Under the pieces are notes generated by a model. That model was not told the origin of the DNA, made no database searches, and saw nothing but the letters and a program-made list of their open reading frames with translations. Positions 1 through 64,000 of a DNA stretch of 64,000 nucleotides are shown here, one piece after another. Positions within the stretch are counted from its first letter, which is position 1; the number at the start of each line of letters is the position of its first letter. Origin of the DNA: a virus. A program made the position numbers and the translations under genes. The DNA lies in IMG/VR virus record IMGVR_UViG_3300048694_001005, positions 1 through 64,000 of that record, one strand, 5' to 3'.

Positions 1-157
1 TTAAGTTAAAACTATCACCAACCAAACCCCAAAAAGCACTGGGATTTAGATCCCATTTGTAGTGATCCACTTTTTTGCATTGTGGCCAACCTTTGTATAA
101 ACTGTCAAAAACCCAACAGGCTTTACTAGATTTATTGACCGGATAAAATAAATTCAT
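1..157 (-). CDS. Partial unknown protein, cut by the left edge
   Basis: An open frame starts at the ATG at 157-155 and runs uninterrupted off the left edge, giving 52 residues rich in Trp, Tyr and Lys. It diverges from the gene at 181. A TTAAATA box lies 5 nt upstream of its ATG, matching the late boxes seen elsewhere in the window. No family can be named from this fragment. The neighbour suggests a surface-sugar function, but that is only inference. The true C-terminus lies outside the window. Confidence 0.5.
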   Translation of the reverse strand, partial: MNLFYPVNKSSKACWVFDSLYKGWPQCKKVDHYKWDLNPSAFWGLVGDSFNL

Positions 158-162
158 ATTGT

Positions 163-176
163 TATTTAAGTAAATA
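163..176. promoter_or_regulatory. Overlapping divergent late-promoter-like boxes
   Basis: TTAAATA reads on the minus strand (163-169) toward the partial gene at 157. AGTAAATA reads on the plus strand (169-176) toward the gene at 181. Both resemble the T4 late promoter core TATAAATA and sit only 4-5 nt from the start codons. If T4 spacing applies, transcription would begin at or next to the ATG. AGTAAATA recurs at 50423-50430 before a head gene. Confidence 0.45.
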
Positions 177-180
177 TTTG

Positions 181-1044
181 ATGCTGGTCACATATTTTCC
201 AGAACAAGTTAGTATGGCAGGGAAACCTGTCATGGCAAAATTTATTGCTTCTATAGCTAAAACAGATACTGTTTTAACTAATACAATGGAAGCTGATATA
301 GCAGTAATTTGGAGTGTACTGTGGCAGGGCAGGATGCAGTATAATCATCAAGTTTACCAGTCTTTTAGATCAAAAAATAAACCTGTTGTAATCTTGGAAA
401 CCGGTAATCTATGTCGTGGGAAAACTTATAAAGTCTGTGTAAACAATATCAACGTCCAGGGTATACACGCAGGACAGTTTATAGAGACCGACAGATTACC
501 TAAGTTTGCACCGTTGTTTAAAACGGTACGTGGTGGTGAAAATATAATTATATGCTGTCAACAACAAAATAGTTTATTATGGCATGGGCAGCCTAGTGTT
601 GATAAATGGCTGCACGATCTAATTACTAAGATTAGAGCTAGTAGCAATAGACATATAGAGCTAAGGCCACACCCAAGACAACAATCAGTTGACTTTCACA
701 GTATTGCAGCTAGATACAAACGCACAACAGTGGTACAGCCAGTTAGAAATTACAAAAATGATACGGCAGATTTTGATGCAGCTTTACAACGCGCTCATTG
801 TATAATTGGCCACAATGCTGGTTCCGTAATTGAAGCGGCGGTTAAACACATACCCATCGTGGCGGATGTATCCAGTTTATGTAATTCAATCAGCAACAAC
901 ATTGATTGCATAGATAATGCAACTATACTCACTAATGACAATTGGTTAAAATTTATTGTTAGTACAGAATGGTTTGAGGAAGAAATTGCGGATGGGACAC
1001 CTTGGCTAGCATTACGTTCTAATGTTCTCCACGCAAAATGTTAA
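181..1044 (+). CDS. Putative capsule-polysaccharide-type glycosyltransferase
   Basis: The product has 287 residues. The central and C-terminal parts have the look of a GT-B or capsule-polysaccharide biosynthesis protein: a basic ELRPHPRQ segment near residue 160, then GHNAGSVIEAA near residue 215, which resembles the nucleotide-sugar donor loop (GxNSGxxxEA) of that family. A TTG directly precedes the ATG at 181, so the protein could be one residue longer. The role would be to transfer a sugar to a surface polymer, phage component or DNA; this is inferred from the motif. Its 3' end overlaps the convergent gene at 1019-1318 by 26 nt. Family assignment is moderate and the substrate is unknown. 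Confidence 0.55.
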   Translation: MLVTYFPEQVSMAGKPVMAKFIASIAKTDTVLTNTMEADIAVIWSVLWQGRMQYNHQVYQSFRSKNKPVVILETGNLCRGKTYKVCVNNINVQGIHAGQFIETDRLPKFAPLFKTVRGGENIIICCQQQNSLLWHGQPSVDKWLHDLITKIRASSNRHIELRPHPRQQSVDFHSIAARYKRTTVVQPVRNYKNDTADFDAALQRAHCIIGHNAGSVIEAAVKHIPIVADVSSLCNSISNNIDCIDNATILTNDNWLKFIVSTEWFEEEIADGTPWLALRSNVLHAKC

Positions 1045-1318
1045 CATAGGCTCGCTCTTGATATTGTTTAATAAGGCAAGCAAGTTCGTTGTAGTTAGCG
1101 GTTACGTCTTTATTGGCTAATTTGTTTAACTTCATTTGCCTAAAAAGATCATCAATATTTTGTTCCATTAAAAATAGATCAACACTGGCATCAATCTTGC
1201 TGGGTTTACCATCGTTTATTAACCTATGATCTATGTTACGCCACAGATTCCATTCGTTTATTAAGTCGTCAACATCCTGTGGATCTATCATACCTGTATG
1301 TCTTCCATGCCAGCGCAT
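1019..1318 (-). CDS. Small conserved-looking protein of unknown function
   Basis: This 99-residue protein is predicted largely helical, with many charged residues and no recognisable motif. Its start overlaps the end of the UvsY-like gene by 31 nt and no clear Shine-Dalgarno is visible, so translation is probably coupled. It is the last gene of the UvsX-UvsY-like operon, which hints at a link with recombination or repair. I do not recognise the family. Confidence 0.6.
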   Translation of the reverse strand: MRWHGRHTGMIDPQDVDDLINEWNLWRNIDHRLINDGKPSKIDASVDLFLMEQNIDDLFRQMKLNKLANKDVTANYNELACLIKQYQERAYVNILRGEH

Positions 1319-1740
1319 CTTAATTTAGTTATGTGCGATAGCATCCACTGTTTACTTTCTAGCCCCTTCATTAAGCCAAGCCATTTGTTGCGTAGTAGGG
1401 CTACTTCATTAATCAGTGTTTCGTAATCAATTACCTCATCCTCACCATCAACGTATTTCTCTGCGTCACGTGCGGTTAGTGCTCTGGCGTAGTTTTCCAA
1501 ATACTTTTTGAAATGTCCGGTACGTATTTTACGTAGCTGCACATTCATGTAATTTAACACAGCTTCGATCTCTTGCAATTGATTGAATCTGTGCTCAGTT
1601 ATACCTGGCAAATCCCTAACATTACGTTCAACAATGCCACCAATACTTACATCACGACGAGCTGAATCTAGTTCAGATGTGTAATAATTGATAAAATCAG
1701 GCAAATTACTTATGTCGTCAACTACGCGGTTATACCACAT
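1288..1740 (-). CDS. uvsY: UvsY-like recombination mediator
   Basis: The product has 150 residues, close to T4 UvsY (137). In T4, UvsY loads the UvsX recombinase onto gp32-coated single-stranded DNA. The C-terminal helix pair, with LLRNKWLGLMKGLESKQWML followed by SHITKLR, resembles the UvsY end where a conserved helix leads into a basic IKHIQDMR segment. The gene lies two genes downstream of uvsX on the same strand. Its ATG overlaps the radical SAM stop and is preceded by GAGG. The call rests on a short C-terminal similarity plus context; a sensitive profile search would settle it. Confidence 0.6.
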   Translation of the reverse strand: MWYNRVVDDISNLPDFINYYTSELDSARRDVSIGGIVERNVRDLPGITEHRFNQLQEIEAVLNYMNVQLRKIRTGHFKKYLENYARALTARDAEKYVDGEDEVIDYETLINEVALLRNKWLGLMKGLESKQWMLSHITKLRCAGMEDIQV

Positions 1741-2987
1741 AAAGCCTCATATTCTATAAGCCAGGGAAATACTTGGCGCCAATTAGTACCGCGCCTACGA
1801 TCTTTTTCATTCAAATATATAAACATATCACGAACTTCTTTTGTATCCATGCTGCTTTTTTCAATGCTTTGCCAAATACCTGTCATGTAAGACACCGCAT
1901 TATTTTCTTCCTCGGTAGTATTAGGCATTAATGATATAATCTTTTTAAAGTCTTCGTCAAATACTCCAGGGCCCAATATGTGTGGCTTTAACCATGTTGG
2001 CTCTGGCGTTACGCCACTAAAAAAGTGGCATACCTTACGCACCTTTCTCCAACCAGCCAACAACTCTAATAATTCTGGCATTGTTTTAATCGTCAGTGGA
2101 CTTATTGTTTGATTAATGTTTAAAACAATCCAGCGTTCTTGTAGTAGATATTCAAAGTTTTGCCGCCATTGATCAACTTTTAAACCATACCTTACATATT
2201 CTTGCGGCGCACCCCAACAATCTATGCTTGCGGTAAGGTCAAACCTTTTTATTTTTCTTTCTGCAACTAATTGTTTGATTTTTTCAATATAAGACTGTAA
2301 ACGCGGCTGTGCTATCATTAGGTTAGAAATTATATTGAGTTCACAGTCTGGGTTAGGGTTTCGTTCTATAGACTCCAACAGTTTGCTAGTTTCCTGTTGA
2401 TAGAATGGTTCTCCTCCCAATATATGAAACCGTTTTAGCTTGTGAAAGTTTTCATCAAACCACTTCCAAAAATGAGGTAATAGAGTTTCGTAGTGTTTAT
2501 CTTGTACTGGTTTTATAAGATAACGATCGCCCGATTTAAATGGTCCATGCTTTCTATCTTCTTCTGCTATCTTACTGCTGAGAAATGATGAGCAATACAA
2601 ACAAGCTAAATTACATGTATTGTTTAAAAAGACTTCCAAAATTGTAGGGGAAATATTTACCGCAGTGGGATCTGTTTCCAACTCTGGTGGCGACTGGTTG
2701 GGTATAGTTAAGTGTAACATGCGGTCGCTAAACCCACCAGACTCTTCAATTTTCTTGCAATAACCACAGCTTGTTTCCGGCCATTGTCCCGCTAACATGC
2801 TTTGTCTATCAGCAATTTTCACAGGCGTATTGTGAAAAGTATGAAAGTTTTCTGGCGTTAAATGACTGTTGGCGGTTCTATGGCAGGACATCGTTGTACC
2901 ATTATTAAGGTACAACGTGCTCCAGTTCCATTTTAACTGACAAGAAGTTGCGGTACGTATTGGAAAATACTTCTTAACTGTCGTCAT
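1722..2987 (-). CDS. Radical SAM protein, twitch-like
   Basis: The product has about 421 residues. A CxxxCxxC motif (C125, C129, C132 counted from the chosen Met, CNLACLYC) would bind the [4Fe-4S] cluster that cleaves S-adenosylmethionine, and HILGGEP matches the conserved GGE(P) segment that holds the SAM amino group. Additional cysteines (C35, CGYC at 74-77) could bind a second cluster. The substrate is unknown. The frame opens at 3005, but Met 7 at 2987 is preferred because phage relatives begin just before KYFPIRT. The gene sits between UvsX and the UvsY-like gene and overlaps the 73-residue gene upstream. A redox enzyme inside a recombination operon is unusual. Confidence 0.8.
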   Translation of the reverse strand: MTTVKKYFPIRTATSCQLKWNWSTLYLNNGTTMSCHRTANSHLTPENFHTFHNTPVKIADRQSMLAGQWPETSCGYCKKIEESGGFSDRMLHLTIPNQSPPELETDPTAVNISPTILEVFLNNTCNLACLYCSSFLSSKIAEEDRKHGPFKSGDRYLIKPVQDKHYETLLPHFWKWFDENFHKLKRFHILGGEPFYQQETSKLLESIERNPNPDCELNIISNLMIAQPRLQSYIEKIKQLVAERKIKRFDLTASIDCWGAPQEYVRYGLKVDQWRQNFEYLLQERWIVLNINQTISPLTIKTMPELLELLAGWRKVRKVCHFFSGVTPEPTWLKPHILGPGVFDEDFKKIISLMPNTTEEENNAVSYMTGIWQSIEKSSMDTKEVRDMFIYLNEKDRRRGTNWRQVFPWLIEYEALCGITA

Positions 2988-3195
2988 CCTCAAGCATTTC
3001 GTCATCGCCTGCGTATTCTTTGAAAGCTTTGCGCAATGCTCCGTCAGCGGCGGCGAACTCTTTTAAGTCATCATCACTTAAGTAATCCACCATCGTACTC
3101 ATAAGCGCATCTGCTGCTTCCTGCCTGTCTTTGGCTGGGATATATTCTTTCAAACTAAGATATACTTCAGCTAAAACTTCAACATCAATACTCAT
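2974..3195 (-). CDS. Small acidic protein next to UvsX
   Basis: This 73-residue acidic protein is predicted helical and ends in a run of Asp and Glu. AGGAGGC lies just upstream of its ATG, a strong Shine-Dalgarno. Its 3' end overlaps the start of the radical SAM gene. I recognise no domain. The acidic tail next to UvsX and gp32 suggests a protein-protein or DNA-mimic contact, which is speculation. Confidence 0.6.
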   Translation of the reverse strand: MSIDVEVLAEVYLSLKEYIPAKDRQEAADALMSTMVDYLSDDDLKEFAAADGALRKAFKEYAGDDEMLEDDDS

Positions 3196-3228
3196 TCAAT
3201 TGCCTCCTGTTTGCGTTTATAGTTGGGG

Positions 3229-4296
3229 TTATGTGTCTGAAGACTCTGCGACATCATCTGTTGTATTGTTTGCATGCAATTTCTTTTGGAATTCGCTCAT
3301 TACCAAATCAGCTATTCCATCTTCGTTACGATTCCATTCCTTGCGGAAATATTTATGTTCTTTTCCACTTAGATCAATATAAACATAACGATTGCCATCT
3401 TTGGATATGAGATTTCTCTTTTCCAACATTTCAAACAGTCCACTATACGGGTCCATGCCTTGGGTATATGGGATCTTAATTTCGATATCTTCAAATGGCT
3501 TCGCATAGCGAGTTTTCATAATTTTGCACCCCGCTCTAATTCCACGCACCTCGGATACCTTATTACCATCATCGTCTTCTTTTAGTTTGAGTTTTTTCAT
3601 GGCCACCACAATTGAACTTGCATAGATGAATCCCTGCCCGCCACTTATATTTGGATCAGGGCTATAAGGATCCTGACTCGCATACGTATGGTTAGTAGCA
3701 ACCAAACCAATATTTAAACTACCAAACATGTTTACACAGTTGCGAACTAATGCGGTCAGTGCTTTGGGTTTACGACCCATGTCACCTTTTAAGTCACCAG
3801 CATCAAACTGATTTACATCTGTGGGCGTCAATAACATTCCCAAACTATCCAAAACAAATAGGACCTTGGGGCGATCTGCTTCAGGAATTTCTTTGTAGCT
3901 TTTTACGAATTCACTGATCATTTTGGCTACATCATCAATCATAGCCATGTTCAGCTTGAGCAACTTGTCTTCACTGGTATCTACACCCAGGGCATGTAGC
4001 CAAGTTTCGTCTAGTGCATTTTCGCTGTCAATCAAAATCACATAAATGCCCTGTGCTTGTGCATTTTTGATTAGATTACCTGCACATATAAAACTTTTAC
4101 CAGCACCGGATTCTCCAGCAAATACGGTTACCTTACCTAGCGGAATTCCTTTGTAGAAATCTCCACTAATCAGATAATTGAGTGTATAATTATTAGTGCT
4201 GATCCAGTCAGTTGGGTCGTTAAACCCCACACTAATTCCATCAATTGCTTTGGTTATATTTTTTCTGAATTTACTTACATCAAAAGGTCGTTGCAT
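3229..4296 (-). CDS. uvsX: UvsX, RecA-like recombinase
   Basis: The product has 355 residues (T4 UvsX has 391). It would polymerise on single-stranded DNA and catalyse strand exchange for recombination-dependent replication and repair. Visible motifs are Walker A GESGAGKS at 61-68, Walker B VLFVLDSL at about 145-152, a QFDAGDLKGDMGRKPKAL region matching RecA loop 1, and TNHTY plus ISGGQGF matching the switch and loop 2 area. It is followed by a small acidic gene, the radical SAM gene and the UvsY-like gene. A strong terminator at 4330-4365 separates it from gp32, so it must have its own promoter, which I cannot place with confidence. Confidence 0.95.
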   Translation of the reverse strand: MQRPFDVSKFRKNITKAIDGISVGFNDPTDWISTNNYTLNYLISGDFYKGIPLGKVTVFAGESGAGKSFICAGNLIKNAQAQGIYVILIDSENALDETWLHALGVDTSEDKLLKLNMAMIDDVAKMISEFVKSYKEIPEADRPKVLFVLDSLGMLLTPTDVNQFDAGDLKGDMGRKPKALTALVRNCVNMFGSLNIGLVATNHTYASQDPYSPDPNISGGQGFIYASSIVVAMKKLKLKEDDDGNKVSEVRGIRAGCKIMKTRYAKPFEDIEIKIPYTQGMDPYSGLFEMLEKRNLISKDGNRYVYIDLSGKEHKYFRKEWNRNEDGIADLVMSEFQKKLHANNTTDDVAESSDT

Positions 4297-4329
4297 ATTA
4301 ATCTCCCAGTTAGTTATTTTACTACAATC

Positions 4330-4365
4330 AAAAGAAAATCACTATGGGCCATAAGCCCATAGTGA
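4330..4365 (-). terminator. Rho-independent terminator after gp32
   Basis: An 11-bp perfect stem (4339-4349 with 4355-4365) closes a 5-nt loop and is followed on the minus strand by TTTTCTTTT. It lies 13 nt after the gp32 stop and before uvsX, so gp32 is its own transcription unit. Confidence 0.85.
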
Positions 4366-4378
4366 CATGACAACTACA

Positions 4379-5368
4379 TTACTTCTTTTGACGTGCGCGG
4401 ATCATTGCCAAAATATCTTCAGCGCGTTGTCCGCTACCAGCAGCCTTGGGTGCAGCTGGCGTGTCTGCTTCAAAGGGAGGTTCATCTTCTGCGGCAGGTT
4501 TAGCTACAACCTTAAGAGCTGGTGCAGGTTTTGCTGCGGCTTCTTCTTCACCATCATCGCTGGCCGCGGCTGCTGCTGCGCCACCATTACCAGCAAAGCC
4601 GTTAGGCTTGTAGTATTGGCTCCAGCGATCAGGATCATAAGGCTGACCATCAACACTGGCTTCAAACATTTCTTTGATGACTTTCAGTTCAACTTCGCCG
4701 GGCTTCTTAGGCAAAAAGCTAGCCAAGTCAAACAGGCCATACTTTTCAATCGCAGCCAGTTCTTCTTCGGTCAACGCGCTTTCTTTGCGGCTCCATTTGC
4801 TGGTTGCGTAGTCCGCATAACCACCTTTGGTAGTCTTAGTAACGTGGAAATCAAGTCCACGCTCATAGTGCGTTGGCAGTTCCTCCAATTCCGGATCCAT
4901 CAATGCAGCTTTAACCAGATTCTGAATGCTGGGGCTGATAATGAAACGACGGATGGGATTCTCTGGATTGTCTTCGTTCAGTGCATCTTTGCGCACAAAA
5001 CCCTGGTAAAGGAAGCTACGCTTTTTCCAGTATTTGCGACCCATGTCTTCCAAGCTCTTGTCCTTGAACCACGGACGAACTTCGGTCAATACAGGGCAAG
5101 ATTCGTTCCAAGTTTCCATGCAAGGTACTTGTACAATAACTGGTTTGCTTTCCGCTTGACCTTTGATGCCAGCGAATGGCAATTTGATCATTGCGCGCTC
5201 AACCCAAAAGAATGAGTTGTTGGGATTACTATCGGGGAGGAAGCGCAGAATTGATGTTGCGCCTTCGGGAATGTTCCAGTGTGCGTAAATTCCTTTATCG
5301 CTGGAACCTTGCGTCTTTGTTTCTTGTTGCTGAAGCTTTGCTCTGATTTCTGCTAATGAAGTGGCCAT
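4379..5368 (-). CDS. 32: gp32, single-stranded DNA-binding protein
   Basis: The product has 329 residues (T4 gp32 has 301). It coats single-stranded DNA during replication and recombination and interacts with UvsX/UvsY and the replisome. The N-terminal basic segment (SLAEIRAKLQQQ) matches the cooperativity domain; the core has GIYAHWNIPEGATSILRFLP and an aromatic-rich WVERAMIKLPF stretch. T4 gp32 binds zinc with one His and three Cys; here only C83 and C91 remain in that region, so zinc binding is probably altered or lost. An Ala/Pro/Asp/Glu-rich tail replaces the T4 acidic tail. The gene is a single unit with its own promoter, leader and terminator. Confidence 0.93.
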   Translation of the reverse strand: MATSLAEIRAKLQQQETKTQGSSDKGIYAHWNIPEGATSILRFLPDSNPNNSFFWVERAMIKLPFAGIKGQAESKPVIVQVPCMETWNESCPVLTEVRPWFKDKSLEDMGRKYWKKRSFLYQGFVRKDALNEDNPENPIRRFIISPSIQNLVKAALMDPELEELPTHYERGLDFHVTKTTKGGYADYATSKWSRKESALTEEELAAIEKYGLFDLASFLPKKPGEVELKVIKEMFEASVDGQPYDPDRWSQYYKPNGFAGNGGAAAAAASDDGEEEAAAKPAPALKVVAKPAAEDEPPFEADTPAAPKAAGSGQRAEDILAMIRARQKK

Positions 5369-5380
5369 AATTGTCTCCTT

Positions 5381-5410
5381 TAAAATGCCAAATGTGCCTA
5401 AATTTGCCTA
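5381..5410 (-). promoter_or_regulatory. Triple decamer repeat in the gp32 leader
   Basis: Three head-to-tail 10-nt units on the minus strand read TAGGCAAATT (5401-5410), TAGGCACATT (5391-5400) and TGGCATTTTA (5381-5390), ending at the AAAGGAGA ribosome site. In T4, gp32 represses its own translation by binding cooperatively to an unstructured repeated leader beside a folded element. This layout matches that logic; the function here is inferred. Confidence 0.5.
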
Positions 5411-5444
5411 ATGCACATACTACACTGTGTAGTATATGCATTAG
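5408..5444. repeat. 37-bp near-perfect palindrome before gp32
   Basis: Two 18-nt arms (5408-5425 and 5427-5444) pair around T5426 with one mismatch (C5416/A5436); the core arms are ATACTACAC and GTGTAGTAT. There is no U-tract on either side, so it is not a simple terminator. It contains the -10 box of the gp32 sigma70-type promoter, and a late-type box abuts it at 5445-5452. It could be a repressor site on DNA or a 5' hairpin on a late gp32 mRNA. Confidence 0.8.
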
Positions 5445-5459
5445 TATTTAGCAGGTCAA
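5431..5459 (-). promoter_or_regulatory. Sigma70-type promoter for gp32, with a late-type box
   Basis: TTGACC (5454-5459), a 17-nt spacer and TATACT (5431-5436) read toward gp32. Inside the spacer, GCTAAATA at 5445-5452 matches the late boxes elsewhere. This would allow both host-type early and phage late transcription. Confidence 0.6.
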
Positions 5460-5485
5460 CAAAATAACCAACTTTTTTATTCGTT

Positions 5486-7267
5486 TTATGCTGCAGGTGG
5501 TTGCATTGGAGTACCAGGCGCAACTGGTGCTGCCGGTGCTGGCGCTGGTACTGGTGCAGCAGGTTGTTCTGGCGCAGGCGGTTGCTGCTGTTCTGGTTCT
5601 ACCGGCTGCTGTGGTGGTTCTACTACATCCTTTTCGTCATCATTGGTTTGTGGATATTTCTGTAATATTGTGTCAATCTTATCCGCATACTTTTTACCAA
5701 TTTCGTTGTCCTTAAGATGAGTCAGTATATCACTTATAAAGTGCATTTCATTTAGTTCGAATTCCTTGCCTTCTGGCTTGGCAGCTATTTGTAAAAATCT
5801 CACAATTACTAAAGGACGCACGTCACGATCAATTCCATGTGGCTCCTGAGACAAACTGCGTATTGCATCATTCAATTTATCATCATTGAATACCCGAGCC
5901 AAGTCTGCACTTACTGAACCATCTGGACCAGCAGGCAATGGTTTACTTAATAGTTTTAAAAACTGTGAAGATTTTTTGTTGTTGAGCGGCATATCTTCAT
6001 CTTCGCGCACCATACTACGCATTTCCTTGATATAGCTACGTACCAATTTGCTAGCCATATCTTTGTGAGTAGCAGATGCACCATGCCAATTCTCTACCAT
6101 ATTGCGAGCAAATTTACTCAATACTGAGTCGTGTTCTGCTAGCTTTGTGCTTACATTCTCCAGCATTTTTAAAACAAATGCAGTACTATCTTTGAACTCT
6201 ATAAGACTCAACATTTGTTTGTCTGATTCGTTTAGCCCAAATCTCTTACTGCCCTGAACAAATTCATCCACCTTCTTCAATAGATTAGCTGCTTCTCTTA
6301 TTTTGTGCTCGTATGCCTTAGCAATTAGTGGCATAGCTGACTCTAGTCTTTGATCAAAAGTCTTTTTAATGAACCTGCCCTTTAGTTCTTCATTTACTTC
6401 TACTTGTTCTTTACTGATTATTTCCTGGAAAGATTCCATGTAGTTGGAATAACCACGCTGACCTTTAAGCTTCTGCAAGGTTTCTTTTAACGTGTGATAG
6501 TATTCAACGGCGGCCTCTACTATTTCTGTCGTTGTCGCATCTTCAAACTGCTGGCGTCTACTTGTGTTAACAAAGTAACGCAGGTCTCGTAGTTGACCAA
6601 TTGCTTCAAAAATATGGCTACTGAAACCGTCATGAACTGCACCACCATTTGCAATATGGCGTGCCACTACTCTAGCACCTAACAAACTGTTTTCTGGTAA
6701 TAGGAAACGCTCGCCCTGGGCGTTCTCAAGATAAATTTTTGCAATATTGCGACTACGTGATCCCTGAATATTTTCATCAATAGGTTTGCTATGAACTACA
6801 ACAATGCGTACACCCTCAGTCATTTTTTGATAGCTACGTTTTGGATTCCCGTACATTGTGCTTTCATTTAAATTATCCAAGTCTTCTTCGGCCGCATGTG
6901 TTTTTGCAAAGGTTTTTAAATCTCTTAAATCCAAAGTTTTCTTGTTAATGTCACGAGCATCAAACGTCATCATGTTTCTCCGTGCAAAGTGCCTCAGACC
7001 TTTTAAAAACTTATACCATAGTTTTTTATCTAAGTCTTCATCATCGGTTATGTTTTTACTGTAAAATACCTTAAGACCTTTTTTATCTGCAATGGTAAGT
7101 GTTACTGTTCCAAATGAATCATTGCCCTGTTTATAGTCAAAACTAAAAAACCTAGCTTCTTCAGGATCAACGGTATCATTGGCTTTTTCATCGCCCAAAT
7201 TAAGGTCGTCAAAACGTGACTTTAACTTATCAAATAGTTCGGAGGAAATTTTTTCTATAGCTTTCAT
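5486..7267 (-). CDS. Large late protein of unknown function
   Basis: The product has 593 residues. The first 430 are mostly charged helices, with a more compact segment around 150-235 (MTEGVRIVVVHSKP, then ARVVARHIANGGAVHDGF). The C-terminal 45 residues are a Pro/Gln/Ala tail. Similar large proteins occur beside gp17 in aquatic T4-like phages as conserved hypotheticals; I infer a structural or internal virion protein. It starts 14 nt after the gp17 stop. A GCTAAATA box sits 6 nt before its ATG and no Shine-Dalgarno is visible, so translation may be leaderless or coupled. Confidence 0.75.
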   Translation of the reverse strand: MKAIEKISSELFDKLKSRFDDLNLGDEKANDTVDPEEARFFSFDYKQGNDSFGTVTLTIADKKGLKVFYSKNITDDEDLDKKLWYKFLKGLRHFARRNMMTFDARDINKKTLDLRDLKTFAKTHAAEEDLDNLNESTMYGNPKRSYQKMTEGVRIVVVHSKPIDENIQGSRSRNIAKIYLENAQGERFLLPENSLLGARVVARHIANGGAVHDGFSSHIFEAIGQLRDLRYFVNTSRRQQFEDATTTEIVEAAVEYYHTLKETLQKLKGQRGYSNYMESFQEIISKEQVEVNEELKGRFIKKTFDQRLESAMPLIAKAYEHKIREAANLLKKVDEFVQGSKRFGLNESDKQMLSLIEFKDSTAFVLKMLENVSTKLAEHDSVLSKFARNMVENWHGASATHKDMASKLVRSYIKEMRSMVREDEDMPLNNKKSSQFLKLLSKPLPAGPDGSVSADLARVFNDDKLNDAIRSLSQEPHGIDRDVRPLVIVRFLQIAAKPEGKEFELNEMHFISDILTHLKDNEIGKKYADKIDTILQKYPQTNDDEKDVVEPPQQPVEPEQQQPPAPEQPAAPVPAPAPAAPVAPGTPMQPPAA

Positions 7268-7273
7268 ATGATA

Positions 7274-7281
7274 TATTTAGC
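7274..7281 (-). promoter_or_regulatory. Late-type box between gp17 and the 593-residue gene
   Basis: GCTAAATA begins directly after the gp17 TGA stop and ends 6 nt before the next ATG. Confidence 0.45.
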
Positions 7282-8859
7282 TCACATAATGATGAAGGGC
7301 ATGGGTAAAATTAGATCCTCTAGGTTGTCCTGATCTCGCAATCTAGCATCTAATTCGGGGTCATAATTTTGCAAATGCACTAACATACGTACCGCAATTA
7401 GCGTGGCCATAACCAAATCGTCGGTTTCGCCCAGTTTTGCCTTGTAACTACCACCAGTAGCTATAAAATTCTTTAATTCGCTTACCAAGGTTTTGCTTTT
7501 TATTAGCAGTTTTTGTGATTCTACCAACTGTTTTAGCTTTGCACAGGCCGAAAGTTTGTTCATTTTACTAGTAGTGAAACCCTTCCTGTGTTGTCTAGCC
7601 GAGCCCTTTTTCAAGGGTTCGCTCATCATGAGTCCTGGTATATTTTCCTCACCGTAATCACGCAATGCTACTAGCCCAGCTTCGCCTACGGTATTGTTTT
7701 CCAAACTGTAATAAATTCTAGTGGGATCTTTAACCGTCTCTGCAATCATTTCTACTATTTCAGCTAAAATTTTAATTTGCTTTTCCACAGGAGTTTTATT
7801 GTGACACCATTCTGCAACTTGCTCGCAACTGGGCAGTTCAAAAACTTCTATCGCTGCAGGATCACCGCCAGTGCCTATACTAGGATCTAAACTTACCAAA
7901 TAGGTAGAATTTTTGTCTATGTTTTTATACCAACGTATTTGCCCAGTTTTGTTAATTGGGGCTTGTCCTTCCATGGTGCTTAGAAATAAGGGATTAATTA
8001 ATGTTTCTTCATCTCGTATGAATTCGCACTCCATTTCGCGACGGAATCGTTCTTCGCCTAATTGAGCTCGCTGCTCAGCTGCCCATGTCTCATCACGATC
8101 AGGATGTTCGTTCCAATATGCTCTAAATGCTTTAAACCCATTGCGCCCAACATCAGTCTCATTGCCATATTCATCCGTGCATTGATTTGCAGCATTCCAA
8201 ATCATAGCAAATTGATCTTCATCACTATTGGGTGTACTAGTTAAAATTGCTTTACCACCAGTAGACAACGTAGGGCTAATACTGGTCCAAAACTCCTGGG
8301 CTATAGTAGGTCGCACAAAGCTAAACTCGTCACAATATAGTAGGGTAATACTCATACCACGACCAGTATTTTCTGTTGTGGCTTGGCTAACAATCCTGCT
8401 GCCATTTTCAAATTCTATACTGCCCTTGTTATAACTAGTAACGCCGGCTCTTATATGATTAGGACACATTTCGTATGCATATCTTATACGTTGCATAATT
8501 TCCTGTGCACCTAAATATTTGTGTGCCGCCACTAATATGGTGCTGTCTGGCACAAACATTGCATACCATAACAAATAACCTGCAGCGGTTGCAGTTTTGC
8601 CCATTTGTCGCGGCAGCATATTAATGTTAAATCTATAATTATGATAGGTTGCTATTAAACGAACTTGGTAATCATAGGGTGCGTATAACATCTTGCCGCG
8701 TATTGGATGCTGAATATAAAAAAAGTGAGTGAGGAAATACAATGGCCCAGTAACCGGGTTAGCGCATTCTGCAAACTCTTTGAGTTCCTGCGACTTGTAA
8801 CTTTCCTGCCTGTGTGGTTTTTTAATTAATACCTGATCTAGTACACTAGGTGAACTCAT
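7282..8859 (-). CDS. 17: gp17, terminase large subunit
   Basis: The product has 525 residues (T4 gp17 has 610). It is the packaging motor: an N-terminal ATPase pumps DNA into the prohead and a C-terminal RNase H-like nuclease cuts the concatemer. Walker A is LPRQMGKT at 82-89, Walker B ends ITLLYCDE with D177/E178, and the coupling segment is ILTSTPNS. The nuclease domain begins with LVSLDPSIGTGGD (D325), and later acidic residues include ETDDLVMA near the C-terminus. Its ATG overlaps the previous stop (ATGA). Identification is secure. Confidence 0.96.
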   Translation of the reverse strand: MSSPSVLDQVLIKKPHRQESYKSQELKEFAECANPVTGPLYFLTHFFYIQHPIRGKMLYAPYDYQVRLIATYHNYRFNINMLPRQMGKTATAAGYLLWYAMFVPDSTILVAAHKYLGAQEIMQRIRYAYEMCPNHIRAGVTSYNKGSIEFENGSRIVSQATTENTGRGMSITLLYCDEFSFVRPTIAQEFWTSISPTLSTGGKAILTSTPNSDEDQFAMIWNAANQCTDEYGNETDVGRNGFKAFRAYWNEHPDRDETWAAEQRAQLGEERFRREMECEFIRDEETLINPLFLSTMEGQAPINKTGQIRWYKNIDKNSTYLVSLDPSIGTGGDPAAIEVFELPSCEQVAEWCHNKTPVEKQIKILAEIVEMIAETVKDPTRIYYSLENNTVGEAGLVALRDYGEENIPGLMMSEPLKKGSARQHRKGFTTSKMNKLSACAKLKQLVESQKLLIKSKTLVSELKNFIATGGSYKAKLGETDDLVMATLIAVRMLVHLQNYDPELDARLRDQDNLEDLILPMPFIIM

Positions 8860-9074
8860 CGTTTCCTACCTCTAAATCCCACAGGTTTTTCGCCCGTTAA
8901 ATATGGGCGGCTGAACCAAAGTTTGAACCATTCGTCTGTTCCAGGTTTAATATTGTTCTCACGTTGGATATTGGCTTTCTCCTGGCCGGTTACGCTGATG
9001 TTGCTACCGGTATAAGGTTGCCAATTGGGCCGGTTGTTTATACCAGCCAAATATTGTAATTCCTTAATATCCAT
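8856..9074 (-). CDS. Small protein upstream of gp17
   Basis: This 72-residue protein begins MDIKELQYLAGI, a short motif echoed at the gp22 C-terminus (ELKRLAGLK). Its gene overlaps gp17 by 4 nt, the place where T4 carries gene 16 (small terminase, 164 residues). It is too short for a full gp16, and no coiled-coil is evident. It may be a terminase accessory or a head-binding peptide protein; the function is unknown. Confidence 0.6.
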   Translation of the reverse strand: MDIKELQYLAGINNRPNWQPYTGSNISVTGQEKANIQRENNIKPGTDEWFKLWFSRPYLTGEKPVGFRGRKR

Positions 9075-9075
9075 T

Positions 9076-9306
9076 TTACTGACGTTCTTTGATATATTCC
9101 AATACTTGTTTCAACATTATACTAATATCAGACGAACCCAATTCTTCTGCGCCAGCATGAAACTCAGCTACATGCATAACTGCATCCGCCACCACTTCGT
9201 GACCGTGTTGTGCTACAATGTCAGGAAAACGATGTTCCAATCTGTCAAACAAAACGTTACCCAAGTCCTGTGAACTAATACCTTCTGTCAATTCTTTTAA
9301 ACGCAT
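9076..9306 (-). CDS. Possible internal translation product of the 564-residue gene
   Basis: Met 489 of the 564-residue frame starts MRLKELTEGIS, the same kind of N-terminus as other CTS-like proteins here, and AAAGGG lies 6 nt upstream of this ATG (9306-9304). The resulting 76 residues form a compact helical domain ending IMLKQVLEYI. It could be made alone, or released by cleavage at QGMLE (477-481) or LTE-G (494-497). Confidence 0.4.
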   Translation of the reverse strand: MRLKELTEGISSQDLGNVLFDRLEHRFPDIVAQHGHEVVADAVMHVAEFHAGAEELGSSDISIMLKQVLEYIKERQ

Positions 9307-10770
9307 ATTTTTCCCTTTGTTATTACTTTCAAGCATTCCCTGTTTCTTTGACAATATTTTGTACTTGGTATTAGGATGTTTGGCCAGTACCATAGCTGCT
9401 TGACTTTCTGCTTCGGATTTGGAAGCATAATGAGCAGCTGGTTTGTCATTTAGATATAAAACATATCTTTTAGTTATGGGGTCTGTAGATTCATCATAGC
9501 CTTTAACTGGGACTCGTTTTAAATCAGTATCGGTAAATCCACCACGATTGTATGCATCAGCTAATGCGTTGGCTAATTCTTTACTACCCGTAGTACCTGT
9601 GCCGTATTCTTCTCCATTGGGAAGGATACCCATTATTTGAAAAGTTGTCTTGCCGGGTTTAACATAAAACGATTCAAATGGTACTGGATCTTTAGCCAAG
9701 TTTGGAGGCAAAGCTCTGCCAACTTCACGATCAAATACGGGAATATCTATGCCCTCAACTTTGTGGTATTGATCCCGGCCACGCTGTGCTTGTTTGGTGG
9801 CAAACTTGGTGCGGATGACATCACCTTCAGCCACATCTTTTGTTCTATGTAATATCTCTTTGCTTACCGCCAATGCCATTTTTTCTCGTTTAGGATCTCC
9901 GTTTAAGAGTTTCAACATCTGCATTAACGAATCAGTAGAGTACTTAGTATAATCTGCCATTGGTAAAATTTTATTAGGATCGTCCTGATTTTTACCATCA
10001 GATTCTGCGTATTGCTTGTCTGCTATAGCATCACCATAGGTGCCAGGAACATCATCACGATATACATTGCCCACTCTTGCGGCTTCGGCCAGTGCGGAGG
10101 TCAATACCATGGATCTACGTCTAATTTCAAAGTCTTTGCCCGGATGCTCATGCTGTATCTTTAACAGCGCACGTTCAGCATCAGCTTGGTTTGGGGCCTT
10201 TTTAATCATACGCCCATCAGCGTATATCGCGTATTCTTCCGTAGGTGGTACTCCAGCTTCTTCCGTGTTAAGCATACCAATAACTGTAGCGTTGTTGCGA
10301 CGGACCCACAAATCCAATGCGGCTTCATTGGGGAATGTTTTGCTCCAGTGTTGACGCTGATCTCTGCGATCATACACATAACCATATGCTTCTACTGGTT
10401 GTGTTGGATCAAATCGGTTTTTACTTGCGGTCTTAACTGGTTCAGGTTCTTCTTCCAGTTCTGTACCAGCCGGTGCCACTGGTACAGGTAATGAAGGTTT
10501 GGGCTTTTTAGTTTCTTGGCTGTCAACAAACTTTTTAAATTCAGATTCACTGGCCCAGGTACCATAGGGACCATACATTCTGCTGTCTGCAGAATCAAAA
10601 GGATTTTCTTTTCCTAGCAATTCCCTGCCACTGGGATCAAATACGTGATGTACTTTTTTAGTTACATCAACATCAACTAATAGTTCTGGCACATAACGCC
10701 AACCCTGATAGTCTATTGGTTCGGGTTCGCCGCCTCGCCATAAGCCTTCAAAAATGTTAAATAAATTCAT
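9076..10770 (-). CDS. Multi-module late protein with CTS-like N-terminus
   Basis: The product has 564 residues. It starts MNLFNIFEGLW, which fits the capsid-targeting pattern found in other genes here (x-I-F-E then G). At least two related modules are visible, one beginning YAIYADGR near 178 and another YVLYLNDK near 430; each is an aromatic strand followed by an Ala/Glu-rich helix and a lysine-rich HPGK or HPNTK turn. The C-terminal 76 residues form a separate domain that begins at an internal Met with its own ribosome site. I infer a gp21-processed internal head protein. No enzymatic motif is seen. Confidence 0.7.
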   Translation of the reverse strand: MNLFNIFEGLWRGGEPEPIDYQGWRYVPELLVDVDVTKKVHHVFDPSGRELLGKENPFDSADSRMYGPYGTWASESEFKKFVDSQETKKPKPSLPVPVAPAGTELEEEPEPVKTASKNRFDPTQPVEAYGYVYDRRDQRQHWSKTFPNEAALDLWVRRNNATVIGMLNTEEAGVPPTEEYAIYADGRMIKKAPNQADAERALLKIQHEHPGKDFEIRRRSMVLTSALAEAARVGNVYRDDVPGTYGDAIADKQYAESDGKNQDDPNKILPMADYTKYSTDSLMQMLKLLNGDPKREKMALAVSKEILHRTKDVAEGDVIRTKFATKQAQRGRDQYHKVEGIDIPVFDREVGRALPPNLAKDPVPFESFYVKPGKTTFQIMGILPNGEEYGTGTTGSKELANALADAYNRGGFTDTDLKRVPVKGYDESTDPITKRYVLYLNDKPAAHYASKSEAESQAAMVLAKHPNTKYKILSKKQGMLESNNKGKNMRLKELTEGISSQDLGNVLFDRLEHRFPDIVAQHGHEVVADAVMHVAEFHAGAEELGSSDISIMLKQVLEYIKERQ

Positions 10771-11315
10771 TTGGGTTGTTGTCTTTGTTGTGTAGTGATT
10801 ATTGTTTTTAGTTGCTGACCTAACTTTGGATCTTTTGCCAAATCGCCCATTACCTGAGCAGCTTTTCTTAATGTAGGTTGATCTCCCTTGGCTAACTTCA
10901 TGGGATCTATACCTGTAGTTGGTGTAAGTGTAGTTTTTGCTGCTGCCAAAGACTTTGCTGCTGCTGCTTTTTCCTGTGGACTTTGGGGTGCATTAGGTTG
11001 TGCGGGTTGTCCTGTTGCTGTGGCTGTGGCTGTGGCTGGGGCAACGGGTGCTTCGTCGATTTCTTCGCCCTGTGCGGAATTCATAAAACGCTCAAACTCG
11101 TCTAGATATTGACCTTCCAAGTCATCATGTTTAACACTTTCGCTACTGCCGCCAACTAAACGACCCTGAAATGGATGTTTCTTGTAAGGTGTGCCAGGTT
11201 CATAACCGGTCTTCTTAGCTTTTTCTGTTCCTCTTACTTGATCACCTGGCTTTTGTTTGGGCTCGCCTGCAAAGTCATAAGTTTCTGCCAGAAACTTTTT
11301 TATCGACCAGTTCAT
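10767..11315 (-). CDS. Low-complexity late protein with CTS-like N-terminus
   Basis: The product has 182 residues. It begins MNWSIKKFLAETYDF; the segment KKFLAE closely resembles the T4 internal-protein targeting end (EFIAE). The middle is disordered, with Ala-Thr and Pro-Gln repeats near 95-135, and a short helical domain closes the protein. Its gene overlaps both neighbours by 4 nt (ATGA type), so the three genes are translationally coupled. Function is unknown; a packaged head protein is inferred. Confidence 0.65.
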   Translation of the reverse strand: MNWSIKKFLAETYDFAGEPKQKPGDQVRGTEKAKKTGYEPGTPYKKHPFQGRLVGGSSESVKHDDLEGQYLDEFERFMNSAQGEEIDEAPVAPATATATATGQPAQPNAPQSPQEKAAAAKSLAAAKTTLTPTTGIDPMKLAKGDQPTLRKAAQVMGDLAKDPKLGQQLKTIITTQQRQQPK

Positions 11316-12508
11316 TTTTTACCTTTCATGGGTCGTTTCACCGACTCACGTTTAATAGTACCAGGACCACCGTTTTTAAACCCATTGCCTGCCATACTGG
11401 TTGCGACGCTGGCGCTGCCTGTTGCTCCTGCCGACATTTCGGACAATTCTTCATCGTCATCCCAACCTTTAGCTTTGCCAGGAAAATAACGATGTACCGC
11501 TTTATCATGACTTGGTACTAGTTTCAAGCGACTGGGAGAAATATACCAACCACGTCCATCTTTGTCTTCGATTCGAACACGACGATCATAGGGATCACCA
11601 TTCATACGAAAGACTTCACCACCGTCGCCGTCCATTTCGTCACGCACAAAACAACCGTCGTAAAGTTCAGTATCGTCGTATTCACCTTCCGCCACACTTT
11701 GCTTTCGATCCAACATCACTGGCACAATTTTAATTTTATCACCGCTGCTAGGGTTGTATAGACCACGGTCAAAGGCATTGACGACCCCAACACGATCGGC
11801 TGTTTCTTGGTCAAAATTTCCTCTGAAACGCAAAACTTTTTTTCTATTGACTAAAATTTGCCATGTACCACTAAATCTACCAGGTTGTCGTTCTGATTCC
11901 GCCACACCTTGCTCACTAACCTTCTTTTTGTACAACGGATTGGTACTGCCTTGGTTTTTCATTTTTTTAACATCTCGGTCAAAAGGTTTATCTAAATCTT
12001 TCCAAGTGGTTTTGGAGCCTTCCGCCACACCTTTTACATGCCAAGTTTTACCGCATTGATGGCATTCTTTCTCACCATCACTGTAGGTTTTGATATCGGT
12101 ACTGTAACAGCCCGGGCAATGTGTACTAGTAGTAGGTTTGGCACCTGTACCTGACTTTGTCTTGGGTTCTGGTTCGTTCTTTTGATCTTCGGCCATACCT
12201 TGCGAGGATTCGGACAATCCCAGTGTTTCATCTACAGTGATGTCACCAGTGCTGTGCTGTTCATATTCCAAATAGCTGCGAACGCTACAAAGATAATCAG
12301 ATGCTTTGGTAATTTTAGCCTGCACCCAGCCCTCGATATTTGCATCTTCGGGCAGATGTTTTAACATATCATGTAATGCCATAGCTGCTTTGGCTGCTTT
12401 GTACAGCTCGCTGCGCGCCATTTGCACCTCATGATCTATATGCATAGCCTTGGCTTGATCGCCAATAATCTCTAACTGCTCTTCGTCGTGAAATTCTACA
12501 AGTTTCAT
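11312..12508 (-). CDS. Polyprotein-like late protein with four spaced VAE/MAE sites
   Basis: The product has 398 residues. Residues 1-90 form a helical domain (EVQMARSELYKAAKAAMALH, then GWVQAKITKASDYL) that I recognise only as a conserved hypothetical in aquatic T4-like phages. Four near-identical pentapeptides follow: QGMAE (103-107), KGVAE (159-163), QGVAE (200-204) and QSVAE (270-274). They separate a zinc-ribbon module (CPGC at 131-134, CHQC at 149-152), a basic 40-residue module, a beta-rich module and a C-terminal module with PYDRRVRIEDKDGRGWYI. The sites resemble gp21-type cleavage sites (hydrophobic-x-Glu). An AATAAATA box and an AAAGG ribosome site precede it. Confidence 0.7.
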   Translation of the reverse strand: MKLVEFHDEEQLEIIGDQAKAMHIDHEVQMARSELYKAAKAAMALHDMLKHLPEDANIEGWVQAKITKASDYLCSVRSYLEYEQHSTGDITVDETLGLSESSQGMAEDQKNEPEPKTKSGTGAKPTTSTHCPGCYSTDIKTYSDGEKECHQCGKTWHVKGVAEGSKTTWKDLDKPFDRDVKKMKNQGSTNPLYKKKVSEQGVAESERQPGRFSGTWQILVNRKKVLRFRGNFDQETADRVGVVNAFDRGLYNPSSGDKIKIVPVMLDRKQSVAEGEYDDTELYDGCFVRDEMDGDGGEVFRMNGDPYDRRVRIEDKDGRGWYISPSRLKLVPSHDKAVHRYFPGKAKGWDDDEELSEMSAGATGSASVATSMAGNGFKNGGPGTIKRESVKRPMKGKK

Positions 12509-12535
12509 AAGATTTACCTTTAAATTCTATTAATG

Positions 12536-12543
12536 TATTTATT
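12536..12543 (-). promoter_or_regulatory. Late-type promoter box
   Basis: AATAAATA lies 27 nt before the ATG at 12508, with AAAGG in between. It overlaps the stop codon of the upstream gene (12539). Confidence 0.5.
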
Positions 12544-12811
12544 TTTTGAACGTACCATCTGTGCCTAGGTTTATGGACTCTCCATTTAATACCGCGTTTT
12601 TTAAACTAAAACTAGTTGTATAGGGCCCTGCTACAAAAATTTTATGCTCACCTTCCGTTAGCCTCACCACACAACGTTCTCTAATAAATTGTGAGTTAAT
12701 ATCATAGGAAAAATCACGTTCCGTTAATAAATCCTGATCTAAATATAACCTATAATAGGGCACAGGCTCTACATTATTGCAATAAACATCTACGGTTAGC
12801 ACATCTTCCAT
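12539..12811 (-). CDS. Small beta-rich protein
   Basis: This 90-residue protein is predicted as a single beta-sandwich (YYRLYLDQDLLTERDF, then LTEGEHKIFVAGP). The same pattern, a short YF/YR-x-x-LD strand followed by LT(E/D)GEH, occurs in the 150-residue gene at 16365-16817, so the two are probably related domains flanking the 1169-residue gene. Its ATG overlaps the stop of that large gene by 1 nt. The fold resembles small carbohydrate-binding modules, but binding is not shown. Confidence 0.6.
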   Translation of the reverse strand: MEDVLTVDVYCNNVEPVPYYRLYLDQDLLTERDFSYDINSQFIRERCVVRLTEGEHKIFVAGPYTTSFSLKNAVLNGESINLGTDGTFKK

Positions 12812-15800
12812 TAGGGAACCTTTTTGGGTTCAGCTGGGATTACAGGTGCTGGTAATGGCTGCTTTGATTTTTTCCTTTGTTCGAGATCTCGTAATCTAGC
12901 AAGTAATTTTTCACTAGCCGGGCGTACTCTCTTACGGTTAGTTTCACTTAATCTGAAAGGTTCCTTGACTGAGGTCTTTATTTTCCAATCACTAAATTTC
13001 AACATCAATAATGTTTTGAAATGTTCTAGGTCAGCCAAGGATTTAAACAAAAATCCCCAAAAAATCATTTCTGAATTTGCGATTTCTTCGCCAGGAAAAC
13101 TAGTTATTGAACCATCCTCACGTTTCAAATATATTAGATTATTGCGTTTTTCCAAAAACTCTGCAGGTTTATTTAGATATTTGAACACCAACAATTTTCC
13201 CATAACCACAGCAGTTACACTAGCAGCAAAATAATATTCTCCAACGGTAGGAGTTTCGGATTTGTAATTTGAGAAAAAATCTCTAACTGTAGATAATTCT
13301 TCTGGACTTTCTTTAAGATGATTAGACTTAATTTGAAGTTTTTCAACTTCCAACATCGTTTCCAATACCACATCATCATAAACTATACCATCTACTATAG
13401 TTACGTGTTCAGGAAGATCATTACTAATTAACTTTGAAGTATTGGCGTAATTTTTGGAAATGGGACGAACGTAGTCACGATCACCAGTAATTGGGCTCAT
13501 GCTGTCGCCTTCAATCTCATTGATTTTGTCATCAATTTTTGCCAAGTTCATGTTCTTTCTAGCAACATCCATAAGATGCTTAATCCAGGGCTCACCCAAT
13601 TTTTCTACGTTGTAGGCCTGAGACCAAATGCCCAATTTTTGCTTTGCTGTAAGGTTAGGATTAGCTAATGCTTGGCGCAGTTGTGTAGTGCTTACACCTG
13701 TGCCGCCCTGCTCTGCAGATCGCGGTGTTATGTATGCAGACACTTTGACGTGGCTCAATGGCGCAAAACGACCAAATCTATCCTGCATTGACTTAGCTAC
13801 TTTAGCAACTCCAGTTTGATCAGCACCAACCGTTATAATTATATTGTTGTAGTGTGGCTGCTTTTTGACTAATTCATATTCTATCTTTTTAAAGATATTG
13901 CCCACAGTTTCGGCGCCGGTTGCTGGATCTATTTGATTTTGTACCTCACTAATAGTTACGCCAGGATACAATTTACGCAAAGTTTCTAATTTGGTATGAA
14001 TATCAATAGGATCTTCTTTACCCACTTTGTGTCCAACAAAAACAAACGGTGTACCTTTTACTGCTTTGGCTTTTTCAATGGCATAATTAATTAACTGCTC
14101 ATGGCCTCTATGCCCAGCAAAATTACCAATAGCTACTACCGCGGTACGTGGTGTATGTCGTACTGCTGGTGTTACAACTTGTCGCTGCACCGGCGCGGCC
14201 GCAGCTTTCTTGGCCGCCATTTTGTGTTGCATTAATGTGCTAGTAACTTTAGCTAGCAAACCGCTGGGCATATTAATTACTAAACCTTCAATATTTTTAC
14301 CCAGTTGATCCTTGCCTTTAATCTTGGGGTTTTTAATAATTGCATCAGATAGTGATTTACGTAATTTGTTTAAAATTTCCCTAGCTTTTTGCTTCTCTGG
14401 TGTCATGCCACCACGTCGCAATAATGCATCTTTTACGGCTGGTTCCATATTAACCACAGGTGCTATTATTTTCTTCACATCTATTGCAGCATGTTTCAGT
14501 TCATTGTCTACAAATTTAATTGACTTGTCACCTTGCGACAATAATTTATGCTTAATCTTATCAGCATCAGGCAATGATTCACCTGTACTATACTTCTTAA
14601 ACATAAAGGGCACAAGTGTCATTTCTTTACCCAATTTCTTGGGATCATAACTGATATTGACAAACTTGTAACCATCTTTGGTTTTCTCGGCCATGTCATT
14701 AAACAACATCTCCGCTTGCACAATGCAGTCTTTGGGTAGTGTTTTAATAAACTTGCTGTTTACAATTAGAGATAATGCTTTGTCATAATTTTTGGTGCGA
14801 TCTAATTGTTCTTGGCTCTGCCCTTGTTCTCTGCCATATTTTTCAAAACTGCCAATATCTTTAGCGTATAGCGGGGAGGTCACACGGCTAGTCATCATAA
14901 AAGGTTCACCCTTTTGATCACGACCAAAACGAATTCCAGCACCATCAACCTTAAGATTAATTGGAATACCCGTTAATGTGCCTTTGTTGGCAGTAATTTC
15001 ATCGCACATCATAATGAAGTCACTGTCACGCATCTCGGTTGAACTTCCTGGATTATAGATATGTTTGATGCCCTGACGCTTGTAATTGGGTTTGGCGGTT
15101 TCTGCTTCTTTAAGCCCTTCTGTTACTTTCATTCTGTAATTAGCTTTGTAATCTGCTACCATCTTTTGGAAGTTTTTAGGTGCTTTTATTTTCAATGCTT
15201 TTAGCATAGCATCTACCGCGATCATTTTTTCCCGTGCATCAGTTTCTGGATCGTTTACGTATAGACCCTGTGCAGCTGGGCCAAAAGTTTTATCTATGAA
15301 GGAATCTGCTACTTTTTGTTTTTCTTCTGGTGATAGATATTGATTAATTACTGATAAAACCCCCAAGAAAGACCAAAATTTAGGTGCCACCGAGGCCAAC
15401 TGTTTATTACTAAGGCGCTCACCAAACAAAGTTGCAAATATTTTAGATAAATCCTGCTCATACCCAGTAGTGGGCCTAGCAGTGTACACCTTCATACCAT
15501 CTTTAACCAAAGGTTTTTTAGTTGTTGTATCAATAACTGGCTCGTATTTTATACGTAACCCGCCACCCTCTTTACTTTGTACCGAAAAACTAATCATGTT
15601 GTCAGTCATTGGAACATCTTGCTCTGCGCGAGCTTTGCCACGACCAACCAATTTACGCAATAGGAAATCCTGTTCGGTTAATGAAGCCAAACTTTGCAAA
15701 ATAAACTTATGGAATACGCCCTTGATACCAGCTTGTAGATCTTCCCACGCAGAGCTGGCACTGAATCTGCTCCATTCAGTTGGCGTACCTGCTTGGAATG

Positions 15801-16320
15801 CTTTTAGCTCTAGGTCAATTTGAACATTGGTGGGTACTTGTTTACCGCTGTCTGTTTGTAATGCAATGCCAGGAAAGCGCCACAATGTAATGTATTGTTC
15901 TGCCGATAATTTGAAGCCTATAAATTGTGATGGGCCAAATTTAGTTCCAGGGCGCAACTTACTTAGCCACGCACCTACTGCTTCTTTTTGCTCACGATCA
16001 ACTTGGGTGTCAATATCTCCTACAGTTTTTTTAACTTTAGCAAAATCCAAATCATTAATTTGTGCTCTGTTAAAGAAATGAAAGGAGGACCCGCTTAAAA
16101 AGAGGCCGCTTGCAAGTGTTTTGGGATTCCATAATGGTGTGCCTTTGTTGAACTTTTGAAAGCTGCTGTTTATTGCAGCTAATGCAGCTTGTATAATTGG
16201 TACAACTTCTGCACGTTTCGTAGCATCAATTCTGTTGGCTTCGGCGTCACCTATTACTACATTGCCGCCCTCTGATAATATAGTTAAATTATTGTTAGCT
16301 GTTACTAAAATGATCTTCAT
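12811..16320 (-). CDS. NTase - ligase-type adenylation - HxGH nucleotidyltransferase fusion
   Basis: The product has 1169 residues and at least three catalytic-looking domains. Residues about 30-230 show the pol-beta nucleotidyltransferase pattern: GSS at 77-79, GDID at 101-104 and IDLE at 168-171 (acidic triad D102, D104, D169). Residues about 420-700 fit a covalent nucleotidyltransferase of the RNA/DNA ligase type: KVDG at 457-460 (motif I lysine K457), QAEMLF at 535-540 (motif III) and IEGLVI at 677-682 (motif IV). Residues about 724-900 have HRGH at 737-740 and STTQLR at 877-882, the two signatures of NMNAT/cytidylyltransferase enzymes. An unknown domain follows. VTEG (399-402) and EIEG (935-938) may be protease sites between domains. 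A role in RNA or NAD repair is inferred. Confidence 0.8.
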   Translation of the reverse strand: MKIILVTANNNLTILSEGGNVVIGDAEANRIDATKRAEVVPIIQAALAAINSSFQKFNKGTPLWNPKTLASGLFLSGSSFHFFNRAQINDLDFAKVKKTVGDIDTQVDREQKEAVGAWLSKLRPGTKFGPSQFIGFKLSAEQYITLWRFPGIALQTDSGKQVPTNVQIDLELKAFQAGTPTEWSRFSASSAWEDLQAGIKGVFHKFILQSLASLTEQDFLLRKLVGRGKARAEQDVPMTDNMISFSVQSKEGGGLRIKYEPVIDTTTKKPLVKDGMKVYTARPTTGYEQDLSKIFATLFGERLSNKQLASVAPKFWSFLGVLSVINQYLSPEEKQKVADSFIDKTFGPAAQGLYVNDPETDAREKMIAVDAMLKALKIKAPKNFQKMVADYKANYRMKVTEGLKEAETAKPNYKRQGIKHIYNPGSSTEMRDSDFIMMCDEITANKGTLTGIPINLKVDGAGIRFGRDQKGEPFMMTSRVTSPLYAKDIGSFEKYGREQGQSQEQLDRTKNYDKALSLIVNSKFIKTLPKDCIVQAEMLFNDMAEKTKDGYKFVNISYDPKKLGKEMTLVPFMFKKYSTGESLPDADKIKHKLLSQGDKSIKFVDNELKHAAIDVKKIIAPVVNMEPAVKDALLRRGGMTPEKQKAREILNKLRKSLSDAIIKNPKIKGKDQLGKNIEGLVINMPSGLLAKVTSTLMQHKMAAKKAAAAPVQRQVVTPAVRHTPRTAVVAIGNFAGHRGHEQLINYAIEKAKAVKGTPFVFVGHKVGKEDPIDIHTKLETLRKLYPGVTISEVQNQIDPATGAETVGNIFKKIEYELVKKQPHYNNIIITVGADQTGVAKVAKSMQDRFGRFAPLSHVKVSAYITPRSAEQGGTGVSTTQLRQALANPNLTAKQKLGIWSQAYNVEKLGEPWIKHLMDVARKNMNLAKIDDKINEIEGDSMSPITGDRDYVRPISKNYANTSKLISNDLPEHVTIVDGIVYDDVVLETMLEVEKLQIKSNHLKESPEELSTVRDFFSNYKSETPTVGEYYFAASVTAVVMGKLLVFKYLNKPAEFLEKRNNLIYLKREDGSITSFPGEEIANSEMIFWGFLFKSLADLEHFKTLLMLKFSDWKIKTSVKEPFRLSETNRKRVRPASEKLLARLRDLEQRKKSKQPLPAPVIPAEPKKVP

Positions 16321-16356
16321 AATCTGTCCAAATAGCGGGCCTGGTACCCTATTAAC

Positions 16357-16364
16357 TATTTAGC
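16357..16364 (-). promoter_or_regulatory. Late-type promoter box for the fusion gene
   Basis: GCTAAATA follows the upstream TGA stop directly and lies 36 nt before the ATG at 16320. Confidence 0.5.
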
Positions 16365-16817
16365 TCAGAGGTTTTCTAGCAGCCAAAGGTAAAATGGACT
16401 GGTAAATTTCAGGCTGATCGTGCCGTTCCAACTCATGTATAAGTGCCCCGGCAAGTTAGTAACCGTGTTTCCCTGAAATTCTACAGGTTCAGTGAGGTCA
16501 TATTGTGTTTTAGATATTATCATACCCAAATCAATATCATCAATAGTTATTGATTTGACCTGCAGATAAAGATCTTCCGTTATTTTACCGTTTTGGTCCA
16601 CTAGAGTATTACGTTTATGATCCTTGTTGGTCAACTGTATTTGTAATACATGTTCCCCGTCAGTTAACTCGGTTGCGAATTCAACCGTATTTGTTTCAGT
16701 GCAAAAGCCTTCAACAAAAACCGTATTATCTAGTCCCACCTTGAAATAGGGCGATTTGTTCATGCTATGCAAAACGCCTGGCTCTAGTTGTATTTTAAAG
16801 TTAAGACTTTCCGCCAT
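16365..16817 (-). CDS. Beta-rich protein, possibly carbohydrate-binding
   Basis: The product has 150 residues. The first 60 (YFKVGLDN, then ELTDGEHVLQIQL) match the 90-residue protein at 12539-12811 in pattern, and the rest continues as strands. It resembles the calcium-dependent xylan-binding type of beta-sandwich, which is a fold impression only. Its gene overlaps the glycosyltransferase gene by 17 nt, so a role in binding or presenting sugar is plausible. Confidence 0.6.
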   Translation of the reverse strand: MAESLNFKIQLEPGVLHSMNKSPYFKVGLDNTVFVEGFCTETNTVEFATELTDGEHVLQIQLTNKDHKRNTLVDQNGKITEDLYLQVKSITIDDIDLGMIISKTQYDLTEPVEFQGNTVTNLPGHLYMSWNGTISLKFTSPFYLWLLENL

Positions 16818-17520
16818 TTGCCATTTTCTCCTGCTGCTCTTTTAGGTTCTTTAACGCATCCTCGCCCTTATAAGTATAGGTTCCCTGATGATCAAGAATT
16901 ATGCTTTTGTCTACCCATACTTTATTTCCCATTTCGCGCCAACGATAGCAAAATGTCCAGTCTTCACTTAGGTAATTTTTATTTGGGTCTATCATGCAAT
17001 CAAACAATGCATACATATAGGGCTCGTATTGCTTACCAACACCAATATTGTCATTGTACTTGGTCATGGGATAAGCTGCTATCATGGACTCTATGCATTC
17101 ACGTTTGATTAACATAAATCCAGTACCAGCCGTAGCAACTTCTTCTAGGTCGCCTTCCTGTTCACCACCATGTAGTGCATTAATTACAAATCTTGGCGGC
17201 ATAGATTTCATGGGATACAGCCCAGCAATAACATCCTTGTTAGCATTCAACATTTTAAAGATATATTCCGGATGCCAGCGTATATCTGCATCTATAAACA
17301 TCAAATGTGTTGCTGTACTATTGTGTAAAAACTTGGCGACTAGGTTATTTCTACCACGCGGAATTAAACTTTCGTTGACCATAGTGTCAACCGTCCACTC
17401 TATGCCCGCAGTACGCGACATTAGACTAAAACGCAACATGCTCATGAAACAACTTTCATAAAGCAGGCCGCCGTAAGCTGGTAAAGCAAAATAAAGATGC
17501 GGTTTTCTAATAGTTGGCAT
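16801..17520 (-). CDS. Glycosyltransferase, GT-A type
   Basis: The product has 239 residues. It has an N-terminal nucleotide-binding region, an RGRNNLVAKFL segment, and a DAD metal-binding motif (77-79, in HLMFIDADIRWHP) typical of GT-A fold enzymes. GTGFMLIKRE near 130 and EDWTFCYRWREMG near 200 match the acceptor-side and catalytic-acid regions of family 2-like phage glycosyltransferases. Substrate and acceptor are unknown; DNA, surface polysaccharide or a virion protein are possible. The gene follows a 51-residue gene with a 1-nt gap. Confidence 0.8.
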   Translation of the reverse strand: MPTIRKPHLYFALPAYGGLLYESCFMSMLRFSLMSRTAGIEWTVDTMVNESLIPRGRNNLVAKFLHNSTATHLMFIDADIRWHPEYIFKMLNANKDVIAGLYPMKSMPPRFVINALHGGEQEGDLEEVATAGTGFMLIKRECIESMIAAYPMTKYNDNIGVGKQYEPYMYALFDCMIDPNKNYLSEDWTFCYRWREMGNKVWVDKSIILDHQGTYTYKGEDALKNLKEQQEKMANGGKS

Positions 17521-17521
17521 C

Positions 17522-17677
17522 TTAACCTTCTACTATAACATCTTTGCCCACTAATTCCTGTACGATTTGCTCAACTTGCTCGATCAAATCTGGTGTTAAA
17601 ATGGACTCTTCACTGTCGCTGTCACGAACCAGTTTGCTAAGTTTTAAAGTTAGTGTTTCTTGCTGAATTTTGGCCAT
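17522..17677 (-). CDS. Small 51-residue acidic protein
   Basis: A short open frame runs from ATG 17677-17675 to TAA at 17522. AGGAGG sits 6 nt upstream of the ATG, one of the best ribosome sites in the window. The translation is helical and acidic (SDSEESIL, then EQVEQIVQELVGKD). It lies between the 245-residue gene and the glycosyltransferase, both on the same strand. No family is recognised, but the strong start site supports a real gene. Confidence 0.6.
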   Translation of the reverse strand: MAKIQQETLTLKLSKLVRDSDSEESILTPDLIEQVEQIVQELVGKDVIVEG

Positions 17678-17691
17678 AAATACCTCCTGGG

Positions 17692-17699
17692 TATTTATG
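17692..17699 (-). promoter_or_regulatory. Late-type box overlapping a stop codon
   Basis: CATAAATA contains the TAA stop of the gene at 17695-18432 and lies 14 nt before the ATG of the 51-residue gene, with AGGAGG between them. Confidence 0.5.
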
Positions 17700-18432
17700 A
17701 CACCAGGCGCACTTCGTGAATTTTCATGCGTACACGATTCAATACCAAATGTATAAATTCGGCGTGACCAATATCGTGAACATAGAAGCGCATGGAAGCC
17801 AAATAATGTCTTCCTGTGAGGTCTGGACTCAGTCTACTTTTTAAGTATGCGGTGTATTTGGCATCAATGTTATCCAAATACTGCCGCAACCTATGCAGCT
17901 CTTCGCTGGAATAACCACCAGGACTACATTCAACCAAATACTTATGAGCTATAGGACGTTTAATTACTACGTAACCCTCGCTAGTTAGCTTTTGTACTTC
18001 ATCGTTTCTTGGGTAGACCACCGACGACACATATGATTTTAGGTCCTGTGGTATACAACTGACCAAACGCTCAAGTTGAGGTTCATTTTCCAAATAGATA
18101 TCCAAGTGTGGACTTTCCGCTCGTAATCGGACTCTTTCCGAAAAGTTCCACAACCAGTCTATAACATTGAATCTGAGTTCTAGTGATTCCTGTGTGTGTT
18201 CATTTCTGTAGTTGTATCGCCAGTTAGCAGTAACATTGCTTCTTAGCTCATAGCGTTTTTTGCTGTAAGCTTTGGCGTCATATATGTCTAGTTTCTTACC
18301 GTAACAATGCGTTATATCCCAGGCTAAGGGGCATTTTAATGTCAACTTGTAATGAAACTTTTTGTAAAATACCTTGCTTGATGGTATTAGCTTACAAGCT
18401 TCAAACTGTTTCAGGCACGGAATGTTCTTCAT
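17695..18432 (-). CDS. Protein of unknown function downstream of ClpA
   Basis: The product has 245 residues, rich in Tyr, Arg and His, without a motif I recognise. Its start overlaps the end of clpA by 32 nt, so it is co-translated with it. Stretches such as ELRLRFNVIDWLWNF-like aromatic strands and a C-terminal HDIGHAEFIHLVLNRVRM segment suggest a folded alpha/beta protein. Co-transcription with clpA and dnaJ could make it an adaptor or substrate of that chaperone system; this is inference only. Confidence 0.6.
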   Translation of the reverse strand: MKNIPCLKQFEACKLIPSSKVFYKKFHYKLTLKCPLAWDITHCYGKKLDIYDAKAYSKKRYELRSNVTANWRYNYRNEHTQESLELRFNVIDWLWNFSERVRLRAESPHLDIYLENEPQLERLVSCIPQDLKSYVSSVVYPRNDEVQKLTSEGYVVIKRPIAHKYLVECSPGGYSSEELHRLRQYLDNIDAKYTAYLKSRLSPDLTGRHYLASMRFYVHDIGHAEFIHLVLNRVRMKIHEVRLVS

Positions 18433-20650
18433 TGGTTACTTCCTCTTGAGTTTCATAATTAAACACAAAACCATCGCAAAAATCAATTGCAATGATACCA
18501 TTTGATTTAAAGTCCCCGAATAACATCTTCTTACTGAGAGGAATTTTAATTTCGGTGTCAATAGTTCTGGCCAAGGGTCTTGCACCCATTTTCTTGTCGT
18601 AACCTTTATCCGCAAGAGCATCAATACAACGCTCAGTACAGCGAACTTTTAGATTACGTGCAGATAAAAGATCGTTCAAATCCTGAACAAATTTATTGAC
18701 CACCCGCTTAATATCCAACCTATTAAGAGAGTTAAATCGTATTACTGCGTCCAAACGATTCCTAAATTCCGGTTTAAAAAAGCTTTTTACTTCTTTATCA
18801 TAACTATCAGTGTTCTCTAACTGAGCAGTAAAGCCCAAATTATTGCGCTCACTGGCTTCTGCACCCAGGTTGCTGGTCATAATAACGATGGTATTTCTGC
18901 AATCCGCTTTTTTACCGTTACTGCTGGTAACAATGCCTTCATCCATGATCTGTAATAGTACATTATATACGTCAGGATGTGCTTTTTCTACTTCGTCAAA
19001 CAGTACAATGCTATGCGGGTTCTTTTCTATCTCGCTTACCAGTAAACCACCGCCCAAATTGCCATCTTCATATCCCACATATCCAGGTGGTGCACCAATC
19101 AATTTTGCAATACTATGCTTTTCCTGGTATTCGCTCATGTCAAACTTTAGCAAACGCATACTGAGATTTTGGCTTAGCAACTTGGCTAGTTCCGTCTTAC
19201 CTACACCAGTTGGCCCAGTAAACAAGAAGCTACCTACAGGCTTACCAATAGTTTTAAGCCCAGCTTTTGCTACGAATATCTTATCTAATACGCGATCCAC
19301 AGCATGATCCTGCCCAAACAAATATTGTTTAATGTTATCTTCCAAATTGACGCTTATACTATCACGTTCGCCTATTAATTGCTCAATAGGAATCTTGGTT
19401 TGTTTACTAACAATTTCCAAAATATTACTTTTGTCAAGTTTGTAGTCAACACCTTTGATTTTAGCTTTAGCACAAGCCATGTCTATAAGGTCAATTGCCT
19501 TATCTGGTAATTTTTTGTCCTGCATGTAGCGTACACTGTATTCTACTGCTGCCTCTATTGCGCTATCTGTAATTTTTCCACCGTGGAATTCTTCATACGC
19601 CGGTCTTAGACCCTGTAATATTTGTTTAGTAGTTTCAACATCAGGTTCATCCACACCCATACGGTAAAATCTACGCATCAATGCGCGATCTTTCTCAAAA
19701 CTAGTAGTATACTCCTCCCATGTGGTACTTGCTATTACTTTGATCTTACCCTTAGCTAAACTGGGCTTAATCATGTTGGCTAGATCAACACTGCTATTAT
19801 TGCCAGACCCAGCACCGCGCATTTGATGTGCTTCATCAATGAACAAAATACAGTTGGCCTTTACTTCCAATGCCATCAATATTTCTTTTAATTTTTCTTC
19901 GAACTCGCCGCGGTATTTGCTGCCAGCTAACAAACTACCAACATCTAAATTGTATACCGAAAACTGTTTTAGATAATCCGGAACATGCCCTTTGTTAATA
20001 GCATGAGCCAGACCCTCCACTACCGCAGTTTTACCTACTCCAGGATCGCCCACTAACAGTACGTTACTTTTAGTTTTGCGAGCCAGTACCTGAATGATCT
20101 CTGTGAGTTCTGAATCGCGACCGATTACGGGATCTATTTTGCCATCTTCACAAAGTTTGCTGAGATTAACACAGTATTCGTCCAATACTAAATCAGCTCG
20201 TGATTTGGTAGTTTCTTTGGTGGTTTTGCTGTAATTTTTATTGAAAAACTTAACTAACTTCACTTTGTCAATGCTGTACTTCTGTATGAAGTAGCTGGCA
20301 TGACTATGAGTTTCCACACTAAGGCTAAGAAATACGTCTAGTGGCAATATTTCACTGCGGCCGCTGAACAAAACCTGTGTCAAAGCACGGTTGAAAACTC
20401 TTTCCAAACTATTCGTACGTTTTGGAGCATCTGTTTTGCCGAATTTTTCTAATCCATCAAGATGCTGCTTAATATCCTGTTCCATGCCCTCAACATCAAC
20501 ACCAAAGTCTCGTAAAAAAGCATTAAATTTCTTTTGCGTAACTAGACTATACAGAATGTGTTCCAGCATTACATATTCATGCTGTTGCTCTTTAGCCAAT
20601 TCTGCAGCTTTGCTAATAATTTTTTCCAGTTCGCTGTTGTAGTTAATCAT
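18401..20650 (-). CDS. clpA: ClpA-like AAA+ unfoldase
   Basis: The product has 749 residues, about the size of E. coli ClpA (758). It would unfold proteins, alone or for a ClpP chamber. Residues 1-145 are the double Clp N repeat (adaptor binding). D1 has Walker A GDPGVGKT at 201-208 and Walker B ILFIDEAH at about 268-275. D2 has GPTGVGKT at 479-486, a pore loop GYVGYEDG at 523-530 and FDEVEKAHP at 551-559. LGF at 605-607 sits where ClpA carries IGL, the tripeptide that docks into ClpP, so it could recruit host ClpP. No clpP is visible in the window. It lies downstream of dnaJ in one operon with a sigma70-type promoter. Confidence 0.93.
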   Translation of the reverse strand: MINYNSELEKIISKAAELAKEQQHEYVMLEHILYSLVTQKKFNAFLRDFGVDVEGMEQDIKQHLDGLEKFGKTDAPKRTNSLERVFNRALTQVLFSGRSEILPLDVFLSLSVETHSHASYFIQKYSIDKVKLVKFFNKNYSKTTKETTKSRADLVLDEYCVNLSKLCEDGKIDPVIGRDSELTEIIQVLARKTKSNVLLVGDPGVGKTAVVEGLAHAINKGHVPDYLKQFSVYNLDVGSLLAGSKYRGEFEEKLKEILMALEVKANCILFIDEAHQMRGAGSGNNSSVDLANMIKPSLAKGKIKVIASTTWEEYTTSFEKDRALMRRFYRMGVDEPDVETTKQILQGLRPAYEEFHGGKITDSAIEAAVEYSVRYMQDKKLPDKAIDLIDMACAKAKIKGVDYKLDKSNILEIVSKQTKIPIEQLIGERDSISVNLEDNIKQYLFGQDHAVDRVLDKIFVAKAGLKTIGKPVGSFLFTGPTGVGKTELAKLLSQNLSMRLLKFDMSEYQEKHSIAKLIGAPPGYVGYEDGNLGGGLLVSEIEKNPHSIVLFDEVEKAHPDVYNVLLQIMDEGIVTSSNGKKADCRNTIVIMTSNLGAEASERNNLGFTAQLENTDSYDKEVKSFFKPEFRNRLDAVIRFNSLNRLDIKRVVNKFVQDLNDLLSARNLKVRCTERCIDALADKGYDKKMGARPLARTIDTEIKIPLSKKMLFGDFKSNGIIAIDFCDGFVFNYETQEEVTNEEHSVPETV

Positions 20651-20658
20651 CCTATCTC

Positions 20659-21516
20659 CTAAGAAATGTTTGGTTTGCTGAGGTTATCAATAATACTTAC
20701 ACGTTCGCTATCAGTTACAGCTGGTATGTTAATTTCTGCTACTAGGCATAGATCTCCGCGCTGAGTTCTATTAACCATCATGCCTTGGCCACGTAGTTTG
20801 AATTTGGTAGCCGGCTGTGTTCCAGCAGGTATAGCGATTTTAAATTGCTTGCCGTCAAAACTTGTGAAATAATGGTCGCCGCCAGTCATAGCCTGCCATA
20901 CACCAACTTCTATCCTAGTATGTAGTATATTACCATGTTCAATCCAGTAATTATGTGGCAATACCATTTTAATGTCTAGTATTAAATCACCACGCGGCAA
21001 TCCCTGTACACTGTCATCGCCATAGCCGCCATATCTTACTCTGTAGCCAAAATTAACTGCGGGCGGTATCTCAATGTCCAAAGTAGTTGCTGTACCTGCC
21101 GCAGTTCTATATTGAATAGTTTCTTTTTTACCAGTTAAGCTGTCAAATAATGTAACAGGATGACTGATCACGATGTCCTGATTTTTTCGTGGAGCTCTAT
21201 GTGCACCATTGCCAAAAAAATCTCGCAAATCCTGAAAAGGATCCCCCTGCGCTGGACCAAAAGGACCAAAACCACCAAAGTGAAACCCAAAATTACGTGG
21301 ATCGAAGTTTTGTTGGCTTCCAGTACCGCCCAAGTCGTATTGTTGTTTTTTGGCGGGATCGCTCAGTGTATCATATGCGGTTTGGATTTCTTGAAACACG
21401 GCCGTATCACCGCCTTTGTCGGGATGATGTTTTGAAGCCAATTTTCTATAGGCACGTTTTATTTCATCAGCATTAGCTGACTTTTCTATGCCCAAAATTT
21501 CGTAATAGTTTTTCAT
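20659..21516 (-). CDS. DnaJ/CbpA-like J-domain co-chaperone
   Basis: The product has 285 residues. The J domain spans 1-70 with the HPD triad at 31-33, which stimulates DnaK ATPase. A Gly/Phe-rich linker (about 80-115) follows, then two C-terminal substrate-binding beta domains. There is no CxxCxGxG zinc finger, so it is of the CbpA (type B) class. Gene order dnaJ-clpA suggests a phage remodelling system that recruits host DnaK and perhaps ClpP. Transcription starts from the promoter at 21541-21569. Confidence 0.92.
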   Translation of the reverse strand: MKNYYEILGIEKSANADEIKRAYRKLASKHHPDKGGDTAVFQEIQTAYDTLSDPAKKQQYDLGGTGSQQNFDPRNFGFHFGGFGPFGPAQGDPFQDLRDFFGNGAHRAPRKNQDIVISHPVTLFDSLTGKKETIQYRTAAGTATTLDIEIPPAVNFGYRVRYGGYGDDSVQGLPRGDLILDIKMVLPHNYWIEHGNILHTRIEVGVWQAMTGGDHYFTSFDGKQFKIAIPAGTQPATKFKLRGQGMMVNRTQRGDLCLVAEINIPAVTDSERVSIIDNLSKPNIS

Positions 21517-21540
21517 AGATGACTATGGCAGCACCGTAGT

Positions 21541-21569
21541 ATTATAATACGATGCTGCCATTAAGTCAA
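21541..21569 (-). promoter_or_regulatory. Consensus sigma70 promoter inside a palindrome
   Basis: TTGACT (21564-21569), a 17-nt spacer and TATAAT (21541-21546) read toward dnaJ. The -10 lies in a 12-bp palindrome (21539-21550), enclosed by a 9-bp inverted repeat (21525-21533 with 21553-21561). This looks like an early promoter with an operator over the -10. Confidence 0.75.
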
Positions 21570-21574
21570 ATTAC

Positions 21575-21862
21575 TTATTTTTGGTCTGCGTCTATGTTAT
21601 TGCCGTTTGTTTCCATAGCAGTTTGCTTCTCTTTGCTACGACCATAAGCACTAACACCCAAAATTGCACCAAATGCCAAATGGATAAAACCACCGTTGTC
21701 CAGTGTTAGACTTTTCCACATGTCAATTTGTATGCCCTTCATTTTGAGGTACAGGACTATAGCAGGTGCCAAAATAAAGTCAAAAATATTGATTGCCATA
21801 TAGGTCCAACCCATTGCTGGCCGCCAGAGTTTTTGCATCCAATGTTCTTGTTCTTTTGCCAT
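21575..21862 (-). CDS. Putative holin
   Basis: The product has 95 residues from the ATG at 21862, which has AAGGAG just upstream; an in-frame ATG at 21892 lacks one. Hydrophobic segments at about 19-38 (MAINIFDFILAPAIVLYL) and 56-70 (GGFIHLAFGAILGV), with charged termini, fit a small holin that makes membrane lesions for lysis. It is directly followed upstream by the spanin pair, which supports a lysis role. The endolysin gene is not adjacent but lies at 33267. Confidence 0.7.
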   Translation of the reverse strand: MAKEQEHWMQKLWRPAMGWTYMAINIFDFILAPAIVLYLKMKGIQIDMWKSLTLDNGGFIHLAFGAILGVSAYGRSKEKQTAMETNGNNIDADQK

Positions 21863-21893
21863 TTCGTGCTCCTTTTTGTGTTGTACTACCATT

Positions 21894-22289
21894 TTATTTA
21901 GCCGGTGCTATGTCTTTGTCTCGTGGCCGCTCGTAGTATTCTTTGTATTTTTGTATAATTATTCGCTGCGTGTTTATTAAATTACGTATTTCTGCTATAT
22001 CTGTGCTAAGTTCTTCATAGCCGTCGTCAGTCAAAGCAAAAAGTGCCAGATCTGTTTTCTTATCGCCCAAGTCTTTCCATATCGCATCTGCATTAGCTGG
22101 AGTTACAATTAACCATTTAGGTGCCTTTAATCTTAATGGAGCAGGGTCTGCCGCTGCCAAAGGAGTACGCTCTATGGGTTTACAAATAGTTTCAATTGGC
22201 TGCACAGGTTCGTGTTTACCAAATCCAAAAGTCATACAGCCTGACAATGCCAGTGTACTAAAAATCAATATAAGTTTATTTTGCCACAT
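21894..22289 (-). CDS. Putative outer-membrane spanin (Rz1-like lipoprotein)
   Basis: The product has 131 residues. The N-terminus has a Lys, a hydrophobic stretch and a lipobox LSGC with the Cys at 18, so it should be lipidated and sorted to the outer membrane. The rest is helical with a Pro-rich start (EPVQPIET). It overlaps the i-spanin gene by 14 nt, the classical Rz/Rz1-like arrangement. Together they would fuse inner and outer membranes at lysis, implying a Gram-negative host. Confidence 0.75.
   Translation of the reverse strand: MWQNKLILIFSTLALSGCMTFGFGKHEPVQPIETICKPIERTPLAAADPAPLRLKAPKWLIVTPANADAIWKDLGDKKTDLALFALTDDGYEELSTDIAEIRNLINTQRIIIQKYKEYYERPRDKDIAPAK
21895..21902 (-). promoter_or_regulatory. 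Late-type box before the holin
   Basis: GCTAAATA contains the start of the TAA stop of the o-spanin gene and lies 32 nt before the holin ATG, with AAGGAG in between. Confidence 0.5.
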
Positions 22290-22767
22290 AATTAGGATTC
22301 GCTATACTAGGACATTCTGTGTTTATTTCACTACGTTGAGTTGCCTTTAATTCCTTGTCGGTTAGTGGGCTACCACTTGCGATTTCAAGACATCGTGTTG
22401 CATTTGCTGTACCGCGATTAACAGACTGTTCTATCTTGCCAGGATTTTTTGCCGCTAAGTCTCCAAAATTCCTCGCATTACCCTTGCTATCCTGTTTAAA
22501 TCTATCTTGTAAATTAGCCAAGTCTTTATTTTGTAATTGAATTTGAGTGTTTAGAGTGGCATTAATATCTAATATTTTCTTTTGATCGTCTTGTAATTGT
22601 TTAATTGTGGCTTTTTGATCTTCTATACCTTTTTCTAACTTCTTTGCATTTTCTGCGCTAATTGCCAAATCCGCCTTAATGTCCATTAAGCCGTTTAGGG
22701 CATAGCCGCCCACAAGGATAACTATTGCAATAACTATAATTTTTATCATACTTGCGTATGCGCCCAT
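22276..22767 (-). CDS. Putative inner-membrane spanin (Rz-like)
   Basis: The product has 163 residues (157 if the second ATG is used). One transmembrane segment (about 8-27, IKIIVIAIVILVGGYAL) is followed by a long coiled-coil (about 32-95) and a periplasmic end with two cysteines (RCLEIASG and NTECPSIANP). This is the i-spanin layout. Its end overlaps the lipoprotein gene in another frame. Confidence 0.75.
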   Translation of the reverse strand: MGAYASMIKIIVIAIVILVGGYALNGLMDIKADLAISAENAKKLEKGIEDQKATIKQLQDDQKKILDINATLNTQIQLQNKDLANLQDRFKQDSKGNARNFGDLAAKNPGKIEQSVNRGTANATRCLEIASGSPLTDKELKATQRSEINTECPSIANPNYVAK

Positions 22768-22768
22768 G

Positions 22769-23314
22769 TTATTTTATACCTGCTGCTACTCGCAAGCTTT
22801 CTGTATAATCATTTTTGGGAGCCTTCTTATGTGTCTTTACACCAGCCGCCGCTTTGAGCTCTTCTATTTCCTGGTCGCCATACTTTTCCTTGTAGGCTTT
22901 GGGGGTTAGTGGAATTCTTAAGCTAAGGTTGTTAAAATCACAGGGAGTATATTTGCCTTCTTTGGCATAACTAAAAGCATAATTTTCAACCTCAACATTA
23001 ACTAGGTTGTCCAACTCTTTTAGCATTTTCATAATATTTGCCACAGCAGATGCAGAACGTTCTATTTCTACGAATACTAGGTATTCACCATCGTCCAGTT
23101 CACCACTGCTTACATCTGCATCTAGTACAAAAGAGTAAGCTTTTTCAATAAAATCTACCAAATCTTCACTGGGCTCACGACCAGTTACCTTAAAGCTGAC
23201 CACGATGATGTCGCTGTCATCGCCCATTTTGCTTTTGAATTCATCAATGTGAATTTTCTTGCTAACTAAACCGTCAAGATCGTGTTTGCGTAAACTTTCA
23301 TTTAGCATTGTCAT
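22769..23314 (-). CDS. Conserved late protein, unknown
   Basis: The product has 181 residues with an alpha/beta N-terminal region (DDSDIIVVSFKVTG, GEYLVFVEIERS) and a basic C-terminus. Two related peptides, ELKAAAGVK and ESLRVAAGIK, close the protein and resemble the ELKRLAGLK end of gp22. I know the family only as a conserved hypothetical in aquatic T4-like phages, usually beside the next gene. An internal virion or head-assembly role is inferred. Confidence 0.65.
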   Translation of the reverse strand: MTMLNESLRKHDLDGLVSKKIHIDEFKSKMGDDSDIIVVSFKVTGREPSEDLVDFIEKAYSFVLDADVSSGELDDGEYLVFVEIERSASAVANIMKMLKELDNLVNVEVENYAFSYAKEGKYTPCDFNNLSLRIPLTPKAYKEKYGDQEIEELKAAAGVKTHKKAPKNDYTESLRVAAGIK

Positions 23315-23326
23315 ATCAATAATCCA

Positions 23327-23929
23327 TTAAACCGGAGGACCGGGTGGCATTGGTGCTCCCGGGGCTGCGCCAGGTGCTGCGCCTGGCTGTGTTCCTGGGG
23401 CAGGAGGCATACCTGTTGCTCCGGGCTGTTGCCCTTCCATTGCTCCACCCTGTTCTAATTCGTTTTCGTATGCTTTTTCTACATCGCTGAGATCTACTTC
23501 GTCACCTTCAATATCTAAACTACCGCGCTTGATGTCAGACATCAAACTTTTAGGTATCGTTATCTCAACCAACCACACGGGAACCAAGCGCATACGTGGG
23601 TATTTGGTTCCTGGCTTGAAATCGTCCGGGGTTTTTACTTCCACGGCTTGCTCTAATTTGCTTTTTTGGAATGTAACTTTGCAGCCATAGTCTAATAGCT
23701 TTGCTGCGCCAGCAGGATCTGGCATGTGTTTAAGCGGCCACATAAACTTACATCTAACCCAATATTTTTCCACCTCTGGACCAGCTACTAATTCGCCAGA
23801 AATCCAGTTCTCAAAAACATATAGGTTGAGTCCATCCAAAACACGCTCATAGTCCATTAGCTGCTCTAGCAGAGTGTCACTCAATGATATTTCTTTAGTG
23901 TTTTGTATGATATCTTTTATTAGGCTCAT
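23327..23929 (-). CDS. Conserved late protein with Pro/Gly tail, unknown
   Basis: The product has 200 residues. Residues 1-145 form a folded domain (SLIKDIIQNTKEISLSD, YERVLDGLNLYVFENW, VEITIPKSLMSDIKRG); the last 45 are Pro-Gly-Ala repeats like the tails of gp20 and the 593-residue protein. A CATAAATA box lies 5 nt before the ATG and a second, perfect TATAAATA 58 nt before it. A structural role is inferred from the late promoter and from the neighbour it is usually found with. Confidence 0.65.
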   Translation of the reverse strand: MSLIKDIIQNTKEISLSDTLLEQLMDYERVLDGLNLYVFENWISGELVAGPEVEKYWVRCKFMWPLKHMPDPAGAAKLLDYGCKVTFQKSKLEQAVEVKTPDDFKPGTKYPRMRLVPVWLVEITIPKSLMSDIKRGSLDIEGDEVDLSDVEKAYENELEQGGAMEGQQPGATGMPPAPGTQPGAAPGAAPGAPMPPGPPV

Positions 23930-23934
23930 AATTT

Positions 23935-23995
23935 TATTTATGCAGAGGTAAGTTCGGCCACAAACTCGAATATCTGTCTAAGCCTAATATTTATA
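23935..23995 (-). promoter_or_regulatory. Tandem late promoter boxes
   Basis: CATAAATA (23935-23942) and TATAAATA (23988-23995) both read toward the gene at 23929. The distal one matches the T4 late consensus exactly; the proximal one is only 5 nt from the start codon. Confidence 0.65.
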
Positions 23996-24077
23996 CCATA
24001 ATTTTTGTCGTATAGTGCCATTGTTTTGAGCAAAATAGCAGGTTAAATATTCCTGTAGTTACTATAGGAGGTATCAA

Positions 24078-24806
24078 TTGAGCAGAGCTAAACGCAAGGC
24101 CTTGAAATTAGCAACAGATAACACGATTCATTTTAACGACTTTGTAGCACAACGAAAAACAGTAGCATTAATACCCAAAACCATAAATCAAGAAACATAC
24201 ATTGAATTACTTACCGACGACTCTAAACCCATAATTTACGCTAGTGGCCCAGCAGGAACGGGCAAAACCATGCTGGCTGTTATGGCAGGAGTAAAAGCCT
24301 ATAAGGAAGGGAGGGTGGAAAAACTTATACTAACTAGGCCCGCGGTGGGAGTGGAGGATGAGAAACACGGGTTTTTGCCCGGAGACTTGGTAAGCAAAAT
24401 GGAACCCTGGACTCGACCTATTCTAGATGTAATGCTAGAATATTACAGTCCCAAAGAAATCACTAGAATGATAGACGAACAACGTATAGAGATATCTCCC
24501 CTAGCTTTCATGCGTGGCCGCAATTTCAAGCGGTGCTGGATTATTGCAGACGAAATGCAAAATGCCACACCTTCTCAATTGAAGATGTTGCTGACCCGCT
24601 TAGGTGATGGTTCTAAAATTGTGATTACAGGCGATTTAAATCAAACTGACAAGCGAGCAGCGGAAAACGGACTGCTGAATTTCCTAAAACTACTTAGCGA
24701 ACACGGTGCGGCAAACTATATTGCAGGCATTCAGTTCAACAGTAGGGACATTCAACGCCACCCTGCCGTAAAGGAAATACTAGCGATTTACAAAGAACTA
24801 GTCTAA
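24078..24806 (+). CDS. phoH: PhoH-like P-loop ATPase
   Basis: The product has 242 residues. It is an ATPase of the PhoH family, widespread in marine phages, with an RNA-helicase-like core whose role is unsettled. Walker A is GPAGTGKT at 57-64, followed by LTRPAVGVEDEKHGFLPGDL, Walker B CWIIADEMQN and the TGDLNQTD sensor, all hallmark PhoH segments. The start is TTG at 24078, fixed by AGGAGG at 24066-24071. It is one of the few plus-strand genes; its end overlaps the convergent gene by 9 nt. Confidence 0.92.
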   Translation: MSRAKRKALKLATDNTIHFNDFVAQRKTVALIPKTINQETYIELLTDDSKPIIYASGPAGTGKTMLAVMAGVKAYKEGRVEKLILTRPAVGVEDEKHGFLPGDLVSKMEPWTRPILDVMLEYYSPKEITRMIDEQRIEISPLAFMRGRNFKRCWIIADEMQNATPSQLKMLLTRLGDGSKIVITGDLNQTDKRAAENGLLNFLKLLSEHGAANYIAGIQFNSRDIQRHPAVKEILAIYKELV

Positions 24807-25523
24807 AATTTTAACATGGCTTAAGCTAGTCATTGCATAGCTGGGTTCGCCGGGCCTTGCGTTTACGCCCAACTGTTTAATTCTTCCGCGTATACGATAT
24901 TGCTTGTTTTGTTCCCAGTTATGCTGACTACCAAAAAACACGACATTATTGTCGCTTGTATAGGCTTTTACATAATACCGCTGCCAGTTTTGGCTAAACA
25001 CGGTATTGAAAACTGTGACTTCCAATTCTAACTTGGTGTTAATTTTACCCAAGTATGTGCTAACCATGAAGTCCTGTTGTTTTTCCTGTTTGAGTGTGCG
25101 CTCATCTAATCCTGCTGCAATTTTGGGCAAGTATACTAACATGCCCACGCGCATAATTAGATTAGCATCTGTGAATTTGTCACGATCCTCAACTAACTTA
25201 GCCAAGTCTATAAAAAATTTAGCCATGGGCTGGCTGCTGAGCAGCGCCATCACATAACTTTGGCTGATGAGATTAATGATGCGCTCTGCTTCCGCATACG
25301 TCTCATCATTTACTTCCAGCTCAAAAGGACCCGGGCTAATGCCAAATTTAATTTTACTTTCTGGGAATTTATTTTTAAGGTAGCTCAGCACAAGTGATTT
25401 ATTACTCCACTGGTGCACTGGTTTTTTTGGGTCACTGTAATTCATGCCATCACTAGCAATGACTTGCTGTTGTGAGGCTCTGTAAGCTGCGATACTAGCT
25501 GCTGCAACGTCAACAAATTTCAT
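24798..25523 (-). CDS. Unknown protein with OB-like C-terminal domain
   Basis: The product has 241 residues. The first 150 are helical. The last 90 are beta strands (LELEVTVFNT, QRYYVKAYTSDNNVVFFG, KQYRIRGRIKQLG) arranged like an OB fold, hinting at nucleic-acid binding. It is driven by the best sigma70 promoter of the window, so early expression is likely. It lies between PhoH and the clamp-loader genes. The function is otherwise unknown. Confidence 0.6.
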   Translation of the reverse strand: MKFVDVAAASIAAYRASQQQVIASDGMNYSDPKKPVHQWSNKSLVLSYLKNKFPESKIKFGISPGPFELEVNDETYAEAERIINLISQSYVMALLSSQPMAKFFIDLAKLVEDRDKFTDANLIMRVGMLVYLPKIAAGLDERTLKQEKQQDFMVSTYLGKINTKLELEVTVFNTVFSQNWQRYYVKAYTSDNNVVFFGSQHNWEQNKQYRIRGRIKQLGVNARPGEPSYAMTSLSHVKILD

Positions 25524-25546
25524 GTCAACACCATAAGTAAAAGCAT

Positions 25547-25575
25547 ATTATAGTGCTTCTACTTATGATTGTCAA
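25547..25575 (-). promoter_or_regulatory. Perfect sigma70 consensus promoter within an inverted repeat
   Basis: TTGACA (25570-25575), a 17-nt spacer and TATAAT (25547-25552) read toward the gene at 25523. An inverted repeat (25532-25539 and 25541-25545 pairing with 25554-25558 and 25560-25567, one mismatch) spans the spacer, the -10 and the start site. Confidence 0.85.
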
Positions 25576-25595
25576 CCAAAACTATACTTTACTAA

Positions 25596-25952
25596 TCAAG
25601 CAGTTACAGCAGGATCTGACTTGGGCTCTGCCTCAGCTTGTGCCGTAACTTCAACCGTGGGCTGTAGAGAATCAATGTGTTGAAAATACTGCGGGTAGTT
25701 ATTTTTAAAATACCTATGCAGCTCATCGTAACTGGGATTATCATCACGCATGTTACACTTTTCTACCTTTTGCTCGGTGAGGTTTAGAATGATATTTGCC
25801 TGCTGTTGGTCTCTACGTTTGATGGTACGTGCAATTTCCACGCTTTCATTAAATGCCCAATTTGATTGGTCTTTGCCAAAATCTTTTTGGCTAGTCATCT
25901 TGGGATAACGCGGCACCTTGTAGTATGTTGCTACCAAATACAATTTTTTCAT
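25596..25952 (-). CDS. Small protein downstream of gp44, unknown
   Basis: This 118-residue protein starts MKKLYLVATYYKVPR, is charged, and ends in an Ala/Glu/Pro tail. Its ATG overlaps the gp44 end region, with AAGGA upstream. In T4 gene 62, the other clamp-loader subunit, lies next to 44, but this protein is shorter than gp62 (187 residues) and shows no clear similarity. Function is unknown; a clamp-loader partner is possible from position. Confidence 0.6.
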   Translation of the reverse strand: MKKLYLVATYYKVPRYPKMTSQKDFGKDQSNWAFNESVEIARTIKRRDQQQANIILNLTEQKVEKCNMRDDNPSYDELHRYFKNNYPQYFQHIDSLQPTVEVTAQAEAEPKSDPAVTA

Positions 25953-25953
25953 A

Positions 25954-26877
25954 TTAGTCCTTAATAGTGATTAATTCCAAAAGTGTTGCACTTAAATTGA
26001 TCTCGGGATCAAAGGCCAGGGCATGATTAACAATGCCATTCCTAATAATCAGAATTGCTTCGTCTTGTCCTTTGGTGCTTTGACTCCACAAACTTAAATT
26101 ACTATAACACCATCTATAAAATTCTTCAATCTCATCCAACCGAACTTGACTGACAATTAATTCTCGGGCGGCACGTATCTCTCCCTGTTTCATCAAAGTA
26201 ACTGCCTCTAGTTTGTAGTCACGAGAATCTGCTGCGGCTACATCTGGTGTAGTAAGCTTACCTGTTGCCGAATTCAACTGTAAAGTGTTTAGGCATTTAC
26301 GAAGATCTGGATAAGTGGCTTTAACAAACGTATCCAGCAGGTCGATATCAAATTCAATGGATTCGTTTAATAGAATCTGTGCTACACGCGCAGTGAATTC
26401 GGTTTCGTCTAGTTTATCTATGTGGAAACCCTGAGTTCTGCTATGTAGCGCGGGCATGATCTTATTAGGGTAATTGCAAGTCATAATAAAGCGGCTGCTG
26501 CTACTGTACGTTTCCATTAATCCACGCAATACAGCCTGTGCATTAGGACTTAAATAGTCTGCTTCGTCCAGTAACACTACTTTATAGTCGCCAAAAGGCA
26601 TAGTACCCACAAAGGTTTCAATGCGATTACGTATAAAATCCACACCATTGTCGCGGCTAGCATTAATTTGCAAGGTATCAGGATCCTGTACTTCCAAGCT
26701 ATTCAGCAATATCTTTGCTAGGGTAGTTTTACCTGTGCCGGGACTGCCACTGAACAATAAGTGCGGGATAGTTTTTTCTTTGATCCAGCTTGCTACTTGT
26801 GCTCGCTGCGTATTATTAGTAAAGACATAATCATCAACTGTCTTTGGTCTATACTTCTCTGCCCAGAGTTCACGCAT
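25954..26877 (-). CDS. 44: gp44-like sliding clamp loader ATPase
   Basis: The product has 307 residues (T4 gp44 has 319). It loads the sliding clamp (gp45) onto primer-template DNA using ATP. Motifs are the N-terminal WAEKYRPKTVDDYV (RFC box), Walker A GSPGTGKT at 44-51, Walker B VVLLDEADYLS, and a sensor region FIMTCNYPNKI ending near an arginine in ALHSRTQ. The C-terminal helical collar follows. gp45 and gp62 are not identified in the window. Confidence 0.93.
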   Translation of the reverse strand: MRELWAEKYRPKTVDDYVFTNNTQRAQVASWIKEKTIPHLLFSGSPGTGKTTLAKILLNSLEVQDPDTLQINASRDNGVDFIRNRIETFVGTMPFGDYKVVLLDEADYLSPNAQAVLRGLMETYSSSSRFIMTCNYPNKIMPALHSRTQGFHIDKLDETEFTARVAQILLNESIEFDIDLLDTFVKATYPDLRKCLNTLQLNSATGKLTTPDVAAADSRDYKLEAVTLMKQGEIRAARELIVSQVRLDEIEEFYRWCYSNLSLWSQSTKGQDEAILIIRNGIVNHALAFDPEINLSATLLELITIKD

Positions 26878-26915
26878 ATTTCAGTTCCTTTAATTGAATA
26901 GAACTTAATATAGCA

Positions 26916-27254
26916 TTAATCTGCAAACGTGTCATCCTGCGGTTGCTCATCTGATACTAAAAGTACATCGTTATTGTCAACACGACGTATAGTTAGCTCA
27001 GTACCATCCCGTTGCTCAATTTTAACACCACGAGTCCAACGACCATGCGCAACACAAACCCATTGTCCAACCGAAATTTCAGTTTGCTCAGGGCCAATTG
27101 CATACACCTGAGCCCAACGTGGCCTAATACCTGTCGTTTTCATGTCATCGCTGGGGATAAAGATTCCGCCGCTGCTGATTCGCTCACGGAAATTCATTTC
27201 ACTTACAATGATGTGATCTCTCAATGCTCTGACTTTATTTACTTTAATAGCCAT
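26916..27254 (-). CDS. GroES/gp31-like co-chaperonin
   Basis: The product has 112 residues. T4 gp31 replaces host GroES so that GroEL can fold the capsid protein gp23. The strands VRALRDHIIVSEM and the flexible-loop region with SSGGIFIPSDD match the GroES mobile loop, where GGI(F/V)(I/L) contacts GroEL. The barrel continues with WAQVYAIGPE and VGQWVCVAHGRW. The gene start overlaps the previous stop (TAATG). Confidence 0.85.
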   Translation of the reverse strand: MAIKVNKVRALRDHIIVSEMNFRERISSGGIFIPSDDMKTTGIRPRWAQVYAIGPEQTEISVGQWVCVAHGRWTRGVKIEQRDGTELTIRRVDNNDVLLVSDEQPQDDTFAD

Positions 27255-27499
27255 TATGCCCTCTCATTACCTTCTGGATCCTGATCATCAATGTTTGGTG
27301 ACTGCGGTACCATGGTATGAAGTTTATAAGCTTCCTTCATGACTTCATTGCGTGTTTTCACTACCTTACCGCCCGGGCCCAATTGATCACCACGCGCATT
27401 AACGTTCATATTTCCTACTGCAATTACTTCTGCATTGGTATGCTGAATAGCATCAATATCTACTATTTTTCCCATTGCTGTTCTGTAAGTTTTAGCCAT
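27254..27499 (-). CDS. Small conserved protein upstream of the co-chaperonin
   Basis: This 81-residue protein contains AVGNMNVNARGDQLGPGG, a peptide I recognise from conserved hypotheticals of T4-like phages, where a similar small gene recurs. AAGGAG precedes the ATG. No function is known; the central NVNARGD segment may be a structural motif. Confidence 0.65.
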   Translation of the reverse strand: MAKTYRTAMGKIVDIDAIQHTNAEVIAVGNMNVNARGDQLGPGGKVVKTRNEVMKEAYKLHTMVPQSPNIDDQDPEGNERA

Positions 27500-27522
27500 A
27501 GTTATCTCCTTGTGTTTACTAC

Positions 27523-28071
27523 TTATCGCAAAAATTCTCGCCAGTCTAAATTATGTTTCAAACTATCAATTTTATGAATACCAATTTTGTAAAGTACATA
27601 GCTGGCCACGCTGCTACCTCGCCCTACGCCCCAGACTATTTTGTGTTTACGCATGGTGTCTACCAAATACTTCATATATCGCAAAAGTGGATATAGATCT
27701 CTAGCTGCGTATTGTTCTAATTCTTCTACTATTCGACGTCGCTCAGTGTCATTTTTACATTGTAACCAAAGCCATTTTTCAATATCATAATGCTGATACT
27801 GATCTGGCATGAACCATTTGCCTTGGTTTTCTTTATCACGTATTGGCGTTACATTTACTGGTATATTGTCATGTTTGATTTTTGGAGTACCTTCTAAATA
27901 TAATGATCGCACCGCATTGTTAAATCTATCAACATTTTCGGCGTCATTAAATACCAATTCGTCCAAGGGTAAAGCTGGATTTTTGTAGAGCTCGTCTACA
28001 ATTTCATCCTCGTCAAAACTAGGGTAACCTGCTGGGTCCAGTCGCATAACACATAATTTACTTGATATCAA
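27523..28071 (-). CDS. Stand-alone PolIII-alpha-like GRGS fragment
   Basis: The product has 182 residues (174 if the second Met, at 28047, is used, which homologues favour). The C-terminal 40 residues, with VWGVGRGSSVASYVL at 146-160 and the ending DWREFLR, match the start of the palm of bacterial C-family DNA polymerases (GRGSAAGS, the dNTP phosphate-binding loop). The catalytic aspartates of a full PolIII alpha are absent, so it cannot polymerise alone. It is a recurrent small phage family; it might bind nucleotides or the host replisome. It overlaps the upstream 78-residue gene. Confidence 0.75.
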   Translation of the reverse strand: MISSKLCVMRLDPAGYPSFDEDEIVDELYKNPALPLDELVFNDAENVDRFNNAVRSLYLEGTPKIKHDNIPVNVTPIRDKENQGKWFMPDQYQHYDIEKWLWLQCKNDTERRRIVEELEQYAARDLYPLLRYMKYLVDTMRKHKIVWGVGRGSSVASYVLYKIGIHKIDSLKHNLDWREFLR

Positions 28072-28294
28072 TTATGTCGTCAAATGTTTTTCCGCTCTGT
28101 TTTAAGACTTTTTCCATTTGTATTGCTAGTCTGCGCTGATGCTCGGCTCTATAATCTTCCAAAAACATCATAATTTGATGGCTTACTGGACTGCCTACTC
28201 TGTAAGCTGCTGTCAATTTTGTATCCAAATCTGCTATTTTATCTGATAATTCTTTATCAGTTAACCCAGATAGGTTTTGAGTCAGCGGATGCAT
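28058..28294 (-). CDS. Small helical protein, unknown
   Basis: This 78-residue protein is predicted entirely helical (LTDKELSDKIADLDTKLTAA, then FLEDYRAEHQRRLAIQMEKV), probably a two-helix hairpin or coiled-coil. It overlaps the PolIII-alpha-like fragment by 14 nt and may partner with it. No family is recognised. Confidence 0.55.
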   Translation of the reverse strand: MHPLTQNLSGLTDKELSDKIADLDTKLTAAYRVGSPVSHQIMMFLEDYRAEHQRRLAIQMEKVLKQSGKTFDDIIDIK

Positions 28295-28296
28295 TG

Positions 28297-29034
28297 TTAT
28301 ACTGCTGCTAGTGAAGCCTTATACCAAATATGAGTACTGCCATCATAATAACCATTACAAATATATAACCAGCCAGCACCAGGATTATATGCCATCATGC
28401 CAGGGACGTCGCCCTGTTGTCCGGTTGATGTTGGAGTCCGAGTGGTTGCGCCCAATGGTTTTTGTCTACTTAGATCAAAAATGATATAGTTTGTGCCGCC
28501 ATCAGTTGTGCTAATTTCGTAAACGAATCTTCCGGTCTCATCAAACGTTAATACATTACTGTTAGTTAGGTTTCTCACATAAGCGTTACCAACTGTCACA
28601 CTAGCAGGCAAAGTAACAGTGTAACCGGTATTAGTTACCGTCATGTCTAATCTAACACGACCCAACTGTCCTGCTGCTGGAAAGTTAGTAAAACTAAGCG
28701 TAGTACTATTAGCTATTGTCATAGTATGATAATGACCAGCTTTGTGATTAATTGCTAAGGCACCGCTTACATTACCTTGGGCAACAATAGTTTCCCTAAA
28801 ATCAACAATTTGAGCACCAGACATAGCAGAACCAGCGAAATCATTGTTGAGCGTTGTTCCGGTCAATGCGCTTTTTAATACCGCTTTGGTTTGCAAATCG
28901 GTAATTTCAGTCTGAGCGTATGTAAAATTATTCTTTATATTAGTAAAATTGTCCCTAAACCCCTGGCTGTCATTATCCTGTCCTGCGATAGGATAAGTAC
29001 CGTCTATATTTGCTGGGTTAATATTTGATGACAT
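28297..29034 (-). CDS. Putative virion structural protein (fibre-proximal)
   Basis: The product has 245 residues. It begins MSSNINPANIDGTYP, then DSQGFRDNFTNIKNNF, a start I recognise from virion proteins of aquatic T4-like phages. A beta-rich centre (TLSFTNFPAAGQLGRVRL) and a C-terminal adhesin-like domain with WLYICNGYYDG follow. It is likely part of a tail fibre or baseplate appendage. It has an AATAAATA box and a GGAG ribosome site. Confidence 0.7.
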   Translation of the reverse strand: MSSNINPANIDGTYPIAGQDNDSQGFRDNFTNIKNNFTYAQTEITDLQTKAVLKSALTGTTLNNDFAGSAMSGAQIVDFRETIVAQGNVSGALAINHKAGHYHTMTIANSTTLSFTNFPAAGQLGRVRLDMTVTNTGYTVTLPASVTVGNAYVRNLTNSNVLTFDETGRFVYEISTTDGGTNYIIFDLSRQKPLGATTRTPTSTGQQGDVPGMMAYNPGAGWLYICNGYYDGSTHIWYKASLAAV

Positions 29035-29055
29035 CGTTTATCTCCATTAATATTA

Positions 29056-29063
29056 TATTTATT
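29056..29063 (-). promoter_or_regulatory. Late-type promoter box
   Basis: AATAAATA lies 21 nt before the ATG at 29034, with GGAG in between, and overlaps the stop of the 896-residue gene. Confidence 0.55.
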
Positions 29064-31752
29064 ATCTTAAAACATTTGTTCGAGGATACTTTAAATAAGC
29101 ATCATTTTGATCTAGTTTGGCATACGAATCCCTGTAGGGGAAGAAATGCATGCTATTTTGATCAAAAGTGGTGCGGTTGTAATTGGGCAAACTAGCTGGA
29201 TCGTTTATTAGATCATTGTATGGATACTCCAAAGTACTATGATCAATACCCAAAACTGGTGTCACAAAATCCACAGGCTGCGGATATACTAAACTGCTGC
29301 CATCAACACTAAGAGCATACAAATACTTGCGACTATAGACATCAAATGTTGTTTCACGATCATGTAGGAATTTGCCAGTTGCCTTGTCAAAGTTACTGCT
29401 TAAGTTGTTATCCCAAACATAACGCTCAATTTGTACATTTAATTGTTTAAAATCAAAACCACTTTCACGTATTCTAAATGCTATTTTATCTGCGGTTCCT
29501 GGCTTCACATAAGCTAAGACACAACCTGTTGTAAATCCTAAAATACGTCCATCTGGCTGCTTTTGTGCCATCCAGTCTGGTAAAGCTTTGTTAGTTTGTC
29601 CCAATGTGTCTATAATGTGTCGACGCATGTTATAAAAGTTGTTTGGGTAGACATATTTAATACCATCCACCGTGAAGTATTGTTCGTCCACAGTGACATC
29701 ATTCATATCCACCGTTTCTGGTATGTTACTGGTTTTTACGTTTACTGCTGCTGATACATTTTGTCCTTTGCTATTACGCAAATCATCTAATATATCAACA
29801 TATACTACTTCATATCTAACGGTGGCATCTGGGTCGTAGACCTTTGCTGTCTTAATTTCACCAAATAAGAAACGTTTACCGTAATGTTTTATATTCATTG
29901 CACTGACATAGTCAGCTGCCACTGCAGGATTGACGCCATTTGCTAATAACATTCTTAGATTACTTGATAAGCCAAAATAAGAATCATCAGGTCTATATAG
30001 ATCCGCCGTGGGTATTATATTGTTATTTCCCAGTAAAGTCTGTAGTGTGTCGCGATCTGAGCGCGCCATAGCTGCAACCATATATAAGTTTTCATATGGA
30101 GTTTTATTGATTTGCGCCAAGCGTAAACTAAAAGTTCTATAACTATTAGCCGTGCCTTCGTTATCATAGGCTCTAACTGTAAATTGATATATTTGGTCAA
30201 AAGTAGTTTCATCTACAACAAAACTATTTGCATCAAATGTTGTTTGCCCACTATCTATCAAAAATGTACTAAATGTTGCTCTGCCGCGAATCACACCATT
30301 TGTTTCTAATTGTAAACCTGCAGGCAGCCTATTGTACTGTCCCTGCGCTAATTCGTAGTACAAGGTATGACTATTATCAGCACTGGCTGTCACAAATAAT
30401 TCACTTACTGAACCGTTTGCAATAGATCCTAAATCTATATTCGTCGCCCAAGTTACTTTGGCAAGATTTTGTCCTAATACTGTAAGTTGTACTAGTCGTC
30501 TAGCTTGATAGTAACTTATTGTGCTGCCATCCATCTCTGTATAGAAAACTTGATCTTTGTATACTTTTACATAAAATTGGTAAGTTACGGAAAGTTCGCT
30601 TTGAAACGGAATATATCCTGTTAACCAGCCAGTGTCTGGATCTAAACTTAAACCAGGAGGCAGTGATAAACCACCTGGATCAAAAGCGGTCGTGTCAAAA
30701 GGTGTTGCATCAAAGCCGTCCGAAGAACCCAAGTCCAATGCGTATTTTATACTGTCGTTATCCCAGTCTAATCCATCAAACTTGTACATGAAATAATTGT
30801 CATGTGTGTATGGGCCGATTTCTCCATTGGCTGGCAAAACGTTTAACAATATAGGATTATATTTGATAACTTGGTCAATTGTAGCTTGATCTAAGTCAGC
30901 AGTTATTTGATCTGAGCTTGCATCTAATAAACCGCTGCATATAACCGCCATGGTAAATGGTCTAGCATCAGTCAACTTGCCATCGTTTACTGTGATGGTA
31001 AAGTTGTAGTGTTTAATTGCTAAAGTTCTAATAGGTGTAATGTAACCAGACACTATACCTGTTGTTTGATCTAAGGATAGTCCCGGCGGTAATGCGCCAG
31101 CAGAGATATACCATGTTAATGTATCTCCCGGTAAATCTAGATCTAATGTTGCTATATTAGTAGAAAAATACTTACCATCTTGAAATGTACCAAGGTCGCT
31201 AGTGGTTAATATTTGTGGTGCATTTTCACCTATTACTGTAATACTAAATGTTCTATCTGCTACGATGCTGCCACTGCGATATACCGATACCACCAGCGTC
31301 TTACCCACAGCCACAGGCTCATTCATAGTCACAGTTAAAATTTGGTTTACTATTTTGTAAGATGCGGTGCGTGGCTCCTGGTTAACTAACGTGATAACTT
31401 TGTACACCGAAAAATTAACGGGATCATCTAATGTAAATTTTGTAGTTGTCCCGTCACCTGTAAATTCTTGATATACGTCTGACGCCTGTGCTCTTACTGC
31501 AAATTGACTAGTGCTGGCCTGGCTTACATTGGCTGGTACACCTGCTACTTTAATTACTGTCTCTGGGTTACCCTGTATTGCACCATAGGGATTAATATGC
31601 ATACCAGTGGGTGTTTGGCCAGCTACCAACTCAAAACTCACAGGTCGCAATGGATCTATGCTGTCATAAGCTTTTAATTCAAATTGGAAATAATTTAGTT
31701 CCGGAATGGTTCCCAAATCGCCCGAAGGTGTTTCCCAAACAGGTGCCGCCAT
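29062..31752 (-). CDS. Large Ig/cadherin-like tail adhesin
   Basis: The product has 896 residues. Several He_PIG-type immunoglobulin-like repeats are visible through the recurring pattern LPPGLSLDxxTGxxxGY (near 225, 365) and a diverged copy, LPAGLQLETNGVIRG, near 475; a further N-terminal copy has PTGMHINPYGAIQG. The C-terminal 350 residues are different, with repeated Tyr/Asn-rich segments and TTFDVYSRKYLYAL. It would be an extracellular virion component, probably a tail fibre or baseplate adhesin. A CATAAATA box and AAAAGG precede it. Confidence 0.8.
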   Translation of the reverse strand: MAAPVWETPSGDLGTIPELNYFQFELKAYDSIDPLRPVSFELVAGQTPTGMHINPYGAIQGNPETVIKVAGVPANVSQASTSQFAVRAQASDVYQEFTGDGTTTKFTLDDPVNFSVYKVITLVNQEPRTASYKIVNQILTVTMNEPVAVGKTLVVSVYRSGSIVADRTFSITVIGENAPQILTTSDLGTFQDGKYFSTNIATLDLDLPGDTLTWYISAGALPPGLSLDQTTGIVSGYITPIRTLAIKHYNFTITVNDGKLTDARPFTMAVICSGLLDASSDQITADLDQATIDQVIKYNPILLNVLPANGEIGPYTHDNYFMYKFDGLDWDNDSIKYALDLGSSDGFDATPFDTTAFDPGGLSLPPGLSLDPDTGWLTGYIPFQSELSVTYQFYVKVYKDQVFYTEMDGSTISYYQARRLVQLTVLGQNLAKVTWATNIDLGSIANGSVSELFVTASADNSHTLYYELAQGQYNRLPAGLQLETNGVIRGRATFSTFLIDSGQTTFDANSFVVDETTFDQIYQFTVRAYDNEGTANSYRTFSLRLAQINKTPYENLYMVAAMARSDRDTLQTLLGNNNIIPTADLYRPDDSYFGLSSNLRMLLANGVNPAVAADYVSAMNIKHYGKRFLFGEIKTAKVYDPDATVRYEVVYVDILDDLRNSKGQNVSAAVNVKTSNIPETVDMNDVTVDEQYFTVDGIKYVYPNNFYNMRRHIIDTLGQTNKALPDWMAQKQPDGRILGFTTGCVLAYVKPGTADKIAFRIRESGFDFKQLNVQIERYVWDNNLSSNFDKATGKFLHDRETTFDVYSRKYLYALSVDGSSLVYPQPVDFVTPVLGIDHSTLEYPYNDLINDPASLPNYNRTTFDQNSMHFFPYRDSYAKLDQNDAYLKYPRTNVLR

Positions 31753-31778
31753 AAGTCTTGATACCTTTTGTAATATAG

Positions 31779-32345
31779 TTATTTATGGCTATCCACAAAT
31801 TGTTCTAGCGGCAGATGTTTTAAATTAGATAATTGTGCAAAAATAGGCGGGATAAACGCATTTGATAACACTACTCTTATATACTGACGGTTTTTATGTG
31901 CCGCTATTATGGTACGTACTTGATCAACCCAATTACCAAAATAAGTTTCCGGCATGTCACTACGTTTATAATGAGTAGTATCAGCGTATAAGTTATTAAA
32001 GCGACCATTAATGCCGCTAAAATCAAAGCCCAACAAGTAAATGGGATCACAGTTTTCCATACTGGCATAGCTGATAGCAATAGGGCCGCTACTGTAACCA
32101 AAGTTATATTGAATACGTTCAGCACCTTTATTGGGCAGTGGGCTTCTAGTATAAAACTCATGCTGTAGGGCATATCCGCTGTTTTGTATTTCGGTGCTAA
32201 TACCAGGATCTGTTGCTATTAATACGTCCGGCGCAAAATCTCTATAAAGAGCATTGCAGCCATAAATTTTGCCATACTTACGCAAATTATTAAGCTCTAT
32301 AGTGCGACGAGATGTGCCGTTACCTAAAACAAATGCGGTTGTCAT
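31779..32345 (-). CDS. MptE/DUF115-like protein, possibly glycosylation-related
   Basis: The product has 188 residues from the ATG at 32345; the frame is open to 32408 but that part holds a terminator. AFVLGNGTSRR and KIYGCNALYRDFAPDVLIATDPG are typical of Rossmann-like proteins related to DUF115/MptE that accompany surface-glycan genes. GFDFSG near 115 follows the same pattern. It sits between two virion protein genes. Enzymatic activity is uncertain. Confidence 0.55.
   Translation of the reverse strand: MTTAFVLGNGTSRRTIELNNLRKYGKIYGCNALYRDFAPDVLIATDPGISTEIQNSGYALQHEFYTRSPLPNKGAERIQYNFGYSSGPIAISYASMENCDPIYLLGFDFSGINGRFNNLYADTTHYKRSDMPETYFGNWVDQVRTIIAAHKNRQYIRVVLSNAFIPPIFAQLSNLKHLPLEQFVDSHK
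31780..31787 (-). promoter_or_regulatory. Late-type promoter box overlapping a stop codon
   Basis: CATAAATA carries the stop region of the gene at 31779 (codons CAT AAA TAA) and lies 27 nt before the ATG of the large adhesin gene. Confidence 0.6.
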
Positions 32346-32350
32346 AATGA

Positions 32351-32378
32351 AAAAGCCACAGTATTTACACTGTGGCTT
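32351..32378 (-). terminator. Terminator with a late-box-like loop
   Basis: Stem 32355-32362 with 32369-32376 (8 bp) is followed on the minus strand by TTTTTC, just after the gene at 32401. The loop region reads TGTAAATA (32362-32369), close to the late box and 17 nt from the next ATG. One hairpin could therefore end one transcript and start the next. Confidence 0.7.
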
Positions 32379-32400
32379 AGTGTTGCATATACTTGTACGA

Positions 32401-32850
32401 TTACGCACCAGTAATAATTACGCTTAGTCCAGTTTCAGCTGCGGTTAAATTCCAAGCTACGCTAGCACCATCTGCGAACTCCCAACCACTGGCGCCATAT
32501 TGCACCAATGTGGCTTTGCGTCCGGAAATTTTGCTTACATAGTAAGTTTTACCGCTGTTATCAGTAGCAAACATTCTAAATTCACCTGCTGCTGGTGAAG
32601 TAGTTACTAGTTTACAAATACCAGTACCATCTGTGGCATTCACGCATGTAAAACGCTTGCTGCCTTTTTGATTCAAAAGATAGCTAGTACGTGCTGCTGT
32701 GCCGCCTGAACCACTGATCCAGTCTGTGCTGGTATTAGGTGGTAGGTATGCTGTTACTTGAATCTGATTACCTGTTTGGCTTGTGTTACCAATAGCACCG
32801 ACTTTCAATGTGCCTTCAACTGTTTCCGTCAATTTAAGTGGACGTCCCAT
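32401..32850 (-). CDS. Putative virion structural protein
   Basis: The product has 149 residues, beta-rich, with QIQVTAYLPPN, LNQKGSKRFTCVNATDG and YYVSKISGRKATLVQ. I recognise this pattern from conserved structural proteins of aquatic T4-like phages, where the gene is often near fibres or head decoration genes. It has its own late box and terminator, suggesting high independent expression. Exact location in the virion is unknown. Confidence 0.65.
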   Translation of the reverse strand: MGRPLKLTETVEGTLKVGAIGNTSQTGNQIQVTAYLPPNTSTDWISGSGGTAARTSYLLNQKGSKRFTCVNATDGTGICKLVTTSPAAGEFRMFATDNSGKTYYVSKISGRKATLVQYGASGWEFADGASVAWNLTAAETGLSVIITGA

Positions 32851-32932
32851 TTTGTTGTCTCCTTATGTGGCGTTCTAGGCCCTACGCGGTGGGTACCGCA
32901 TAAATCCGCTAAACCTATTCTAGCGGATACAG

Positions 32933-32940
32933 TATTTAGC
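32933..32940 (-). promoter_or_regulatory. Late-type promoter box with a structured leader
   Basis: GCTAAATA lies 82 nt before the ATG at 32850. The leader between them can form an 8-bp hairpin (ATCCGCTA with TAGCGGAT) and a smaller GC-rich one, before AAGGAG. Confidence 0.5.
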
Positions 32941-32941
32941 T

Positions 32942-33238
32942 TTAATGCTGTTTTGACAGCAATACTAAAAGGAGATTTTGCTGTATAGGATACAGGATAT
33001 CGTTGGCTTCGCGCAGTTTTTCATCATATCGCTGCTGTATGTGCACATTACCAGGCTTGAGTTTGAATCCCACAGCAATTTGGCTAGCTTCACGAATCTT
33101 GGTATCAATTGCTCGTATCACTACGGCAAAATCGCGTCTATATTCTACATTGTTTTTAGCCAGTTGACTTAACGCTGCACGTATTTCGTACCAGTGTTCA
33201 GGACTGTCTATTGTTGTGCTGAGTATGTCAAGATCCAT
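32942..33238 (-). CDS. Small protein, unknown
   Basis: This 98-residue, mostly helical protein (ALSQLAKNNVEYRRDFAVVI) has no recognised motif. It diverges from the endolysin gene. The intergenic region is only 28 nt, and its plus-strand late box overlaps this gene's start codon. Confidence 0.55.
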   Translation of the reverse strand: MDLDILSTTIDSPEHWYEIRAALSQLAKNNVEYRRDFAVVIRAIDTKIREASQIAVGFKLKPGNVHIQQRYDEKLREANDILYPIQQNLLLVLLSKQH

Positions 33239-33245
33239 ATAAATA
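33238..33245 (+). promoter_or_regulatory. Late promoter for the endolysin operon
   Basis: TATAAATA matches the T4 late consensus exactly, 21 nt before the ATG at 33267, with AAGGAG between. Confidence 0.7.
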
Positions 33246-33266
33246 TAAGAAATAAGGAGAAACTCA

Positions 33267-34106
33267 ATGAAATTTAACTTTACCCAAGATCAAATCACTC
33301 ACATCATGCCTAAAAATAAGGAAGTCGCAGATTGGTTTAAGGCTATGTCAGAAACACTGCCAAAATTTGGCATTGACACTGAGCTGCGAGTAGCTGGTTT
33401 TTTGGCACAATGTATACATGAAAGTGCTGGATTCACTATACTTCAAGAAAACCTCAATTATAGCGCAGATGGCTTGGGTAAAATTTTCCCTAAATACTTT
33501 GCTAATGTTAACGCAAATGACTACGCACGTCAACCGGAAAAAATAGCTAATCGTGTATATAGCAGCCGCATGGGCAACGGTGACGAAGCCAGCGGTGACG
33601 GCTATCGTTTTAGAGGTCGTGGTCCTATACAATTGACTGGCAAGGACAATTACACTCATTGCAGCCAGGATGTTTATGGTGATGATCGCTTGGTACGTGA
33701 CCCTGATCTCGTTACCAAAGACAAAAGTGCCGCACTTAGCACCGCTTGTTGGTTTTGGAAGAAGAATGGGTTAAATGAGATTGCTGATCGTGGTGATGTT
33801 GTGGCTATGACCAAACGTGTGAACGGTGGTACCATTGGACTAGACGATCGTAAAAAGCACTATGAGGAAGCTCTGGCGGTATTTGGTGGCAAGGTACCTG
33901 CACACACCACCGCGGTGCTGACAGAAAGCTTACGTGTTGGTAGCCGTGGCGATGCTGTAGCCGCGGTACAAACTAAACTGGGATTGACCGCTGATGGCGC
34001 ATTTGGTCCCGGTACCGAAGCTGCGGTAAAGAAGTGGCAAGCCGCCAATGGCCTCACTGCTGATGGTGTTGTTGGCCCTGCTACTTACAGCAAATTGATA
34101 GGCTGA
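33267..34106 (+). CDS. GH19 endolysin with peptidoglycan-binding domain
   Basis: The product has 279 residues. Residues 1-210 are a glycoside hydrolase 19 (chitinase/lysozyme) domain: catalytic glutamate E52 in AQCIHESAGF, and GRGPIQLTGKDNY at 117-129 lining the substrate groove. Residues about 222-279 are a PG_binding_1 domain with the repeated turn LTADG-x-x-GP. It would cut peptidoglycan glycan strands at lysis; no signal peptide is visible, so it relies on the holin. It heads the plus-strand operon that runs to 38053 and has a perfect late promoter. Confidence 0.9.
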   Translation: MKFNFTQDQITHIMPKNKEVADWFKAMSETLPKFGIDTELRVAGFLAQCIHESAGFTILQENLNYSADGLGKIFPKYFANVNANDYARQPEKIANRVYSSRMGNGDEASGDGYRFRGRGPIQLTGKDNYTHCSQDVYGDDRLVRDPDLVTKDKSAALSTACWFWKKNGLNEIADRGDVVAMTKRVNGGTIGLDDRKKHYEEALAVFGGKVPAHTTAVLTESLRVGSRGDAVAAVQTKLGLTADGAFGPGTEAAVKKWQAANGLTADGVVGPATYSKLIG

Positions 34107-34117
34107 CAGGGTAGTAC

Positions 34118-35218
34118 ATGCGAGCCAAAGAATTTATTTTTGAAAAGGTAGGATTTGATACCGACAATATTCGTTTGGTTCGAGTACAGCCTGACTTGAA
34201 TGGGATTGGACACGACCAGCACGGTATTTTTATATATAGGTATGGTGATAGCGATCGAAACACGATACACTTTGTTGTAAATGGCGTAGTAGCTGGTCAT
34301 GAAATGGGAAACTGGGACAACGCAGTAGTAGCTATAATTGCAAACCCAAAAGAAATTAAGGCTCCAATGTCTGGTGCTAGACTGGAAGACACATGGTATA
34401 ATGTGGACAAGGATGGAAAATTATATATTGGAAAGGCAGTTATTTTAGTCCCACAGGGTATGGATAATCCAAACAAATTGCCGATTGAATTTTATTCCGG
34501 TGATAGAAACCAAGCTGTGTTTCAATATCTGCAATCGCAAGGAATAGATCCACTGGACATTGGTAGGAATTCTGTAGCTGAATTAGATATGACTGATTAT
34601 TCTGATACTGTAAATGATATCATAATGAAATATGGTGCTGCTGGAGAAACCACCCAAGATCAGCATTTCAACACCTTTGACAGTCACCTAGAAGGCTCTG
34701 TAAAACGTCTTTCTCTAGCATTAAAATCTGCGAAAACAGAGAGTTATCGTTTTACCAATAATCAAAGTGTCGAAGTTAATTATACAGATTGGGTTAGAGA
34801 AACAATTACAGATATCATAAAACAACTAGATGATTATATAAGAAAAAATCCAAAGATTGCCGCGCATGCATCTGCATATCATCAAAAAGTACGCAGCCAA
34901 CTGCAACAGTTGGCAAAACAATCACAGGAAATAGATAAACGATACGAAAATAGTGGCTTTTTATTAATTGTGCCTGGGCAAAAAACACAAGGCCCAATGT
35001 CATGGGATCAACTCTCTAACCAGGTTATAAGATATCAACAGCTATATCCGGGTTCACCACAACAGTTGCATGTGGCACGTAATTGGCCTAATAACGGGCA
35101 GCCTTATGATTTACTAGACTCGACCGCAGCCGAAATATTTAATAAAGAGCTGGCCCCATATATGAAAACTACCCCACCACCACTGCCAACAAATAATGCG
35201 ACTGTGGATAAAAAATAA
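34118..35218 (+). CDS. CTS-led late protein, unknown
   Basis: The product has 366 residues. It begins MRAKEFIFEKV, the clearest match in the window to the T4 capsid-targeting peptide, ending in a hydrophobic-x-Glu site. The N-terminal 150 residues are beta-rich; residues about 210-270 are helical; a GYF/GFLLIVPGQKTQGPMSWDQL segment near 285-305 resembles the GYF_2-type fold (short strand plus GPxSWxQL). Packaged internal protein is inferred. It follows the endolysin by 11 nt. Confidence 0.6.
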   Translation: MRAKEFIFEKVGFDTDNIRLVRVQPDLNGIGHDQHGIFIYRYGDSDRNTIHFVVNGVVAGHEMGNWDNAVVAIIANPKEIKAPMSGARLEDTWYNVDKDGKLYIGKAVILVPQGMDNPNKLPIEFYSGDRNQAVFQYLQSQGIDPLDIGRNSVAELDMTDYSDTVNDIIMKYGAAGETTQDQHFNTFDSHLEGSVKRLSLALKSAKTESYRFTNNQSVEVNYTDWVRETITDIIKQLDDYIRKNPKIAAHASAYHQKVRSQLQQLAKQSQEIDKRYENSGFLLIVPGQKTQGPMSWDQLSNQVIRYQQLYPGSPQQLHVARNWPNNGQPYDLLDSTAAEIFNKELAPYMKTTPPPLPTNNATVDKK

Positions 35219-35904
35219 TGAGAGCCAGAGAAATCACCGAGGGTCTAGCACATCCAGTAATATGTGTTGATGTGCAGCCTGAATACTGCGGCATCGCTGA
35301 TGGTGATGAAAGTCCAGTTTGCGTCGACATCATTAAATTTGTGGTGCGGCAAACTGGACCTGTGCTGATGTTTGTTAATGCCGAAGAGCAAGGGCTCAGT
35401 GGTGATACCGTGCAAAGCATAAAGCAATACTGGGACAATACCATTTGTCCAGAAGAAGAACGATATAACTATGACGATACTACTGACGAATATAGGGAAA
35501 ATCCCAATTGCCCCTCAGTTGATTGGCGCAGGTTTACCATAGTAGACAAGGGATATGGATATTTTAGGTCATGGATGGACGTGGGCATTAGTCCCGCAAC
35601 AATTATACGTGTGATTAGACTACTTTATCAAAACAAACTCACTGACAGTAGAGAACTATTTGGTGGCGAGGGCTCTGATGACTATGACATCAATATGCGA
35701 GCCTTGATAGGATCAGAATTTAGGCCCTGGATGCTGGACGATCCCATTAGTGTAAACTGGACCAGTGTTGCACAACTAAAACGCTTTAGTGGTGCTTATT
35801 TGGTGGGTGGCGCACGTGATAGATGTTTACGTGAAGTTGAACTATTAATGAATGCTTTCAATATTAGATACCGACGTATCGACCATTTGGTGTATGACCC
35901 ATGA
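35218..35904 (+). CDS. CTS-led protein, possible isochorismatase-like fold
   Basis: The product has 228 residues. It begins MRAREITEGL (ITE-G site). Next comes VICVDVQPEYCG, which resembles the first strand of isochorismatase-like cysteine hydrolases (VDxQ), and the C-terminal GGARDRCLREVELLMNAF recalls their late helix with a catalytic-type Cys. The middle does not match well, so the enzyme call is weak. The gene overlaps its neighbours by 1 nt and 4 nt. A head-packaged protein is inferred. Confidence 0.55.
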   Translation: MRAREITEGLAHPVICVDVQPEYCGIADGDESPVCVDIIKFVVRQTGPVLMFVNAEEQGLSGDTVQSIKQYWDNTICPEEERYNYDDTTDEYRENPNCPSVDWRRFTIVDKGYGYFRSWMDVGISPATIIRVIRLLYQNKLTDSRELFGGEGSDDYDINMRALIGSEFRPWMLDDPISVNWTSVAQLKRFSGAYLVGGARDRCLREVELLMNAFNIRYRRIDHLVYDP

Positions 35905-37301
35905 GACAACAAAATTTATTTGAGCGCGCCAGTCCTGTATTATATCACTATACCAGTGCATATAATGCATTAGACATCATCAAGAACAACAGATTCCAAT
36001 TGGCCATAAGCATTGGTTCGCCCAGCGAAGCTAAACTAGCACCACCTGGCTATAATTATTTTATCAGTTTTACTAGAACGCTGACTGGTGATTATCATCG
36101 CTGGGCCAGCAATGGTGCGGTCATGCTTAATATAGATGGCACGTGGTTTAATGGTCGTTATCCCGTCAAACCTGTAGATTACTGGGAAAGATCCTGGTTA
36201 TATCCTGATAGCGATAGGACCCGTGAAAGTGAAGATCGTGTATTCGCTAGAGAACCAGAGATACCAGCTAACGCAATAACACAGGTACACATATTTTTAC
36301 ATGTTGCTCAGGAGTATAGAAGCTCACAAGTACGACAATTACTCATAGCCTGTAAACTACGCAAGATTCCAGTATTTTTGTACGACAATGAAGCCGCTTG
36401 GCGATTACAGGATACTAGGCGCAGTCAAAAAATTACAGCTAAATTACCTAATCTAAAAGGTATACAACTGCCTGGCTATACTGGTAGATCAAAAAATTAT
36501 CTTGAAGACTGGATTGAATTACTGCACAAAAAAGCAACTAAAGAACTCACAAAAAGTGCGGACAAGCTGCGCTATAATCTGCGATACTATGCACACAAAA
36601 ACGAAGACAATGGTTTAACTACCGAGATAAGCAATGCACGTAAACCAGGCGCTGGCGCAACACGTCGATCTGCAATAGAGATTCTCAATTATATGCGCCA
36701 ACATAGAATCAAGTCAATAATAGAATTCAAAAATATGATTGCTGACAAGTGGGATAAGATTGTTGACCAAGAAAAAGCCTCACAAAAACCCACAACCGAA
36801 ACAGTGAATCCACGTAGACCACTGGCCGTCAAACAGGGTATGGCTACTCGCAGCTTATATTTTAACGAAGGTACTATTGAAAAGATTTGGGGTATGAAGC
36901 GACCACGCAGTTTAACTTCACTGCAAACTGCATTGGATATGCTATGGGACCACTATGCTGATATAATAAAAACTCGCCGAAAAAAGCCACAGCTACTTTT
37001 TGGCAAAGGTGCAAAGCACGGTGGCAAATATTTTAGCTACACGCAGGATTTATGGGGCGGTGGGCAACAGATTGTTTTAGCACCAGGCGAGCGAAATCTC
37101 TATGTGCTGGTACATGAGCTAGCCCATGCCCTGGGCGCGATACAGCATGGAGTGCGTTTTGCACAACTTTATCACGATATGCTACAACATGATACGTTTA
37201 AAGAAATGATGTCCACAGAGGATGGACAAAAATTCATGCAATACCTAAAAGTGGAACATCCCAAGCTGGTGCGCCGGGCTTACAGGGGAACTACACGATG
37301 A
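35901..37301 (+). CDS. CTS-led ADP-ribosyltransferase-like and HExxH protein
   Basis: The product has 466 residues. It begins MRQQNLFERA (LFE site). Residues 10-130 (VLYHYTSAYNALDIIKNNRF, then FISFTRTLTG, then SEDRVFAREPEIP) have the order H/Y, S-x-T, E of ADP-ribosyltransferase-like domains. The C-terminal domain has HELAH at 405-409 with a further His at 416, a zinc metallopeptidase motif. T4 injects Alt, an ADP-ribosyltransferase, from its head; this protein could be an analogous two-headed effector. The ART call is tentative, the HExxH motif is clear. Confidence 0.6.
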   Translation: MRQQNLFERASPVLYHYTSAYNALDIIKNNRFQLAISIGSPSEAKLAPPGYNYFISFTRTLTGDYHRWASNGAVMLNIDGTWFNGRYPVKPVDYWERSWLYPDSDRTRESEDRVFAREPEIPANAITQVHIFLHVAQEYRSSQVRQLLIACKLRKIPVFLYDNEAAWRLQDTRRSQKITAKLPNLKGIQLPGYTGRSKNYLEDWIELLHKKATKELTKSADKLRYNLRYYAHKNEDNGLTTEISNARKPGAGATRRSAIEILNYMRQHRIKSIIEFKNMIADKWDKIVDQEKASQKPTTETVNPRRPLAVKQGMATRSLYFNEGTIEKIWGMKRPRSLTSLQTALDMLWDHYADIIKTRRKKPQLLFGKGAKHGGKYFSYTQDLWGGGQQIVLAPGERNLYVLVHELAHALGAIQHGVRFAQLYHDMLQHDTFKEMMSTEDGQKFMQYLKVEHPKLVRRAYRGTTR

Positions 37302-38053
37302 GACTGAGAGAAATACTGCGAGAAACCGCGGAAGAGATACGAGAAATTGAAGCCATCGCTGGTCTGGTAGCTGATTATCTGGCAAAATTGCAGCAGAGCC
37401 GGGAGCCCTGGCGCATCTTTCGTGCGCTGCCCTTGAAACAGGTGGTACAGCCTCGTTTCCAAAACGCCGCAGTCAATGCAGTTGTGAAGAATGTGTGGGT
37501 GCAGGTAGATGGTCAAATGAAACCCCAAAATCTCGGCTCCTGGAGTCGTTCGGAAAATCGCATTCAAATAAATGCCAGTTTGATCAAGCCCGAGTTGGAT
37601 CGACCCGAGCTGATCAATACACTGGCACACGAGCTTACACATGCCATGGATACCCACAAGGGCATAGCGTTCCGTGGACAGGCCAATATCCACGATGGTG
37701 GCATTGGCGACCAGGAATATCAACACTACCTCAGGCTACAGCACGAAATAGATGCTCGTCTCACAGAAGCCCTGGTTAGCCTGGCACAAGAGATTAAAAA
37801 ATTTCAAGATATTGATGAGCTGTTCGGCCAGCCCGGTCAAGAGGCGCGGTCTCAAGACATCCTGTGGCGTGCTATACAACAGGTATTTGCCCGTAGCAGA
37901 ATCACAGAGTTGTATCCCCAGGGCACTCGAGATCCACGCTATCGCAGACTTTTAAGCCGAGCCTACAAGTTCTATGCCACGCCCCAGGCCGTGGCACAGG
38001 CCACTCAGCCCACATTGATACAACGAGCCCTGGCCTGGCTCAAGGCACGTTAA
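37298..38053 (+). CDS. CTS-led putative zinc metalloprotease
   Basis: The product has 251 residues. It begins MRLREILRETAEE (LRE site). HELTH at 111-115, in LINTLAHELTHAMD, and His 120 fit a zincin active site; Glu in the following QHEIDAR segment could be a third ligand. A Q/R-rich helical C-terminus follows. It overlaps the previous gene by 4 nt (ATGA). Two consecutive HExxH proteins suggest a proteolytic effector pair acting in the capsid or the host. Confidence 0.7.
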   Translation: MRLREILRETAEEIREIEAIAGLVADYLAKLQQSREPWRIFRALPLKQVVQPRFQNAAVNAVVKNVWVQVDGQMKPQNLGSWSRSENRIQINASLIKPELDRPELINTLAHELTHAMDTHKGIAFRGQANIHDGGIGDQEYQHYLRLQHEIDARLTEALVSLAQEIKKFQDIDELFGQPGQEARSQDILWRAIQQVFARSRITELYPQGTRDPRYRRLLSRAYKFYATPQAVAQATQPTLIQRALAWLKAR

Positions 38054-38066
38054 TCTTGTTTGCTGG

Positions 38067-39212
38067 TTAGCGTTGCGCTAGTTGCTGATAATAGGCTTGT
38101 CGCTGTTTAAGACCCTTTTGACCTTTGTTAACTCTTTTAGTAACTTGCCCCACCGAAGCCTTACTAAAGTCCGACACATGTGTTGCTACTCGATTTTTCC
38201 AATACCAAATCGCTGTTTTAATAGCTATATCCTTGTCTGTTCTCACTATATCAGGATTTGCTACCAATCTATCATCACCATATAAGGCTTTGCTACATCT
38301 TGTATAGTTGTCACGACCAGTCAAATGCAAGTAACCACCGCCCCTAAATAACCAACCATCACCAATTTTTGTATTACCCAGGGTCTTTTTAAAATCATAC
38401 TTACGCATAAAGTATGCTCGAGGATTTTTGCTGTCCGGTGGTGGTAATTCTGTTAGGCTCCAAGTCCCACCTACTTCTTTTTTTACCTGTGATATAAAAT
38501 GCGCTAATTCATCACCATGTATACCAGCAGCGCGAGCTTGACGTACTACTTCACGATGCTGTTCCGGAACACTGGCTTCTATTTTGTCATCTATACTAGC
38601 CTGTGGAACAGCTTTTTGTGTCTGTGGAGCAGCTTTTTGTGGCTGAACTATTTGTGCTTGTGGAGTCTGTGGTGTGGGTTGCTTTAGCTGACTGATCGCG
38701 CCATAGCCCAGTGTTGCCGCTGCCATCGCTGCCGCAGTTTTTTCTCTCCAGCCTTCGTCTAGTTCAGCGTGAGTGTCCTGCAACAAGAAAAGATCATCAC
38801 CTCTTAGCATTTCCCCCAGATCTTCTTGCACGTCATCGGGCAAAACCGTTGCTGATGTTTCTTGATAGCCAATTGAACCGGCATAACGTCTCAAAAGATT
38901 TAAATACAACTTACTGCGTTTTTCACCTTTGCTGGTAAGTATGAAAAATTTAGGTCTACCATAGTGTTGTAGATATTCAGCTATCGCTTGTTTTACAGTG
39001 GCGAATATTGCCAACTCATCTCCCTGACCAGTCAAGTCAAAACTACCACTGATACTAAATTCAACTATAACAGCTTGTGAAACTGTTGATCTATCAAAAG
39101 TTATCCTGAGCCTACCGGTTTTTGCGTCGGTGTAGGCAGAGATTGCATACGGTGCCCAGTTTTCGTCCCAGGTCAAGGTATAGGGCCTGTCAAATAATTC
39201 GCAAAGTAACAT
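38067..39212 (-). CDS. Two-domain protein with C-terminal GH19-like lysin
   Basis: The product has 381 residues. It begins MLLCELFDRPY, a diverged CTS-like start. Residues 1-120 are an alpha/beta domain seen in other phage proteins (SFDLTGQGDELAIFATV). ELDEGW at 150-155 marks a probable cleavage site, followed by an Ala-rich helix and a Pro/Gln linker. Residues about 215-381 are GH19-like: QVKKEVGG in place of the catalytic HES region, and YLHLTGRDNYTRCSKALYGD. It may be a virion-delivered peptidoglycan hydrolase, distinct from the endolysin. Confidence 0.7.
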   Translation of the reverse strand: MLLCELFDRPYTLTWDENWAPYAISAYTDAKTGRLRITFDRSTVSQAVIVEFSISGSFDLTGQGDELAIFATVKQAIAEYLQHYGRPKFFILTSKGEKRSKLYLNLLRRYAGSIGYQETSATVLPDDVQEDLGEMLRGDDLFLLQDTHAELDEGWREKTAAAMAAATLGYGAISQLKQPTPQTPQAQIVQPQKAAPQTQKAVPQASIDDKIEASVPEQHREVVRQARAAGIHGDELAHFISQVKKEVGGTWSLTELPPPDSKNPRAYFMRKYDFKKTLGNTKIGDGWLFRGGGYLHLTGRDNYTRCSKALYGDDRLVANPDIVRTDKDIAIKTAIWYWKNRVATHVSDFSKASVGQVTKRVNKGQKGLKQRQAYYQQLAQR

Positions 39213-39218
39213 AATGTG

Positions 39219-40433
39219 TTAAGGTAATCCAGATGTATATGTTTTAGATGCAGTATAATTAGTTGTGACTTCTGCTTGGCTAAGAGCTTTGCTGTATACC
39301 CTCATCTGATAGTATGTTCCTGGGGTCGCATCAAACGGAGTGTTAGCTGTTCCAGCGTTGGGGTGTCTAGAGCCAAACTGTAGTGCTGAACCCGTACTAG
39401 ATGCGGCAGTATAACCTGTTGTTGTAGGAGTTAATAATGTCCCATCCTTATATACTTTTAATGCACCTGCTGCAACTGTTACTACAATATGTTTTAATCC
39501 CGCAGCAGGAATGCCACTAACTGCGTAAATATTGAAAGCACCTGGCTTTCCGGCGTAAAAATTGTTACCTGTTGAACTACCCCAATATGCTAAATGTCCA
39601 AGCGATCCACTATATTGATCGCTGCCAAATAGTGCTGCCCAATAACCGGTTGGCTGTGTATCAACAACCATTTCAACTGACCAGTTAGTGGTTGGTAAAG
39701 TATATGTTGTACCAATCATAGCCATGTTGGTCGCATTGCTTGGGCCCAGTGTTAAACCTCCGCCATTGCTAGAAGTGTAAGTGGCAGATCCTGTGCCAGT
39801 TTTATATACAGTACCATTGTATCCGTTATTGGTGTCTTCGGTCCATGTGCTGCCTGAACTAGGAGCCGTTAATAAGTTAAATACCAAACTGGACTGTACA
39901 AACGGTGATGTTATACTGGTATCGTTAACTGTAATTGAACTAGTGGTTGCTACAACTGTGCCTGACGTAGATCCCGTACGAATCTGTACAGTAAATGTTT
40001 CTGCACCTTCTGTTGTGATATCTGCAGTTGGTGTGATGGTAAATGACCCCGCATTACTAGTAATTGTAAATGATCCTGATGTAGCTGTGAAGTCACTGTT
40101 ACTTGTTGTTACGTTATTAATAGTCCAATATAGCGTTGTGCCGTCGGCTACACCCACAGTTGTTACATTGATAGTTCCTGCCACACCCTCGTTTATACTA
40201 CTAGGTATGGTCCCAATACTATAACTAACTGCAATCCAAGGTCTGCCCTCTATTAATCCACCTGTATTAGAATTGTCTAATATGTCATTGCCAGAATACT
40301 GCGTTGGCAATTGAGTAATATCGTAAAAAGCACGAGGATTACCATCCGCGGCTCGATCACTAGCGGCCAAATCCAATTTACCTATTTGGCGCAACTGTTT
40401 GGTTGCTAGTGTACTGATTCCGTTTAGTGACAT
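39219..40433 (-). CDS. Virion adhesin with Calx-beta-like and LamG-like domains
   Basis: The product has 404 residues. Residues about 70-175 form a Calx-beta-like domain (INEGVAGTINVTT, TTEGAETFTVQIRTG). Residues about 185-400 resemble a concanavalin/LamG fold (NWSVEMVVDTQPTG, LKHIVVTVAAGALKVYKDGT, MRVYSKALSQAEV). Such domains bind glycans or proteins at the host surface, so this is probably a fibre or capsid-surface adhesin. The next upstream gene is also structural. No ribosome site is obvious, suggesting coupling. Confidence 0.75.
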   Translation of the reverse strand: MSLNGISTLATKQLRQIGKLDLAASDRAADGNPRAFYDITQLPTQYSGNDILDNSNTGGLIEGRPWIAVSYSIGTIPSSINEGVAGTINVTTVGVADGTTLYWTINNVTTSNSDFTATSGSFTITSNAGSFTITPTADITTEGAETFTVQIRTGSTSGTVVATTSSITVNDTSITSPFVQSSLVFNLLTAPSSGSTWTEDTNNGYNGTVYKTGTGSATYTSSNGGGLTLGPSNATNMAMIGTTYTLPTTNWSVEMVVDTQPTGYWAALFGSDQYSGSLGHLAYWGSSTGNNFYAGKPGAFNIYAVSGIPAAGLKHIVVTVAAGALKVYKDGTLLTPTTTGYTAASSTGSALQFGSRHPNAGTANTPFDATPGTYYQMRVYSKALSQAEVTTNYTASKTYTSGLP

Positions 40434-40436
40434 ATT

Positions 40437-41444
40437 TTAGTTAGGTATCAAAATTATTTGCCAATTAGCTGTTGCTTTTGTATTGCTGGTATCTACTGTT
40501 ACTCTAACATCTACATCTGTTTTTTGCGTCAGCTTCATGGGCACAGCAAAGTCATTACGATAAGGATTACCACCAGCCACTTCAGCGATAAAAGCAGCCA
40601 CAAAACTACCGCCAAACGGTCTCACCATCATTTTTAATAAAGTACCAACATTACCCGCACCAGAATGATAAGTTGTGCAATCACCATATAACACATAAGC
40701 ACTATAGTTTCTTGGCACCGTAAATTGACTTAATTTAGTGACGCCTAACCCTGCACCAATATGCGCAACTACCGTACCTACACCACTTGTTAGTCTGAAT
40801 GTAATTTCACCAGCATTTGCTGCCCCACTACTACTGCTGGTTATAGTTGCGGTCCAAATTCTAAGGAAGTTTTTAGTTGTAGCTACAGCACTGGTACCGC
40901 TTGTGGTTATGGTTTCAGTTTGATAATCATGGTTGGAATCTAAACCCTCAATGTAAATTGATTGACCGGTATCTGATACACTGGTAGAAATTACATATAA
41001 CTTTTGTGCACTACTCCAAGTTGCGAAAGGATAAATTCCACCTTCTACCCATATACTAGTTTCAATGTTTTGTGTACTATCCGGCAAATAAGCTGATCTA
41101 AGTACCGCACTGTGACTATCCACTAATCCACGAGCAACATTCATTTCATATGTACTGTCAGCTATTGTAATATCAGTTGCAGGATTTGTTATACTAACAT
41201 TGCCATCAACCGTCCAGGGGTCAGTACCCTGAAATGCAGTGACATTTCCCGATACAGGCAGGGTGTTGCCACTTATATTAACATTTCCCAAACTACCTAT
41301 GGCAACATTACCTATACTTACATTACCTACTATACTGGTATTAGTTCTGATATAAACATTACCCGTGGCTTCATCCAAAGCTAATGCTTGATTAACATTA
41401 CGCAAATACCAAGGGTTAACGTGATTTTCTTGTGGCGTAGTCAT
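40437..41444 (-). CDS. Putative virion protein with GNV repeats
   Basis: The product has 335 residues. Residues about 30-80 consist of short repeats of the type GNVSIGNV, GNVNISGN and SGNVTAF, a pattern of beta-helical or fibrous phage stalks. The remaining two thirds are beta-rich and end with DVDVRVTVDTSNTKATANWQI. It is placed beside the Calx-beta/LamG protein and is likely a fibre or appendage shaft. Confidence 0.65.
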   Translation of the reverse strand: MTTPQENHVNPWYLRNVNQALALDEATGNVYIRTNTSIVGNVSIGNVAIGSLGNVNISGNTLPVSGNVTAFQGTDPWTVDGNVSITNPATDITIADSTYEMNVARGLVDSHSAVLRSAYLPDSTQNIETSIWVEGGIYPFATWSSAQKLYVISTSVSDTGQSIYIEGLDSNHDYQTETITTSGTSAVATTKNFLRIWTATITSSSSGAANAGEITFRLTSGVGTVVAHIGAGLGVTKLSQFTVPRNYSAYVLYGDCTTYHSGAGNVGTLLKMMVRPFGGSFVAAFIAEVAGGNPYRNDFAVPMKLTQKTDVDVRVTVDTSNTKATANWQIILIPN

Positions 41445-41447
41445 GCG

Positions 41448-41747
41448 CTAACAATTCCATTTGCGCAGCGACTTATTAATTCTGCTGTTGGGATCACGCG
41501 CTGTTTTAGCACTGGTGCGCTTTTTCTTCATGCCGCTCATACGAGCACAGAAACTTTTGCGACGATTAGCTGCTTTAGATCCCCGTTTTAACTTACTGGG
41601 TTTAGTTGTAACCGCGGTCTGTAACTTACTGCCAGGATGACTGCGACGATAGCTGGCCACACCCCGTTTATTCAATCCACCACTGGGACTTTTACCAGCT
41701 TTAGTTTGCCAGGCTTCTGCTTCACATATGATTTCATTAATTTTCAT
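41448..41747 (-). CDS. Basic DUF6321-type protein with CTS-like start
   Basis: The product has 99 residues and is very basic. It begins MKINEIICEAEAW (ICE site). The body with GGLNKRGVASYRRSHPG, LQTAVTTKPSKLKRGSKA and KSFCARMSGMKKK is highly conserved in T4-like phages (DUF6321, from memory). A packaged DNA-binding head protein is a reasonable inference, given the charge and the CTS-like start. A CATAAATA box lies 22 nt upstream. Confidence 0.75.
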   Translation of the reverse strand: MKINEIICEAEAWQTKAGKSPSGGLNKRGVASYRRSHPGSKLQTAVTTKPSKLKRGSKAANRRKSFCARMSGMKKKRTSAKTARDPNSRINKSLRKWNC

Positions 41748-41769
41748 AACCGTTTTCCCAGTATTCTAT

Positions 41770-41777
41770 TATTTATG
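41770..41777 (-). promoter_or_regulatory. Late-type promoter box
   Basis: CATAAATA directly follows the TAA stop of the upstream gene and lies 22 nt before the ATG at 41747. Confidence 0.6.
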
Positions 41778-43172
41778 TTAATATGGCGTCTTTCTCGTCT
41801 TGGTGCCGTTGGCTGTCCTAGTGTGATAAACTGTACCAGCCTCCCAAGTACCATCCGCTCGCTGCTCAAAATACAAATGTTCCTCTATAAAGTCTTTAAC
41901 CTCAAACATATAATCGGCATTACTACCGGCTTCAACATCTATAGCACCAGCTATTATGGTATCCAAGCTCTTTATTCCCATCTCTAGGTTTTGGCCATAG
42001 GCTTCGTCGGCAAAATCTATTAACTGGCCAGGGGTAACTGGAATAGCTTCTAATATTTCGTACTGTGCTTGCGATACTTCTGGCCTAAACTCCAAATAAT
42101 TCTCGCGAGATCTAGAAACTGCGTCCCAATCAATATCTCCCTCTTCAGGATGGCCCTGGGGATATGCGTAATTTTGCCGCAAATATTTGTACCATTCATC
42201 GTCTTCGGTCTCAATCTCATTGATCTTTTGATCCAAATATTCACTGATGGCACGATACGCTGATTTAAGCAAGGGTGCTAACACCGTATCTGGCGCAAAA
42301 AATATACTGTTACGTATTGATGGATCAACTTGAAAGAAAAACTCAGTAAGATCACCAAATCTATCACGTATCAAATACAATGGGCTAACTGGCTCATCCT
42401 GCGCATCCATAAACTGTTCACTTTGTAGATGAACTTGATACTTTTCACCAGGATGTTGGGGTTTCTTGGGCAACATTACTAACAGTGGACCATCTTTGTT
42501 GTAATGATTGAAATAGTTTTGCCCACGTGTAGCTGCGGTACACCAACGTGTGCCACGTCCATAATAACAGGCCGCAGTTTGATCTTCCGGAATAATGATA
42601 CGTACTTGATCAGTATCTAACACCACTTGAGCTGTGCCACGATCCTGTACATCCTCCTCGGGAATTTCAAATTGATCCATAGTGCCCATGAATTCTTTGA
42701 ATGACGGATATCGATTTATGTCATTTAGCGGTGGCTTAATTAACCGACGTCTTTTCAACACACTGAGTTTGTATAAGTTTTCTTTTACCGTACTTAATAC
42801 ATCTTCAATCTTTACGCGGCTGTTGCTGTAAGTCTTGACTATCCACTGAACATATTCTTTATGTGGTGTGGGGTCAGCATCTTCCAATGTTTTGATTATA
42901 GCTATAACTAGATTTGGTTTAATTTTTTCCAGTATCTCTGGTGCAGTTGCTCTGTTAACTGTAATAAAAGATCCCAACACATCAAAACGTATTGTACGAT
43001 CGTGATAACGTTCAGGTTTGGCTGCCATATCAACTATGGTCCAGGCTCCATCCAAAGCTGCTGGCAAATTTAAAGTACCTTCATTACGGTGAAAAGCCGC
43101 TATAAGCTTGGCACCATAATTTTGTGCTGTTCGGTTTAGATCGTATTCCGCTAAGATTTCATGGGCTCGCAT
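41778..43172 (-). CDS. CTS-led protein with GTRWCTA motif, unknown
   Basis: The product has 464 residues from the ATG at 43172; eight extra codons upstream contain the late box and are unlikely to be coding. It begins MRAHEILAEYD (LAE site). A conserved-looking core, YGRGTRWCTAAT at 204-215 then NHYNKDGPLLVMLP, recurs in diverse phage proteins of unknown function; the Cys and surrounding Arg/Trp suggest an active site. Residues 250-330 are beta-rich and the rest helical. GCTAAATA ends 5 nt before the ATG and there is no ribosome site, so a leaderless start is possible. Confidence 0.65.
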   Translation of the reverse strand: MRAHEILAEYDLNRTAQNYGAKLIAAFHRNEGTLNLPAALDGAWTIVDMAAKPERYHDRTIRFDVLGSFITVNRATAPEILEKIKPNLVIAIIKTLEDADPTPHKEYVQWIVKTYSNSRVKIEDVLSTVKENLYKLSVLKRRRLIKPPLNDINRYPSFKEFMGTMDQFEIPEEDVQDRGTAQVVLDTDQVRIIIPEDQTAACYYGRGTRWCTAATRGQNYFNHYNKDGPLLVMLPKKPQHPGEKYQVHLQSEQFMDAQDEPVSPLYLIRDRFGDLTEFFFQVDPSIRNSIFFAPDTVLAPLLKSAYRAISEYLDQKINEIETEDDEWYKYLRQNYAYPQGHPEEGDIDWDAVSRSRENYLEFRPEVSQAQYEILEAIPVTPGQLIDFADEAYGQNLEMGIKSLDTIIAGAIDVEAGSNADYMFEVKDFIEEHLYFEQRADGTWEAGTVYHTRTANGTKTRKTPY

Positions 43173-43177
43173 CCGTA

Positions 43178-43185
43178 TATTTAGC
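43178..43185 (-). promoter_or_regulatory. Late-type box 5 nt from a start codon
   Basis: GCTAAATA lies between the terminator hairpin at 43199-43214 and the ATG at 43172, leaving no room for a normal leader. This is the strongest case for leaderless late mRNA in the window. Confidence 0.6.
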
Positions 43186-43198
43186 TTTAAGATCACAA

Positions 43199-43214
43199 GG
43201 CCCCTTTCGGGGCC
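43199..43214 (-). terminator. GC-rich terminator hairpin
   Basis: GGCCCC pairs with GGGGCC across a GAAA tetraloop (minus strand), followed by TTGTGATCTT. It lies 9 nt after the stop of the 75-residue gene. The U-tract is weak. Confidence 0.6.
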
Positions 43215-43222
43215 AGTTTTAC

Positions 43223-43450
43223 TTAGGTCTTGCTTACAAACTCATTGAGCTTGCTAGCTTGAGCTATTACTGCATCAGCATCGGGAAAATCAGGTAAGTC
43301 CGGATACGGTGCCACACTGCCGGGGTTCCTGCCCACCTCAATTTGATACCGTTCACGTAATGCTTCACGCTTTTGGAAAATTGGTGTCGTTAAGATCTCG
43401 TTGGCCAATTTTAATAGATCGAGACGAATCTCGTAGGGTGTTTTGCTCAT
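43223..43450 (-). CDS. Small conserved late protein, unknown
   Basis: This 75-residue protein begins MSKTPYEIRLDLLKLANEI and is helical, with a Pro-rich centre (VAPYPDLPDFPDADA). I know it only as a conserved hypothetical in aquatic T4-like phages. AAAGGAGG precedes the ATG, and it has its own late box and terminator, so it is probably abundant. A small virion or head-completion role is inferred. Confidence 0.65.
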   Translation of the reverse strand: MSKTPYEIRLDLLKLANEILTTPIFQKREALRERYQIEVGRNPGSVAPYPDLPDFPDADAVIAQASKLNEFVSKT

Positions 43451-43495
43451 GATGCCTCCTTTCTGTGTGATGTGTGTATGCTACACGAGCCATGA

Positions 43496-43503
43496 TATTT
43501 AGC
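43496..43503 (-). promoter_or_regulatory. Late-type promoter box
   Basis: GCTAAATA lies 45 nt before the ATG at 43450, with a strong AAAGGAGG in between, and follows the terminator at 43521-43544. Confidence 0.55.
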
Positions 43504-43520
43504 TGGTAAAATTTAGTCAA

Positions 43521-43544
43521 CAAAAAACCCACCGAAGTGGGTTT
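43521..43544 (-). terminator. Strong UUCG-loop terminator
   Basis: An 8-bp stem (43525-43532 with 43537-43544) closes a TTCG tetraloop on the minus strand and runs into TTTTTTG. It ends the 191-residue gene. Confidence 0.88.
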
Positions 43545-43561
43545 AGAGTTTTATTAATTCC

Positions 43562-44137
43562 TTAAATTAAATTTTTTATCTCGGCTGCTCTGTCACGTTT
43601 CTCGTATTCTTTTTGTTTTCGCATTTCCATATATTTACTGACAGCTATATATATTCCGCCCAAAATAACTGCTAGGGTTATTCCAGCCCAAACTATTTGT
43701 GCGCCTTTAGCCTTATCCAAATTTGATAATATTTCAAAAACCGTCATCATGTTTTCAAAGTCGGCGTCTGATGCGTATTGGGCGGATGATGGTAATATTT
43801 TTAACGTCCACCCCGCAAGTGTTCCTATGGATGCAAGAAATACACCCAAACCTATAACAAACTTATCAGCAAAATCTTCATTCACTTGTGCCTGTGTACC
43901 TGCTAGTTTTTGAAGTTTGGACGTAAATTCCTGTCCAGATTTGGAACTTTCTAATGCTTGTTTTATCTCAGGAAACATGCCTTTAGCTTGTTTCAAATAT
44001 GGTGCTAATTGCGGTAAATTCAAAGCCTGCATGGCAAATTTTTTAAGTGTGGGCAATATACTACTTAACATACCCTCATCCAACTGCTGACTTTCTTCCA
44101 ATATGTCTATATATCTGCGTAATAGTTCGGTACTCAT
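43562..44137 (-). CDS. Membrane protein with CTS-like start
   Basis: The product has 191 residues. It begins MSTELLRRYIDILEESQQLDEGM, with ILE and LDE-G sites. A helical region is followed by two transmembrane segments (about 94-114, VIGLGVFLASIGTLAGWTL, and 148-166, IVWAGITLAVILGGIYIAV) and a charged tail. It may insert into the host membrane, perhaps as an injected protein or an auxiliary holin. GCTAAATA and AAAGGGG precede it. Confidence 0.65.
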   Translation of the reverse strand: MSTELLRRYIDILEESQQLDEGMLSSILPTLKKFAMQALNLPQLAPYLKQAKGMFPEIKQALESSKSGQEFTSKLQKLAGTQAQVNEDFADKFVIGLGVFLASIGTLAGWTLKILPSSAQYASDADFENMMTVFEILSNLDKAKGAQIVWAGITLAVILGGIYIAVSKYMEMRKQKEYEKRDRAAEIKNLI

Positions 44138-44154
44138 AACAATTCCCCTTTGTA

Positions 44155-44162
44155 TATTTAGC
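44155..44162 (-). promoter_or_regulatory. Late-type promoter box
   Basis: GCTAAATA lies 17 nt before the ATG at 44137, with AAAGGGG in between. Confidence 0.55.
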
Positions 44163-44241
44163 AGGTTTTTGCTTTTTTACAACGGTCTCCGTGCCATCGA
44201 GCTACTGTTTTATTGTGTCGGTATGATATGTTTTCCTCCTT

Positions 44242-45678
44242 TTACTCAGTAATTTTTAATACTAAGTTACCGCAATCCCAAAATCTACGATACCCCGCCG
44301 CAAACATATTTTGACTTTCTGTTAATGTCATGCTAAAGGATGGTAGCCACTTGCTTAACTTTGTTTTTTGGCACCTATACCTACTTATAGGCACCGACCC
44401 ATCAGTCCAAAAGTAACCGGGGCCAGTTTTGTTTATTAACTGGAATCCCGCAGCGATATAACCAACTGCTTGACTTTTAGCGCGGTCACAATAGGTTACA
44501 ATGTTGGTTCCGTATTTTTGCTTGATAAATTTCAGCAACTTGCTTAATCCACCAACCACAGTGATCCCAGGCATAGAACAAAATCGTAATATTTCTAAGT
44601 CAAACTCTTTTGAAAACCTAGACTTACCAATTGTGATTAACTGTACTAATTCATTGTTGTGATATAATCCGACTGCTGCATGACACGCAACATATCCCTG
44701 TAAGTGGGTTGCTTCTAAAAACAACTTTTGCTCTTTAGTACCTACCAACTTGATCTCGCAGGATCGTGCAAAAATTCTGTTGTTTAGCCCTATTTTTGAT
44801 TTAATTATGCTCTTAACTATATCAGTTTTGTGATTCCATTCAAAATCAGTAATATGTAAAAGTGCTATTCCTTCTGCTTCGGCCGCTGACGTTTTGTCGA
44901 TGTGTCTTTGTTTATATTCTGGTTTATTGCCGTTGGGAGTCCAACTATGCCAATACAATCCATTTATCTCTATAGCTAACTTGTGTTCAGGCAAATAGAT
45001 ATCTAATTCTTTATTTCCCAAGATAGACCAATTGCCTAACTCATACTTTACTCCAAGTTCATCCAAATATTCTGCAACTCGTTTCTCCTCTAAACTATAA
45101 TTACTTCTACGTCGTATCTTAAATCCATGTCTCCTGCAGTATTCTGCTACAGTCCCATAATATATATTCAGCTCATCGGCGATGTCGACTAAACTCTTGC
45201 CTAATACGTTGTATTGTTCATTTAACCAAGAATAATCACCCAAGCACTGCGACGCTTTTACGGACATTTTACTTTTAGTCCAGATATGCTTTATATCTTC
45301 TCTCTGACTATTGAACTCCACTCCATATTTCATTAACATCGACTTTTGTCGTTGAGTATTAATCTCCATACGCCTGTCTGCGGAATATTTGGATTTTGTT
45401 AACGCGACCCGCGCTGATATACGTTGACTGGTGCAGGGGCATGACGACGCTGGGCCACATCCTGTAAATCCGGTTGATATGCGACCAAACTTTCGAATTT
45501 TTCCATTTGGGCATTTATTGGTTTGCTGATATATCGCGCTGTATATTTGTGCCGGCAATGATTCGTCAGTTACCAGTGTATTTTGTTTAATCCACTCAAG
45601 TAACTTTGGATCTTTTTTGATTGTCCTAACATACGTCTTGGCATTTTCATTAATTAGTTTAAGAATTTGTTCTCGCAT
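44242..45678 (-). CDS. Hef-like homing endonuclease downstream of gene 23
   Basis: The product has 478 residues. The central domain (about 195-290) is a Vsr/PD-(D/E)xK-type nuclease: EEKRVAEYLDELGVKYE, NKELDIYLPEHKLAIEINGLYWHS and a terminal HITDFEW. A zinc-like cluster CGPASSCPC lies near 75-83 and a helix-turn-helix-like segment (KSLVDIADELNIYYGTVAEY) near 160. The C-terminal 180 residues form another domain. The layout matches free-standing endonucleases next to T4-like head genes that spread by cutting intein-free or insertion-free relatives. An unused AAGGAGG sits directly after its stop. Confidence 0.8.
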   Translation of the reverse strand: MREQILKLINENAKTYVRTIKKDPKLLEWIKQNTLVTDESLPAQIYSAIYQQTNKCPNGKIRKFGRISTGFTGCGPASSCPCTSQRISARVALTKSKYSADRRMEINTQRQKSMLMKYGVEFNSQREDIKHIWTKSKMSVKASQCLGDYSWLNEQYNVLGKSLVDIADELNIYYGTVAEYCRRHGFKIRRRSNYSLEEKRVAEYLDELGVKYELGNWSILGNKELDIYLPEHKLAIEINGLYWHSWTPNGNKPEYKQRHIDKTSAAEAEGIALLHITDFEWNHKTDIVKSIIKSKIGLNNRIFARSCEIKLVGTKEQKLFLEATHLQGYVACHAAVGLYHNNELVQLITIGKSRFSKEFDLEILRFCSMPGITVVGGLSKLLKFIKQKYGTNIVTYCDRAKSQAVGYIAAGFQLINKTGPGYFWTDGSVPISRYRCQKTKLSKWLPSFSMTLTESQNMFAAGYRRFWDCGNLVLKITE

Positions 45679-45720
45679 ACTCTTATATATGCTATAAAAT
45701 GTGGCGGCGTCAAATATTTT

Positions 45721-45749
45721 GGAAAAACAAAAGCCCCATTGACGGGGCT
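45721..45749. terminator. Terminator after gene 23
   Basis: A 6-bp stem (45732-45737 with 45744-45749) runs into TTTGTTTTTCC on the minus strand. It separates the major capsid gene from the homing endonuclease gene. A flanking pyrimidine run on the other side makes it possibly bidirectional. Confidence 0.75.
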
Positions 45750-45783
45750 CTTGTTTTGCGTTTACTACTAGTTACAACAGAGA

Positions 45784-46962
45784 TTAACTGAATGTCAAGT
45801 TGCTGACAGAAATCTCGCCGAGGTAGTCTCCGGCATTTCCCAGCGAACTTGCGGTATTGGTCAATTCTATGTAGCCATATCTCGTCATAAAGCCAACGAC
45901 TGGTTCGAAGGTATTTGGATCCAGCACAACGCCGCTGCTCATCAATGGAATGTATGGGCAGTAGAATGCTGCTGCATCTGCTTCGCTGCTACCTTTGTAA
46001 CCAACAAGTACTGCGGTGCTATCACTTGCGTAGCTATCAACGTAAACTTTCATAGCGCCGTTCAGTGTACCAACGAACTTAGTGTTAGTTGGGGCTTCAA
46101 AGGTGCCTTCAGTTGTACGTGCAAAAGCCGAAGTAGTTGCGCTTTGTAGCACGGTTAGGGCTGTTGGGCTAACTACGCACCAGTTACCAGCGCCACGACG
46201 TGTACGTGCAGCGATCTTGTTTGCAACGCGGTTGATAAGAACAGCAAGTGCAGCGTGTTCATCACCAACGAAAGTTGCGGTACCGCTAACTGCGGCTTGG
46301 TTAAATGTTTCTTCAGTTGCTGCAAGGCTGCGCAAGCTGTTCAGGACTTCTTGGTCGATTTCAACCGTAATTTCCTGAGCCAATGCTGCCATGATTTCTG
46401 CTTCAACATCAAGGCCGTGCATAGCTTGTGCATCTTGTGCAGCTTCAAACGTCCAGCGAGCGCTCAACTTGCGTGTACGAGCTTCAACTGTCTGCTTGAG
46501 GATCTGCACGTTGATCTTACGACCAGGTGAACCTTCAAGAGCGGTTGTTGCGCTTGCGCGAGCTGTAGCTGCATCACCTGAGTAAGCAACTGCAATTTTG
46601 AATGGGCTCAGTGCTTCGTCACCGGCGGTTGTGTCGGTGTTTAAGCTGCTGGTGTCATTCATTGTCTCTGCATAACGAACACGCAGAGTGTGGATCTGTG
46701 CGATTGGACCAGTCATTGGCTGAACGCCAACGATTTCGTTCGCAATCACGGTTGGCATAACACGACGGATCACTGGAAGGATCACGCGATTTAGGGTAGC
46801 AACGTTACCTACTGCTGTTGCACCGGTGGTCGCAGTTTCCATCAAGTGTTTGCGTGTGTTTTCCAACACAACTGCCATACTCGTACGGCGTGAACCTTGA
46901 AGACCTTCTAACAGGGCTTCTTTTGTTTCACCCCAACGACTTTCTAGTAATGCTTTTGTCAT
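45784..46962 (-). CDS. 23: gp23, major capsid protein
   Basis: The product has 392 residues, shorter than T4 gp23 (521) but similar to marine T4-like versions. It builds the HK97-fold shell. Recognised segments are ATLNRVILPVIRRVMPTVIANEIVGVQPMTGP, typed here in pieces as IANEIVGVQPMTGP, then IHTLRVRYAE, and the C-terminal GFMTRYGYIELTNTASSLGN-type end. In T4 the N-terminus is removed by gp21; LMETATTG near 40-47 offers a hydrophobic-x-Glu site (LME). AAGGAG precedes the ATG. Folding probably needs the phage GroES-like protein. Confidence 0.95.
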   Translation of the reverse strand: MTKALLESRWGETKEALLEGLQGSRRTSMAVVLENTRKHLMETATTGATAVGNVATLNRVILPVIRRVMPTVIANEIVGVQPMTGPIAQIHTLRVRYAETMNDTSSLNTDTTAGDEALSPFKIAVAYSGDAATARASATTALEGSPGRKINVQILKQTVEARTRKLSARWTFEAAQDAQAMHGLDVEAEIMAALAQEITVEIDQEVLNSLRSLAATEETFNQAAVSGTATFVGDEHAALAVLINRVANKIAARTRRGAGNWCVVSPTALTVLQSATTSAFARTTEGTFEAPTNTKFVGTLNGAMKVYVDSYASDSTAVLVGYKGSSEADAAAFYCPYIPLMSSGVVLDPNTFEPVVGFMTRYGYIELTNTASSLGNAGDYLGEISVSNLTFS

Positions 46963-46984
46963 TTTTACTTTCTCCTTAATTGTA

Positions 46985-48088
46985 CTACTTTAGCCCTGCT
47001 AGACGCTTGAGTTCCACGACGTTACTGTCTGTGTTCTCTACAACCGTCTTAACAGCTTTGTCACCAGTCACTTCTTTACGGCTTTCTGCCAGTACTTGCT
47101 TATTAGCCTGTACTTCTGCAGGTTTACCGTTAGTTAGAACTGCTGGTAGATACTTGTCAAATGCGGACTTTAGCTTAGGAGTCTGCACTGATTCCAACAA
47201 CTCGCTCATTACACGTGCCTTATCTTTGGTTAGTGTGCCCAGCAATTCGTTCATAGTCTCCTTGCGTTCCATTAAATCTTTCTGAACGCGGATTTGTGAC
47301 TCTTTGCTTTCCACCAACTTAGTCTTAGCAGCGATTACTTTTTTACTTTCCGCAATGATAGCTTCCTGACCAGCAATAAGTTTATTAAGCTTACTGATCT
47401 CTGTGTTTTCATTTAGGTGAGTAACTGTAAATTCACTTGCAAAGGCTTCAAAAATGCGGCGACCAAACATATTTTCGCGAGCTTCTTTGATGTCTTTCTT
47501 GAACTGTGTAAGTTCAGCTCTTAGATTCTTGGCCACTGATTCCTTAACAATAGCTGCGCTCTGGGTCACAAATTTCTTTTCTAGTGATTCCAGTTGAGCT
47601 TTTGCGTTGGACATCAAGCGAACTTTGGTTTCAGCCAAATCGCGCTTGTCGATGGTGAACTCCTGAATCTCTTCAGCTAATTGCTTGATCACAAATTTCT
47701 CTAGACGAGCGATTGCTTCGTTTTGAGTTTTGCGATCTGCACGTAGTTCCTGAATTTCTTCAGCAAGTTTACCAGTCAAGAACTTGTTGAATTTACGACC
47801 AGTTTCCATTGCATGATTCTTAAATGCAACGCGGTCTTCCATCAACTTGCGCTTGTCTTCTGCAAATTCTTGCAACTCTTGTTTCAGACTTTCGGTCACC
47901 ATTTTGTCTAAAGCTTCAACCATAACCGACTTATCATGCTCGTAGTTTCTGGCGAATTCTTCACGTAGCTCGGCGCGGACCTGTTCACGGGTCTCTGCCA
48001 ACTTTGATTCCCAAGCTTCGCTAATAGCTTGCTTGGTATCTTCGTTCACCAATCCACTATCGATCAGGGGTTTTATCGCTTCTAGCAT
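46985..48088 (-). CDS. 22: gp22, prohead core scaffold
   Basis: The product has 367 residues from MLEAIKPLIDSGLV at 48088; the frame extends upstream but AAGGAG sits 8 nt before this ATG. It is almost entirely charged coiled-coil, as expected for the internal scaffold that is destroyed by gp21 after shell assembly. It ends VVELKRLAGLK, an ELxxLAG peptide shared with other late proteins here. It lies between gene 21 and gene 23 as in T4, separated from 21 by an inserted endonuclease gene. Confidence 0.85.
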   Translation of the reverse strand: MLEAIKPLIDSGLVNEDTKQAISEAWESKLAETREQVRAELREEFARNYEHDKSVMVEALDKMVTESLKQELQEFAEDKRKLMEDRVAFKNHAMETGRKFNKFLTGKLAEEIQELRADRKTQNEAIARLEKFVIKQLAEEIQEFTIDKRDLAETKVRLMSNAKAQLESLEKKFVTQSAAIVKESVAKNLRAELTQFKKDIKEARENMFGRRIFEAFASEFTVTHLNENTEISKLNKLIAGQEAIIAESKKVIAAKTKLVESKESQIRVQKDLMERKETMNELLGTLTKDKARVMSELLESVQTPKLKSAFDKYLPAVLTNGKPAEVQANKQVLAESRKEVTGDKAVKTVVENTDSNVVELKRLAGLK

Positions 48089-48687
48089 TTGGTTCTCCTT
48101 AATAGGACTTCTTGTAACCCTCTGTCCTGTTGGGTTATTCCGGTGTCGAGTTCTTGGGCACCGCAAATTCTCTTTTTGTTTTGCTTAGTTAATCTTTCTG
48201 TGTTACCAATTTTTAGACGTTGTTCGGGTGTAAATGAATGTCCTGGTTTACCTTTTCTGGTATTTCCTGATCTAATGCCATTTAATCGTACTTTTTCATT
48301 AGTTTCTTTCGTCAAACCTTTATTCCAAGCGACTCGACCTTTTTTAGATTTTGATAATTTATCTTTATGCCTCTGACTCATTGGTCCTTTTTGCTTACCA
48401 GACATTGAAAATTTTTTATCATTATTAGATTGGTTAAAACTTCTAGAATCGTTTTTGGCATCTAATAACTGTAGAATTTCACTTTCTAGTTCAATCATTT
48501 CGGACGGGCTACCTGTTGCAATTATATGTCGATACCACTCTTCTTTATTTTCTAAGATCATAGGTTTGACTAACTTGCTTGAACAGATGTAACCATCATC
48601 TGGATGGCAACCTCTTGCTGTTCGTGACCCCACATACCAATTCAACGTGGGTATGTGGGTCCATTTGTAAAGAAAAGCTGTAGTCAT
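48082..48687 (-). CDS. GIY-YIG-type homing endonuclease between genes 21 and 22
   Basis: The product has 201 residues. The N-terminus, FLYKWTHIPTLNWYVGSRTA, has the first and second strand of a GIY-YIG nuclease (YKW and YVG), followed by a catalytic-type Arg (R23) and a Glu (IELESEI). A NUMOD3-like DNA-binding motif, MSQRHKDKLSKSKKGRVAWN, lies near 102-121. Its start overlaps the gp21 stop (ATGA) and its end overlaps the gp22 start, so it fits seamlessly into the head operon. Its last codons contain the ribosome site of gene 22. Confidence 0.8.
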   Translation of the reverse strand: MTTAFLYKWTHIPTLNWYVGSRTARGCHPDDGYICSSKLVKPMILENKEEWYRHIIATGSPSEMIELESEILQLLDAKNDSRSFNQSNNDKKFSMSGKQKGPMSQRHKDKLSKSKKGRVAWNKGLTKETNEKVRLNGIRSGNTRKGKPGHSFTPEQRLKIGNTERLTKQNKKRICGAQELDTGITQQDRGLQEVLLRRTKC

Positions 48688-49322
48688 TTTAATTTCAGTT
48701 CGTTTATAAGTTTTAATACCGATTCTCTCAAATACTTTTGTACTCTTAGATCGGCACTAACATCCTTAGATGCTTCGATCACCCTATGTCCACCCTGCAT
48801 ATTCATCAACCCTTCAAATACAGGTTTAGGATAAGCATTTGGGGCACTGGGTTGTGCCACGATATCAACTGTTACTATTTCAAAGTTACGTACCTTGCCC
48901 GTGCCGTCATCAACTTCACCACTGCCACGTGAACTGACACCTAGTTTTACACCACAATCCAACATGGTTTTAACTATGTTGCCCATGGGTGTTGGAATAA
49001 TTCTCATTTTTCCAAAACCATTAGGACCATCCATCCACATTTTAGTAATTACGTGACTAACACGGTCTAAGTTAATTTTTAGGTCAGCTGGGTGATCTAC
49101 CTCGCCCAATACGCTGTGTCCTTTGGCAATTTGTTCGTTAATAAAATCTACTGCCTTGCTAATTTCTTCAACTGGGTAGATGCGTTTATTTTGATTCTCA
49201 ACCGCTGCCTGAATAAAGATACCTTTGAGAAAAAGATCCTTTCGTTCGCCAGTGCCCTCAGTCTCTAGTACTAAGTTTGCCTGGTCGAACGAAAGTTGTT
49301 CTCTAAGTAATGTTGTAGACAT
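48684..49322 (-). CDS. 21: gp21, prohead maturation protease
   Basis: The product has 212 residues, the same size as T4 gp21 (212). It is the serine protease that cuts scaffold, capsid and internal proteins at (I/L)-x-E sites. H77 in GEVDHP and serine 130/131 in GVSSRGSGEV are the expected catalytic residues of this herpes-assemblin-like family; EIVTVDIVAQPSAPNA supplies the conserved third strand. Its specificity is central to the CTS-like peptides found throughout the window. Confidence 0.93.
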   Translation of the reverse strand: MSTTLLREQLSFDQANLVLETEGTGERKDLFLKGIFIQAAVENQNKRIYPVEEISKAVDFINEQIAKGHSVLGEVDHPADLKINLDRVSHVITKMWMDGPNGFGKMRIIPTPMGNIVKTMLDCGVKLGVSSRGSGEVDDGTGKVRNFEIVTVDIVAQPSAPNAYPKPVFEGLMNMQGGHRVIEASKDVSADLRVQKYLRESVLKLINELKLK

Positions 49323-49336
49323 GCTGGTCTTATTAC

Positions 49337-50386
49337 TTAATCAATCACGCTATTTTTGTTTGTACCACTAGCTTGGCTTGTAGTTGGCTTCTTTGCAGCT
49401 TCCAACTTCTTGCTACCACCAGCAGTATTTTGCACTTTGCCAATCAAATCTTTTGGCTTCTCTGAGCTAGGTGCGCTCTTGCCATCTGGATTTGCTTGAC
49501 CACCGCTGCCACGTGCGATATTTTTTGTAGTACCGCCCATGTCATTCTTTCCTGCAACGGGATTTTTTGTGTAAACCGTAGCTACTCTACCTGCGTTACC
49601 AACACCTTTACCTTCGGTGTTCTCAGGTGTAGAAACTTTTTCAACATATTCACGCATTAGTTCTGCTACGCTTTTTGTACGAAATTGTTTGCTTTCTTCC
49701 ACAGTTTCTTCTTCCTCTTCTTCCTCGTCTTCTTCGGCAGACTCTTCCAAGGATTCTTCTTCCTCTTCTTCAGCTGCTTCTTCTACGGTTTCTTCCTCAG
49801 AAGCTTCGTCTAGCGACTCTTCATCCTCTTCGCCAGCTTCTTCTTCACCGGCTTCTTCTTCGTCACCCATTTCTTCTTCGCCGTCGTCTTCACCGCCAAA
49901 GTCTGGGTCATCAATGCCATCGTTGTGCTCTGGCTCGTTCTTTTCATCGGCCATAAGATCGTCAAATTCACGCTTTAATTCTTCCAGCGCATCTTCTAGA
50001 TCCATAACGCGATCTTCAAGTTCTTCTTCGCCACCCATGTCATCGGCACCCATTTCATCGCCCATGCCATCGCCTGCTGGCTCGTCACCAAACTCGCCAG
50101 CCATGTCCTGTGCTTGATCGTCACTGGGCATATCCATGGCCATTTCGTCATCTTCTTCGCTGACTAAATCTTCTTCAACTTCGCCCTGCATATCGCTCAT
50201 ACCTTCATCGGCCATAGCAGGATCCATTGCTACTTCTTCTAAATCGGTTTCGTCAAGTACACTTTCGTAAATTTGACGGCTGCGATTAACTACTATATCA
50301 TGAAATACAGCACGAGCTTTGTCGGTCTCATCGTTTAGGATGTACTCAATCAGCTGCTCATACTGGTTAGATGTTCTTTTGCTCAT
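49337..50386 (-). CDS. Acidic prohead core-type protein
   Basis: The product has 349 residues. The first 60 are a helical domain (YEQLIEYILNDETDKARAVF). Residues 60-225 are an extreme Asp/Glu run with Met and Gly. The C-terminus is disordered and basic-neutral with KSVAELMREYVEKV near 240. T4 carries small core proteins gp67 and gp68 here, and gp67 is also very acidic. The role is inferred from position and charge: internal scaffold, probably degraded by gp21. Confidence 0.7.
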   Translation of the reverse strand: MSKRTSNQYEQLIEYILNDETDKARAVFHDIVVNRSRQIYESVLDETDLEEVAMDPAMADEGMSDMQGEVEEDLVSEEDDEMAMDMPSDDQAQDMAGEFGDEPAGDGMGDEMGADDMGGEEELEDRVMDLEDALEELKREFDDLMADEKNEPEHNDGIDDPDFGGEDDGEEEMGDEEEAGEEEAGEEDEESLDEASEEETVEEAAEEEEEESLEESAEEDEEEEEEETVEESKQFRTKSVAELMREYVEKVSTPENTEGKGVGNAGRVATVYTKNPVAGKNDMGGTTKNIARGSGGQANPDGKSAPSSEKPKDLIGKVQNTAGGSKKLEAAKKPTTSQASGTNKNSVID

Positions 50387-50422
50387 ATAAGACTCCTTTT
50401 AGGGTTAGCATATCTACATGGA

Positions 50423-50430
50423 TATTTACT
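50423..50430 (-). promoter_or_regulatory. Late-type box AGTAAATA
   Basis: AGTAAATA lies 36 nt before the ATG at 50386, with AAAGGAG between, directly after the terminator at 50441-50467. Confidence 0.5.
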
Positions 50431-50440
50431 ACATACATAA

Positions 50441-50467
50441 AAAAACCGCTTGATATAAGCGGTTTTT
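50441..50467. terminator. Bidirectional rho-independent terminator
   Basis: A perfect 11-bp stem (50441-50451 with 50457-50467) has A-tracts and T-tracts on both sides. It ends the portal and 87-residue gene unit. Confidence 0.9.
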
Positions 50468-50490
50468 GGGGTTTTTCTTGCAAAAATTAT

Positions 50491-50754
50491 CTATAATCCA
50501 GGTCCTGGCTGTGCAGGTGCAGCATATTGTTTACGTACTCGTTTAATATCCTGCTGCTTTTCAATTGCTCGCAATTCATTCATAAGCCTCAGTTTGTTAA
50601 TATGACCAAGAGTTAGACGAGTTTTTCTAGTGTTTGATATTTTTAGCTTGGTATTGTCCTCGCCAGGACTGAACCTGTAGTCAGTATCCTTGCGACTTGT
50701 ATCTGCATCGTCGGCATCGCGGCTAGTGGCTGGGAACATTTCAACTATAAACAT
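50491..50754 (-). CDS. Small basic prohead core-type protein
   Basis: The product has 87 residues from the ATG at 50754 (an in-frame TTG lies two codons upstream). It is charged: LKISNTRKTRLTLGHINKLR, then MNELRAIEKQQDIKRVRKQ. Position between gene 20 and gene 21 corresponds to T4 67/68, so a core component is inferred. CATAAATA ends 7 nt before the ATG and no ribosome site is seen. Confidence 0.65.
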   Translation of the reverse strand: MFIVEMFPATSRDADDADTSRKDTDYRFSPGEDNTKLKISNTRKTRLTLGHINKLRLMNELRAIEKQQDIKRVRKQYAAPAQPGPGL

Positions 50755-50761
50755 GATCAAT

Positions 50762-50769
50762 TATTTATG
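50762..50769 (-). promoter_or_regulatory. Late-type box overlapping the gp20 stop
   Basis: CATAAATA contains the TAA stop of gene 20 and ends 7 nt before the next ATG. Confidence 0.5.
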
Positions 50770-52498
50770 CTGTAGGTGCACCCGCCATGCCCGGTGGCCC
50801 AGCTGCTGCCGGTGCTGCGCCCGGTACTGGTGCTATACCTGCTGCACCAGGCGCAGGCTCTGCACCCAACATACCGCCTTCATCTGGCGGTGTTAAACTA
50901 TCTGCCATGGACATGTCTGTTTCAATACCGCCCGGTGTCACACCCACACCACGTAAACCAACATCGCCCGGTGTGGACTCTGAGGCATCACCTTTTTCTT
51001 CCTGCCACAAGTCATCATTTTCCGCCATTTCTTCCTCAGTCAAGCCCAAATAACGCTTGAGCAAGAAACGTTTGCTCAAGTAAGGCACTTGTTCCAAGCT
51101 GGTAAATGTTTGTACTTTGGCTGAATCTACTTCGGCCTGTTTGTATGTGCTAAAGTTTTGTGGCTCACAGAATGCTAGTTCAAAAATACTACCATCAATA
51201 TTCACACCACGCCAACGGCAATACATTTTAAACTCTTTGTCCAGTTTTTCAGACAACATGTTCTGCAGTCGTTTACAATATTGATTGAAACGCCATTCCT
51301 GTATCAGTGCGGTTCCTACTTTGCCATCGGTAAATGCTTGTGTGCCATCTTCGGGGCCAGTAGGCAAATAGCTACTGGGTATACGTAGGCCACGGAATAA
51401 TTTGTTTGTGAAGAAACGCAGGTCGTCAATCTCACCTAGATTTTGACCACCGGCAAGAGTGGTTACATCACTACCACGACCACCTTCGCCCACTGGAAAG
51501 AAATAATCTTCATTTATAGATAATGGATTGTATGTTGCATCCATCATATTGCTGCCGCCACCGGCTTGTGTAGGTATGCGGCGCTGCCAAACTTCATTTT
51601 TTACCCGCTCAACAAATGCCATGGCCATGTGGCTGGGCATATTACCCACGTCAATCTTAAATACTCTACGCTCAGGGGCACGTTGTACGCGGTAAATGAT
51701 GATGCTGTCTTCCAGCAATTCTTTTTGTTTGAATACTTTGAAAATCTGTTCCAATATACTGTTACCAAATGGCCAGTTTACATCCAGGCCTTCAGTTAAG
51801 CTAAAATGTACCACATGTTCTGCATTGATGCAGGATTCGTTTTGTGCATGACTGAACCGTGTGCCGCCACTGTAAGGCGTCTTGGGTTGCACATAAGCCC
51901 CACTGGGACCACCCACCTGTGGATGATTGACAAATGTATCGCTAGTACTAACCTGTGTGACTGTTAAGTTTTGAAAGTTAGGGTTTATTTCTTTCACTAT
52001 ATATTGCTCTGGTTCTTTGCCCTTGCTTTCATTCACAATAACTTTAGTAACTTTACTCATTTCTACCCAATAAAGTTCAAAGGTTTCCGGATCACGTAAA
52101 AAAACTTGGTCTCCATACTTCAAAGTATTTCTAAATAGTTTGAAGATACGCTTGTTTAGTTTGTTTAGATTACACCAAGTTTGTAGTTGTTCTTTAAGTA
52201 TATTGATTTCACGATCAGTAGGTCGTTCTTTGAACTTGAGATCAAATGGTGTATGTGTTTCTTTATTGGATTGTGTACAGAATTCAGCCAACACGTCCAG
52301 TGCCGCATTGACCTCGCTGTCACAATCCATTTGTTCGTATTGATTGTAACGATCTAGTCGGTTGGGGTGTCCAATATAAACTTCTGGTAATTGGTATTGG
52401 TAGTTTCTATACGCAAAATCGTTAACGTTTTGCCCAGCATTAGACAGTGGGCTTACGTTGTTAATCTCTACGACTTTAAAATGCTTTTTCCAGCTCAC
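50765..52498 (-). CDS. 20: gp20, portal protein
   Basis: The product has 577 residues (T4 gp20 has 524). It forms the dodecameric ring for DNA entry and tail joining and nucleates the prohead. Recognised parts are YEQMDCDSEVNAALDVLAEF, GLDVNWPFGNSILE, RRVFKIDVGNMP and the glycine-rich PVGEGGRGSDVTTLAGG with EIDDLRFFTNKLFRGLRIP. The last 60 residues are a Pro/Gly/Ala tail. The start is GTG at 52498 with GAAGG upstream and a perfect TATAAATA late box. Confidence 0.95.
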   Translation of the reverse strand: MSWKKHFKVVEINNVSPLSNAGQNVNDFAYRNYQYQLPEVYIGHPNRLDRYNQYEQMDCDSEVNAALDVLAEFCTQSNKETHTPFDLKFKERPTDREINILKEQLQTWCNLNKLNKRIFKLFRNTLKYGDQVFLRDPETFELYWVEMSKVTKVIVNESKGKEPEQYIVKEINPNFQNLTVTQVSTSDTFVNHPQVGGPSGAYVQPKTPYSGGTRFSHAQNESCINAEHVVHFSLTEGLDVNWPFGNSILEQIFKVFKQKELLEDSIIIYRVQRAPERRVFKIDVGNMPSHMAMAFVERVKNEVWQRRIPTQAGGGSNMMDATYNPLSINEDYFFPVGEGGRGSDVTTLAGGQNLGEIDDLRFFTNKLFRGLRIPSSYLPTGPEDGTQAFTDGKVGTALIQEWRFNQYCKRLQNMLSEKLDKEFKMYCRWRGVNIDGSIFELAFCEPQNFSTYKQAEVDSAKVQTFTSLEQVPYLSKRFLLKRYLGLTEEEMAENDDLWQEEKGDASESTPGDVGLRGVGVTPGGIETDMSMADSLTPPDEGGMLGAEPAPGAAGIAPVPGAAPAAAGPPGMAGAPTA

Positions 52499-52521
52499 GA
52501 TGAATCCTTCAATATATTAGC

Positions 52522-52529
52522 TATTTATA
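52522..52529 (-). promoter_or_regulatory. Late promoter for gene 20
   Basis: TATAAATA matches the T4 consensus, 23 nt before the GTG start of the portal gene. Confidence 0.7.
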
Positions 52530-52555
52530 GACTCATCGTGGTAGCCAAACAACTC

Positions 52556-53755
52556 TTAACGGTCCATCTTTTTCCAAAGTGCCATAATGTCATTGGATGT
52601 TTTTGATTCCAGGATTACTGACTTTTTGGCTACTTTTGGCTGCGGCTTGGACTTTTTAACCAATCGACTTTCGGTTAGTTGTTTGAGGTCGGCTTTGGGC
52701 TTTGTTGCTTTTGGATTAGCTACAAAGCTTTCAAACATACTCAATGCATTTTCCGCTGTACGAGTAACACGAGATTCTCCGGCTGCTTGCCGTTGTTGGA
52801 ATTGTCTCACGTAATCAGCTTGGGACATTTCGCTCGGTGAACGAGCTGTTGGGGTTGCATTTACCGTCGCCTTAACCTTAGTAGGAGTTATTTGTGCCGC
52901 CGTCGCAGGTGCCGCCATTGAAGCTGTGCCTTTTGTTGACATTGGCTCGGTGTAAGATGCCATGGTAGGAGCAGTGGTTGCTGCTGTTGGTGCTGTTGGT
53001 GCTGTTGGTGCATTAGGCTGTGCCGAAATCTGCGCAATCAATTTGGCGTCTTTTGGGTTATTCGGATCTAATTTTTGACCACCGATGCTAATTGGTTCCT
53101 GCTGTTTCCCAGGTTGTGTTTGTGTGGGTTTGGTCTTTTTGCTTACCACATATTGTAACGCTCGAACAGCCTGTTGAAACTCCGTTTGAGATAATTTGAG
53201 CATTGCTTCTTTGATATCGCTTACTGAAAGTTTAGGAGCCTGTGCCGCAGTTGCTTGTATTGGTTGAGCCGTCTGTGCTGCTTGCGTTGATGGTTGAGCT
53301 GCCTGCTGTGCTGCGGCTTTTTGCGCCTCTAGTTCTGCTCTATCTTCTTCGGCATTCTTCTTGTAGTTTCTCAAATCTACCTGCGCTTGAGCTGCGACTT
53401 TTGGGTCAGGTGACATGGCTTTTTTATTGATATCATTGTACCAATCAGCTACACTTGCAAATCCTGCAGATTGCGCCCATTCAGCATTTGTTTTCTGTGC
53501 TGGGTTTGGTGCAGTAACTACTCTTTGAATAGGTTCAGGAGTAGTTGTTGCGGCGGACGCAGGAGTAGTGTTTGGTACCTTCGCTGCGGTAGGTTGTGCA
53601 GTTCTAGCCATTGCTCGTTTAGCGCCCACCGTTCCAAAATCAGTTATTGCAGGGCTTGTTTGTGTAGCTGGCGCCAGTCGTTTCTTTGCTTTTCCGGCTA
53701 GTCCACGTAAAAAATCAAATGGTCCTTCTTTGATCGAACGTTTGTTGTTTTTCAT
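52556..53755 (-). CDS. Low-complexity late protein with CTS-like start
   Basis: The product has 399 residues. It begins MKNNKRSIKEGPFDFLRGLA, with an IKE-G site. Most of the protein is Ala/Thr/Pro/Gln linker, with two short ordered parts: NAEWAQSAGFASVADWYNDI near 90-110 and SVSDIKEAMLKLSQTEFQQA near 178-197. The C-terminus has KQLTESRLVKKSK and SVILESKTSNDI, further hydrophobic-x-Glu sites. It overlaps the next gene by 4 nt. An internal head protein is inferred. Confidence 0.6.
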   Translation of the reverse strand: MKNNKRSIKEGPFDFLRGLAGKAKKRLAPATQTSPAITDFGTVGAKRAMARTAQPTAAKVPNTTPASAATTTPEPIQRVVTAPNPAQKTNAEWAQSAGFASVADWYNDINKKAMSPDPKVAAQAQVDLRNYKKNAEEDRAELEAQKAAAQQAAQPSTQAAQTAQPIQATAAQAPKLSVSDIKEAMLKLSQTEFQQAVRALQYVVSKKTKPTQTQPGKQQEPISIGGQKLDPNNPKDAKLIAQISAQPNAPTAPTAPTAATTAPTMASYTEPMSTKGTASMAAPATAAQITPTKVKATVNATPTARSPSEMSQADYVRQFQQRQAAGESRVTRTAENALSMFESFVANPKATKPKADLKQLTESRLVKKSKPQPKVAKKSVILESKTSNDIMALWKKMDR

Positions 53756-54204
53756 ATTTTATATCCATCTGCTCTAAGTTCATCTATCAATTCACCAGCT
53801 TCTTCTACAGACAAAGATCGTATTGCCTTAATAACGTTTTGGATTGTTTGTACCGTTTGTGAGGTTTTTGGGGGTTGTGAGGGTTGTGGCGCAGTATCTT
53901 CCTCTGCTGCTAATTGTTTGTGATAAGCTTCAATATATTTGTATATTGACTGATTGTCAAAAGATTCAGGATCTGGTGGCCAGTTTTTCAATGGGGTTAG
54001 AAATTCTGTTTTAAATTTGTTAAAACCAGTAGCATCTGGTGTATATTTATTTGTTCCTAGGCGTTGATTCCAAGCACTGTAAGTTTGGCTGATTAATTTA
54101 TACAACCAATCTTGCCCTTTTTTCTGTTCTGCAGCCGCAGCTTTATCTTGTTTGTTGCCAAAGGGCCAAAATTCGTCCAATCTTACAATGTCTTTGGTTT
54201 TCAT
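53752..54204 (-). CDS. Small late protein with CTS-like start
   Basis: The product has 150 residues. It begins MKTKDIVRLDEFWPFGNKQ (LDE site). A helical domain with a SAWNQRLGTNKYTPDATGF segment is followed by a Pro/Thr/Gln linker and a C-terminal helix pair (SLSVEEAGELIDELRADGY). Similar short C-terminal segments occur in other late proteins of such phages. Function is unknown. CATAAATA lies 16 nt before its ATG. Confidence 0.6.
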   Translation of the reverse strand: MKTKDIVRLDEFWPFGNKQDKAAAAEQKKGQDWLYKLISQTYSAWNQRLGTNKYTPDATGFNKFKTEFLTPLKNWPPDPESFDNQSIYKYIEAYHKQLAAEEDTAPQPSQPPKTSQTVQTIQNVIKAIRSLSVEEAGELIDELRADGYKI

Positions 54205-54220
54205 AATATATTTCCAGTAA

Positions 54221-54228
54221 TATTTATG
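54221..54228 (-). promoter_or_regulatory. Late-type box overlapping the tape-measure stop
   Basis: CATAAATA contains the TAA stop of the tape measure gene and lies 16 nt before the next ATG. Confidence 0.5.
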
Positions 54229-56767
54229 CCATATTAGCAGCCATTTGCTTCATAATACTATTACTATTTTTTATCTCTGCTAATATTTGGGCGTTTAAAT
54301 CTACGCCGCTGCGTACACTGTCCAGTTGATCCTGTGCCAGTTTGGCCGTTGTTTCGGAAGTTTTTTGCACGGCTCCGGAAGATGTATCACTTCCCGCAGC
54401 GAGTGCTAAACCAGTTGCTTTCGAGCTTAGACTTGTTGCTGGCGCTAATGTGGGTTCGGTTAAGGATTTTCCCTTACTTTCTATCCCTGTAATTTTGTCA
54501 ATTCCAGAAGCTAGCCAATCTTGTATTGGGGTATATTCATTTAATAAGGTTCCGGCTCCATATCCTGCTGCACCTGCAGCTAATGCACTGCTAGCCAATG
54601 TACCTGCTCCTACTGCACCTACGCTAGTGCCCAGAGTAGTTCCAAGTCCCCCTGCTAATCCAGCAGCTCTACTTCCTAGGTTTCCTAAAAATCCACCAAT
54701 TCTTCCTGCAAGACCTTTACCTCCCCCGGACTGTGCCATGTGTTCTGCAATCTGCGCTTTTGATGCGAATTTGCCTTTGTCTGTAATCCATTGACCTTTT
54801 TTATTTTGACGCAGCCCACCAGATCCTCCATCACCCGCTGGACTAGACCCGCCACCACTTGGACCTAAACTCTCTGGCCCACCTTGTCCAGATTTATTAA
54901 AGATACTGGGTATTTTAGACAACAGTCCTGGAATCATGGCTCCAACAACTGTAGTTATTACATCACCAATGCCACTCATTAGCGAATTTGTAATGGAACC
55001 TGAATCATTCAATTGTTTGGATATTGCTTCATTAATTCCTTTAAGTCCCGAAACATATGTATCCATGTGTTCTATCGCCATTTTCTGCAAGCCTACCATG
55101 GAATCTTGATATGCCTTTTCTGAGGCTAAGAATTTTTTAGTTAGATCATCCTGCGTTTCTGCTGCTTTACCTAATGTTGCTAATTGTTTTGCCAGTTGTT
55201 CAGGATCTAAATTCTTTGCGGCTTCTGCAAAAGTTTGATTCATACTAGCAGATAAGCCTTCCAAACCTCCCTTACCCGCAAAGCCAGCTAATCCTATTTC
55301 TTTTGTATTTTTTCTATCTTTGAGCGTTAATTCTTTAGTGTTTGCTTGTATCTTAAGAGTTTCTTCCTGTGTTAGTATACCCTTGTTGGCTTTATCGCTG
55401 AATTCACTTACGCTTTGTGAAAATCCACGATTAGTTGACATCATTATGGCACTTTCTTTGCTTATCGCCGTTCCAAAAAGCTGCATTTCCATAAAAGCTT
55501 TTTGTTGCATTGGACTCATTGCTGCCATCGCTCTCTGAATTTCTTCTGCTTGCTTTGCCGGCATCTCTGCTAGTTTATTTTGGAATGCCAAATTGTTTGC
55601 GGCATCACGTGCTTGTTGCATTTTTGATTTGGCTTCTTCGCCGCTTACCGCACTTAGTAAACGTAAGTCTTTTGCATACTTCTCTGTCTCCTGCATTATT
55701 TCTTTATCACTTAAGCTGCGACCTTTACCAAAACGATTTAAATTTCCCATTACTTCAGAAACTAAACCAGCTTGTTCTTCAAAACTATAACCTAAGTTTT
55801 GCAAACGAACTCCTACACCAGATTTGTCTATGTCTCCTTTAATTCTGGCCATACGTTCTGCCGCGGCAGTCATACCCATGCCACTTGCACCCAAACTTTT
55901 TGCATTTTCTGAAACTACTTTGCCAAACTGCTGAACCGTTAAACCTGCTTCACCGGCCGCATTTTTCATACCAGTCATACCATCAGCAAAAACAGCACCG
56001 GATTTACTTCCTGCTTGGAAACCGTCTCGTAATTGACCAAGTTGTTTGCCTAAAATTTCAACTGCAAACTTAGCAGCTTTTGCACCATTATCGGCAAGAC
56101 TTTCTAGTGCGCCACCAGCTAATGTTGCGGCAATACCAACAGTACGCAATTTGCCGCCGCTCTGCATAGCTGCTTGACCAAATGCACCTATTGATTTACC
56201 AGCAGAACTACCAGCAGCAGCGGCACCATCTATTGCCGCGTTCATTATAGCGCCACCGGTTTCTATTGCACCTGCATTACTAGTTAAATTTCTAGCTAAC
56301 CCACCAACAGCTCCAACAGTTATATTAGTAATGGTTTTACCAAAGTTTTTAAGTTCAGCTGTTGACTCTTCTACCGCAGCTTTTTTGGCCTGCTCCGCAG
56401 CAAGAGATTTTTTCTCTTCAATTTGTTTGAGTTTTTCTGTTGCATCTCTAAGATTACCAGTTTTTAACAAAGACTGGCGTTCTTCTTCCAATGCATCTAT
56501 ATTATCGTTTATTACCTTAACCGATTCCTTTAACCGGTTGGACCAAGTTCTATTTTTTTCTTCGCTGCTGATTAATCCAGCCTTGGCATTTTGAACAGCT
56601 TTATTGTAATCCGCAGACAGTTTTTTTGCAGCATCGAAATCTTTGATTATCTGCTGCGTGGCAGTGTTCAACCGCTTCAAAGACTTTTGGTATGCTTCCG
56701 ATTCGATACCAAAATTTTTGGCTTTTCCTAGCTCTTCAAGCAATTTGTTTAGTTCAGTTTGATCCAT
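54224..56767 (-). CDS. Tail tape measure protein
   Basis: The product has 847 residues. It determines tail length and is injected with DNA. The N-terminal 150 residues are coiled-coil; Gly/Ala-rich stretches follow. Residues about 560-640 are helical with a hydrophobic segment (GIGDVITTVVGAMIPGLLS). The C-terminal 200 residues are Gly/Ser/Ala-rich with GFLGNLGSRAAGLAGGLG and SSALAAGAAGYGAGTLLNEY. This composition, and the neighbouring baseplate gene 26, fit the T4 gp29-like role. No lysozyme domain is visible. Confidence 0.8.
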   Translation of the reverse strand: MDQTELNKLLEELGKAKNFGIESEAYQKSLKRLNTATQQIIKDFDAAKKLSADYNKAVQNAKAGLISSEEKNRTWSNRLKESVKVINDNIDALEEERQSLLKTGNLRDATEKLKQIEEKKSLAAEQAKKAAVEESTAELKNFGKTITNITVGAVGGLARNLTSNAGAIETGGAIMNAAIDGAAAAGSSAGKSIGAFGQAAMQSGGKLRTVGIAATLAGGALESLADNGAKAAKFAVEILGKQLGQLRDGFQAGSKSGAVFADGMTGMKNAAGEAGLTVQQFGKVVSENAKSLGASGMGMTAAAERMARIKGDIDKSGVGVRLQNLGYSFEEQAGLVSEVMGNLNRFGKGRSLSDKEIMQETEKYAKDLRLLSAVSGEEAKSKMQQARDAANNLAFQNKLAEMPAKQAEEIQRAMAAMSPMQQKAFMEMQLFGTAISKESAIMMSTNRGFSQSVSEFSDKANKGILTQEETLKIQANTKELTLKDRKNTKEIGLAGFAGKGGLEGLSASMNQTFAEAAKNLDPEQLAKQLATLGKAAETQDDLTKKFLASEKAYQDSMVGLQKMAIEHMDTYVSGLKGINEAISKQLNDSGSITNSLMSGIGDVITTVVGAMIPGLLSKIPSIFNKSGQGGPESLGPSGGGSSPAGDGGSGGLRQNKKGQWITDKGKFASKAQIAEHMAQSGGGKGLAGRIGGFLGNLGSRAAGLAGGLGTTLGTSVGAVGAGTLASSALAAGAAGYGAGTLLNEYTPIQDWLASGIDKITGIESKGKSLTEPTLAPATSLSSKATGLALAAGSDTSSGAVQKTSETTAKLAQDQLDSVRSGVDLNAQILAEIKNSNSIMKQMAANMA

Positions 56768-56782
56768 AGGGTAATTTCAAGT

Positions 56783-56812
56783 CATAAATAATAATAATAT
56801 CAATTATTTATA
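56783..56812. promoter_or_regulatory. Divergent late promoters between tape measure and gene 26
   Basis: CATAAATA reads on the plus strand at 56783-56790 toward gene 26 (33 nt before the ATG). TATAAATA reads on the minus strand from 56805-56812 toward the tape measure gene (37 nt before its ATG). Confidence 0.65.
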
Positions 56813-56823
56813 GGAATAATTCC

Positions 56824-57663
56824 ATGAGTTCAAACCCGCTTGCAAAACATTTTAGACAGCCATCAATCTATATTAAATTGCCCAGCCTGGGTAAATTTTG
56901 GCCAGAAGGCAGCTTAGATTTACCAATAACTGGAGAATTACCAGTTTACCCTATGACCACCAAGGATGAGATTGTGCTTCGTACCCCAGATGCCCTAATG
57001 AATGGTGCTGGATTAGTTGAGACCATACAAAGTTGCTGCCCAAATGTTAAAAATGCATGGGTAGCACCCAATGTTGACATTGATGCCCTACTAATAGCTA
57101 TAAGAATCGCTAGTTATGGACATGACATGGATTTTGATTCTGACTGCCCGCATTGCCAAAAGTCTAATACCTATAGCATTGATTTGAGATTAGCACTTGA
57201 TTCTGTCAAATGCCCAGATTATACACAGCCATTAGATGTTGATAATTTGAAAATCATGCTGAAACCGCAGCCTTATCAACAGGCAAACGAAGCTAATACA
57301 CTGGGTTTTGAAGAACAACGTATGGTTATGTCTATAAATGAGTCTGATTTAGCGACCGAAGAAAAGGTAGCTGCGTTGGCCCAGAGGATGAAACGTTTGG
57401 CAGATATAACAACAGACATATTAACAAAAAGCACGGCTTACATTGTAGCAGAAGATGGGACTAAAGTCGATAACACAGAGCACATAAAGGAATTTTATCA
57501 AAATGCCCAGTCTACTATAATTAAGAAACTGCAGGACAAAGTTGAAGATTTGGCAAAAGAAGCTAATATAAAACCATACGCGGTAAAATGCAATGAATGT
57601 GGCGAAAATTACGAAATGGCAATTGAGTTTAATTATTCAAGTTTTTTCGGCGTAGGCTTTTGA
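56824..57663 (+). CDS. 26: gp26-like baseplate hub protein
   Basis: The product has 279 residues. The N-terminus (HFRQPSIYIKLPSLGKFWPE, then LPVYPMTTKDEI) and the two cysteine pairs, CPHC near 113-116 and CNEC near 258-261, are the pattern I know from gp26-like hub proteins of T4-like phages. T4 gp26 takes part in assembling the central hub of the baseplate. The cysteine pairs probably bind zinc. It is longer than T4 gp26 (208). It overlaps the following gene by 4 nt. Confidence 0.82.
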   Translation: MSSNPLAKHFRQPSIYIKLPSLGKFWPEGSLDLPITGELPVYPMTTKDEIVLRTPDALMNGAGLVETIQSCCPNVKNAWVAPNVDIDALLIAIRIASYGHDMDFDSDCPHCQKSNTYSIDLRLALDSVKCPDYTQPLDVDNLKIMLKPQPYQQANEANTLGFEEQRMVMSINESDLATEEKVAALAQRMKRLADITTDILTKSTAYIVAEDGTKVDNTEHIKEFYQNAQSTIIKKLQDKVEDLAKEANIKPYAVKCNECGENYEMAIEFNYSSFFGVGF

Positions 57664-57878
57664 CATTAGATAACGACGCTATCATAGCAATGCTTGATGG
57701 CTATGATAAAGAATCAAAGGCCTTAAAAACAGAAGCGTTAAAGTTTTGTTGGTATATGCGAGGCGGTCTTACCTACACCGAAGCCATGGACCTAAGCAAG
57801 GCCGAACGTGAAATCGTAGCTAAAATTGTAGAAGACAATATAGAAACTACAAAAAAGTCAGGGTTACCCTTCTTTTAG
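57660..57878 (+). CDS. Small baseplate-hub-associated protein
   Basis: This 72-residue protein starts at a TTG that overlaps the gp26 stop. KFCWYMRGGLTYTEAMDLSKAEREIVAKI and the ending KSGLPFF (given here as motif pieces WYMRGGLTYTEAM and GLPFF) are conserved in small genes following 26 in aquatic T4-like phages. It may be a hub assembly chaperone, comparable in position to T4 gene 51 or the tape-measure chaperone. Function is inferred from context. Confidence 0.65.
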   Translation: MTLDNDAIIAMLDGYDKESKALKTEALKFCWYMRGGLTYTEAMDLSKAEREIVAKIVEDNIETTKKSGLPFF

Positions 57879-58375
57879 AAGCCATAGTTATACACACAAT
57901 TATTTTATTTTAGGTATTCTTTAAAGATGTGCTAACGCACATCTGCATTTCGCTTACGCTCATGCATTTTGTTGATACCTTAATTGCTTTTAAGACTGTA
58001 TGCTTTTGACTGTGGTATTCATCCAGATCAATCAGTCATAATATGCCTTGACAGACATATTATGAAAGAAACGCTTCATCCGAGTCGTTACAGTCACTGA
58101 TCTAAAGAGATTACAAATTTATTTGCACGGACGCGGTTGATCGGTACGCCCTACTCTAGCATTGCTTGTTATCAACGGGACCTACATTACACGGATCAGC
58201 GGCGTAATGTAAGTTATGGGTTGTGCCTGTTTCACAGAGCCCAAGATCCTTTGGAGCCTAAGGTAGTTCTTGCCTTGCAACACCTGAAATCCGACGGCAT
58301 CAGCTGACTGGCAGTCTCGACAGGGGTCTAGCAGCCTAGACCAAACGCGGTTGCTATGTATTGCCTAAATTATTC
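57879..58375. ncRNA. Gene-free structured region, candidate non-coding RNA
   Basis: No frame longer than about 20 codons is seen in these 497 nt. Several perfect hairpins are present: 57925-57944 (8-bp stem, TAAC loop), 58037-58064 (9-bp stem), 58083-58090 region unpaired, 58183-58211 (8-bp stem), 58306-58316 (4-bp) and 58325-58342 (7-bp stem, CAGC loop). A 9-bp direct repeat, ACGCGGTTG, occurs at 58131-58139 and 58345-58353. Base composition is more GC-rich than the surroundings. The strand is uncertain. It could be a phage ncRNA (GOLLD or HEARO/omega-RNA-like), a degenerate intron, or a relic of a mobile element. Confidence 0.5.
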
Positions 58376-59440
58376 TTAAGATTTGAGCTTACAATTGTCT
58401 AAATGATATCGTGCCATATTTGATGTACCGCCCATTTTGCCACAATGCGGGCATGTAACCTGAATTTGTGGGCCCTTGGGCTTACGCATTTTTTGTTTAG
58501 TTTCTTCTGTTAATATTTTGCCTTTTTTACTTTTGCCTATATTTAGTTTCCACTGTGCCTTTTGCTCTTCGGTCATTTTGTAATAACAAGGTTTGCCATA
58601 CATGCCATTATCTTTGCCTTCGTGACGCATTTTTTCTTTTACCACTGCCAATTCTTCCTCAGTTAAATTTGCGAATGGGTGCCGACCAAACATACCATTA
58701 TCTTTGCCTTTATGTGCCATTTTTGATTTTGCTACAATTAATTCTTCTTCGGTTAGTTTTTCAAAAGGATGTGTTCCATATCTTGGACTCAACATACCTT
58801 TTCGACCATACATTGGATTGTTAACCCCTCTATAATTCTGATTCAACCAGGCCTCATATTCTTCATCGGTTTTATTTCTTTTTGTTGAATTATTTTCTCC
58901 CAACCTAAATTTTGCTCTGTAATTTTCCTTCTCTTCCTCAAGCATACCATGCTCCCAAAGAAAGTTTTCATTTGGGTATCTGTCCTTAATCAAAGTCCAC
59001 AGTCTTGATGCCTCCTCGTCACTTTCTTCGTGCGGCGGCAAAAACTTAATTGGAGGAATAATAGCATTGTAATAACGCCGCTCGCCATTGGGCAATTTTG
59101 TTCTTAATGCATCTTCCACGATCATTTTTTCAACCTCCGCATAGGTCAATGCCGCTTTTGATTTATGAAGTGATTCAATAATAAAAACGAATCGAGATTT
59201 TCCATGCTCTTTAATCAATTTATTAATCGTTTCGGAAGAACTAGTATATGTTTTCCAATCAGATTCTTTGGTGGTCCAAACTTTGTTTTTCCTACTTTTG
59301 AGACGTTTGCTTCTCTTACTAAAAAATAATTTTTTCCCAATGTACTCTCGAGAAGTTTCAGTATCAATTATCCTATATATAAACCCAACCCATTCATTAA
59401 CGTCAAATTTTTTTGGATATTGCCAATGTCCTAAATCCAT
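58376..59440 (-). CDS. GIY-YIG endonuclease with NUMOD3 repeats and zinc finger
   Basis: The product has 354 residues. GFIYRIIDTETSREYIGKK at 19-37 is a GIY-YIG nuclease core, followed by a Lys/Arg-rich insert and RFVFIIESL with a catalytic-type Glu near 89. Residues about 220-310 contain repeated NUMOD3-like units (NPMYGRKG, DNGMFGRH, DNGMYGKP). The C-terminus has a CPHC and HxxxxC zinc-finger-like pair. It is a free-standing homing endonuclease of the Seg type in its domain order. It lies beside the unexplained structured region. Confidence 0.85.
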   Translation of the reverse strand: MDLGHWQYPKKFDVNEWVGFIYRIIDTETSREYIGKKLFFSKRSKRLKSRKNKVWTTKESDWKTYTSSSETINKLIKEHGKSRFVFIIESLHKSKAALTYAEVEKMIVEDALRTKLPNGERRYYNAIIPPIKFLPPHEESDEEASRLWTLIKDRYPNENFLWEHGMLEEEKENYRAKFRLGENNSTKRNKTDEEYEAWLNQNYRGVNNPMYGRKGMLSPRYGTHPFEKLTEEELIVAKSKMAHKGKDNGMFGRHPFANLTEEELAVVKEKMRHEGKDNGMYGKPCYYKMTEEQKAQWKLNIGKSKKGKILTEETKQKMRKPKGPQIQVTCPHCGKMGGTSNMARYHLDNCKLKS

Positions 59441-59446
59441 AAAAGC

Positions 59447-59474
59447 CTCCAGTATATTTATTTATACACTGGAG
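59447..59474 (-). promoter_or_regulatory. Hairpin with a late promoter in its loop
   Basis: CTCCAGT (59447-59453) pairs with ACTGGAG (59468-59474), and TATAAATA (59459-59466, minus) lies in the loop. It is 18 nt before the ATG of the GIY-YIG gene; the ribosome site GGAGG is in the hairpin arm and may be occluded in longer transcripts. Confidence 0.55.
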
Positions 59475-59492
59475 CTCTTTTTGGCAAAATAC

Positions 59493-59678
59493 TTACTTAG
59501 CTGACATAGCGTTTTTCTTGTCCTGGATCTCACCACGACGAACTTTAGTTAGTTTTGCAAGCTCGCTTAGTGCTTTACGGGCACGACCAGCAGCGGCTTT
59601 AACGCCCTTGATCTCAAAACTGTCCTGTTCCTTTTTGTATGCATCAACGGCTGCTAGAATTTGTTCATGTGTTGTCAT
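59493..59678 (-). CDS. Small histone-H1-like basic protein
   Basis: This 61-residue, Lys/Ala-rich protein has ARKALSELAKLTKVRRGEIQ, matching the pattern of histone H1-like (Hc1-type) small proteins seen in phages and Chlamydia. It would bind DNA or RNA non-specifically, for compaction or packaging. AAGGAG precedes the ATG. It is followed on the same strand by the GIY-YIG gene and preceded by gp46. Confidence 0.6.
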   Translation of the reverse strand: MTTHEQILAAVDAYKKEQDSFEIKGVKAAAGRARKALSELAKLTKVRRGEIQDKKNAMSAK

Positions 59679-59730
59679 TGCTATCTCCTTGTAATCTTAA
59701 TTAGTGCTACCAATTTGACCTGTAATATTT

Positions 59731-61734
59731 CTAAATATTTGCTATTTCCGTACTGGTTTCATACGTGGTAAAGCCATTTTCTTTGATGACTCGTAGTATA
59801 TTGTTTACCCTACCTGCTAATTCATCCTTGTGACTTACTAACCAAACACTTTTATTGAGCTCACGACTCATGCGTTTAAGCATACCTAGTGCATTATCTA
59901 CGCCGCTACTATCCAGACCGCTGTCAATTAGCTCGTCAATAAACATGAGATTAATGGGCTGATATAAACTTTCCCAAACATCACGAAATGCCCAGCTAAG
60001 GCTCAGTATCAGTCGTGTTCTTTCGCCCCTCGATAAATTATCAAAGTCCAGCTCACGGCCCAGTTCTGTGATCTCAACTGTGAGGTCATTCATAAAGGTT
60101 ACAGTATGTGGCAACCCAATACGTTCCAAATACTGGCTTAGACGTGTATTCAAATAGCCTAAGTTTTGATCAATGATGCGTTTACGTACAAAGCTATCTT
60201 TGTTGGTCAGCAATTTAAGCAAAAACTCCTGATGCTCACGTAACATTTCCAATTGATTGATGGTTTCATAGTTAATCTCAATCACGGCTTTGTTCTGCAT
60301 CTCGTCGATTTGCTCGACGTAGGGATCAGTTTCGTTTTCTTTGTTTTCAAGATCCCTAACTAGTCCATCCAACCGGTTTTTATGATCCAATGCATCCGCC
60401 AGCGTATCATAAAACACTTTGGGCATGGCGCCCAGGGCTCCTAGCTGTTTTAGTGATGCGTTATGCTCTTTTTCCTCTGCATCAGACCGGTTCCACTGCG
60501 TTTCTGCTTCCGTCAGTGACTCTTGTTTGTCTCTGCGGATTTCTTCCTGCTTGCCATCATGTATAGTTTGTCCACAAGCATAGCATTCGTGATTATCCAG
60601 TGATGCGATCTCTTTGCGCAGCTTTTCCTGAGCTTTTTCTAACTTAGCTTTATCATCTGCAGACTGTTTAATCAGCTTTTTGCATTCATCAATTTGCTTC
60701 TTGCGTTCGTTATAAGCATCAAGGTCACGATGTAGTTGTAATTCTTGCTCAATGTCTATGTTTACTAGATCGCCTATGGATCTAGACAGTTTGGCCTTGT
60801 CTTCTTCGTGTTTATTCTGCCACAGCCGCTGTCTACGCTCTAGTGATTCAATTTGTTCCTTGATTCTCGCATTGGCTTCTTCTGTGGCCTTAATCTTGTA
60901 TTGTTCCTGGGTAATGAGATCTTTGGTATCTTTGATTTGCTCTTTGAGATGATCAGCTTTTTCACTTAGCAGTGTAATACCCAGCAGTTGCTCAATGATA
61001 CTGCGCTGGTCAGCTGCTCTAAGACTTAGGAACGGCTCAGTATAAGTGTTTAGCGCCACGATATGCTTAAACATATCAGGGCTGATACTTAATATACGTT
61101 CTATTTCCTGTTGTGTTTCGCGGCTGTCGCCCTGACTTTCGTCAGCTTCGTTATTTGCAGCATCTACTCGCTCAACGTCATTTACATAAAACTTCAGCAG
61201 TGTGGGTTTACGACCGCGCTCAATGCGATAGTGGTTGCCGCCATGCTCAAAATCCACTGTGACCAGCATGTTTTTGCCGTTGGTCTTATTAATAAGATTG
61301 TCTTTTTTGATATTGGTTAGTGCATTGCCAAATAACCCATAGCTAAGAGCATTGGCAATAGTAGTATTGTGCGACAGAATCCCATTGGTATAGTATCTGT
61401 GTTCATCAGAATTAACGGCAATGTCAAACATATTTTCTTCTTGTTCAGAAGCTTGTATGTCTGATACTTTCTCTAACCCATCAATGGTTTGAATAAATGA
61501 ATTAAGCCTAATGTCTTTTACAAAAATTTCGTTGAATTCATCATTAAATAAAATATGATCGTCCGCGCACCTGAGATTTTTCCCTGATTCGGTTTTGACC
61601 GTCCATACATGATATGGAATTGTTTTATGTATGGACGTAATGGGACTCCATCCAGAATCTGTTTCAATCTCTAAATTTTTTAGATTTACAGAGTTGATAA
61701 ATTTTCTATTTACGATGTCAGAAATTGAATGCAT
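59731..61734 (-). CDS. 46: C-intein fused to the C-terminal part of gp46
   Basis: The product has 667 residues. Residues 1-123 are the C-terminal part of a split intein: block B-like CADDHILF (56-63), block F FDIAVNSDEHRYYTNG (103-118) and block G GILSHN ending in N123. The C-extein starts at T124 (TTIANALSYGLF), exactly the second half of a Walker A loop. The rest is Rad50/SbcC-like gp46: coiled-coils, zinc hook CYAC at 384-387, signature LSRGER at 567-572, Walker B LMFIDE at 596-601 and H635. The start has AAAGGA upstream. After splicing gp46 would be 596 residues (T4: 560). Confidence 0.93.
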   Translation of the reverse strand: MHSISDIVNRKFINSVNLKNLEIETDSGWSPITSIHKTIPYHVWTVKTESGKNLRCADDHILFNDEFNEIFVKDIRLNSFIQTIDGLEKVSDIQASEQEENMFDIAVNSDEHRYYTNGILSHNTTIANALSYGLFGNALTNIKKDNLINKTNGKNMLVTVDFEHGGNHYRIERGRKPTLLKFYVNDVERVDAANNEADESQGDSRETQQEIERILSISPDMFKHIVALNTYTEPFLSLRAADQRSIIEQLLGITLLSEKADHLKEQIKDTKDLITQEQYKIKATEEANARIKEQIESLERRQRLWQNKHEEDKAKLSRSIGDLVNIDIEQELQLHRDLDAYNERKKQIDECKKLIKQSADDKAKLEKAQEKLRKEIASLDNHECYACGQTIHDGKQEEIRRDKQESLTEAETQWNRSDAEEKEHNASLKQLGALGAMPKVFYDTLADALDHKNRLDGLVRDLENKENETDPYVEQIDEMQNKAVIEINYETINQLEMLREHQEFLLKLLTNKDSFVRKRIIDQNLGYLNTRLSQYLERIGLPHTVTFMNDLTVEITELGRELDFDNLSRGERTRLILSLSWAFRDVWESLYQPINLMFIDELIDSGLDSSGVDNALGMLKRMSRELNKSVWLVSHKDELAGRVNNILRVIKENGFTTYETSTEIANI

Positions 61735-62810
61735 TTTTTAATTGTTTCCTTTTGATTTTTCTTGAAATCATGTTCCCAGATAATTAAAACTTCATATCCT
61801 TGATCACGAGCACATTGTAATTTTACAGCATCTGATGCCCATTTATCAATAGATTTAACTTTAGTTCTTGGATTTATAAAATCTGGCGAATATATAGAAG
61901 GGTTAGAGTGCCAAAAATCACCATTATATTCTATGATTTTATTATTGGCCATAATATCATAGATGTATTGTTTTTTACCTGATTCATGTAAAGTAAATTG
62001 ATGTATGGCATCTGGTATTGTTTCTTTTATTGCTTTCAGTATTAATTTTTCTGCTTTTGAAACAGTAATTCCTTTAGTTAACTTTAAACGATTAATTCTA
62101 GACTTTTCTTCTGCGGATTTGGAATTTAAGGTGCCCTGCCATTTATTTTGTCGATCTTGCCAAATCTTCATCCCCTCATTTTCTCCATATTTTTGTACGC
62201 ATATTTCTTTTGAAAAATATTTTTGCGAGTTTGACAACATGAGTGCTGACTCTTCTGCGGAATATCCCCTAGCAGTATAGTATTCAATACATCGAGGTGA
62301 TGAAACTCGATGTAAGTTTGATCTAGATTTTTTTTCGGCACCTAATTTATTATTGGACCTTTTCGTTTCTTTAGCTAATTTAATAGCTTCTTCAAGAGAA
62401 AATCCTTTGTTGATCCAATACTCTTTCCTAATCGGCCTTCGACTATTTCTTTCTTGATCAGCTTCGTCCTCGGTATAGTTTTTTCCGGTTATGGGATTGA
62501 TCTTGTTAAGCCAAAAATTTCTGCTATAAACACTACACGGATTCCCTGATTTATGTTTTTTGGCCTTTATATGCGACTCCTCATAGGTCCAGCCTCGTGA
62601 TAACCAATAAGATTTTGTGCGTGGCGCAGCATTGGTTGTTAGGTTTAATTTTTGACGAATGAATTGCTCAATAATTTTCTTGTTGTTTTCAATTTTGATA
62701 CTCAACAAGTCGACTAACAATTTTTGATACAGATCAGGATTTAAATTTTTGATAGTTTGTTCCATTACTTCTTGACAATTAACTTTGAGTTCTTTGTTCC
62801 AGCGCGGCAT
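61710..62810 (-). CDS. Vsr-like (EDxHD-type) homing endonuclease between intein halves
   Basis: The product has 366 residues. The C-terminal 120 residues form a Vsr-like nuclease: E254 (SKAEKLILKA), YDI with D285, IIEYNGDFWHS with E294 and H301, and IIWEHDF with D348. This matches the pattern of the nuclease family found between split-intein genes in phage metagenomes (I-Bth0305I relatives). The N-terminal half has four repeats of YW-x-x-x-G-[WFY]-[ST]-x-E-E, probably DNA-binding. Start and stop overlap the flanking intein genes by 32 and 25 nt; GGAG precedes the ATG. Confidence 0.88.
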   Translation of the reverse strand: MPRWNKELKVNCQEVMEQTIKNLNPDLYQKLLVDLLSIKIENNKKIIEQFIRQKLNLTTNAAPRTKSYWLSRGWTYEESHIKAKKHKSGNPCSVYSRNFWLNKINPITGKNYTEDEADQERNSRRPIRKEYWINKGFSLEEAIKLAKETKRSNNKLGAEKKSRSNLHRVSSPRCIEYYTARGYSAEESALMLSNSQKYFSKEICVQKYGENEGMKIWQDRQNKWQGTLNSKSAEEKSRINRLKLTKGITVSKAEKLILKAIKETIPDAIHQFTLHESGKKQYIYDIMANNKIIEYNGDFWHSNPSIYSPDFINPRTKVKSIDKWASDAVKLQCARDQGYEVLIIWEHDFKKNQKETIKKCIQFLTS

Positions 62811-63048
62811 TATATAATTCTCCTATAGTAAGTTCCATAACTTCACCGGTTTCGGTGTTACGAACTTTAACTAAAGTATTTATCCCAACACATTTACCCG
62901 TGCCATTGCGAGCACCAGCATCATCACCGCCTAGATCTAAGTTTTCCCCCAGCACCAGTGTTAGGTCCTGGCGATTGAAGTCAATAGCTTGTGTGACATT
63001 ACCCACACTTAGGAAGTTCTTTACAGTGAGATTCTTAACTTTGAACAT
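62779..63048 (-). CDS. 46: N-terminal part of gp46 fused to a 37-residue N-intein
   Basis: The product has 89 residues. Residues 1-52 are the SbcC/gp46 N-terminus (VKNLTVKNFLSVGN, then RNGTGK), the first half of a Walker A loop. Residue C53 starts a short N-intein (CVGINTLVKVRNTETGEV, block A), which ends with the protein at Q-S. C53 is the nucleophile that would begin splicing. The start overlaps the gp47 stop (TAATG). The short N-intein resembles atypically split inteins such as AceL-TerL. Confidence 0.92.
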   Translation of the reverse strand: MFKVKNLTVKNFLSVGNVTQAIDFNRQDLTLVLGENLDLGGDDAGARNGTGKCVGINTLVKVRNTETGEVMELTIGELYNAALEQRTQS

Positions 63049-64000
63049 TATAGGTTCCTATAGATATCTAGCAGTATCTTTTTATCAAAGTGTTCGCTTT
63101 CAATACTAGTAATTTGATTTGTGACAATTTGATCCACACTTTCAAACGTGATCTCGGCAGCGCCAGTCATGTCTGATAATTCTGTTTTCTTAGGCGGGAT
63201 TAATGTAATCTCACGCAGTTGAAACTGATCCACAAATGTTTCTTTGAGATAGTTAGCTTCTTCATAGCTGAGATCAACGTCTAAATTGATACGCACATGC
63301 TGCCGTGGTTTGAGTATCGCACTGGGATCAGCTACGATATCACTGAGTTTAGCCACCAAATAAGTGGGTTGATCGGGCCAACTATGAAATACTGGATCTT
63401 CGCCCCAGGGCAGTATCATGACACCACGTTCAGCATCGCCTGCATCGGCGTAATTATGTGGGAAGCAATTACCAATATACGTAATGTTGCGTTCTGATTG
63501 TCGTTTATGGAAATGCCCGCTGAATACGTGCCCTATATGCCCAAGGTGTTCACGGCGTATTTCACCATGCTCTGGCATCTGTACCATTGCATTCATGTAA
63601 AAGTGTGGCAGCTCAAAGTGACCAAACATATACTGAGCATTAATCTTCTGCAGTCGTTTGTGGTCATCACCCACTAGCCAAGGTACAATACTGACGTCGC
63701 CTTCCTTAAAGAAGTCATTTACGATAGTGATATTGTCAATATGTCTAGCCCACTCAACACTTTGAATGTCGCGCTTGTCTCTATAGTAGAGATCGTGGTT
63801 GCCAGGAATAAAAAACACACGATTAAAACTTTGGCTCATTAACTCTAAACAGCGTAAGCTATAATTAAGAGTCATGATATTGATACTGGCGCGATTATTG
63901 TGGTAATCGCCCAGGAATAAACAAGTATCACAATCGTTTTGGCGCCCCAGCTCGCAGGCCCAGTTTATAAATGCTAGGCAATCTTCATTGTGAAGTTTAC
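63048..64000 (-). CDS. 47: gp47, recombination exonuclease subunit, partial
   Basis: The open frame continues beyond the ATG at 63875 to the window edge, so the N-terminus (including the DxH motif) is missing. About 317 residues are visible. Metallophosphoesterase motifs are FLGDYHNNR, IPGNHDLYY and GHFHKR, which bind two metal ions. With gp46 it forms the Mre11/Rad50-type complex that resects DNA ends for recombination-dependent replication and degrades host DNA. The gene is first in the gp47 - gp46N - endonuclease - gp46C operon. Confidence 0.93.
   Translation of the reverse strand, partial: KLHNEDCLAFINWACELGRQNDCDTCLFLGDYHNNRASINIMTLNYSLRCLELMSQSFNRVFFIPGNHDLYYRDKRDIQSVEWARHIDNITIVNDFFKEGDVSIVPWLVGDDHKRLQKINAQYMFGHFELPHFYMNAMVQMPEHGEIRREHLGHIGHVFSGHFHKRQSERNITYIGNCFPHNYADAGDAERGVMILPWGEDPVFHSWPDQPTYLVAKLSDIVADPSAILKPRQHVRINLDVDLSYEEANYLKETFVDQFQLREITLIPPKKTELSDMTGAAEITFESVDQIVTNQITSIESEHFDKKILLDIYRNL

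Follow-up and report, generated by a model that had tools for sequence, protein, structure and literature searches.

The window analysed here is the first 64,000 bases of a 180,565-base virus contig. On its minus strand, at positions 12508 to 11312, translation reveals a modular ORF of 398 aa, which we call a predicted capsid-cargo polyprotein on the basis of its translation, its relatives, and its predicted structure. The protein contains four closely similar motifs, QGMAE, KGVAE, QGVAE, and QSVAE, starting at residues 103, 159, 200, and 270, respectively; a preliminary description made from the sequence alone had listed these motifs and positions, and they held exactly. Chance origin of the four motifs was ruled out by shuffling the ORF with its composition kept, as two or more motifs arose in only 2 of 200,000 trials and more than two in none. 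No other window ORF of at least 60 aa contains more than one [QK][GS][VM]AE motif. At the DNA level the four sites, which we term seams, constitute a 17-nt direct repeat (DNA word AGCAAGGTGTGGCGGAAGGC), being copies of one 17-mer with 0, 1, 3, and 3 mismatches.

The protein begins with the capsid-targeting-like sequence MKLVEFHDE (12482–12508), identified by alignment with relatives and by N-terminal enrichment. A helical module follows (residues 9–87; 12248–12484), which was assigned from homology and predicted structure and is homologous to many seam ORFs and to part of S-SM2 T4-GC119, a gene located between gp16 and gp17. Seam 1 (QGMAE, 12188–12202) precedes a zinc-ribbon module with the pattern CPGC...CHQC (residues 108–163; 12020–12187). 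The ribbon itself is predicted at about residues 130–158 with pLDDT values of 86–93, and the module recurs in L074 and in a 910-aa gene elsewhere in the record. Beyond seam 2 (KGVAE, 12020–12034) lies a basic module of pI 9.6 (residues 164–204; 11897–12019) within a stretch predicted to be disordered (residues 161–208); a 93% identical copy, again between seams, is present in the 910-aa gene. Seam 3 (QGVAE, 11897–11911) has the exact DNA consensus. The next module (residues 205–274; pI 10.3; 11687–11896) rests on predicted structure, a β-β-α-β fold at residues 212–264 with pLDDT mostly 85–92, and ends in seam 4 (QSVAE, 11687–11701). Seams 1, 2, and 4 were assigned from the motif and the 17-mer, and seam 3 from the motif and the DNA word. 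The remainder (residues 275–398; 11315–11686), defined by relatives and predicted structure, comprises a β-rich domain predicted with moderate confidence at residues 287–341 and a disordered C-terminus. In the AlphaFold model the seams are located within low-confidence linkers that separate folded units, or border on such linkers. The predicted structure thus agrees with the helical domain, zinc ribbon, basic peptide, β module, and tail of the preliminary description, which had not recognized the capsid-targeting-like N-terminus or an additional junction of the hydrophobic-x-E type around residue 355 (EELSE; EDMAEG at this place in one relative). No Pfam family matched the protein above its cut-off, PHROG matches were weak and of unknown function, and a Foldseek search of the predicted structure against the PDB returned nothing with E < 0.001.

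Two further minus-strand ORFs sit directly downstream, one of 182 aa (10767–11315) and one of 564 aa (9076–10770), with sequences that start in a capsid-targeting-like manner (MNWSIKKFLAE and MNLFNIFE, respectively). The latter has a KDVAEG junction and an internal MRLKELTE, suggestive of fused cargo genes. Also on the minus strand of the window are a gp17-like large terminase (7282–8859), a UvsX-like recombinase (3229–4296), the major capsid protein gp23 (45784–46962; PF07068, E 3.5e-99), a scaffold-position protein with six hydrophobic-A-E sites (46985–48166), and a gp21-type prohead protease (Peptidase_S77; 48684–49322; PF03420, E 5.8e-29), the predicted cutter. A homing-endonuclease-like ORF (48082–48687, minus strand) lies between the protease and scaffold-position genes and overlaps the 5' end of the scaffold-position open frame. 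Outside the window, and absent from the preliminary description, is a second seam gene, a 910-codon open frame at 122619–125351 of the record that contains more seams and shares the zinc-ribbon and basic modules with the 398-aa ORF as near-identical copies. A 705-codon open frame in G000 (101724–103841, plus strand) has a KGVAE seam near its end.

Besides being a peptide motif, the seam is a word conserved in the DNA, and modules are swapped at it; the preliminary description lacked this property. The exact word CAAGGTGTGGCGGAAGG matches at least 120 viral-contig stretches. Every exact copy (163/163) is read in frame, giving QGVAEG, and the ORFs concerned have a median length of 593 aa. Conservation of the DNA spans positions −2 to +17 with sharp borders. 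Leaving aside the search bait, the same 15 bases are found in 33 of 58 QGVAE sites, against an expected share of about 0.8%, calculated as the product of codon frequencies in the ORFs concerned. A reversed seam pattern, used as a control, had no match in 18 records. The seams are therefore kin by DNA descent or exchange and have not arisen by convergence. A looser seam with 14 fixed bases also matched bacterial genomes; these matches were taken as chance, there being one per retrieved stretch, unlike in viral contigs. No paper on QGVAE in phages was found among the text matches returned, which mostly concerned α-synuclein, and none was found on T4-GC 119.

Within seam ORFs, 45% of the ends of nucleotide homology lie 15 nt or less from a seam, compared with 5.7% for random positions. 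More than one left or right neighbor was observed for 65 of the 73 recurring module clusters, and the number of seams per ORF reaches 8. For example, a module 88% identical to the tail module of the 398-aa ORF follows QGVAEG in L132/L133, where its upstream neighbor is unrelated. The check proposed in the preliminary description, that the number and order of modules between VAE sites should vary among relatives, was thus clearly positive. The UvsX-like recombinase is a candidate driver of seam exchange, but this role is inferred. In L110 (819–1236), tandem, seam-bounded copies of one module are 99% identical over 217 bases, indicating a recent duplication.

The T4 protease gp21 cuts after L/I-x-E (PMC9026906). 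Relative to synonymous changes, the rate of change per opportunity in near-copies of the seam was 0.18 for Glu, 0.38 for Val, 0.71 for Ala, 2.4 for Gly, and 2.7 for Gln, and the Val changes were mostly to Met, Leu, or Ile. These figures come from near-copies with up to four mismatches and so include some chance matches; with up to three mismatches, Glu was again lowest, Val next, and Gln highest. Constraint accordingly rests on the P1 Glu and the P3 hydrophobic residue, not on Gln or Gly, and matches the gp21 recognition pattern. This is shown for the sequence; cleavage itself is inferred. A polyprotein with sites for a trans-acting protease should have a repeated cut-site motif at domain borders with constraint on P1 and P3, and the seams fulfil this criterion. 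The gp23 propeptide of this phage is predicted to end in HLME, aligned with HLAE or MLAE in relatives, and the predicted propeptide end in the major capsid proteins of S77-positive seam records is L-x-E, LAE in several. Two observations count against the polyprotein reading: other hydrophobic-x-E triplets exist inside the helical domain of the 398-aa ORF, and P3 of the seam is Val whereas T4 gp21 prefers Leu or Ile.

Of the complete seam ORFs, 57% have a T4-like capsid-targeting start; among control ORFs taken from those contigs the share is 21% (p about 1e-11). The N-terminus of the 398-aa ORF, MKLVEFHDE, aligns with MKTTDFITE (L025) and MKPTEFIVE (L116). By sequence only, it meets the T4-type criterion of a capsid-targeting N-terminus ending in hydrophobic-x-E; a targeting function is inferred. 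In T4, a targeting peptide of 10 residues is enough for packaging (PMC9026906). The accompanying T4-type criterion, a genome with an S77 protease and a gp23 head, is also met. The two genes were found together in an identical set of 7 of 18 seam records, and neither is present in the other 11. The lack of S77 in those 11 counts against the polyprotein reading; they may be fragments, but three of them exceed 160 kb. A search with phrog_207 added no further protease-bearing records.

Modules fused in some phages are separate genes in others. In HTVC168P, CRP-5, DC33, P-SCSP1a, and S-CBP4, the GLYANI-type module found in the 910-codon gene stands alone as a gene of 49–63 aa, and in several of these podophages it adjoins a gene for scaffold, capsid, or tail tube. 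DUF6321 is likewise separate in HTVC168P (assigned by Pfam) and in S-RIP2, P-SCSP1a, and S-CBP4 (assigned by likeness); in S-RIP2 the annotated GLYANI ORF is longer. No S77 match was obtained in any of these records. S77 was matched in ACG-2014e, Syn1, S-CAM1, Sf-FR1, and S-SM2, and in the first four of these the GLYANI module is fused into longer ORFs; in ACG-2014e, GLYANI and DUF6321 modules share one 141-aa ORF. In small viral contigs the GLYANI module was separate by rule in 34 of 48 classified cases. On manual reading, about six others could be traced to a start at a nearby Met, and about 8 are true fusions that lack seams, the latter counting against the polyprotein reading. The association of fusion with S77, and of separate genes with its absence, is a tendency and not a law. 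The record of Limnohabitans phage DC33 (L149, PQ492659.1) is filed under Inoviridae, yet it is 39 kb long and has a podophage-type GLYANI mini-gene, so its taxonomy looks wrong.

We consider it likely (probability about 0.68) that the 398-aa ORF is the precursor of capsid-internal proteins of an aquatic T4-like phage, a shuffled polyprotein. The evidence is comparative only. The sequence, the conservation and shuffling at seams, the targeting-like starts, and the linked head genes are shown. The Glu-centered constraint, the targeting-like N-termini, the linked S77 and gp23 genes, the L-x-E site of gp23, and the fused versus separate genes together favor gp21-type processing of capsid cargo. 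The preliminary description had inferred such processing into several small capsid products; comparison alone supports it, and cleavage, presence in the virion, and injection remain inferences. In the proposed mechanism, the N-terminal targeting peptide would bring the 398-aa chain into the prohead core, where the phage's own S77 protease would cut each hydrophobic-x-E seam on the C-terminal side of its Glu. This would free several small modules, most of them separately folded, which would be packaged with the DNA and probably ejected into the host, as the T4 internal proteins are. Packaging and ejection are, like cleavage, inferred. Homologous recombination at the short seam word would carry modules from gene to gene and from phage to phage. 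We propose that the seam is near-identical at the DNA level because modules recombine there, although recombination as the process that keeps the word identical is again an inference. With a protease site in the encoded peptide, the seam would then be both recombination joint and cut site.

The most serious alternative is that the seam is only a recombination joint in an uncut multidomain protein, with QGVAEG a flexible linker. Identity at the DNA level, module swapping at seams, and the location of seams in disordered linkers all fit this view; indeed, DNA-level identity alone could have arisen from recombination without any cleavage. We nevertheless judge it unlikely, since a mere joint does not account for constraint on Glu and the hydrophobic residue two before it while Gln and Gly are free to change, for the capsid-targeting-like N-termini, or for the homologous modules that are separate genes in other phages. 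Less likely still is that the modules are not cargo but a scaffold or core protein that is cut up and, as with T4 gp22, gp67, and gp68, largely disappears from the head. The cutting of T4 core proteins by gp21 into several fragments (PMC9026906) and the six hydrophobic-A-E sites of the scaffold-position protein speak for it. Against it stand the diversity of the modules, of which several are folded and one forms a zinc ribbon; their strong variation from phage to phage, which sets them apart from a conserved scaffold; and the presence in this phage of a distinct scaffold-position gene.

If the repeat were a mobile DNA element, or the target of a homing endonuclease, that had repeatedly inserted in coding regions and whose peptide had no role, its sharp borders of approximately 20 nt and its very high DNA identity in unrelated contigs would be explained. 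This reading is all but excluded: the single reading frame of all 163 exact copies, within long ORFs, and the uneven, Glu-centered amino acid constraint rule out a mobile element as the sole explanation, and no inverted repeats were found in the 398-aa gene.

The capsid-cargo polyprotein reading can be placed beside several known systems. The T4 internal proteins are known anti-restriction factors, each encoded by one gene with one targeting peptide. Like IPI–IPIII and Alt, the seam gene has a short N-terminal MKxxxFIxE-like targeting peptide with a hydrophobic-x-E end and belongs to a T4-like phage with gp23 and gp21, in which varied cargo stands behind a conserved leader (PMC9026906, PMC3012670, PMC12373910). 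It differs in that T4 makes one protein per gene and removes the targeting peptide, whereas the seam gene has several modules and repeated internal seams. Homology to IPI–IPIII or Alt beyond the leader was not found with Pfam or PHROG; this is not strictly defining, because the T4 internal proteins share only the leader among themselves (PMC12373910). Roles of the modules in anti-defense or DNA binding are plausible by analogy with the T4 internal proteins, but are inferred.

Polyvalent proteins, known from phages and conjugative elements, also combine many domains in one polypeptide, are predicted to accompany the DNA into the host, and are sometimes processed by a protease (PMC5512222). Judged by structure and module reuse, the 398-aa ORF satisfies one criterion of Iyer et al. 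(2017), that a single mobile-element polypeptide hold several unrelated domains. However, polyvalent proteins are large and enzymatic, and many have a metallopeptidase or assemblin-like domain embedded in them (PMC5512222), whereas the modules of the seam gene are small, its predicted protease acts in trans, and its joints are one standard sequence. No Pfam domain of the catalytic or embedded peptidase types typical of polyvalent proteins was found in the 398-aa or 910-aa protein. Head proteins of the giant phages phiKZ and SPN3US are extensively cut after x-x-E by a gp21-related protease, with several cuts per propeptide (PMC10052503), but those cuts remove propeptides, and a multi-product cargo with a repeated seam has not been described in the literature searched.

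If the polyprotein reading is true, shuffled, protease-cut cargo would explain how many small effectors could be loaded by one targeting event, and seam plus targeting peptide would be a sequence signature by which hundreds of modules that lack annotation could be flagged as candidates for injection. A bolder version, on which we find the arguments evenly balanced, is that the approximately 20-nt coding word is a plug-in joint across many aquatic T4-like phages, permitting in-frame cargo swapping and release by the head protease under one targeting peptide.

Further close parallels are T4-GC119 of the Kyanoviridae and related genes of the gp16–gp17 interval, a known hot spot (PMC3037559). They carry the same helical module with other shared modules in one ORF, but those examined lack the QGVAE DNA seam. 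In the present window, a 1169-aa ORF with a cytidyltransferase-like domain (12811–16320, minus strand) adjoins the module gene. A cytidyltransferase-like protein, T4-GC190, has been detected in cyanophage virions (PMC3037559), and in Syn1 its gene lies two genes ahead of a module gene.

Follow-up and report, generated by a model that had tools for sequence, protein, structure and literature searches.

A large structured RNA at a conserved locus of freshwater T4-like phages, with probable relatives in jumbo phages and a duplicated motif whose copies vary together

The window analysed here, a stretch of 64,000 nt, belongs to a 180.6-kb virus record from a T4-like phage, and the region of interest (57879-58375) lies in it between two convergent genes. 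An earlier note, made from the sequence by itself, had placed this region between a gp26 operon and a homing endonuclease gene on the other strand, and domain searches agree: the gene on one side encodes a gp26-type baseplate protein (Pfam T4_baseplate, PHROG baseplate hub), which marks a conserved locus, and that on the other a SegE-type GIY-YIG endonuclease (Table 1). Beyond the endonuclease gene, a gp46-like ORF is apparently interrupted near its start (59731-61734 and 61710-62810, both minus strand); its first part looks like an intein/Hint-type segment and the adjoining ORF resembles a homing endonuclease. The gp46 gene of L004, a close relative of the window, is continuous.

The claim that the region has no coding potential holds, as its longest internal ORF is of 56 aa, on the plus strand, and no ORF is conserved; relatives preserve the helices but not any reading frame, and the frameshifted gene that the note had allowed for does not appear among the homologues. 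The region is also, as had been noticed, richer in GC (42.3%) than its 500-nt flanks (37.6% and 37.0%); 30% of the window pieces of the same size have a GC content at least as high, and that of the core (58018-58367) is 46.6%. The region had further been called structured, without an assigned strand, and both its stable fold and the helices kept in relatives support this. The minus strand folds at -139.1 kcal/mol (z -2.70), a stability reached by none of 100 shuffles, and the plus strand at -133.2 kcal/mol (z -1.83), reached by 6 of 100. Based on this lower energy and the shuffles, the structured strand is the minus strand, and the RNA runs from about 58375 to about 57915, both ends being approximate. 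A 9-bp direct repeat at 58131 and 58345, also listed in that note, is indeed present; because the window holds a third occurrence of it and it is broken in L004, which is 98% identical, we treat it as a chance repeat. Taken together with the comparative evidence below, it is almost certain that 57915-58375 is a genuine structured noncoding RNA gene. The same phage has a second structured RNA at 32848-32924 (minus strand), which matches the Rfam family freshwater-2 with 52.1 bits (gathering score 49.9).

Relatives were sought starting from the neighbouring baseplate gene, which led to loci with the same intergenic region. Besides L004, these include L005 and L006, both 73% identical over 58018-58367, and the divergent L009. 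Two DNA patterns derived from conserved blocks of the window each retrieved at least 119 IMG/VR stretches, and after removal of near-duplicates there are at least 159 non-redundant relatives in IMG/VR, the window included. By their core sequences they split into a window type and a second subgroup, the Polynucleobacter-1 type; a third kind of 5' domain is found inside the window type (L057, L208 and L232). The 3' half is common to both types and the 5' domain is variable. A covariance model of the 3' half, R1, was built from window-type RNAs and also matches RNAs of the Polynucleobacter-1 type (L009, 71.4 bits, E 2e-14; L028, 100.3 bits, E 3e-21); in the 180.6-kb record it finds a single copy. 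Among 80 loci picked by the gp26-type baseplate protein alone, R1 finds the RNA beside the gene in 70, part of which had been used in building the model and the rest not, and in all 70 the RNA lies on the strand opposite to the baseplate gene. Of the ten R1-negative loci, six are on contigs that stop no more than 401 nt from the gene, and the L041 contig breaks off within the RNA. A smaller search revealed a divergent copy in L023 (E 0.0029). L031 and L085 hold a different structured-looking noncoding sequence in the same slot, sharing ACTGCGATGAGCAGTCC and GTCAATCCCCTCC, which matches neither R1 nor R2, a model trained only on the jumbo-phage RNAs described below. A comparison of the window, L004, L325, L336, L321 and L322 shows that the gene in the upstream slot often encodes a branched-DNA or homing nuclease of differing family (SegE GIY-YIG, PDDEXK/RusA-like or EndoVII). 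When the window region and three relatives were compared by BLAST with cultured phages and plasmids, only endonuclease-gene or chance-level matches were obtained, and two pattern scans of 84,980 prokaryote genomes gave no match.

Covariation among the homologues, a check that the earlier note had proposed, is strong, and two of the helices that it supports are pseudoknots. The alignments were made with MAFFT, with some loops misplaced, and the pair counts cover the window type only, because in a mixed alignment of all types the H4 strand was poorly aligned and the RNAalifold consensus was poor. Across 39 aligned window-type sequences, 91.9% of the cells of the proposed structure are paired, versus 82.4% in shuffles, and 25 of its 39 pairs have changed on both sides; not one of 500 shuffles attained either value. 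As a control, sliding the columns by 1-3 left 39-53% of cells paired and 6-11 pairs changed on both sides. A G-test with a phylogenetic null, in which substitutions were placed at random on the tree, detected significant column pairs in both subgroups, 10 in one and 23 in the other, of which 6 and 19, respectively, are more than 80% canonical. In the outer stem of hairpin A, three of four pairs have changed on both sides, and in H5 the window itself carries a double change, C-G where 38 of the 39 sequences have G-C. The partner sequences of the long pseudoknot are wholly different among relatives (CTGATC/GATCAG, ATTTATTAT/ATAATAAAT and GCTAACTA/TAGTTAGT), and each loop with its own strand gave 15.5, versus 11.75 with swapped strands. 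The 3' half reads, in order, hairpin A, hairpin B, H4 (which reaches into the loop of H5), a closing helix and the 3' strand of the long pseudoknot, and then motif copy 1, H8 and motif copy 2, with two terminal hairpins last.

Table 1. Features of the RNA and its neighbours (window coordinates unless another source is named)
Feature	Position	Strand	Basis or remark
Whole RNA gene	57915..58375	minus	Homologous and similarly structured in relatives; ends approximate, at the end of the nuclease gene and slightly beyond the final 3' hairpin
R1 match	58018-58245	minus	Covariance model, 157.6 bits
5' domain, variable module, window type	58246..58375	minus	Sequence comparison
5'-domain hairpin, RNA GGUCUAGGCUGCUAGACC	58325..58342	minus	Sequence itself; equivalents by eye in relatives
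Hairpin A, outer stem GGGC..CCC	58217..58244	minus	Pair-count helices 1 and 2, with 100% and 96.5% of cells paired
Hairpin B; loop CUGAUC (58194-58199) forms the long pseudoknot	58180..58214	minus	Swap test, pair count
Long pseudoknot, 3' strand, RNA GAUCAG, the complement of CUGAUC in hairpin B	58097..58102	minus	Own-versus-swapped strand test; pair count
Pseudoknot H4, GUUGA (within 58172-58178) with UCAAC (58136-58141)	58136..58178	minus	96.2% of cells paired, both-side changes
Hairpin H5, GGGC with GCGUCC	58129..58154	minus	Pair count, columns 107/123
Motif copy 1, RNA ACUCGGAUGAAG; identity-locked block GGAUGAA at 58075-58081	58074..58085	minus	Motif comparison
Hairpin H8, between both motif copies	58036..58065	minus	Fold, pair count
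Motif copy 2, RNA AUCUGGAUGAA; block GGAUGAA at 58018-58024	58018..58028	minus	Motif comparison
3' hairpin with shared GAGCGNNAGCGA loop	57944..57966	minus	GAGCGNNAGCG once in the window; present in relatives
Terminal 3' hairpin	57925..57944	minus	Sequence itself; equivalents in relatives
SegE-type GIY-YIG endonuclease, just upstream of the RNA	58376..59440	minus	Domain search
gp26-type baseplate protein, 279 aa, convergent; marks the conserved locus	56824..57663	plus	Domain search
Terminator between motif copies, jumbo phage	L326 1762-1779	minus	
Terminator between motif copies, jumbo phage	L335 3409-3426	plus	

The two motif copies, ACUC-RGAURAW and AUCU-RGAURAW, lie about 53 nt apart, at a spacing that varies from 47 to 61 nt among relatives. 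In 152 sequences, the copies within an RNA are identical at all seven positions of the block, with one exception at the last position; for the three variable positions, the identity expected from shuffling is 50%, 53% and 67%. On a tree made without the motif, there were at least 35 switches at the first purine (R) and at least 14 at the second, and no sequence is mixed between copies at these two positions. The patterns used to scan IMG/VR did not constrain this identity, since one overlaps copy 2 alone and the other lies outside both, and the frame by which the copies were found left both purine positions and the last position free. Partial identity between copies is also seen at positions -5, +8 and +9. 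A complementary partner of the motif was sought inside the RNA and none was found, nor does any column pair with the motif. Gene conversion between the copies is unlikely, because the three bases preceding the block differ (CUC versus UCU) in 152 of 152 sequences, though the search frame fixed those letters.

The closest cultured homologues of the baseplate protein are found in jumbo phages, several of which have a noncoding gap at the place that the RNA occupies in the window. A BLAST search with the gap of PBECO4 matched 42 phage records, with matches at 4-5 places in most RaK2-like ones, and a related RNA, unannotated in 121Q, PBECO4, GAP32, Munch, BF and RaK2, is present in 3-5 copies per genome. 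R2 counts five copies each in Munch, GAP32 and BF, four in PBECO4 and three in RaK2, and finds none in PA5oct, Phosso or Atu_ph07. Within each genome all copies lie on one strand, and in PBECO4, Munch and GAP32 the gap between the baseplate gene and gp46 holds one of them. In the alignment of the jumbo family, 28 of 39 predicted pairs show both-side changes in one sequence or more. An exact TATAAT lies 54-97 nt upstream of the conserved start in all 20 copies checked, often within TGNTATAAT, and intrinsic terminators were found at the copies; these two features suggest that in jumbo phages the RNA would be a stand-alone transcript. The literature searched on these phages makes no mention of such an RNA.

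Some further properties of the jumbo-phage loci should be noted. Close to the corresponding place, PA5oct and Phosso also contain long noncoding gaps (L321, about 6530-7190; L322, 7233-8246), which match neither R1 nor R2. The RNA copies of L328, L340, L343, L344, L348 and L350 carry insertions of a short repeated piece (..ACAATATAGATCCGTCCAAAATTTGA..) at varying sites, like a small mobile hairpin. Several copies have a T-run intrinsic terminator between motif copy 1 and H8/copy 2, and because of its location motif copy 2 might not always be transcribed in these cases. Finally, the copies in GAP32, BF and Munch are rather evenly spread, with gaps of about 52-84 kb; a smallest gap that large has a probability by chance of about 0.003-0.005 in each, the three phages being related and hence not independent.

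Two lines of evidence make it very probable that the jumbo-phage RNA is a homologue of the window RNA. Firstly, R2, in whose training no window-clade sequence was used, matches 15 of 22 window and IMG/VR sources at the site and on the strand of the RNA (E 2.7e-4 to 0.24), the matches to single window-type RNAs being individually modest; on the window it matches 58106-58157 (minus strand, E 0.054), and 14 of 21 relatives are likewise matched at the RNA site. R1 does not recognise the jumbo RNAs. Secondly, the topology is shared, since both groups have the same order of helices, both pseudoknots and a duplicated identity-locked motif around a hairpin, the pseudoknot pairs and motif identity of the jumbo RNAs having been read by eye. 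The jumbo motif, also by eye, reads CGUCAA, CGUCAG or, in RaK2, CUUCAA in both copies, and one of 21 RNAs (L347) is mixed at the last motif base. The genomic slot is the same in the window clade and the jumbo phages.

The earlier note had proposed a large phage RNA, and the strong covariation, together with homologues free of a frameshifted gene, bears this out: the RNA is a member of a widespread superfamily of large phage RNAs of about 450-500 nt. As to what it does, we favour a trans-acting RNA scaffold that presents two sites to one partner, a mechanism to which, as a whole, we give a probability of about 0.5. A stable transcript acting in trans would be produced during infection, in jumbo phages from the RNA's own promoter and in the window clade probably by co-transcription with the upstream nuclease and gp46 genes. 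A single partner would then recognise both motif copies, most likely an RNA-binding protein of the phage that binds as a pair or dimer, and such a common reader would force the copies to change together. A shared partner is suggested by the identity over 7 nt, the at least 35 and 14 switches, the lack of any discordant case at the purines and the lack of a complement within the molecule. More tentatively, the motif may represent a new kind of covariation, in which two distant 7-nt segments are required to be identical rather than complementary, in one new class of pseudoknotted RNAs that is core to a whole branch of T4-like and jumbo phages; in this joint and still speculative reading, the identity could be caused either by one dimeric partner reading both copies or by parallel, symmetric homo-base pairs.

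It is conceivable, if rather improbable, that the RNA is instead a structured 3' UTR, a cis element of the nuclease/gp46 operon that ends, protects or regulates the mRNA at the convergent baseplate junction. Such an element would fit the position of the RNA, which always follows a gene on its own strand closely and at tight spacing, is turned towards gp26 in many loci and ends in two hairpins, and also the window clade, where a common promoter was not found (TATAAT occurs within 250 nt upstream in 22 of 155 cases). However, the upstream gene is freely exchanged while the RNA persists (of 158 loci, 113 have a gene for a GIY-YIG protein and the others genes for different proteins), and the jumbo phages carry the RNA at several loci, each copy checked having TATAAT upstream. 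Moreover, a terminator needs neither two pseudoknots nor a 7-nt identity lock.

That the motif copies act as DNA sites, in an origin, in recombination or in packaging, with the RNA being secondary, we consider doubtful. Direct repeats of fixed sequence, adjoining nuclease genes, the terminator that separates the motif copies of several jumbo RNAs, the location of all jumbo copies on one strand, and their more even than random spacing in the related phages GAP32, BF and Munch could all be read in this way. On the other hand, compensatory changes in helices and pseudoknots are a signature of RNA, the distance between the copies is variable, and IMG/VR records of 150-350 kb are mostly single-copy.

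An equally doubtful possibility is direct contact, in which the motif copies lie side by side and pair by symmetric homo-base pairs that allow A/A and G/G but not A/G. The first purine matches only the first and the second only the second, and both copies run in the same 5'-3' sense; the combinations A/A, G/G and C/C are all seen, with no mixture at those positions, and the RaK2 motif changes G/G to U/U. In the HIV Rev response element, a purine-purine pair offers a precedent for the interchange of A/A and G/G. However, hardly any parallel homo-duplexes of mixed sequence are known from RNA, and the partial identity outside the block is compatible with a common reader as well.

Lastly, an intron, another mobile element or a guide RNA of the omega/HEARO type might be suspected from the adjoining homing endonuclease and the several copies in jumbo phages, but is very improbable, given that the RNA is intergenic and at the same locus in 70 of 80 relatives, persists without the endonuclease in L004, where a PDDEXK nuclease replaces SegE GIY-YIG and the RNA region is intact, and has neither an Rfam intron or HEARO match nor a TnpB/IscB neighbour.

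The function of the RNA lends itself to experiment, as the cultured jumbo phages grow on genetically tractable hosts. Nearly all relatives within a freshwater (lake) phage group carry RNAs of this class at a single locus, and cultured phages that infect E. coli, Salmonella, Klebsiella, Cronobacter and Serratia have 3-5 copies, which Rfam does not match. In addition, covariation of identity is not the kind of signal for which searches aimed at complementary pairing are designed.

Comparison with Rfam, another check that had been proposed, gave no match in the region at gathering scores, and just four sub-threshold chance matches at E up to 5. Among the relatives, the family RF01718, Polynucleobacter-1, which was reported in 2010 by Weinberg et al. 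from Burkholderiales and from fresh water and estuary (PMC2864571), matches only the second subgroup, and there only the 5' domain, on the same strand and at the same place (L009, 66.2 bits; L028, 109 bits). The window's own 5' domain is not matched by this covariance model. RF01718 comprises only 141 nt, and the conserved 3' half is missing from it; a fragment described in 2010 thus becomes part of a large RNA, and this fragment appears to be all that the databases and literature searched contain of it.

Of the candidates that the earlier note had named, HEARO/omega RNA resembles the window RNA as a noncoding RNA near a nuclease gene, but here the neighbour is of the GIY-YIG type and not TnpB/IscB-like, and there is no sign of a transposon and no Rfam match. 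A decayed group I intron or other RNA mobile element is likewise at odds with a conserved locus at which the RNA is intergenic, not inside a gene, in the relatives viewed, and with the lack of an Rfam intron match. GOLLD, the third candidate, is pseudoknotted, has a conserved 3' region and a variable 5' region, is often longer than 800 nt and often lies near tRNA genes (PMC12286853). The window-type RNA shares with it the pseudoknots, the conserved 3' region, the variable 5' region and the presence in phages, but is about 460 nt long, has no tRNA genes around it in the 64-kb window, and was not matched by the GOLLD model of Rfam at any threshold tried, in the window or in relatives. ROOL is a large, pseudoknotted RNA of phages and prophages whose function is unknown (PMC12286853), and the window RNA is also large, pseudoknotted and phage-borne; however, it has no Rfam match and the window has no tRNA island. 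Membership of GOLLD or ROOL is therefore rejected by the covariance-model test, by tRNA context and, in the case of GOLLD, by length, and the likeness is one of kind only. Large ornate RNAs of unknown function such as GOLLD and ROOL are a recognised open problem, and the RNA described here adds another such class.

What the first reader, a model, noticed from the sequence alone, without database searches (positions are those of the whole stretch)
59731..63048. Fractured gene 46: split intein at the Walker A Lys-Thr junction
Seen: the gp46 N-part ends RNGTGK followed by CVGINT..., and another gene begins with an intein-like C half ending SHN followed by TTIANAL. Joining them restores the P-loop GTGKTT exactly, a common intein insertion site. 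Known: Dassa and colleagues (2009) described fractured phage genes with split inteins and an intervening endonuclease in metagenomes. Inference: gp46 here is active only after trans-splicing. I am not aware of this arrangement in gene 46 of a characterised phage.
Basis: partly seen in the sequence, partly recalled or inferred. Interest (0 to 1): 0.95.

Follow-up and report, generated by a model that had tools for sequence, protein, structure and literature searches.

The report
Split intein fracturing phage gene 46
A phage gene for a DNA-repair ATPase is broken at its ATP-binding motif into two genes that carry the halves of a self-splicing protein element, with a homing-endonuclease gene between them; the arrangement recurs in many uncultured phages and related copies sit at the same motif in several other kinds of phage ATPase, so it looks like a mobile element aimed at ATP-binding motifs.

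Summary
On the minus strand, gp46-N (52 aa) is fused to a 37-aa N-intein. A 366-aa endonuclease gene follows, then a 123-aa C-intein fused to gp46-C (544 aa). Joining the exteins gives 596 aa that align without a gap at the join to 77 intact gp46 homologues (62-66% identity) and restore GTGK|TT. The C-half is an intein by Pfam profile and predicted fold; its best structural matches are VidaL and Cat, both atypically split inteins. The endonuclease is of the Vsr / I-Bth0305I type. More than 20 distinct gp46 sequences on other contigs share the split, most with the endonuclease, an exact 25-nt HEN/C-intein overlap and a HEN ribosome-binding site inside the N-intein codons. Purifying selection, tree conflict and sharply bounded insert similarity indicate a functional, mobile element. 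The same lineage sits at Walker A K|T/S in TerL, DnaB-like gp41, ClpB-like AAA+ (both modules), clamp loader gp44 and another AAA+ ATPase; a relative lies beside it in a UvsX/RecA. The arrangement is of the known 'fractured gene' kind. New here are the host gene, the HEN at the atypical N-terminal split, and P-loop-directed spread. Trans-splicing itself was not tested.

The parts
62893..63048 (-). gp46 (Rad50/SbcC-like) N-extein, 52 aa, ending in Walker A ..RNGTGK
   Evidence: PHROG 77 (SbcC-like) E 1e-6, profile 295-333
62782..62892 (-). N-intein, 37 aa, CVGINTLVKVRNTETGEVMELTIGELYNAALEQRTQS; Cys1 nucleophile; stop codon 62779-62781
   Evidence: Cys1 in essentially all correctly registered relatives
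61710..62810 (-). Vsr-like homing endonuclease gene, 366 aa; overlaps the N ORF by 32 nt and the C ORF by 25 nt
62820..62824 (-). Shine-Dalgarno-like AGGAG of the HEN gene, inside the IGELY codons of the N-intein
   Evidence: conserved across gp46 and most TerL loci measured
61745..61749 (-). Shine-Dalgarno-like GGAAA of the C ORF, inside the end of the HEN gene
61366..61734 (-). C-intein, 123 aa, with own ATG; conserved H60, D104, H122, N123
   Evidence: Pfam Intein_splicing E 2e-8; A2; model pLDDT 87, Foldseek VidaL E 2e-7 and Cat 6e-6
59731..61365 (-). gp46 C-extein, 544 aa plus stop, starting TTIANAL (+1 Thr)
   Evidence: PHROG 77 E 2e-86, profile 334-956
63048..63998 (-). gp47 (Mre11/SbcD-like) partner gene just upstream, incomplete at the window end
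   Evidence: PHROG 100 SbcD-like E 1e-46; Metallophos 5e-6

Best explanation
This is a mobile split-intein element in the phage recombination ATPase gene 46. Three overlapping cistrons make (i) gp46 residues 1-52 fused to a 37-aa N-intein, (ii) a Vsr-type homing endonuclease and (iii) a 123-aa C-intein fused to gp46 residues 53-596. The two intein halves should associate into a Hint fold and splice in trans: Cys1 attacks, the +1 Thr takes over, Asn123 cyclises. This rejoins Lys and Thr of Walker A and gives a working 596-residue gp46. The endonuclease should cut intein-less gp46 alleles near the P-loop codons, so that repair from the invaded copy spreads the whole cassette. Shown: anatomy, homology, predicted fold, conserved catalytic residues, purifying selection, lateral spread. 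Inferred: that splicing occurs, that gp46 needs it, and that this HEN cuts this site.
For: Anatomy. Intein profile, conservation and fold. Seamless extein junction. HEN: invariant E294, G297, H301 and E346; Vsr entries are the top, sub-threshold profile matches in PDB; Foldseek 3r3p I-Bth0305I prob 1.00, TMt 0.72, and 1vsr prob 0.97. Fixed 25-nt HEN/C-intein overlap and embedded SD sites. dN/dS 0.06-0.22 for C-intein and 0.15-0.20 for HEN; C-intein dS 0.31-0.42 against extein dS 0.8-3.4 for L004/L141/L162. Insert 81-91% identical, with 38-50% upstream (82% in the nearest 150 bp) and 43-80% downstream for L141/L162. Intein-bearing gp46 is not monophyletic (AU p 1e-74), and the intein clade L131/L135/L156 is rejected on the extein tree (p 1e-32). 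Three split gp46 loci have only a short gap between the halves, so the split stands without the HEN.
Against: No splicing or cleavage assay was possible. The Pfam hit is just below the curated cut-off (34.5 against 35.8 bits), and the N-half is too short for any profile of its own. The HEN's Foldseek E-value (0.12) is weak; support rests on probability, TM-score and motif. The AU clades were named after seeing trees, and intein-less rows were sampled by similarity to the query.
Confidence: 0.93

Rival explanations
1. The gene is split but the two gp46 fragments work as a non-covalent complex, the intein halves being inactive relics (compare split NrdA of phage Aeh1 and split gp43 of Aeromonas phage 25).
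For: Fragment assembly without splicing is documented for other HEN-split phage genes (PMC2988022).
Against: C-intein dN/dS 0.06-0.22; Cys1, His60, Asp104, His122, Asn123 conserved across the set; the break separates Lys from Thr of Walker A, and a Thr or Ser nucleophile follows the intein in 125 of 126 lineage members.
Confidence: 0.05
2. Assembly or sequencing error broke one continuous gene or contiguous intein.
For: Metagenomic contig; one related locus (L139) does have scattered frameshifts.
Against: Same order with fixed 25-nt overlap in many divergent contigs; identical proteins on another contig, L083; a 1.1-kb intact endonuclease gene lies between the halves.
Confidence: 0.005
3. The intervening DNA is removed at RNA level (group I/II intron) and the Hint-like ends are incidental.
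For: Vsr-like HENs of this family are also reported in group I introns (own knowledge of Dassa et al. 2009 and of I-Bth0305I).
Against: No intron family at E below 1 in 58000-64000; clear Hint fold and conserved splice residues; each ORF has its own start and SD.
Confidence: 0.01

Closest known systems
Fractured genes with split inteins and Vsr-like homing endonucleases (Dassa et al. 2009, NAR 37:2560; paper not held, cited from own knowledge and through PMC6892783, PMC11766414)
   Same: Conserved phage enzyme gene broken by a split intein with a free-standing Vsr-like HEN gene between the halves
   Different: Host gene gp46 not known to me as reported there; split at the N-terminal atypical site (37+123 aa) rather than the canonical ~100+35
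Atypically split TerL inteins GOS-TerL, AceL-TerL, consensus Cat; VidaL
   Same: Short N-intein (GOS-TerL 37 aa, AceL 25 aa; PMC11766414); VidaL and Cat are among the best PDB matches by profile and the two best by fold
   Different: About 25% identity; other host gene. A second TerL site of the form HN|C.F.GSS (as in L152, L274), which I associate from memory with AceL/GOS-TerL, is distinct from the P-loop site
Contiguous TerL P-loop mini-intein of Ackermannviridae (Klebsiella phage Magnus, 159 aa)
   Same: Same lineage (C-part about 45% identical), same Lys|Thr Walker A site, near-identical total length (159 against 160 aa)
   Different: Not split, no HEN, in TerL
Mycobacteriophage TerL1-a P-loop inteins
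   Same: Insertion between Walker A Lys and Thr, described as a classic P-loop insertion (PMC5050341)
   Different: TerL1 host; the term 'split intein' does not occur in that paper
I-Bth0305I / Vsr-like EDxHD homing endonucleases (PDB 3r3p)
   Same: Fold of the HEN C-terminal domain
   Different: About 250-residue mostly helical N-terminal region, with YW..G.S.EEA-like repeats visible in the sequence

Membership tests
Intein (class 1, Hint fold) | N-terminal Cys/Ser nucleophile in block A | tested here: met
   Cys1 of CVGINT; Cys1 in essentially all correctly registered relatives
Intein (class 1, Hint fold) | Block B His, block F Asp, block G His-Asn, +1 Cys/Ser/Thr | tested here: met
   H60, D104, H122, N123 invariant in 39 sequences; +1 T or S in 125 of 126 lineage junctions
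Intein (class 1, Hint fold) | Hint fold | tested here: met
   C-half model pLDDT 87; Foldseek VidaL TM 0.76, E 2e-7. Full N+C fold not modelled
Intein (class 1, Hint fold) | Protein splicing activity | not testable with these tools
   needs co-expression
Fractured gene (Dassa type) | Conserved enzyme gene broken in two, each part fused to an intein half | tested here: met
Fractured gene (Dassa type) | Free-standing endonuclease gene between the halves | tested here: met
   366-aa ORF with its own start and SD
Vsr-like homing endonuclease family | Vsr-like fold and conserved acidic/His active-site residues | tested here: met
   E294, H301, E346 invariant, D285 in 27 of 30 rows; 3r3p prob 1.00, 1vsr 0.97; E-values weak, and the individual EDxHD positions were not mapped onto 3r3p
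Vsr-like homing endonuclease family | Cuts the intein-less allele | not testable with these tools
   lateral spread is indirect support
Atypically split intein (GOS-TerL/AceL/VidaL type) | Short N-intein of 15-37 aa and long C-intein | tested here: met
   37 + 123 aa; range 15-37 aa given in PMC13014065
gp46 (Rad50/SbcC-like) ATPase | Walker A and full-length homology after joining, next to gp47 | tested here: met
   gp47 at 63048-63998

The most novel reading that the evidence does not exclude
One lineage of atypically split inteins, partnered by Vsr-like endonuclease genes parked at the N-terminal split site rather than the canonical HEN site, has specialised on Walker A Lys|Thr/Ser codons. 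It has moved among at least six kinds of P-loop site in phages: TerL, gp46, gp41/DnaB, ClpB modules 1 and 2, clamp loader gp44 and an unnamed AAA+ ATPase, with a more distant relative beside the P-loop of a UvsX/RecA. It makes each host's ATPase depend on trans-splicing. In gp46 it sits in the enzyme thought to process the breaks that homing itself uses.
Probability: 0.75. Interest if true: 0.68.

Novelty: new member of a known kind. Interest (0 to 1): 0.57.

Why it matters
It adds the recombination ATPase gp46 to the fractured genes. It also supplies a large natural set of atypically split inteins with roughly 30-50 aa N-fragments (131 distinct C-inteins collected here, a few of them contiguous), which are sought for protein semisynthesis. 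Because the same lineage occurs split with HEN, split without HEN, contiguous (Ackermannviridae TerL) and as a HEN beside an intein-less TerL (Caulobacter phage Cr30), the origin of split inteins and the jump between unrelated P-loop genes become directly testable.

Tried and rejected
Group I/II intron or other RNA element: nothing relevant in Rfam. Assembly error: rejected by recurrence. More inteins of this profile in the same 180-kb record: PF14890 finds only this one. A contiguous intein in L085, L090 and L107: the spacing looked in frame but stop codons intervene, so they remain split. An apparent excess of N-junctions with Cys at -1 was a one-codon register error from a mis-set L165 query row, not biology. 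The host-gene tree of all C-inteins is poorly resolved: 18 changes on the best tree, only 6 needed in principle. NCBIfam gave nothing for the HEN, and Pfam only sub-threshold matches (MTES_1575 E 0.05). Dassa 2009 was not held.

Full report
Observation. The window lies in a 180,565-bp virus record of IMG/VR. On the minus strand, directly after gp47 (63998-63048), come three ORFs: 63048-62779 (89 aa), 62810-61710 (366 aa) and 61734-59731 (667 aa). The first is 52 residues of gp46 ending RNGTGK, plus 37 residues starting CVGINT. The third is 123 residues ending ILSHN, plus 544 residues starting TTIANAL. PHROG 77 (SbcC-like) matches the first ORF at profile positions 295-333 and the third at 334-956, that is, consecutively. 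Joined, the exteins align end to end with 77 intact homologues at about 62-66% identity, without a gap at RNGTGK|TT.

Intein. The C-half alone matches Pfam Intein_splicing (E 2e-8, 34.5 bits, just under the curated 35.8). With a profile of 39 relatives the nearest solved structures are VidaL, gp41-1 and Cat. AlphaFold gives pLDDT 87, and Foldseek finds VidaL (E 2e-7, TM 0.76) and Cat (6e-6) first. His60, Asp104, His122 and Asn123 are invariant, as is the start residue; the N-halves begin with Cys. A 37-aa N-intein is the size reported for GOS-TerL (PMC11766414), so this is an atypical split. The summed length (160 aa) is almost exactly that of the contiguous relative in TerL of phage Magnus, annotated as an intein of 159 codons.

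Endonuclease. The 366-aa protein has Vsr entries as its top, sub-threshold PDB profile matches. Its modelled C-terminal domain matches the I-Bth0305I catalytic domain (probability 1.00, TM 0.72 by target) and Vsr (0.97), with weak E-values. E294, G297, H301 and E346 are invariant in 30 relatives and D285 is kept in 27. Its Shine-Dalgarno sequence lies inside the codons for the conserved IGELY motif of the N-intein. Its end overlaps the C-intein start by exactly 25 nt in every HEN-bearing gp46 locus measured and in nearly all TerL ones (one value, L146, was computed against the wrong intein copy), with a GGA-type SD usually before the C ORF. These are therefore separate, coupled cistrons, and the cassette has a fixed design.

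Recurrence and mobility. Scans of viral contigs gave 24 distinct C-inteins in gp46 (24 distinct intein-bearing C-exteins), most with the HEN; L085, L090 and L107 have a gap too short for it but remain split. Intein-bearing gp46 sequences are not a clade among gp46 (AU p 1e-74). The intein clade L131/L135/L156 is rejected on the gp46 tree (p 1e-32). For L004/L141/L162, synonymous divergence is 0.31-0.42 in the C-intein against 0.8-3.4 in the C-extein, and for L141/L162 the similarity drops sharply beyond the insert, except for the 150 bp just upstream, where co-conversion or the conserved start of gp46 may explain it. dN/dS is 0.06-0.22 in the C-intein and 0.15-0.20 in the HEN. Together these point to a functional, laterally moving element. 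Caveats: the clades were chosen after viewing trees, and intein-less sequences were sampled by similarity.

Other hosts. The same lineage sits at Walker A Lys|Thr or Lys|Ser in TerL, DnaB-like helicase, ClpB-like AAA+ (first and second module), clamp loader gp44 and a further AAA+ ATPase, as identified by Pfam, PHROGs and BLAST. In UvsX/RecA of Pseudomonas phage MIJ3 a more distant relative sits next to SGKS, again with a HEN relative upstream. Found by N-intein homology alone, most junctions read GK|C (about 25 of those listed as KC are a one-codon register shift). On the C side 125 of 126 begin with Thr or Ser. In all, 131 distinct C-inteins were collected. In the smaller tree the gp46 inteins form one group of 20 (support 90/94) with L107 outside, suggesting that gp46 was entered at least twice; two gp41 members group with TerL members.

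Known and new. Lys|Thr in the P-loop is a known favourite site (PMC5050341). Fractured genes with Vsr-like HENs and atypically split TerL inteins are known; split PolB with a HEN is described in MIJ3 (PMC6892783). A search of 50,697 phage records found 330 with C-intein matches, best 47% identity and in TerL, while the main gp46 intein clade is 55-70% identical to the query, so none of that clade is seen in characterised phages there. Literature searches found no gp46 or Rad50 split intein, but Dassa et al. 2009 was not readable. I therefore file it as a new member of a known kind. The host gene is new as far as I can tell. The HEN at the atypical split and the P-loop-directed spread are the interesting variant. 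Not shown: splicing, cleavage, or dependence of gp46 on splicing.

Noticed in passing
window 58376-59440 (-): A second, unrelated endonuclease gene two genes downstream: SegE-type GIY-YIG (Pfam PF19835 E 3e-30) with repeated NPMYGR/NGMFGR-like motifs.
   Followed up: no
window 61710-62810 (-), N-terminal two thirds: The HEN N-terminal region is mostly helical in the model and its sequence shows about four repeats of the form YW..(R/K)G(W/F/Y)(T/S).EE(S/A), perhaps a DNA-reading array.
   Followed up: partly
L184 (and L246, L189, L190): ClpB-like genes with the split intein at the first AAA P-loop; in L184 both P-loops of one ClpB gene appear split, which would put the protein in three pieces.
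   Followed up: partly
L152, L235, L274: TerL genes with two inteins: the P-loop split intein and a second one of the form HN|C.F.GSS.
   Followed up: partly
L176 (Caulobacter phage Cr30, 2527-3549 and 3596-5245): A homologous HEN stands alone next to an intein-less TerL whose P-loop reads RQSAKST.
   Followed up: partly
L178 (Pseudomonas phage MIJ3, 2052-5058): RecA/UvsX gene fractured by a relative of this C-intein (HN|SGKS) with a Vsr-like HEN upstream; the terms searched in the MIJ3 paper returned only the split PolB.
   Followed up: partly

What the first reader, a model, noticed from the sequence alone, without database searches (positions are those of the whole stretch)
61710..62810. 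Free-standing Vsr-like homing endonuclease inside the split intein
Seen: the nuclease gene overlaps the N-intein gene by 32 nt and the C-intein gene by 25 nt, so it occupies the position an endonuclease domain has in a full intein. Four N-terminal YWxxxG-type repeats look like DNA-binding modules. Inference: it cuts intein-free gene 46 of related phages near the GTGK/T site and so spreads the cassette.
Basis: partly seen in the sequence, partly recalled or inferred. Interest (0 to 1): 0.8.

Follow-up and report, generated by a model that had tools for sequence, protein, structure and literature searches.

The report
Split-intein homing nuclease in phage gene 46
A phage DNA-repair gene is cut in two by a self-splicing protein element whose halves flank a separate DNA-cutting enzyme gene; comparison of about 70 related viral loci shows this cassette sits almost only in the ATP-binding loop of several phage motor genes and swaps its DNA-reading end with each target, as a selfish homing element would.

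Summary
A 366-aa nuclease gene (61710-62810, minus strand) lies between gp46 N-half + IntN (37 aa) and IntC (123 aa) + gp46 C-half, overlapping them by 32 and 25 nt, exactly at Walker A (NGTGK|TT). Its C-terminal domain has the fold of Vsr and of the homing endonuclease I-Bth0305I (Z 11.6 and 11.0). The same cassette occurs in 21 distinct viral gp46 genes, while 190 distinct relatives carry an intact gp46. The distribution is patchy (at least 11 changes on the tree) and the nuclease tree conflicts with the host-gene tree (AU p 4e-7 to 7e-4), so the cassette moves horizontally.

Related nucleases sit in related split inteins in TerL, DnaB, Clp, RecA-like, gp44-like and UvsW-like genes, nearly always at the P-loop. 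Cores match in 99.9% of pairs from different genes; N-terminal modules almost only within one gene (gp46 190/190, gp46-TerL 0/700).

One claim is wrong: the nuclease is not at the canonical endonuclease site of inteins (between blocks B and F) but between blocks A and B. Cleavage itself is untested. The kind ('fractured gene') is known; gp46 and the P-loop series look new.

The parts
63048..63998 (-). gene 47 (SbcD/Mre11-like nuclease subunit), runs off the window at its 5' end
   Evidence: PHROG 100 E 1e-46, Metallophos 5.4e-6
62893..63048 (-). N-extein of gp46 (52 aa, ends NGTGK, Walker A)
   Evidence: PHROG 77 E 9.9e-7 over residues 1-52; relatives with an intact gp46 continue from this K codon straight into the C-extein
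62782..62892 (-). IntN, 37 aa, CVGINT..., block A; stop codon at 62779-62781
62819..62824 (-). AGGAGA, SD-like site of the nuclease gene, inside IntN codons
   Evidence: sequence; same place in relatives
61710..62810 (-). free-standing nuclease, 366 aa
62553..62615 (-). nuclease module 1 (residues 66-86, YWLSRGW...)
   Evidence: repeat model 10.0 bits, helix pair
62439..62522 (-). nuclease module 2 (residues 97-124, divergent FWLNKINPITGKNYTEDEAD)
   Evidence: helix pair in the model; not found by the repeat model
62325..62426 (-). nuclease module 3 (residues 129-162, YWINKGF...)
   Evidence: repeat model 25.8 bits, helices
62226..62288 (-). nuclease module 4 (residues 175-195, YYTARGY...), shared by most related nucleases whatever their host gene
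61713..62066 (-). Vsr/EDxHD-type catalytic domain, residues 249-366; E254, D285, E294, H301, D327, K330
   Evidence: fold search; D285, E294, H301, K330 invariant in 26 nucleases
61746..61750 (-). AGGAA, SD-like site of the C-half gene, inside the nuclease gene
   Evidence: sequence; AGGA in most relatives
61366..61734 (-). IntC, 123 aa, blocks B, F and G, ends ILSHN
   Evidence: profile matches gp41-1 intein E 8.7e-11, VidaL 5.2e-10, CatC 8.5e-8
59731..61365 (-). C-extein of gp46 (starts TTIANAL)
   Evidence: PHROG 77 E 1.8e-86

Best explanation
A mobile 'fractured gene' cassette. IntN and IntC splice the two gp46 halves in trans after translation, so the essential gene survives. The separately translated nuclease has a Vsr/I-Bth0305I-type catalytic domain aimed by an N-terminal array of helix-hairpin modules specific for the gp46 gene. 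In a mixed infection it should cut the intact gp46 of an intein-free phage at or near the Walker A codons; repair from the intein-bearing copy then inserts the whole 1.5-kb IntN-nuclease-IntC unit. Shown: anatomy, fold, splice-site residues, empty sites, patchiness, horizontal movement, tracking of N-terminus and host gene. Inferred: splicing, DNA binding by the modules, cutting and its place.
For: Same cassette at the same codon junction in 21 distinct gp46 loci; 190 distinct gp46 without it. Filled and empty sites line up codon for codon on both sides of a 1536- or 1539-bp cassette in the four pairs compared. L019 is 91% identical in gp46 to intein-free L294 but at most 61% to any intein-bearing gp46, while its nuclease is 75% identical to that of L009, whose gp46 is 59%. 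At least 11 changes on a 98-row tree, 8 forced by well-supported branches. Nuclease clade L009+L019+L023 rejected on gp46 (p 3.6e-7); the deep split of gp46 rejected on the nuclease (p 7e-4). Catalytic residues D285, E294, H301 and K330 invariant; dN/dS about 0.16 for L028/L029. N-termini similar in 190/190 gp46 pairs, including L212 whose gp46 is about 34% identical, but 0/700 gp46-TerL pairs; cores in 99.9% of cross-gene pairs. Cys1, block B His, HN and Thr+1 retained.
Against: No activity is shown. Repeated loss could add to patchiness, and the set was chosen by similarity, so counts are not frequencies. The lower synonymous divergence of the cassette seen in one close pair (L028/L029) is suggestive only: one flanking stretch is equally low, and over all pairs no difference remains after correction for base composition. 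E254, the likely first E of EDxHD, is not invariant across the family. The AU group L009+L019+L023 was named after seeing the trees.
Confidence: 0.82

Rival explanations
1. The nuclease is a live homing enzyme but its cut site lies away from the P-loop (elsewhere in gp46/gp47 or in a neighbouring gene), as with many free-standing phage endonucleases; the intein site is only where the gene could land harmlessly.
For: T4-type free-standing endonucleases cut far from their own genes (PMC2988022); Cr30 and L192 carry the nuclease without an intein beside it although their N-termini are terminase-type.
Against: Insertion is at the same codon junction in every gp46 case and at the P-loop in nearly every host gene; N-terminal domains track the gene that holds the insertion.
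Confidence: 0.12
2. The nuclease is a passenger or is decaying, and the intein spreads by ordinary phage recombination.
For: Frame-broken nucleases with IntC and C-extein intact: L050 in gp46, L048 and L049 in TerL; L027 too, but its IntN is also broken, so errors are possible. A contiguous mini-intein without a nuclease is present at the TerL P-loop in Klebsiella phage Magnus.
Against: Full-length reading frame and conserved catalytic residues in most distinct loci; dN/dS about 0.16-0.19.
Confidence: 0.05
3. The two gp46 halves work unspliced as a two-piece enzyme, the intein halves being relics.
For: Split NrdA of phage Aeh1 works as two polypeptides (PMC2988022).
Against: Cys1, block B His, terminal HN and Thr+1 are kept; the P-loop would be cut between Lys and Thr, within the ATP site; the IntC profile matches inteins of known structure.
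Confidence: 0.04

Closest known systems
Fractured genes with split inteins and Vsr-related free-standing endonucleases (Dassa et al. 2009, NAR 37:2560)
   Same: A conserved phage gene broken by a split intein with a separate endonuclease gene in between, the nuclease related to Vsr (title and date from reference lists; detail from memory, paper not held)
   Different: An intein in gene 46 was not found among held papers; whether it is in that paper's list could not be checked
Aeromonas phage Aes123 polB split intein with 'putative VSR endonuclease'
   Same: Same order N-intein, nuclease, C-intein; related catalytic core
   Different: DNA polymerase gene, not a P-loop site; different N-terminal part; IntC only weakly similar
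I-Bth0305I (EDxHD homing endonuclease) and Vsr
   Same: Catalytic fold, Z 11.0 and 11.6; Vsr D51/H69 equivalents present
   Different: I-Bth0305I is recorded as a mobile intron protein, not in a split intein; its solved domain is the catalytic part only, so the N-terminal modules could not be compared
Atypically split TerL inteins (AceL-TerL, GOS-TerL, CatC, VidaL)
   Same: Short IntN, long IntC, split before block B (IntN 25-37 aa in AceL- and GOS-TerL)
   Different: Gene 46 host; a nuclease gene in the break is shown here, which was not checked for those inteins
Klebsiella phage Magnus TerL mini-intein
   Same: Colinear with IntN+IntC (66 of 153 identical), same GK|TT position in TerL
   Different: Contiguous, 159 aa, no nuclease

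Membership tests
Fractured-gene split intein with free-standing endonuclease | Conserved gene broken into two ORFs, each ending or starting in an intein half | tested here: met
Fractured-gene split intein with free-standing endonuclease | Separate endonuclease gene between the halves | tested here: met
   Never fused: 0 of 69 to IntC, 0 of 48 to IntN
Fractured-gene split intein with free-standing endonuclease | Trans-splicing of the halves | not testable with these tools
   splice residues present
Vsr/EDxHD homing endonuclease | Vsr-type fold of the catalytic domain | tested here: met
   1cw0 Z 11.6 over 111 residues, 3r3p Z 11.0 over 93
Vsr/EDxHD homing endonuclease | E, D, H, D catalytic motif | tested here: inconclusive
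   D285 and H301 invariant and aligned with Vsr D51/H69; E254 and D327 present in the window but not invariant in the family; residue-level match to 3r3p weak
Vsr/EDxHD homing endonuclease | Site-specific cleavage leading to homing | not testable with these tools
   indirect signs only
Canonical intein with nested endonuclease | Endonuclease at the C35 site between blocks B and F | tested here: not met
   break lies between A and B, upstream of block B; C35 rule in PMC6801210
Atypically (A/B) split intein | Short IntN, long IntC with block B | tested here: met
   37 and 123 aa; profile hits CatC and VidaL

The most novel reading that the evidence does not exclude
One lineage of split-intein cassettes has colonised the Walker A codons of seven or so unrelated phage P-loop ATPases by swapping an N-terminal array of modules (helix hairpins in the gp46 type, zinc-finger-like and other domains elsewhere) on a constant nuclease-intein core. 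The helix-hairpin modules would be a readable DNA-recognition repeat, decodable from the many natural nuclease-target pairs; and since the nuclease lies where a fused endonuclease is thought to clash with the extein, it exists only as a separate protein.
Probability: 0.4. Interest if true: 0.8.

Novelty: new variant of a known kind. Interest (0 to 1): 0.58.

Why it matters
It offers a natural series of about 70 nuclease-target pairs in which the catalytic and splicing core is constant and only the DNA-reading part changes, so target recognition by phage homing enzymes can be studied by comparison. It also bears on a stated puzzle, why endonuclease domains in inteins occur only at the C35 site: PMC6801210 proposes that a large insertion at other sites such as N35 would clash with the host protein. 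Here nucleases do occupy another part of the intein, but in no case fused (0 of 69), which fits that proposal. The target, gp46, is itself named as a possible homing function in T4 (PMC2988022).

Tried and rejected
Sequence search of the nuclease alone against PDB found nothing; Pfam and NCBIfam name no family for the window protein, though some relatives reach MTES_1575, DUF559 or vsr weakly. The N-terminal region alone gave no convincing fold match (best Z 4.7), which does not show a new fold. Target-base preferences next to the insertion: the Lys codon is AAG in 13 of 18 filled and 91 of 190 empty sites, not convincing. Synonymous-divergence test of recent transfer: strong-looking in one pair, not general. 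A frameshift-error origin of the three ORFs was rejected because the frames are conserved. A mapping of the break exactly to the N35 loop was considered and not claimed: by alignment it lies a little upstream, as in the TerL inteins. The founding 2009 paper is not held.

Full report
WHAT IS THERE. The window is part of a 180,565-base virus record. On the minus strand run gene 47 (63048-63998, cut by the window end), the N-half of gene 46 with IntN (62779-63048), the nuclease gene (61710-62810) and IntC with the C-half of gene 46 (59731-61734). PHROG profiles identify gp47 and both gp46 pieces. The break lies between Lys and Thr of Walker A (NGTGK|TTIANAL).

ANATOMY IS CONSERVED. A search of viral contigs with the nuclease found 58 loci; those with at least about 52% identity over the whole protein, and three more distant ones, sit in gp46 at the same junction. 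Where the nuclease frame is unbroken it is in the +1 frame relative to the N-half and the C-half returns to the N-half frame; the C overlap is 25 nt in almost all gp46 and many TerL loci; an SD-like AGGAGA lies within the IntN codons for the motif TIGELY. The three proteins are therefore most likely translated separately. In no case is the nuclease fused to an intein half (0 of 69, 0 of 48).

THE NUCLEASE. AlphaFold with 26 sequences gives mean pLDDT 84.5. Residues 249-366 match Vsr bound to DNA (Z 11.6, 111 residues) and I-Bth0305I (Z 11.0, 93 residues) ahead of other folds. By profile, D285 and H301 align with Vsr D51 and H69 (the Vsr pair is described in PMC11879112). D285, E294, G297, H301 and K330 are invariant in 26 nucleases from several host genes; E254 and D327 are not. 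Upstream lie four helix pairs; a model of the fourth finds further copies in 31 of 73 N-termini where shuffles give 0.02.

THE INTEIN. The IntC profile matches gp41-1, VidaL and the TerL-derived CatC. Block B is in IntC, so the break is between A and B. A contiguous 159-aa mini-intein at the TerL P-loop of Klebsiella phage Magnus is colinear with IntN+IntC (37+123 aa; 66 of 153 identical) and shows the break falling well upstream of block B. Inteins carry fused endonuclease domains at the C35 site, and PMC6801210 argues that insertions at other sites would clash with the extein.

MOBILITY. Among 211 distinct gp46 C-exteins 21 are broken and 190 intact; for most broken ones the nearest relative is intact. 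Empty-site comparison shows a clean 1536- or 1539-bp insertion. The gp46 tree needs at least 11 changes of state, 8 forced by strong branches (long branches make some placements unsure). The nuclease tree groups L009, L019 and L023; gp46 data reject this (p 3.6e-7), and the nuclease data reject the deep gp46 split (p 7e-4). Synonymous divergence in L028/L029 is about half as high in the cassette as in the flanks, but this is one pair, with an exception within the flank, and does not generalise.

A P-LOOP SERIES. A wider search gave 76 distinct nuclease cores: 35 TerL, 21 gp46, 6 DnaB, 2 Clp, 2 other SbcC-like, one each in PolB, gp44-like and UvsW-like genes, and 7 without a readable IntC; phage PA5oct has one in a RecA-like gene. 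PHROG searches confirm TerL, DnaB and Clp for the ones tested; gp44-like, UvsW-like, RecA-like and the two extra SbcC-like are my reading of the extein sequence. Where both sides of the junction were read in P-loop genes, the break is after GK before T or S, with few exceptions (L037 and L163, two residues earlier; the IntN call of L043 is unsure). P-loop intein sites are common in general (PMC5050341). The core is recognisably similar in 99.9% of pairs from different host genes but the N-terminus in only 2.7%, against 53% within a gene, 190/190 within gp46 and 0/700 between gp46 and TerL. In Caulobacter phage Cr30 a free-standing nuclease stands beside an unbroken terminase gene and its N-terminus resembles only terminase-type ones.

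MECHANISM. The evidence fits a homing cassette whose modules aim the nuclease at its own host gene. Splicing, binding and cutting are inferred. Known: the kind (fractured genes, 2009, recalled from memory and reference lists) and its parts. New as far as the held library shows: gene 46, and the P-loop series with module swapping. The 2009 paper could not be read, so the list of its host genes was not checked.

Noticed in passing
58376-59440 (minus strand): SegE-like GIY-YIG homing endonuclease (PF19835 E 2.9e-30) with repeated N-x-M-x-G modules, downstream of gp46; a second kind of mobile nuclease near the same gene, the only SegE match in the record.
   Followed up: partly
L375 922-2568 (record G000 near 115628-115870): A 548-aa ORF near the second, weak match to the nuclease core in the same virus record (E 1.2e-4; it holds a FNGLFWH motif).
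   Followed up: partly
L177 and L179: Terminase gene apparently broken twice: the C-half after the first split intein ends in a second IntN, so TerL would be made from three pieces.
   Followed up: partly
L140 3527-6245 (Caulobacter phage Cr30): Free-standing nuclease just upstream of an intact TerL whose Walker A reads RQSAKST; a possible before or after stage of the cassette, in a cultured phage.
   Followed up: partly
L019 3672-4762; L050 3461-4087: Extra DNA between gene 47 and gene 46 in some intein-bearing relatives (about 1.1 kb and 0.6 kb), content not examined.
   Followed up: no
L377 1-3768 (Vibrio phage vB_VmeM-32): RecA-like gene annotated in pieces with a Seg-like endonuclease between them and a HintC domain; a Vsr-like nuclease of this family lies close by.
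   Followed up: no
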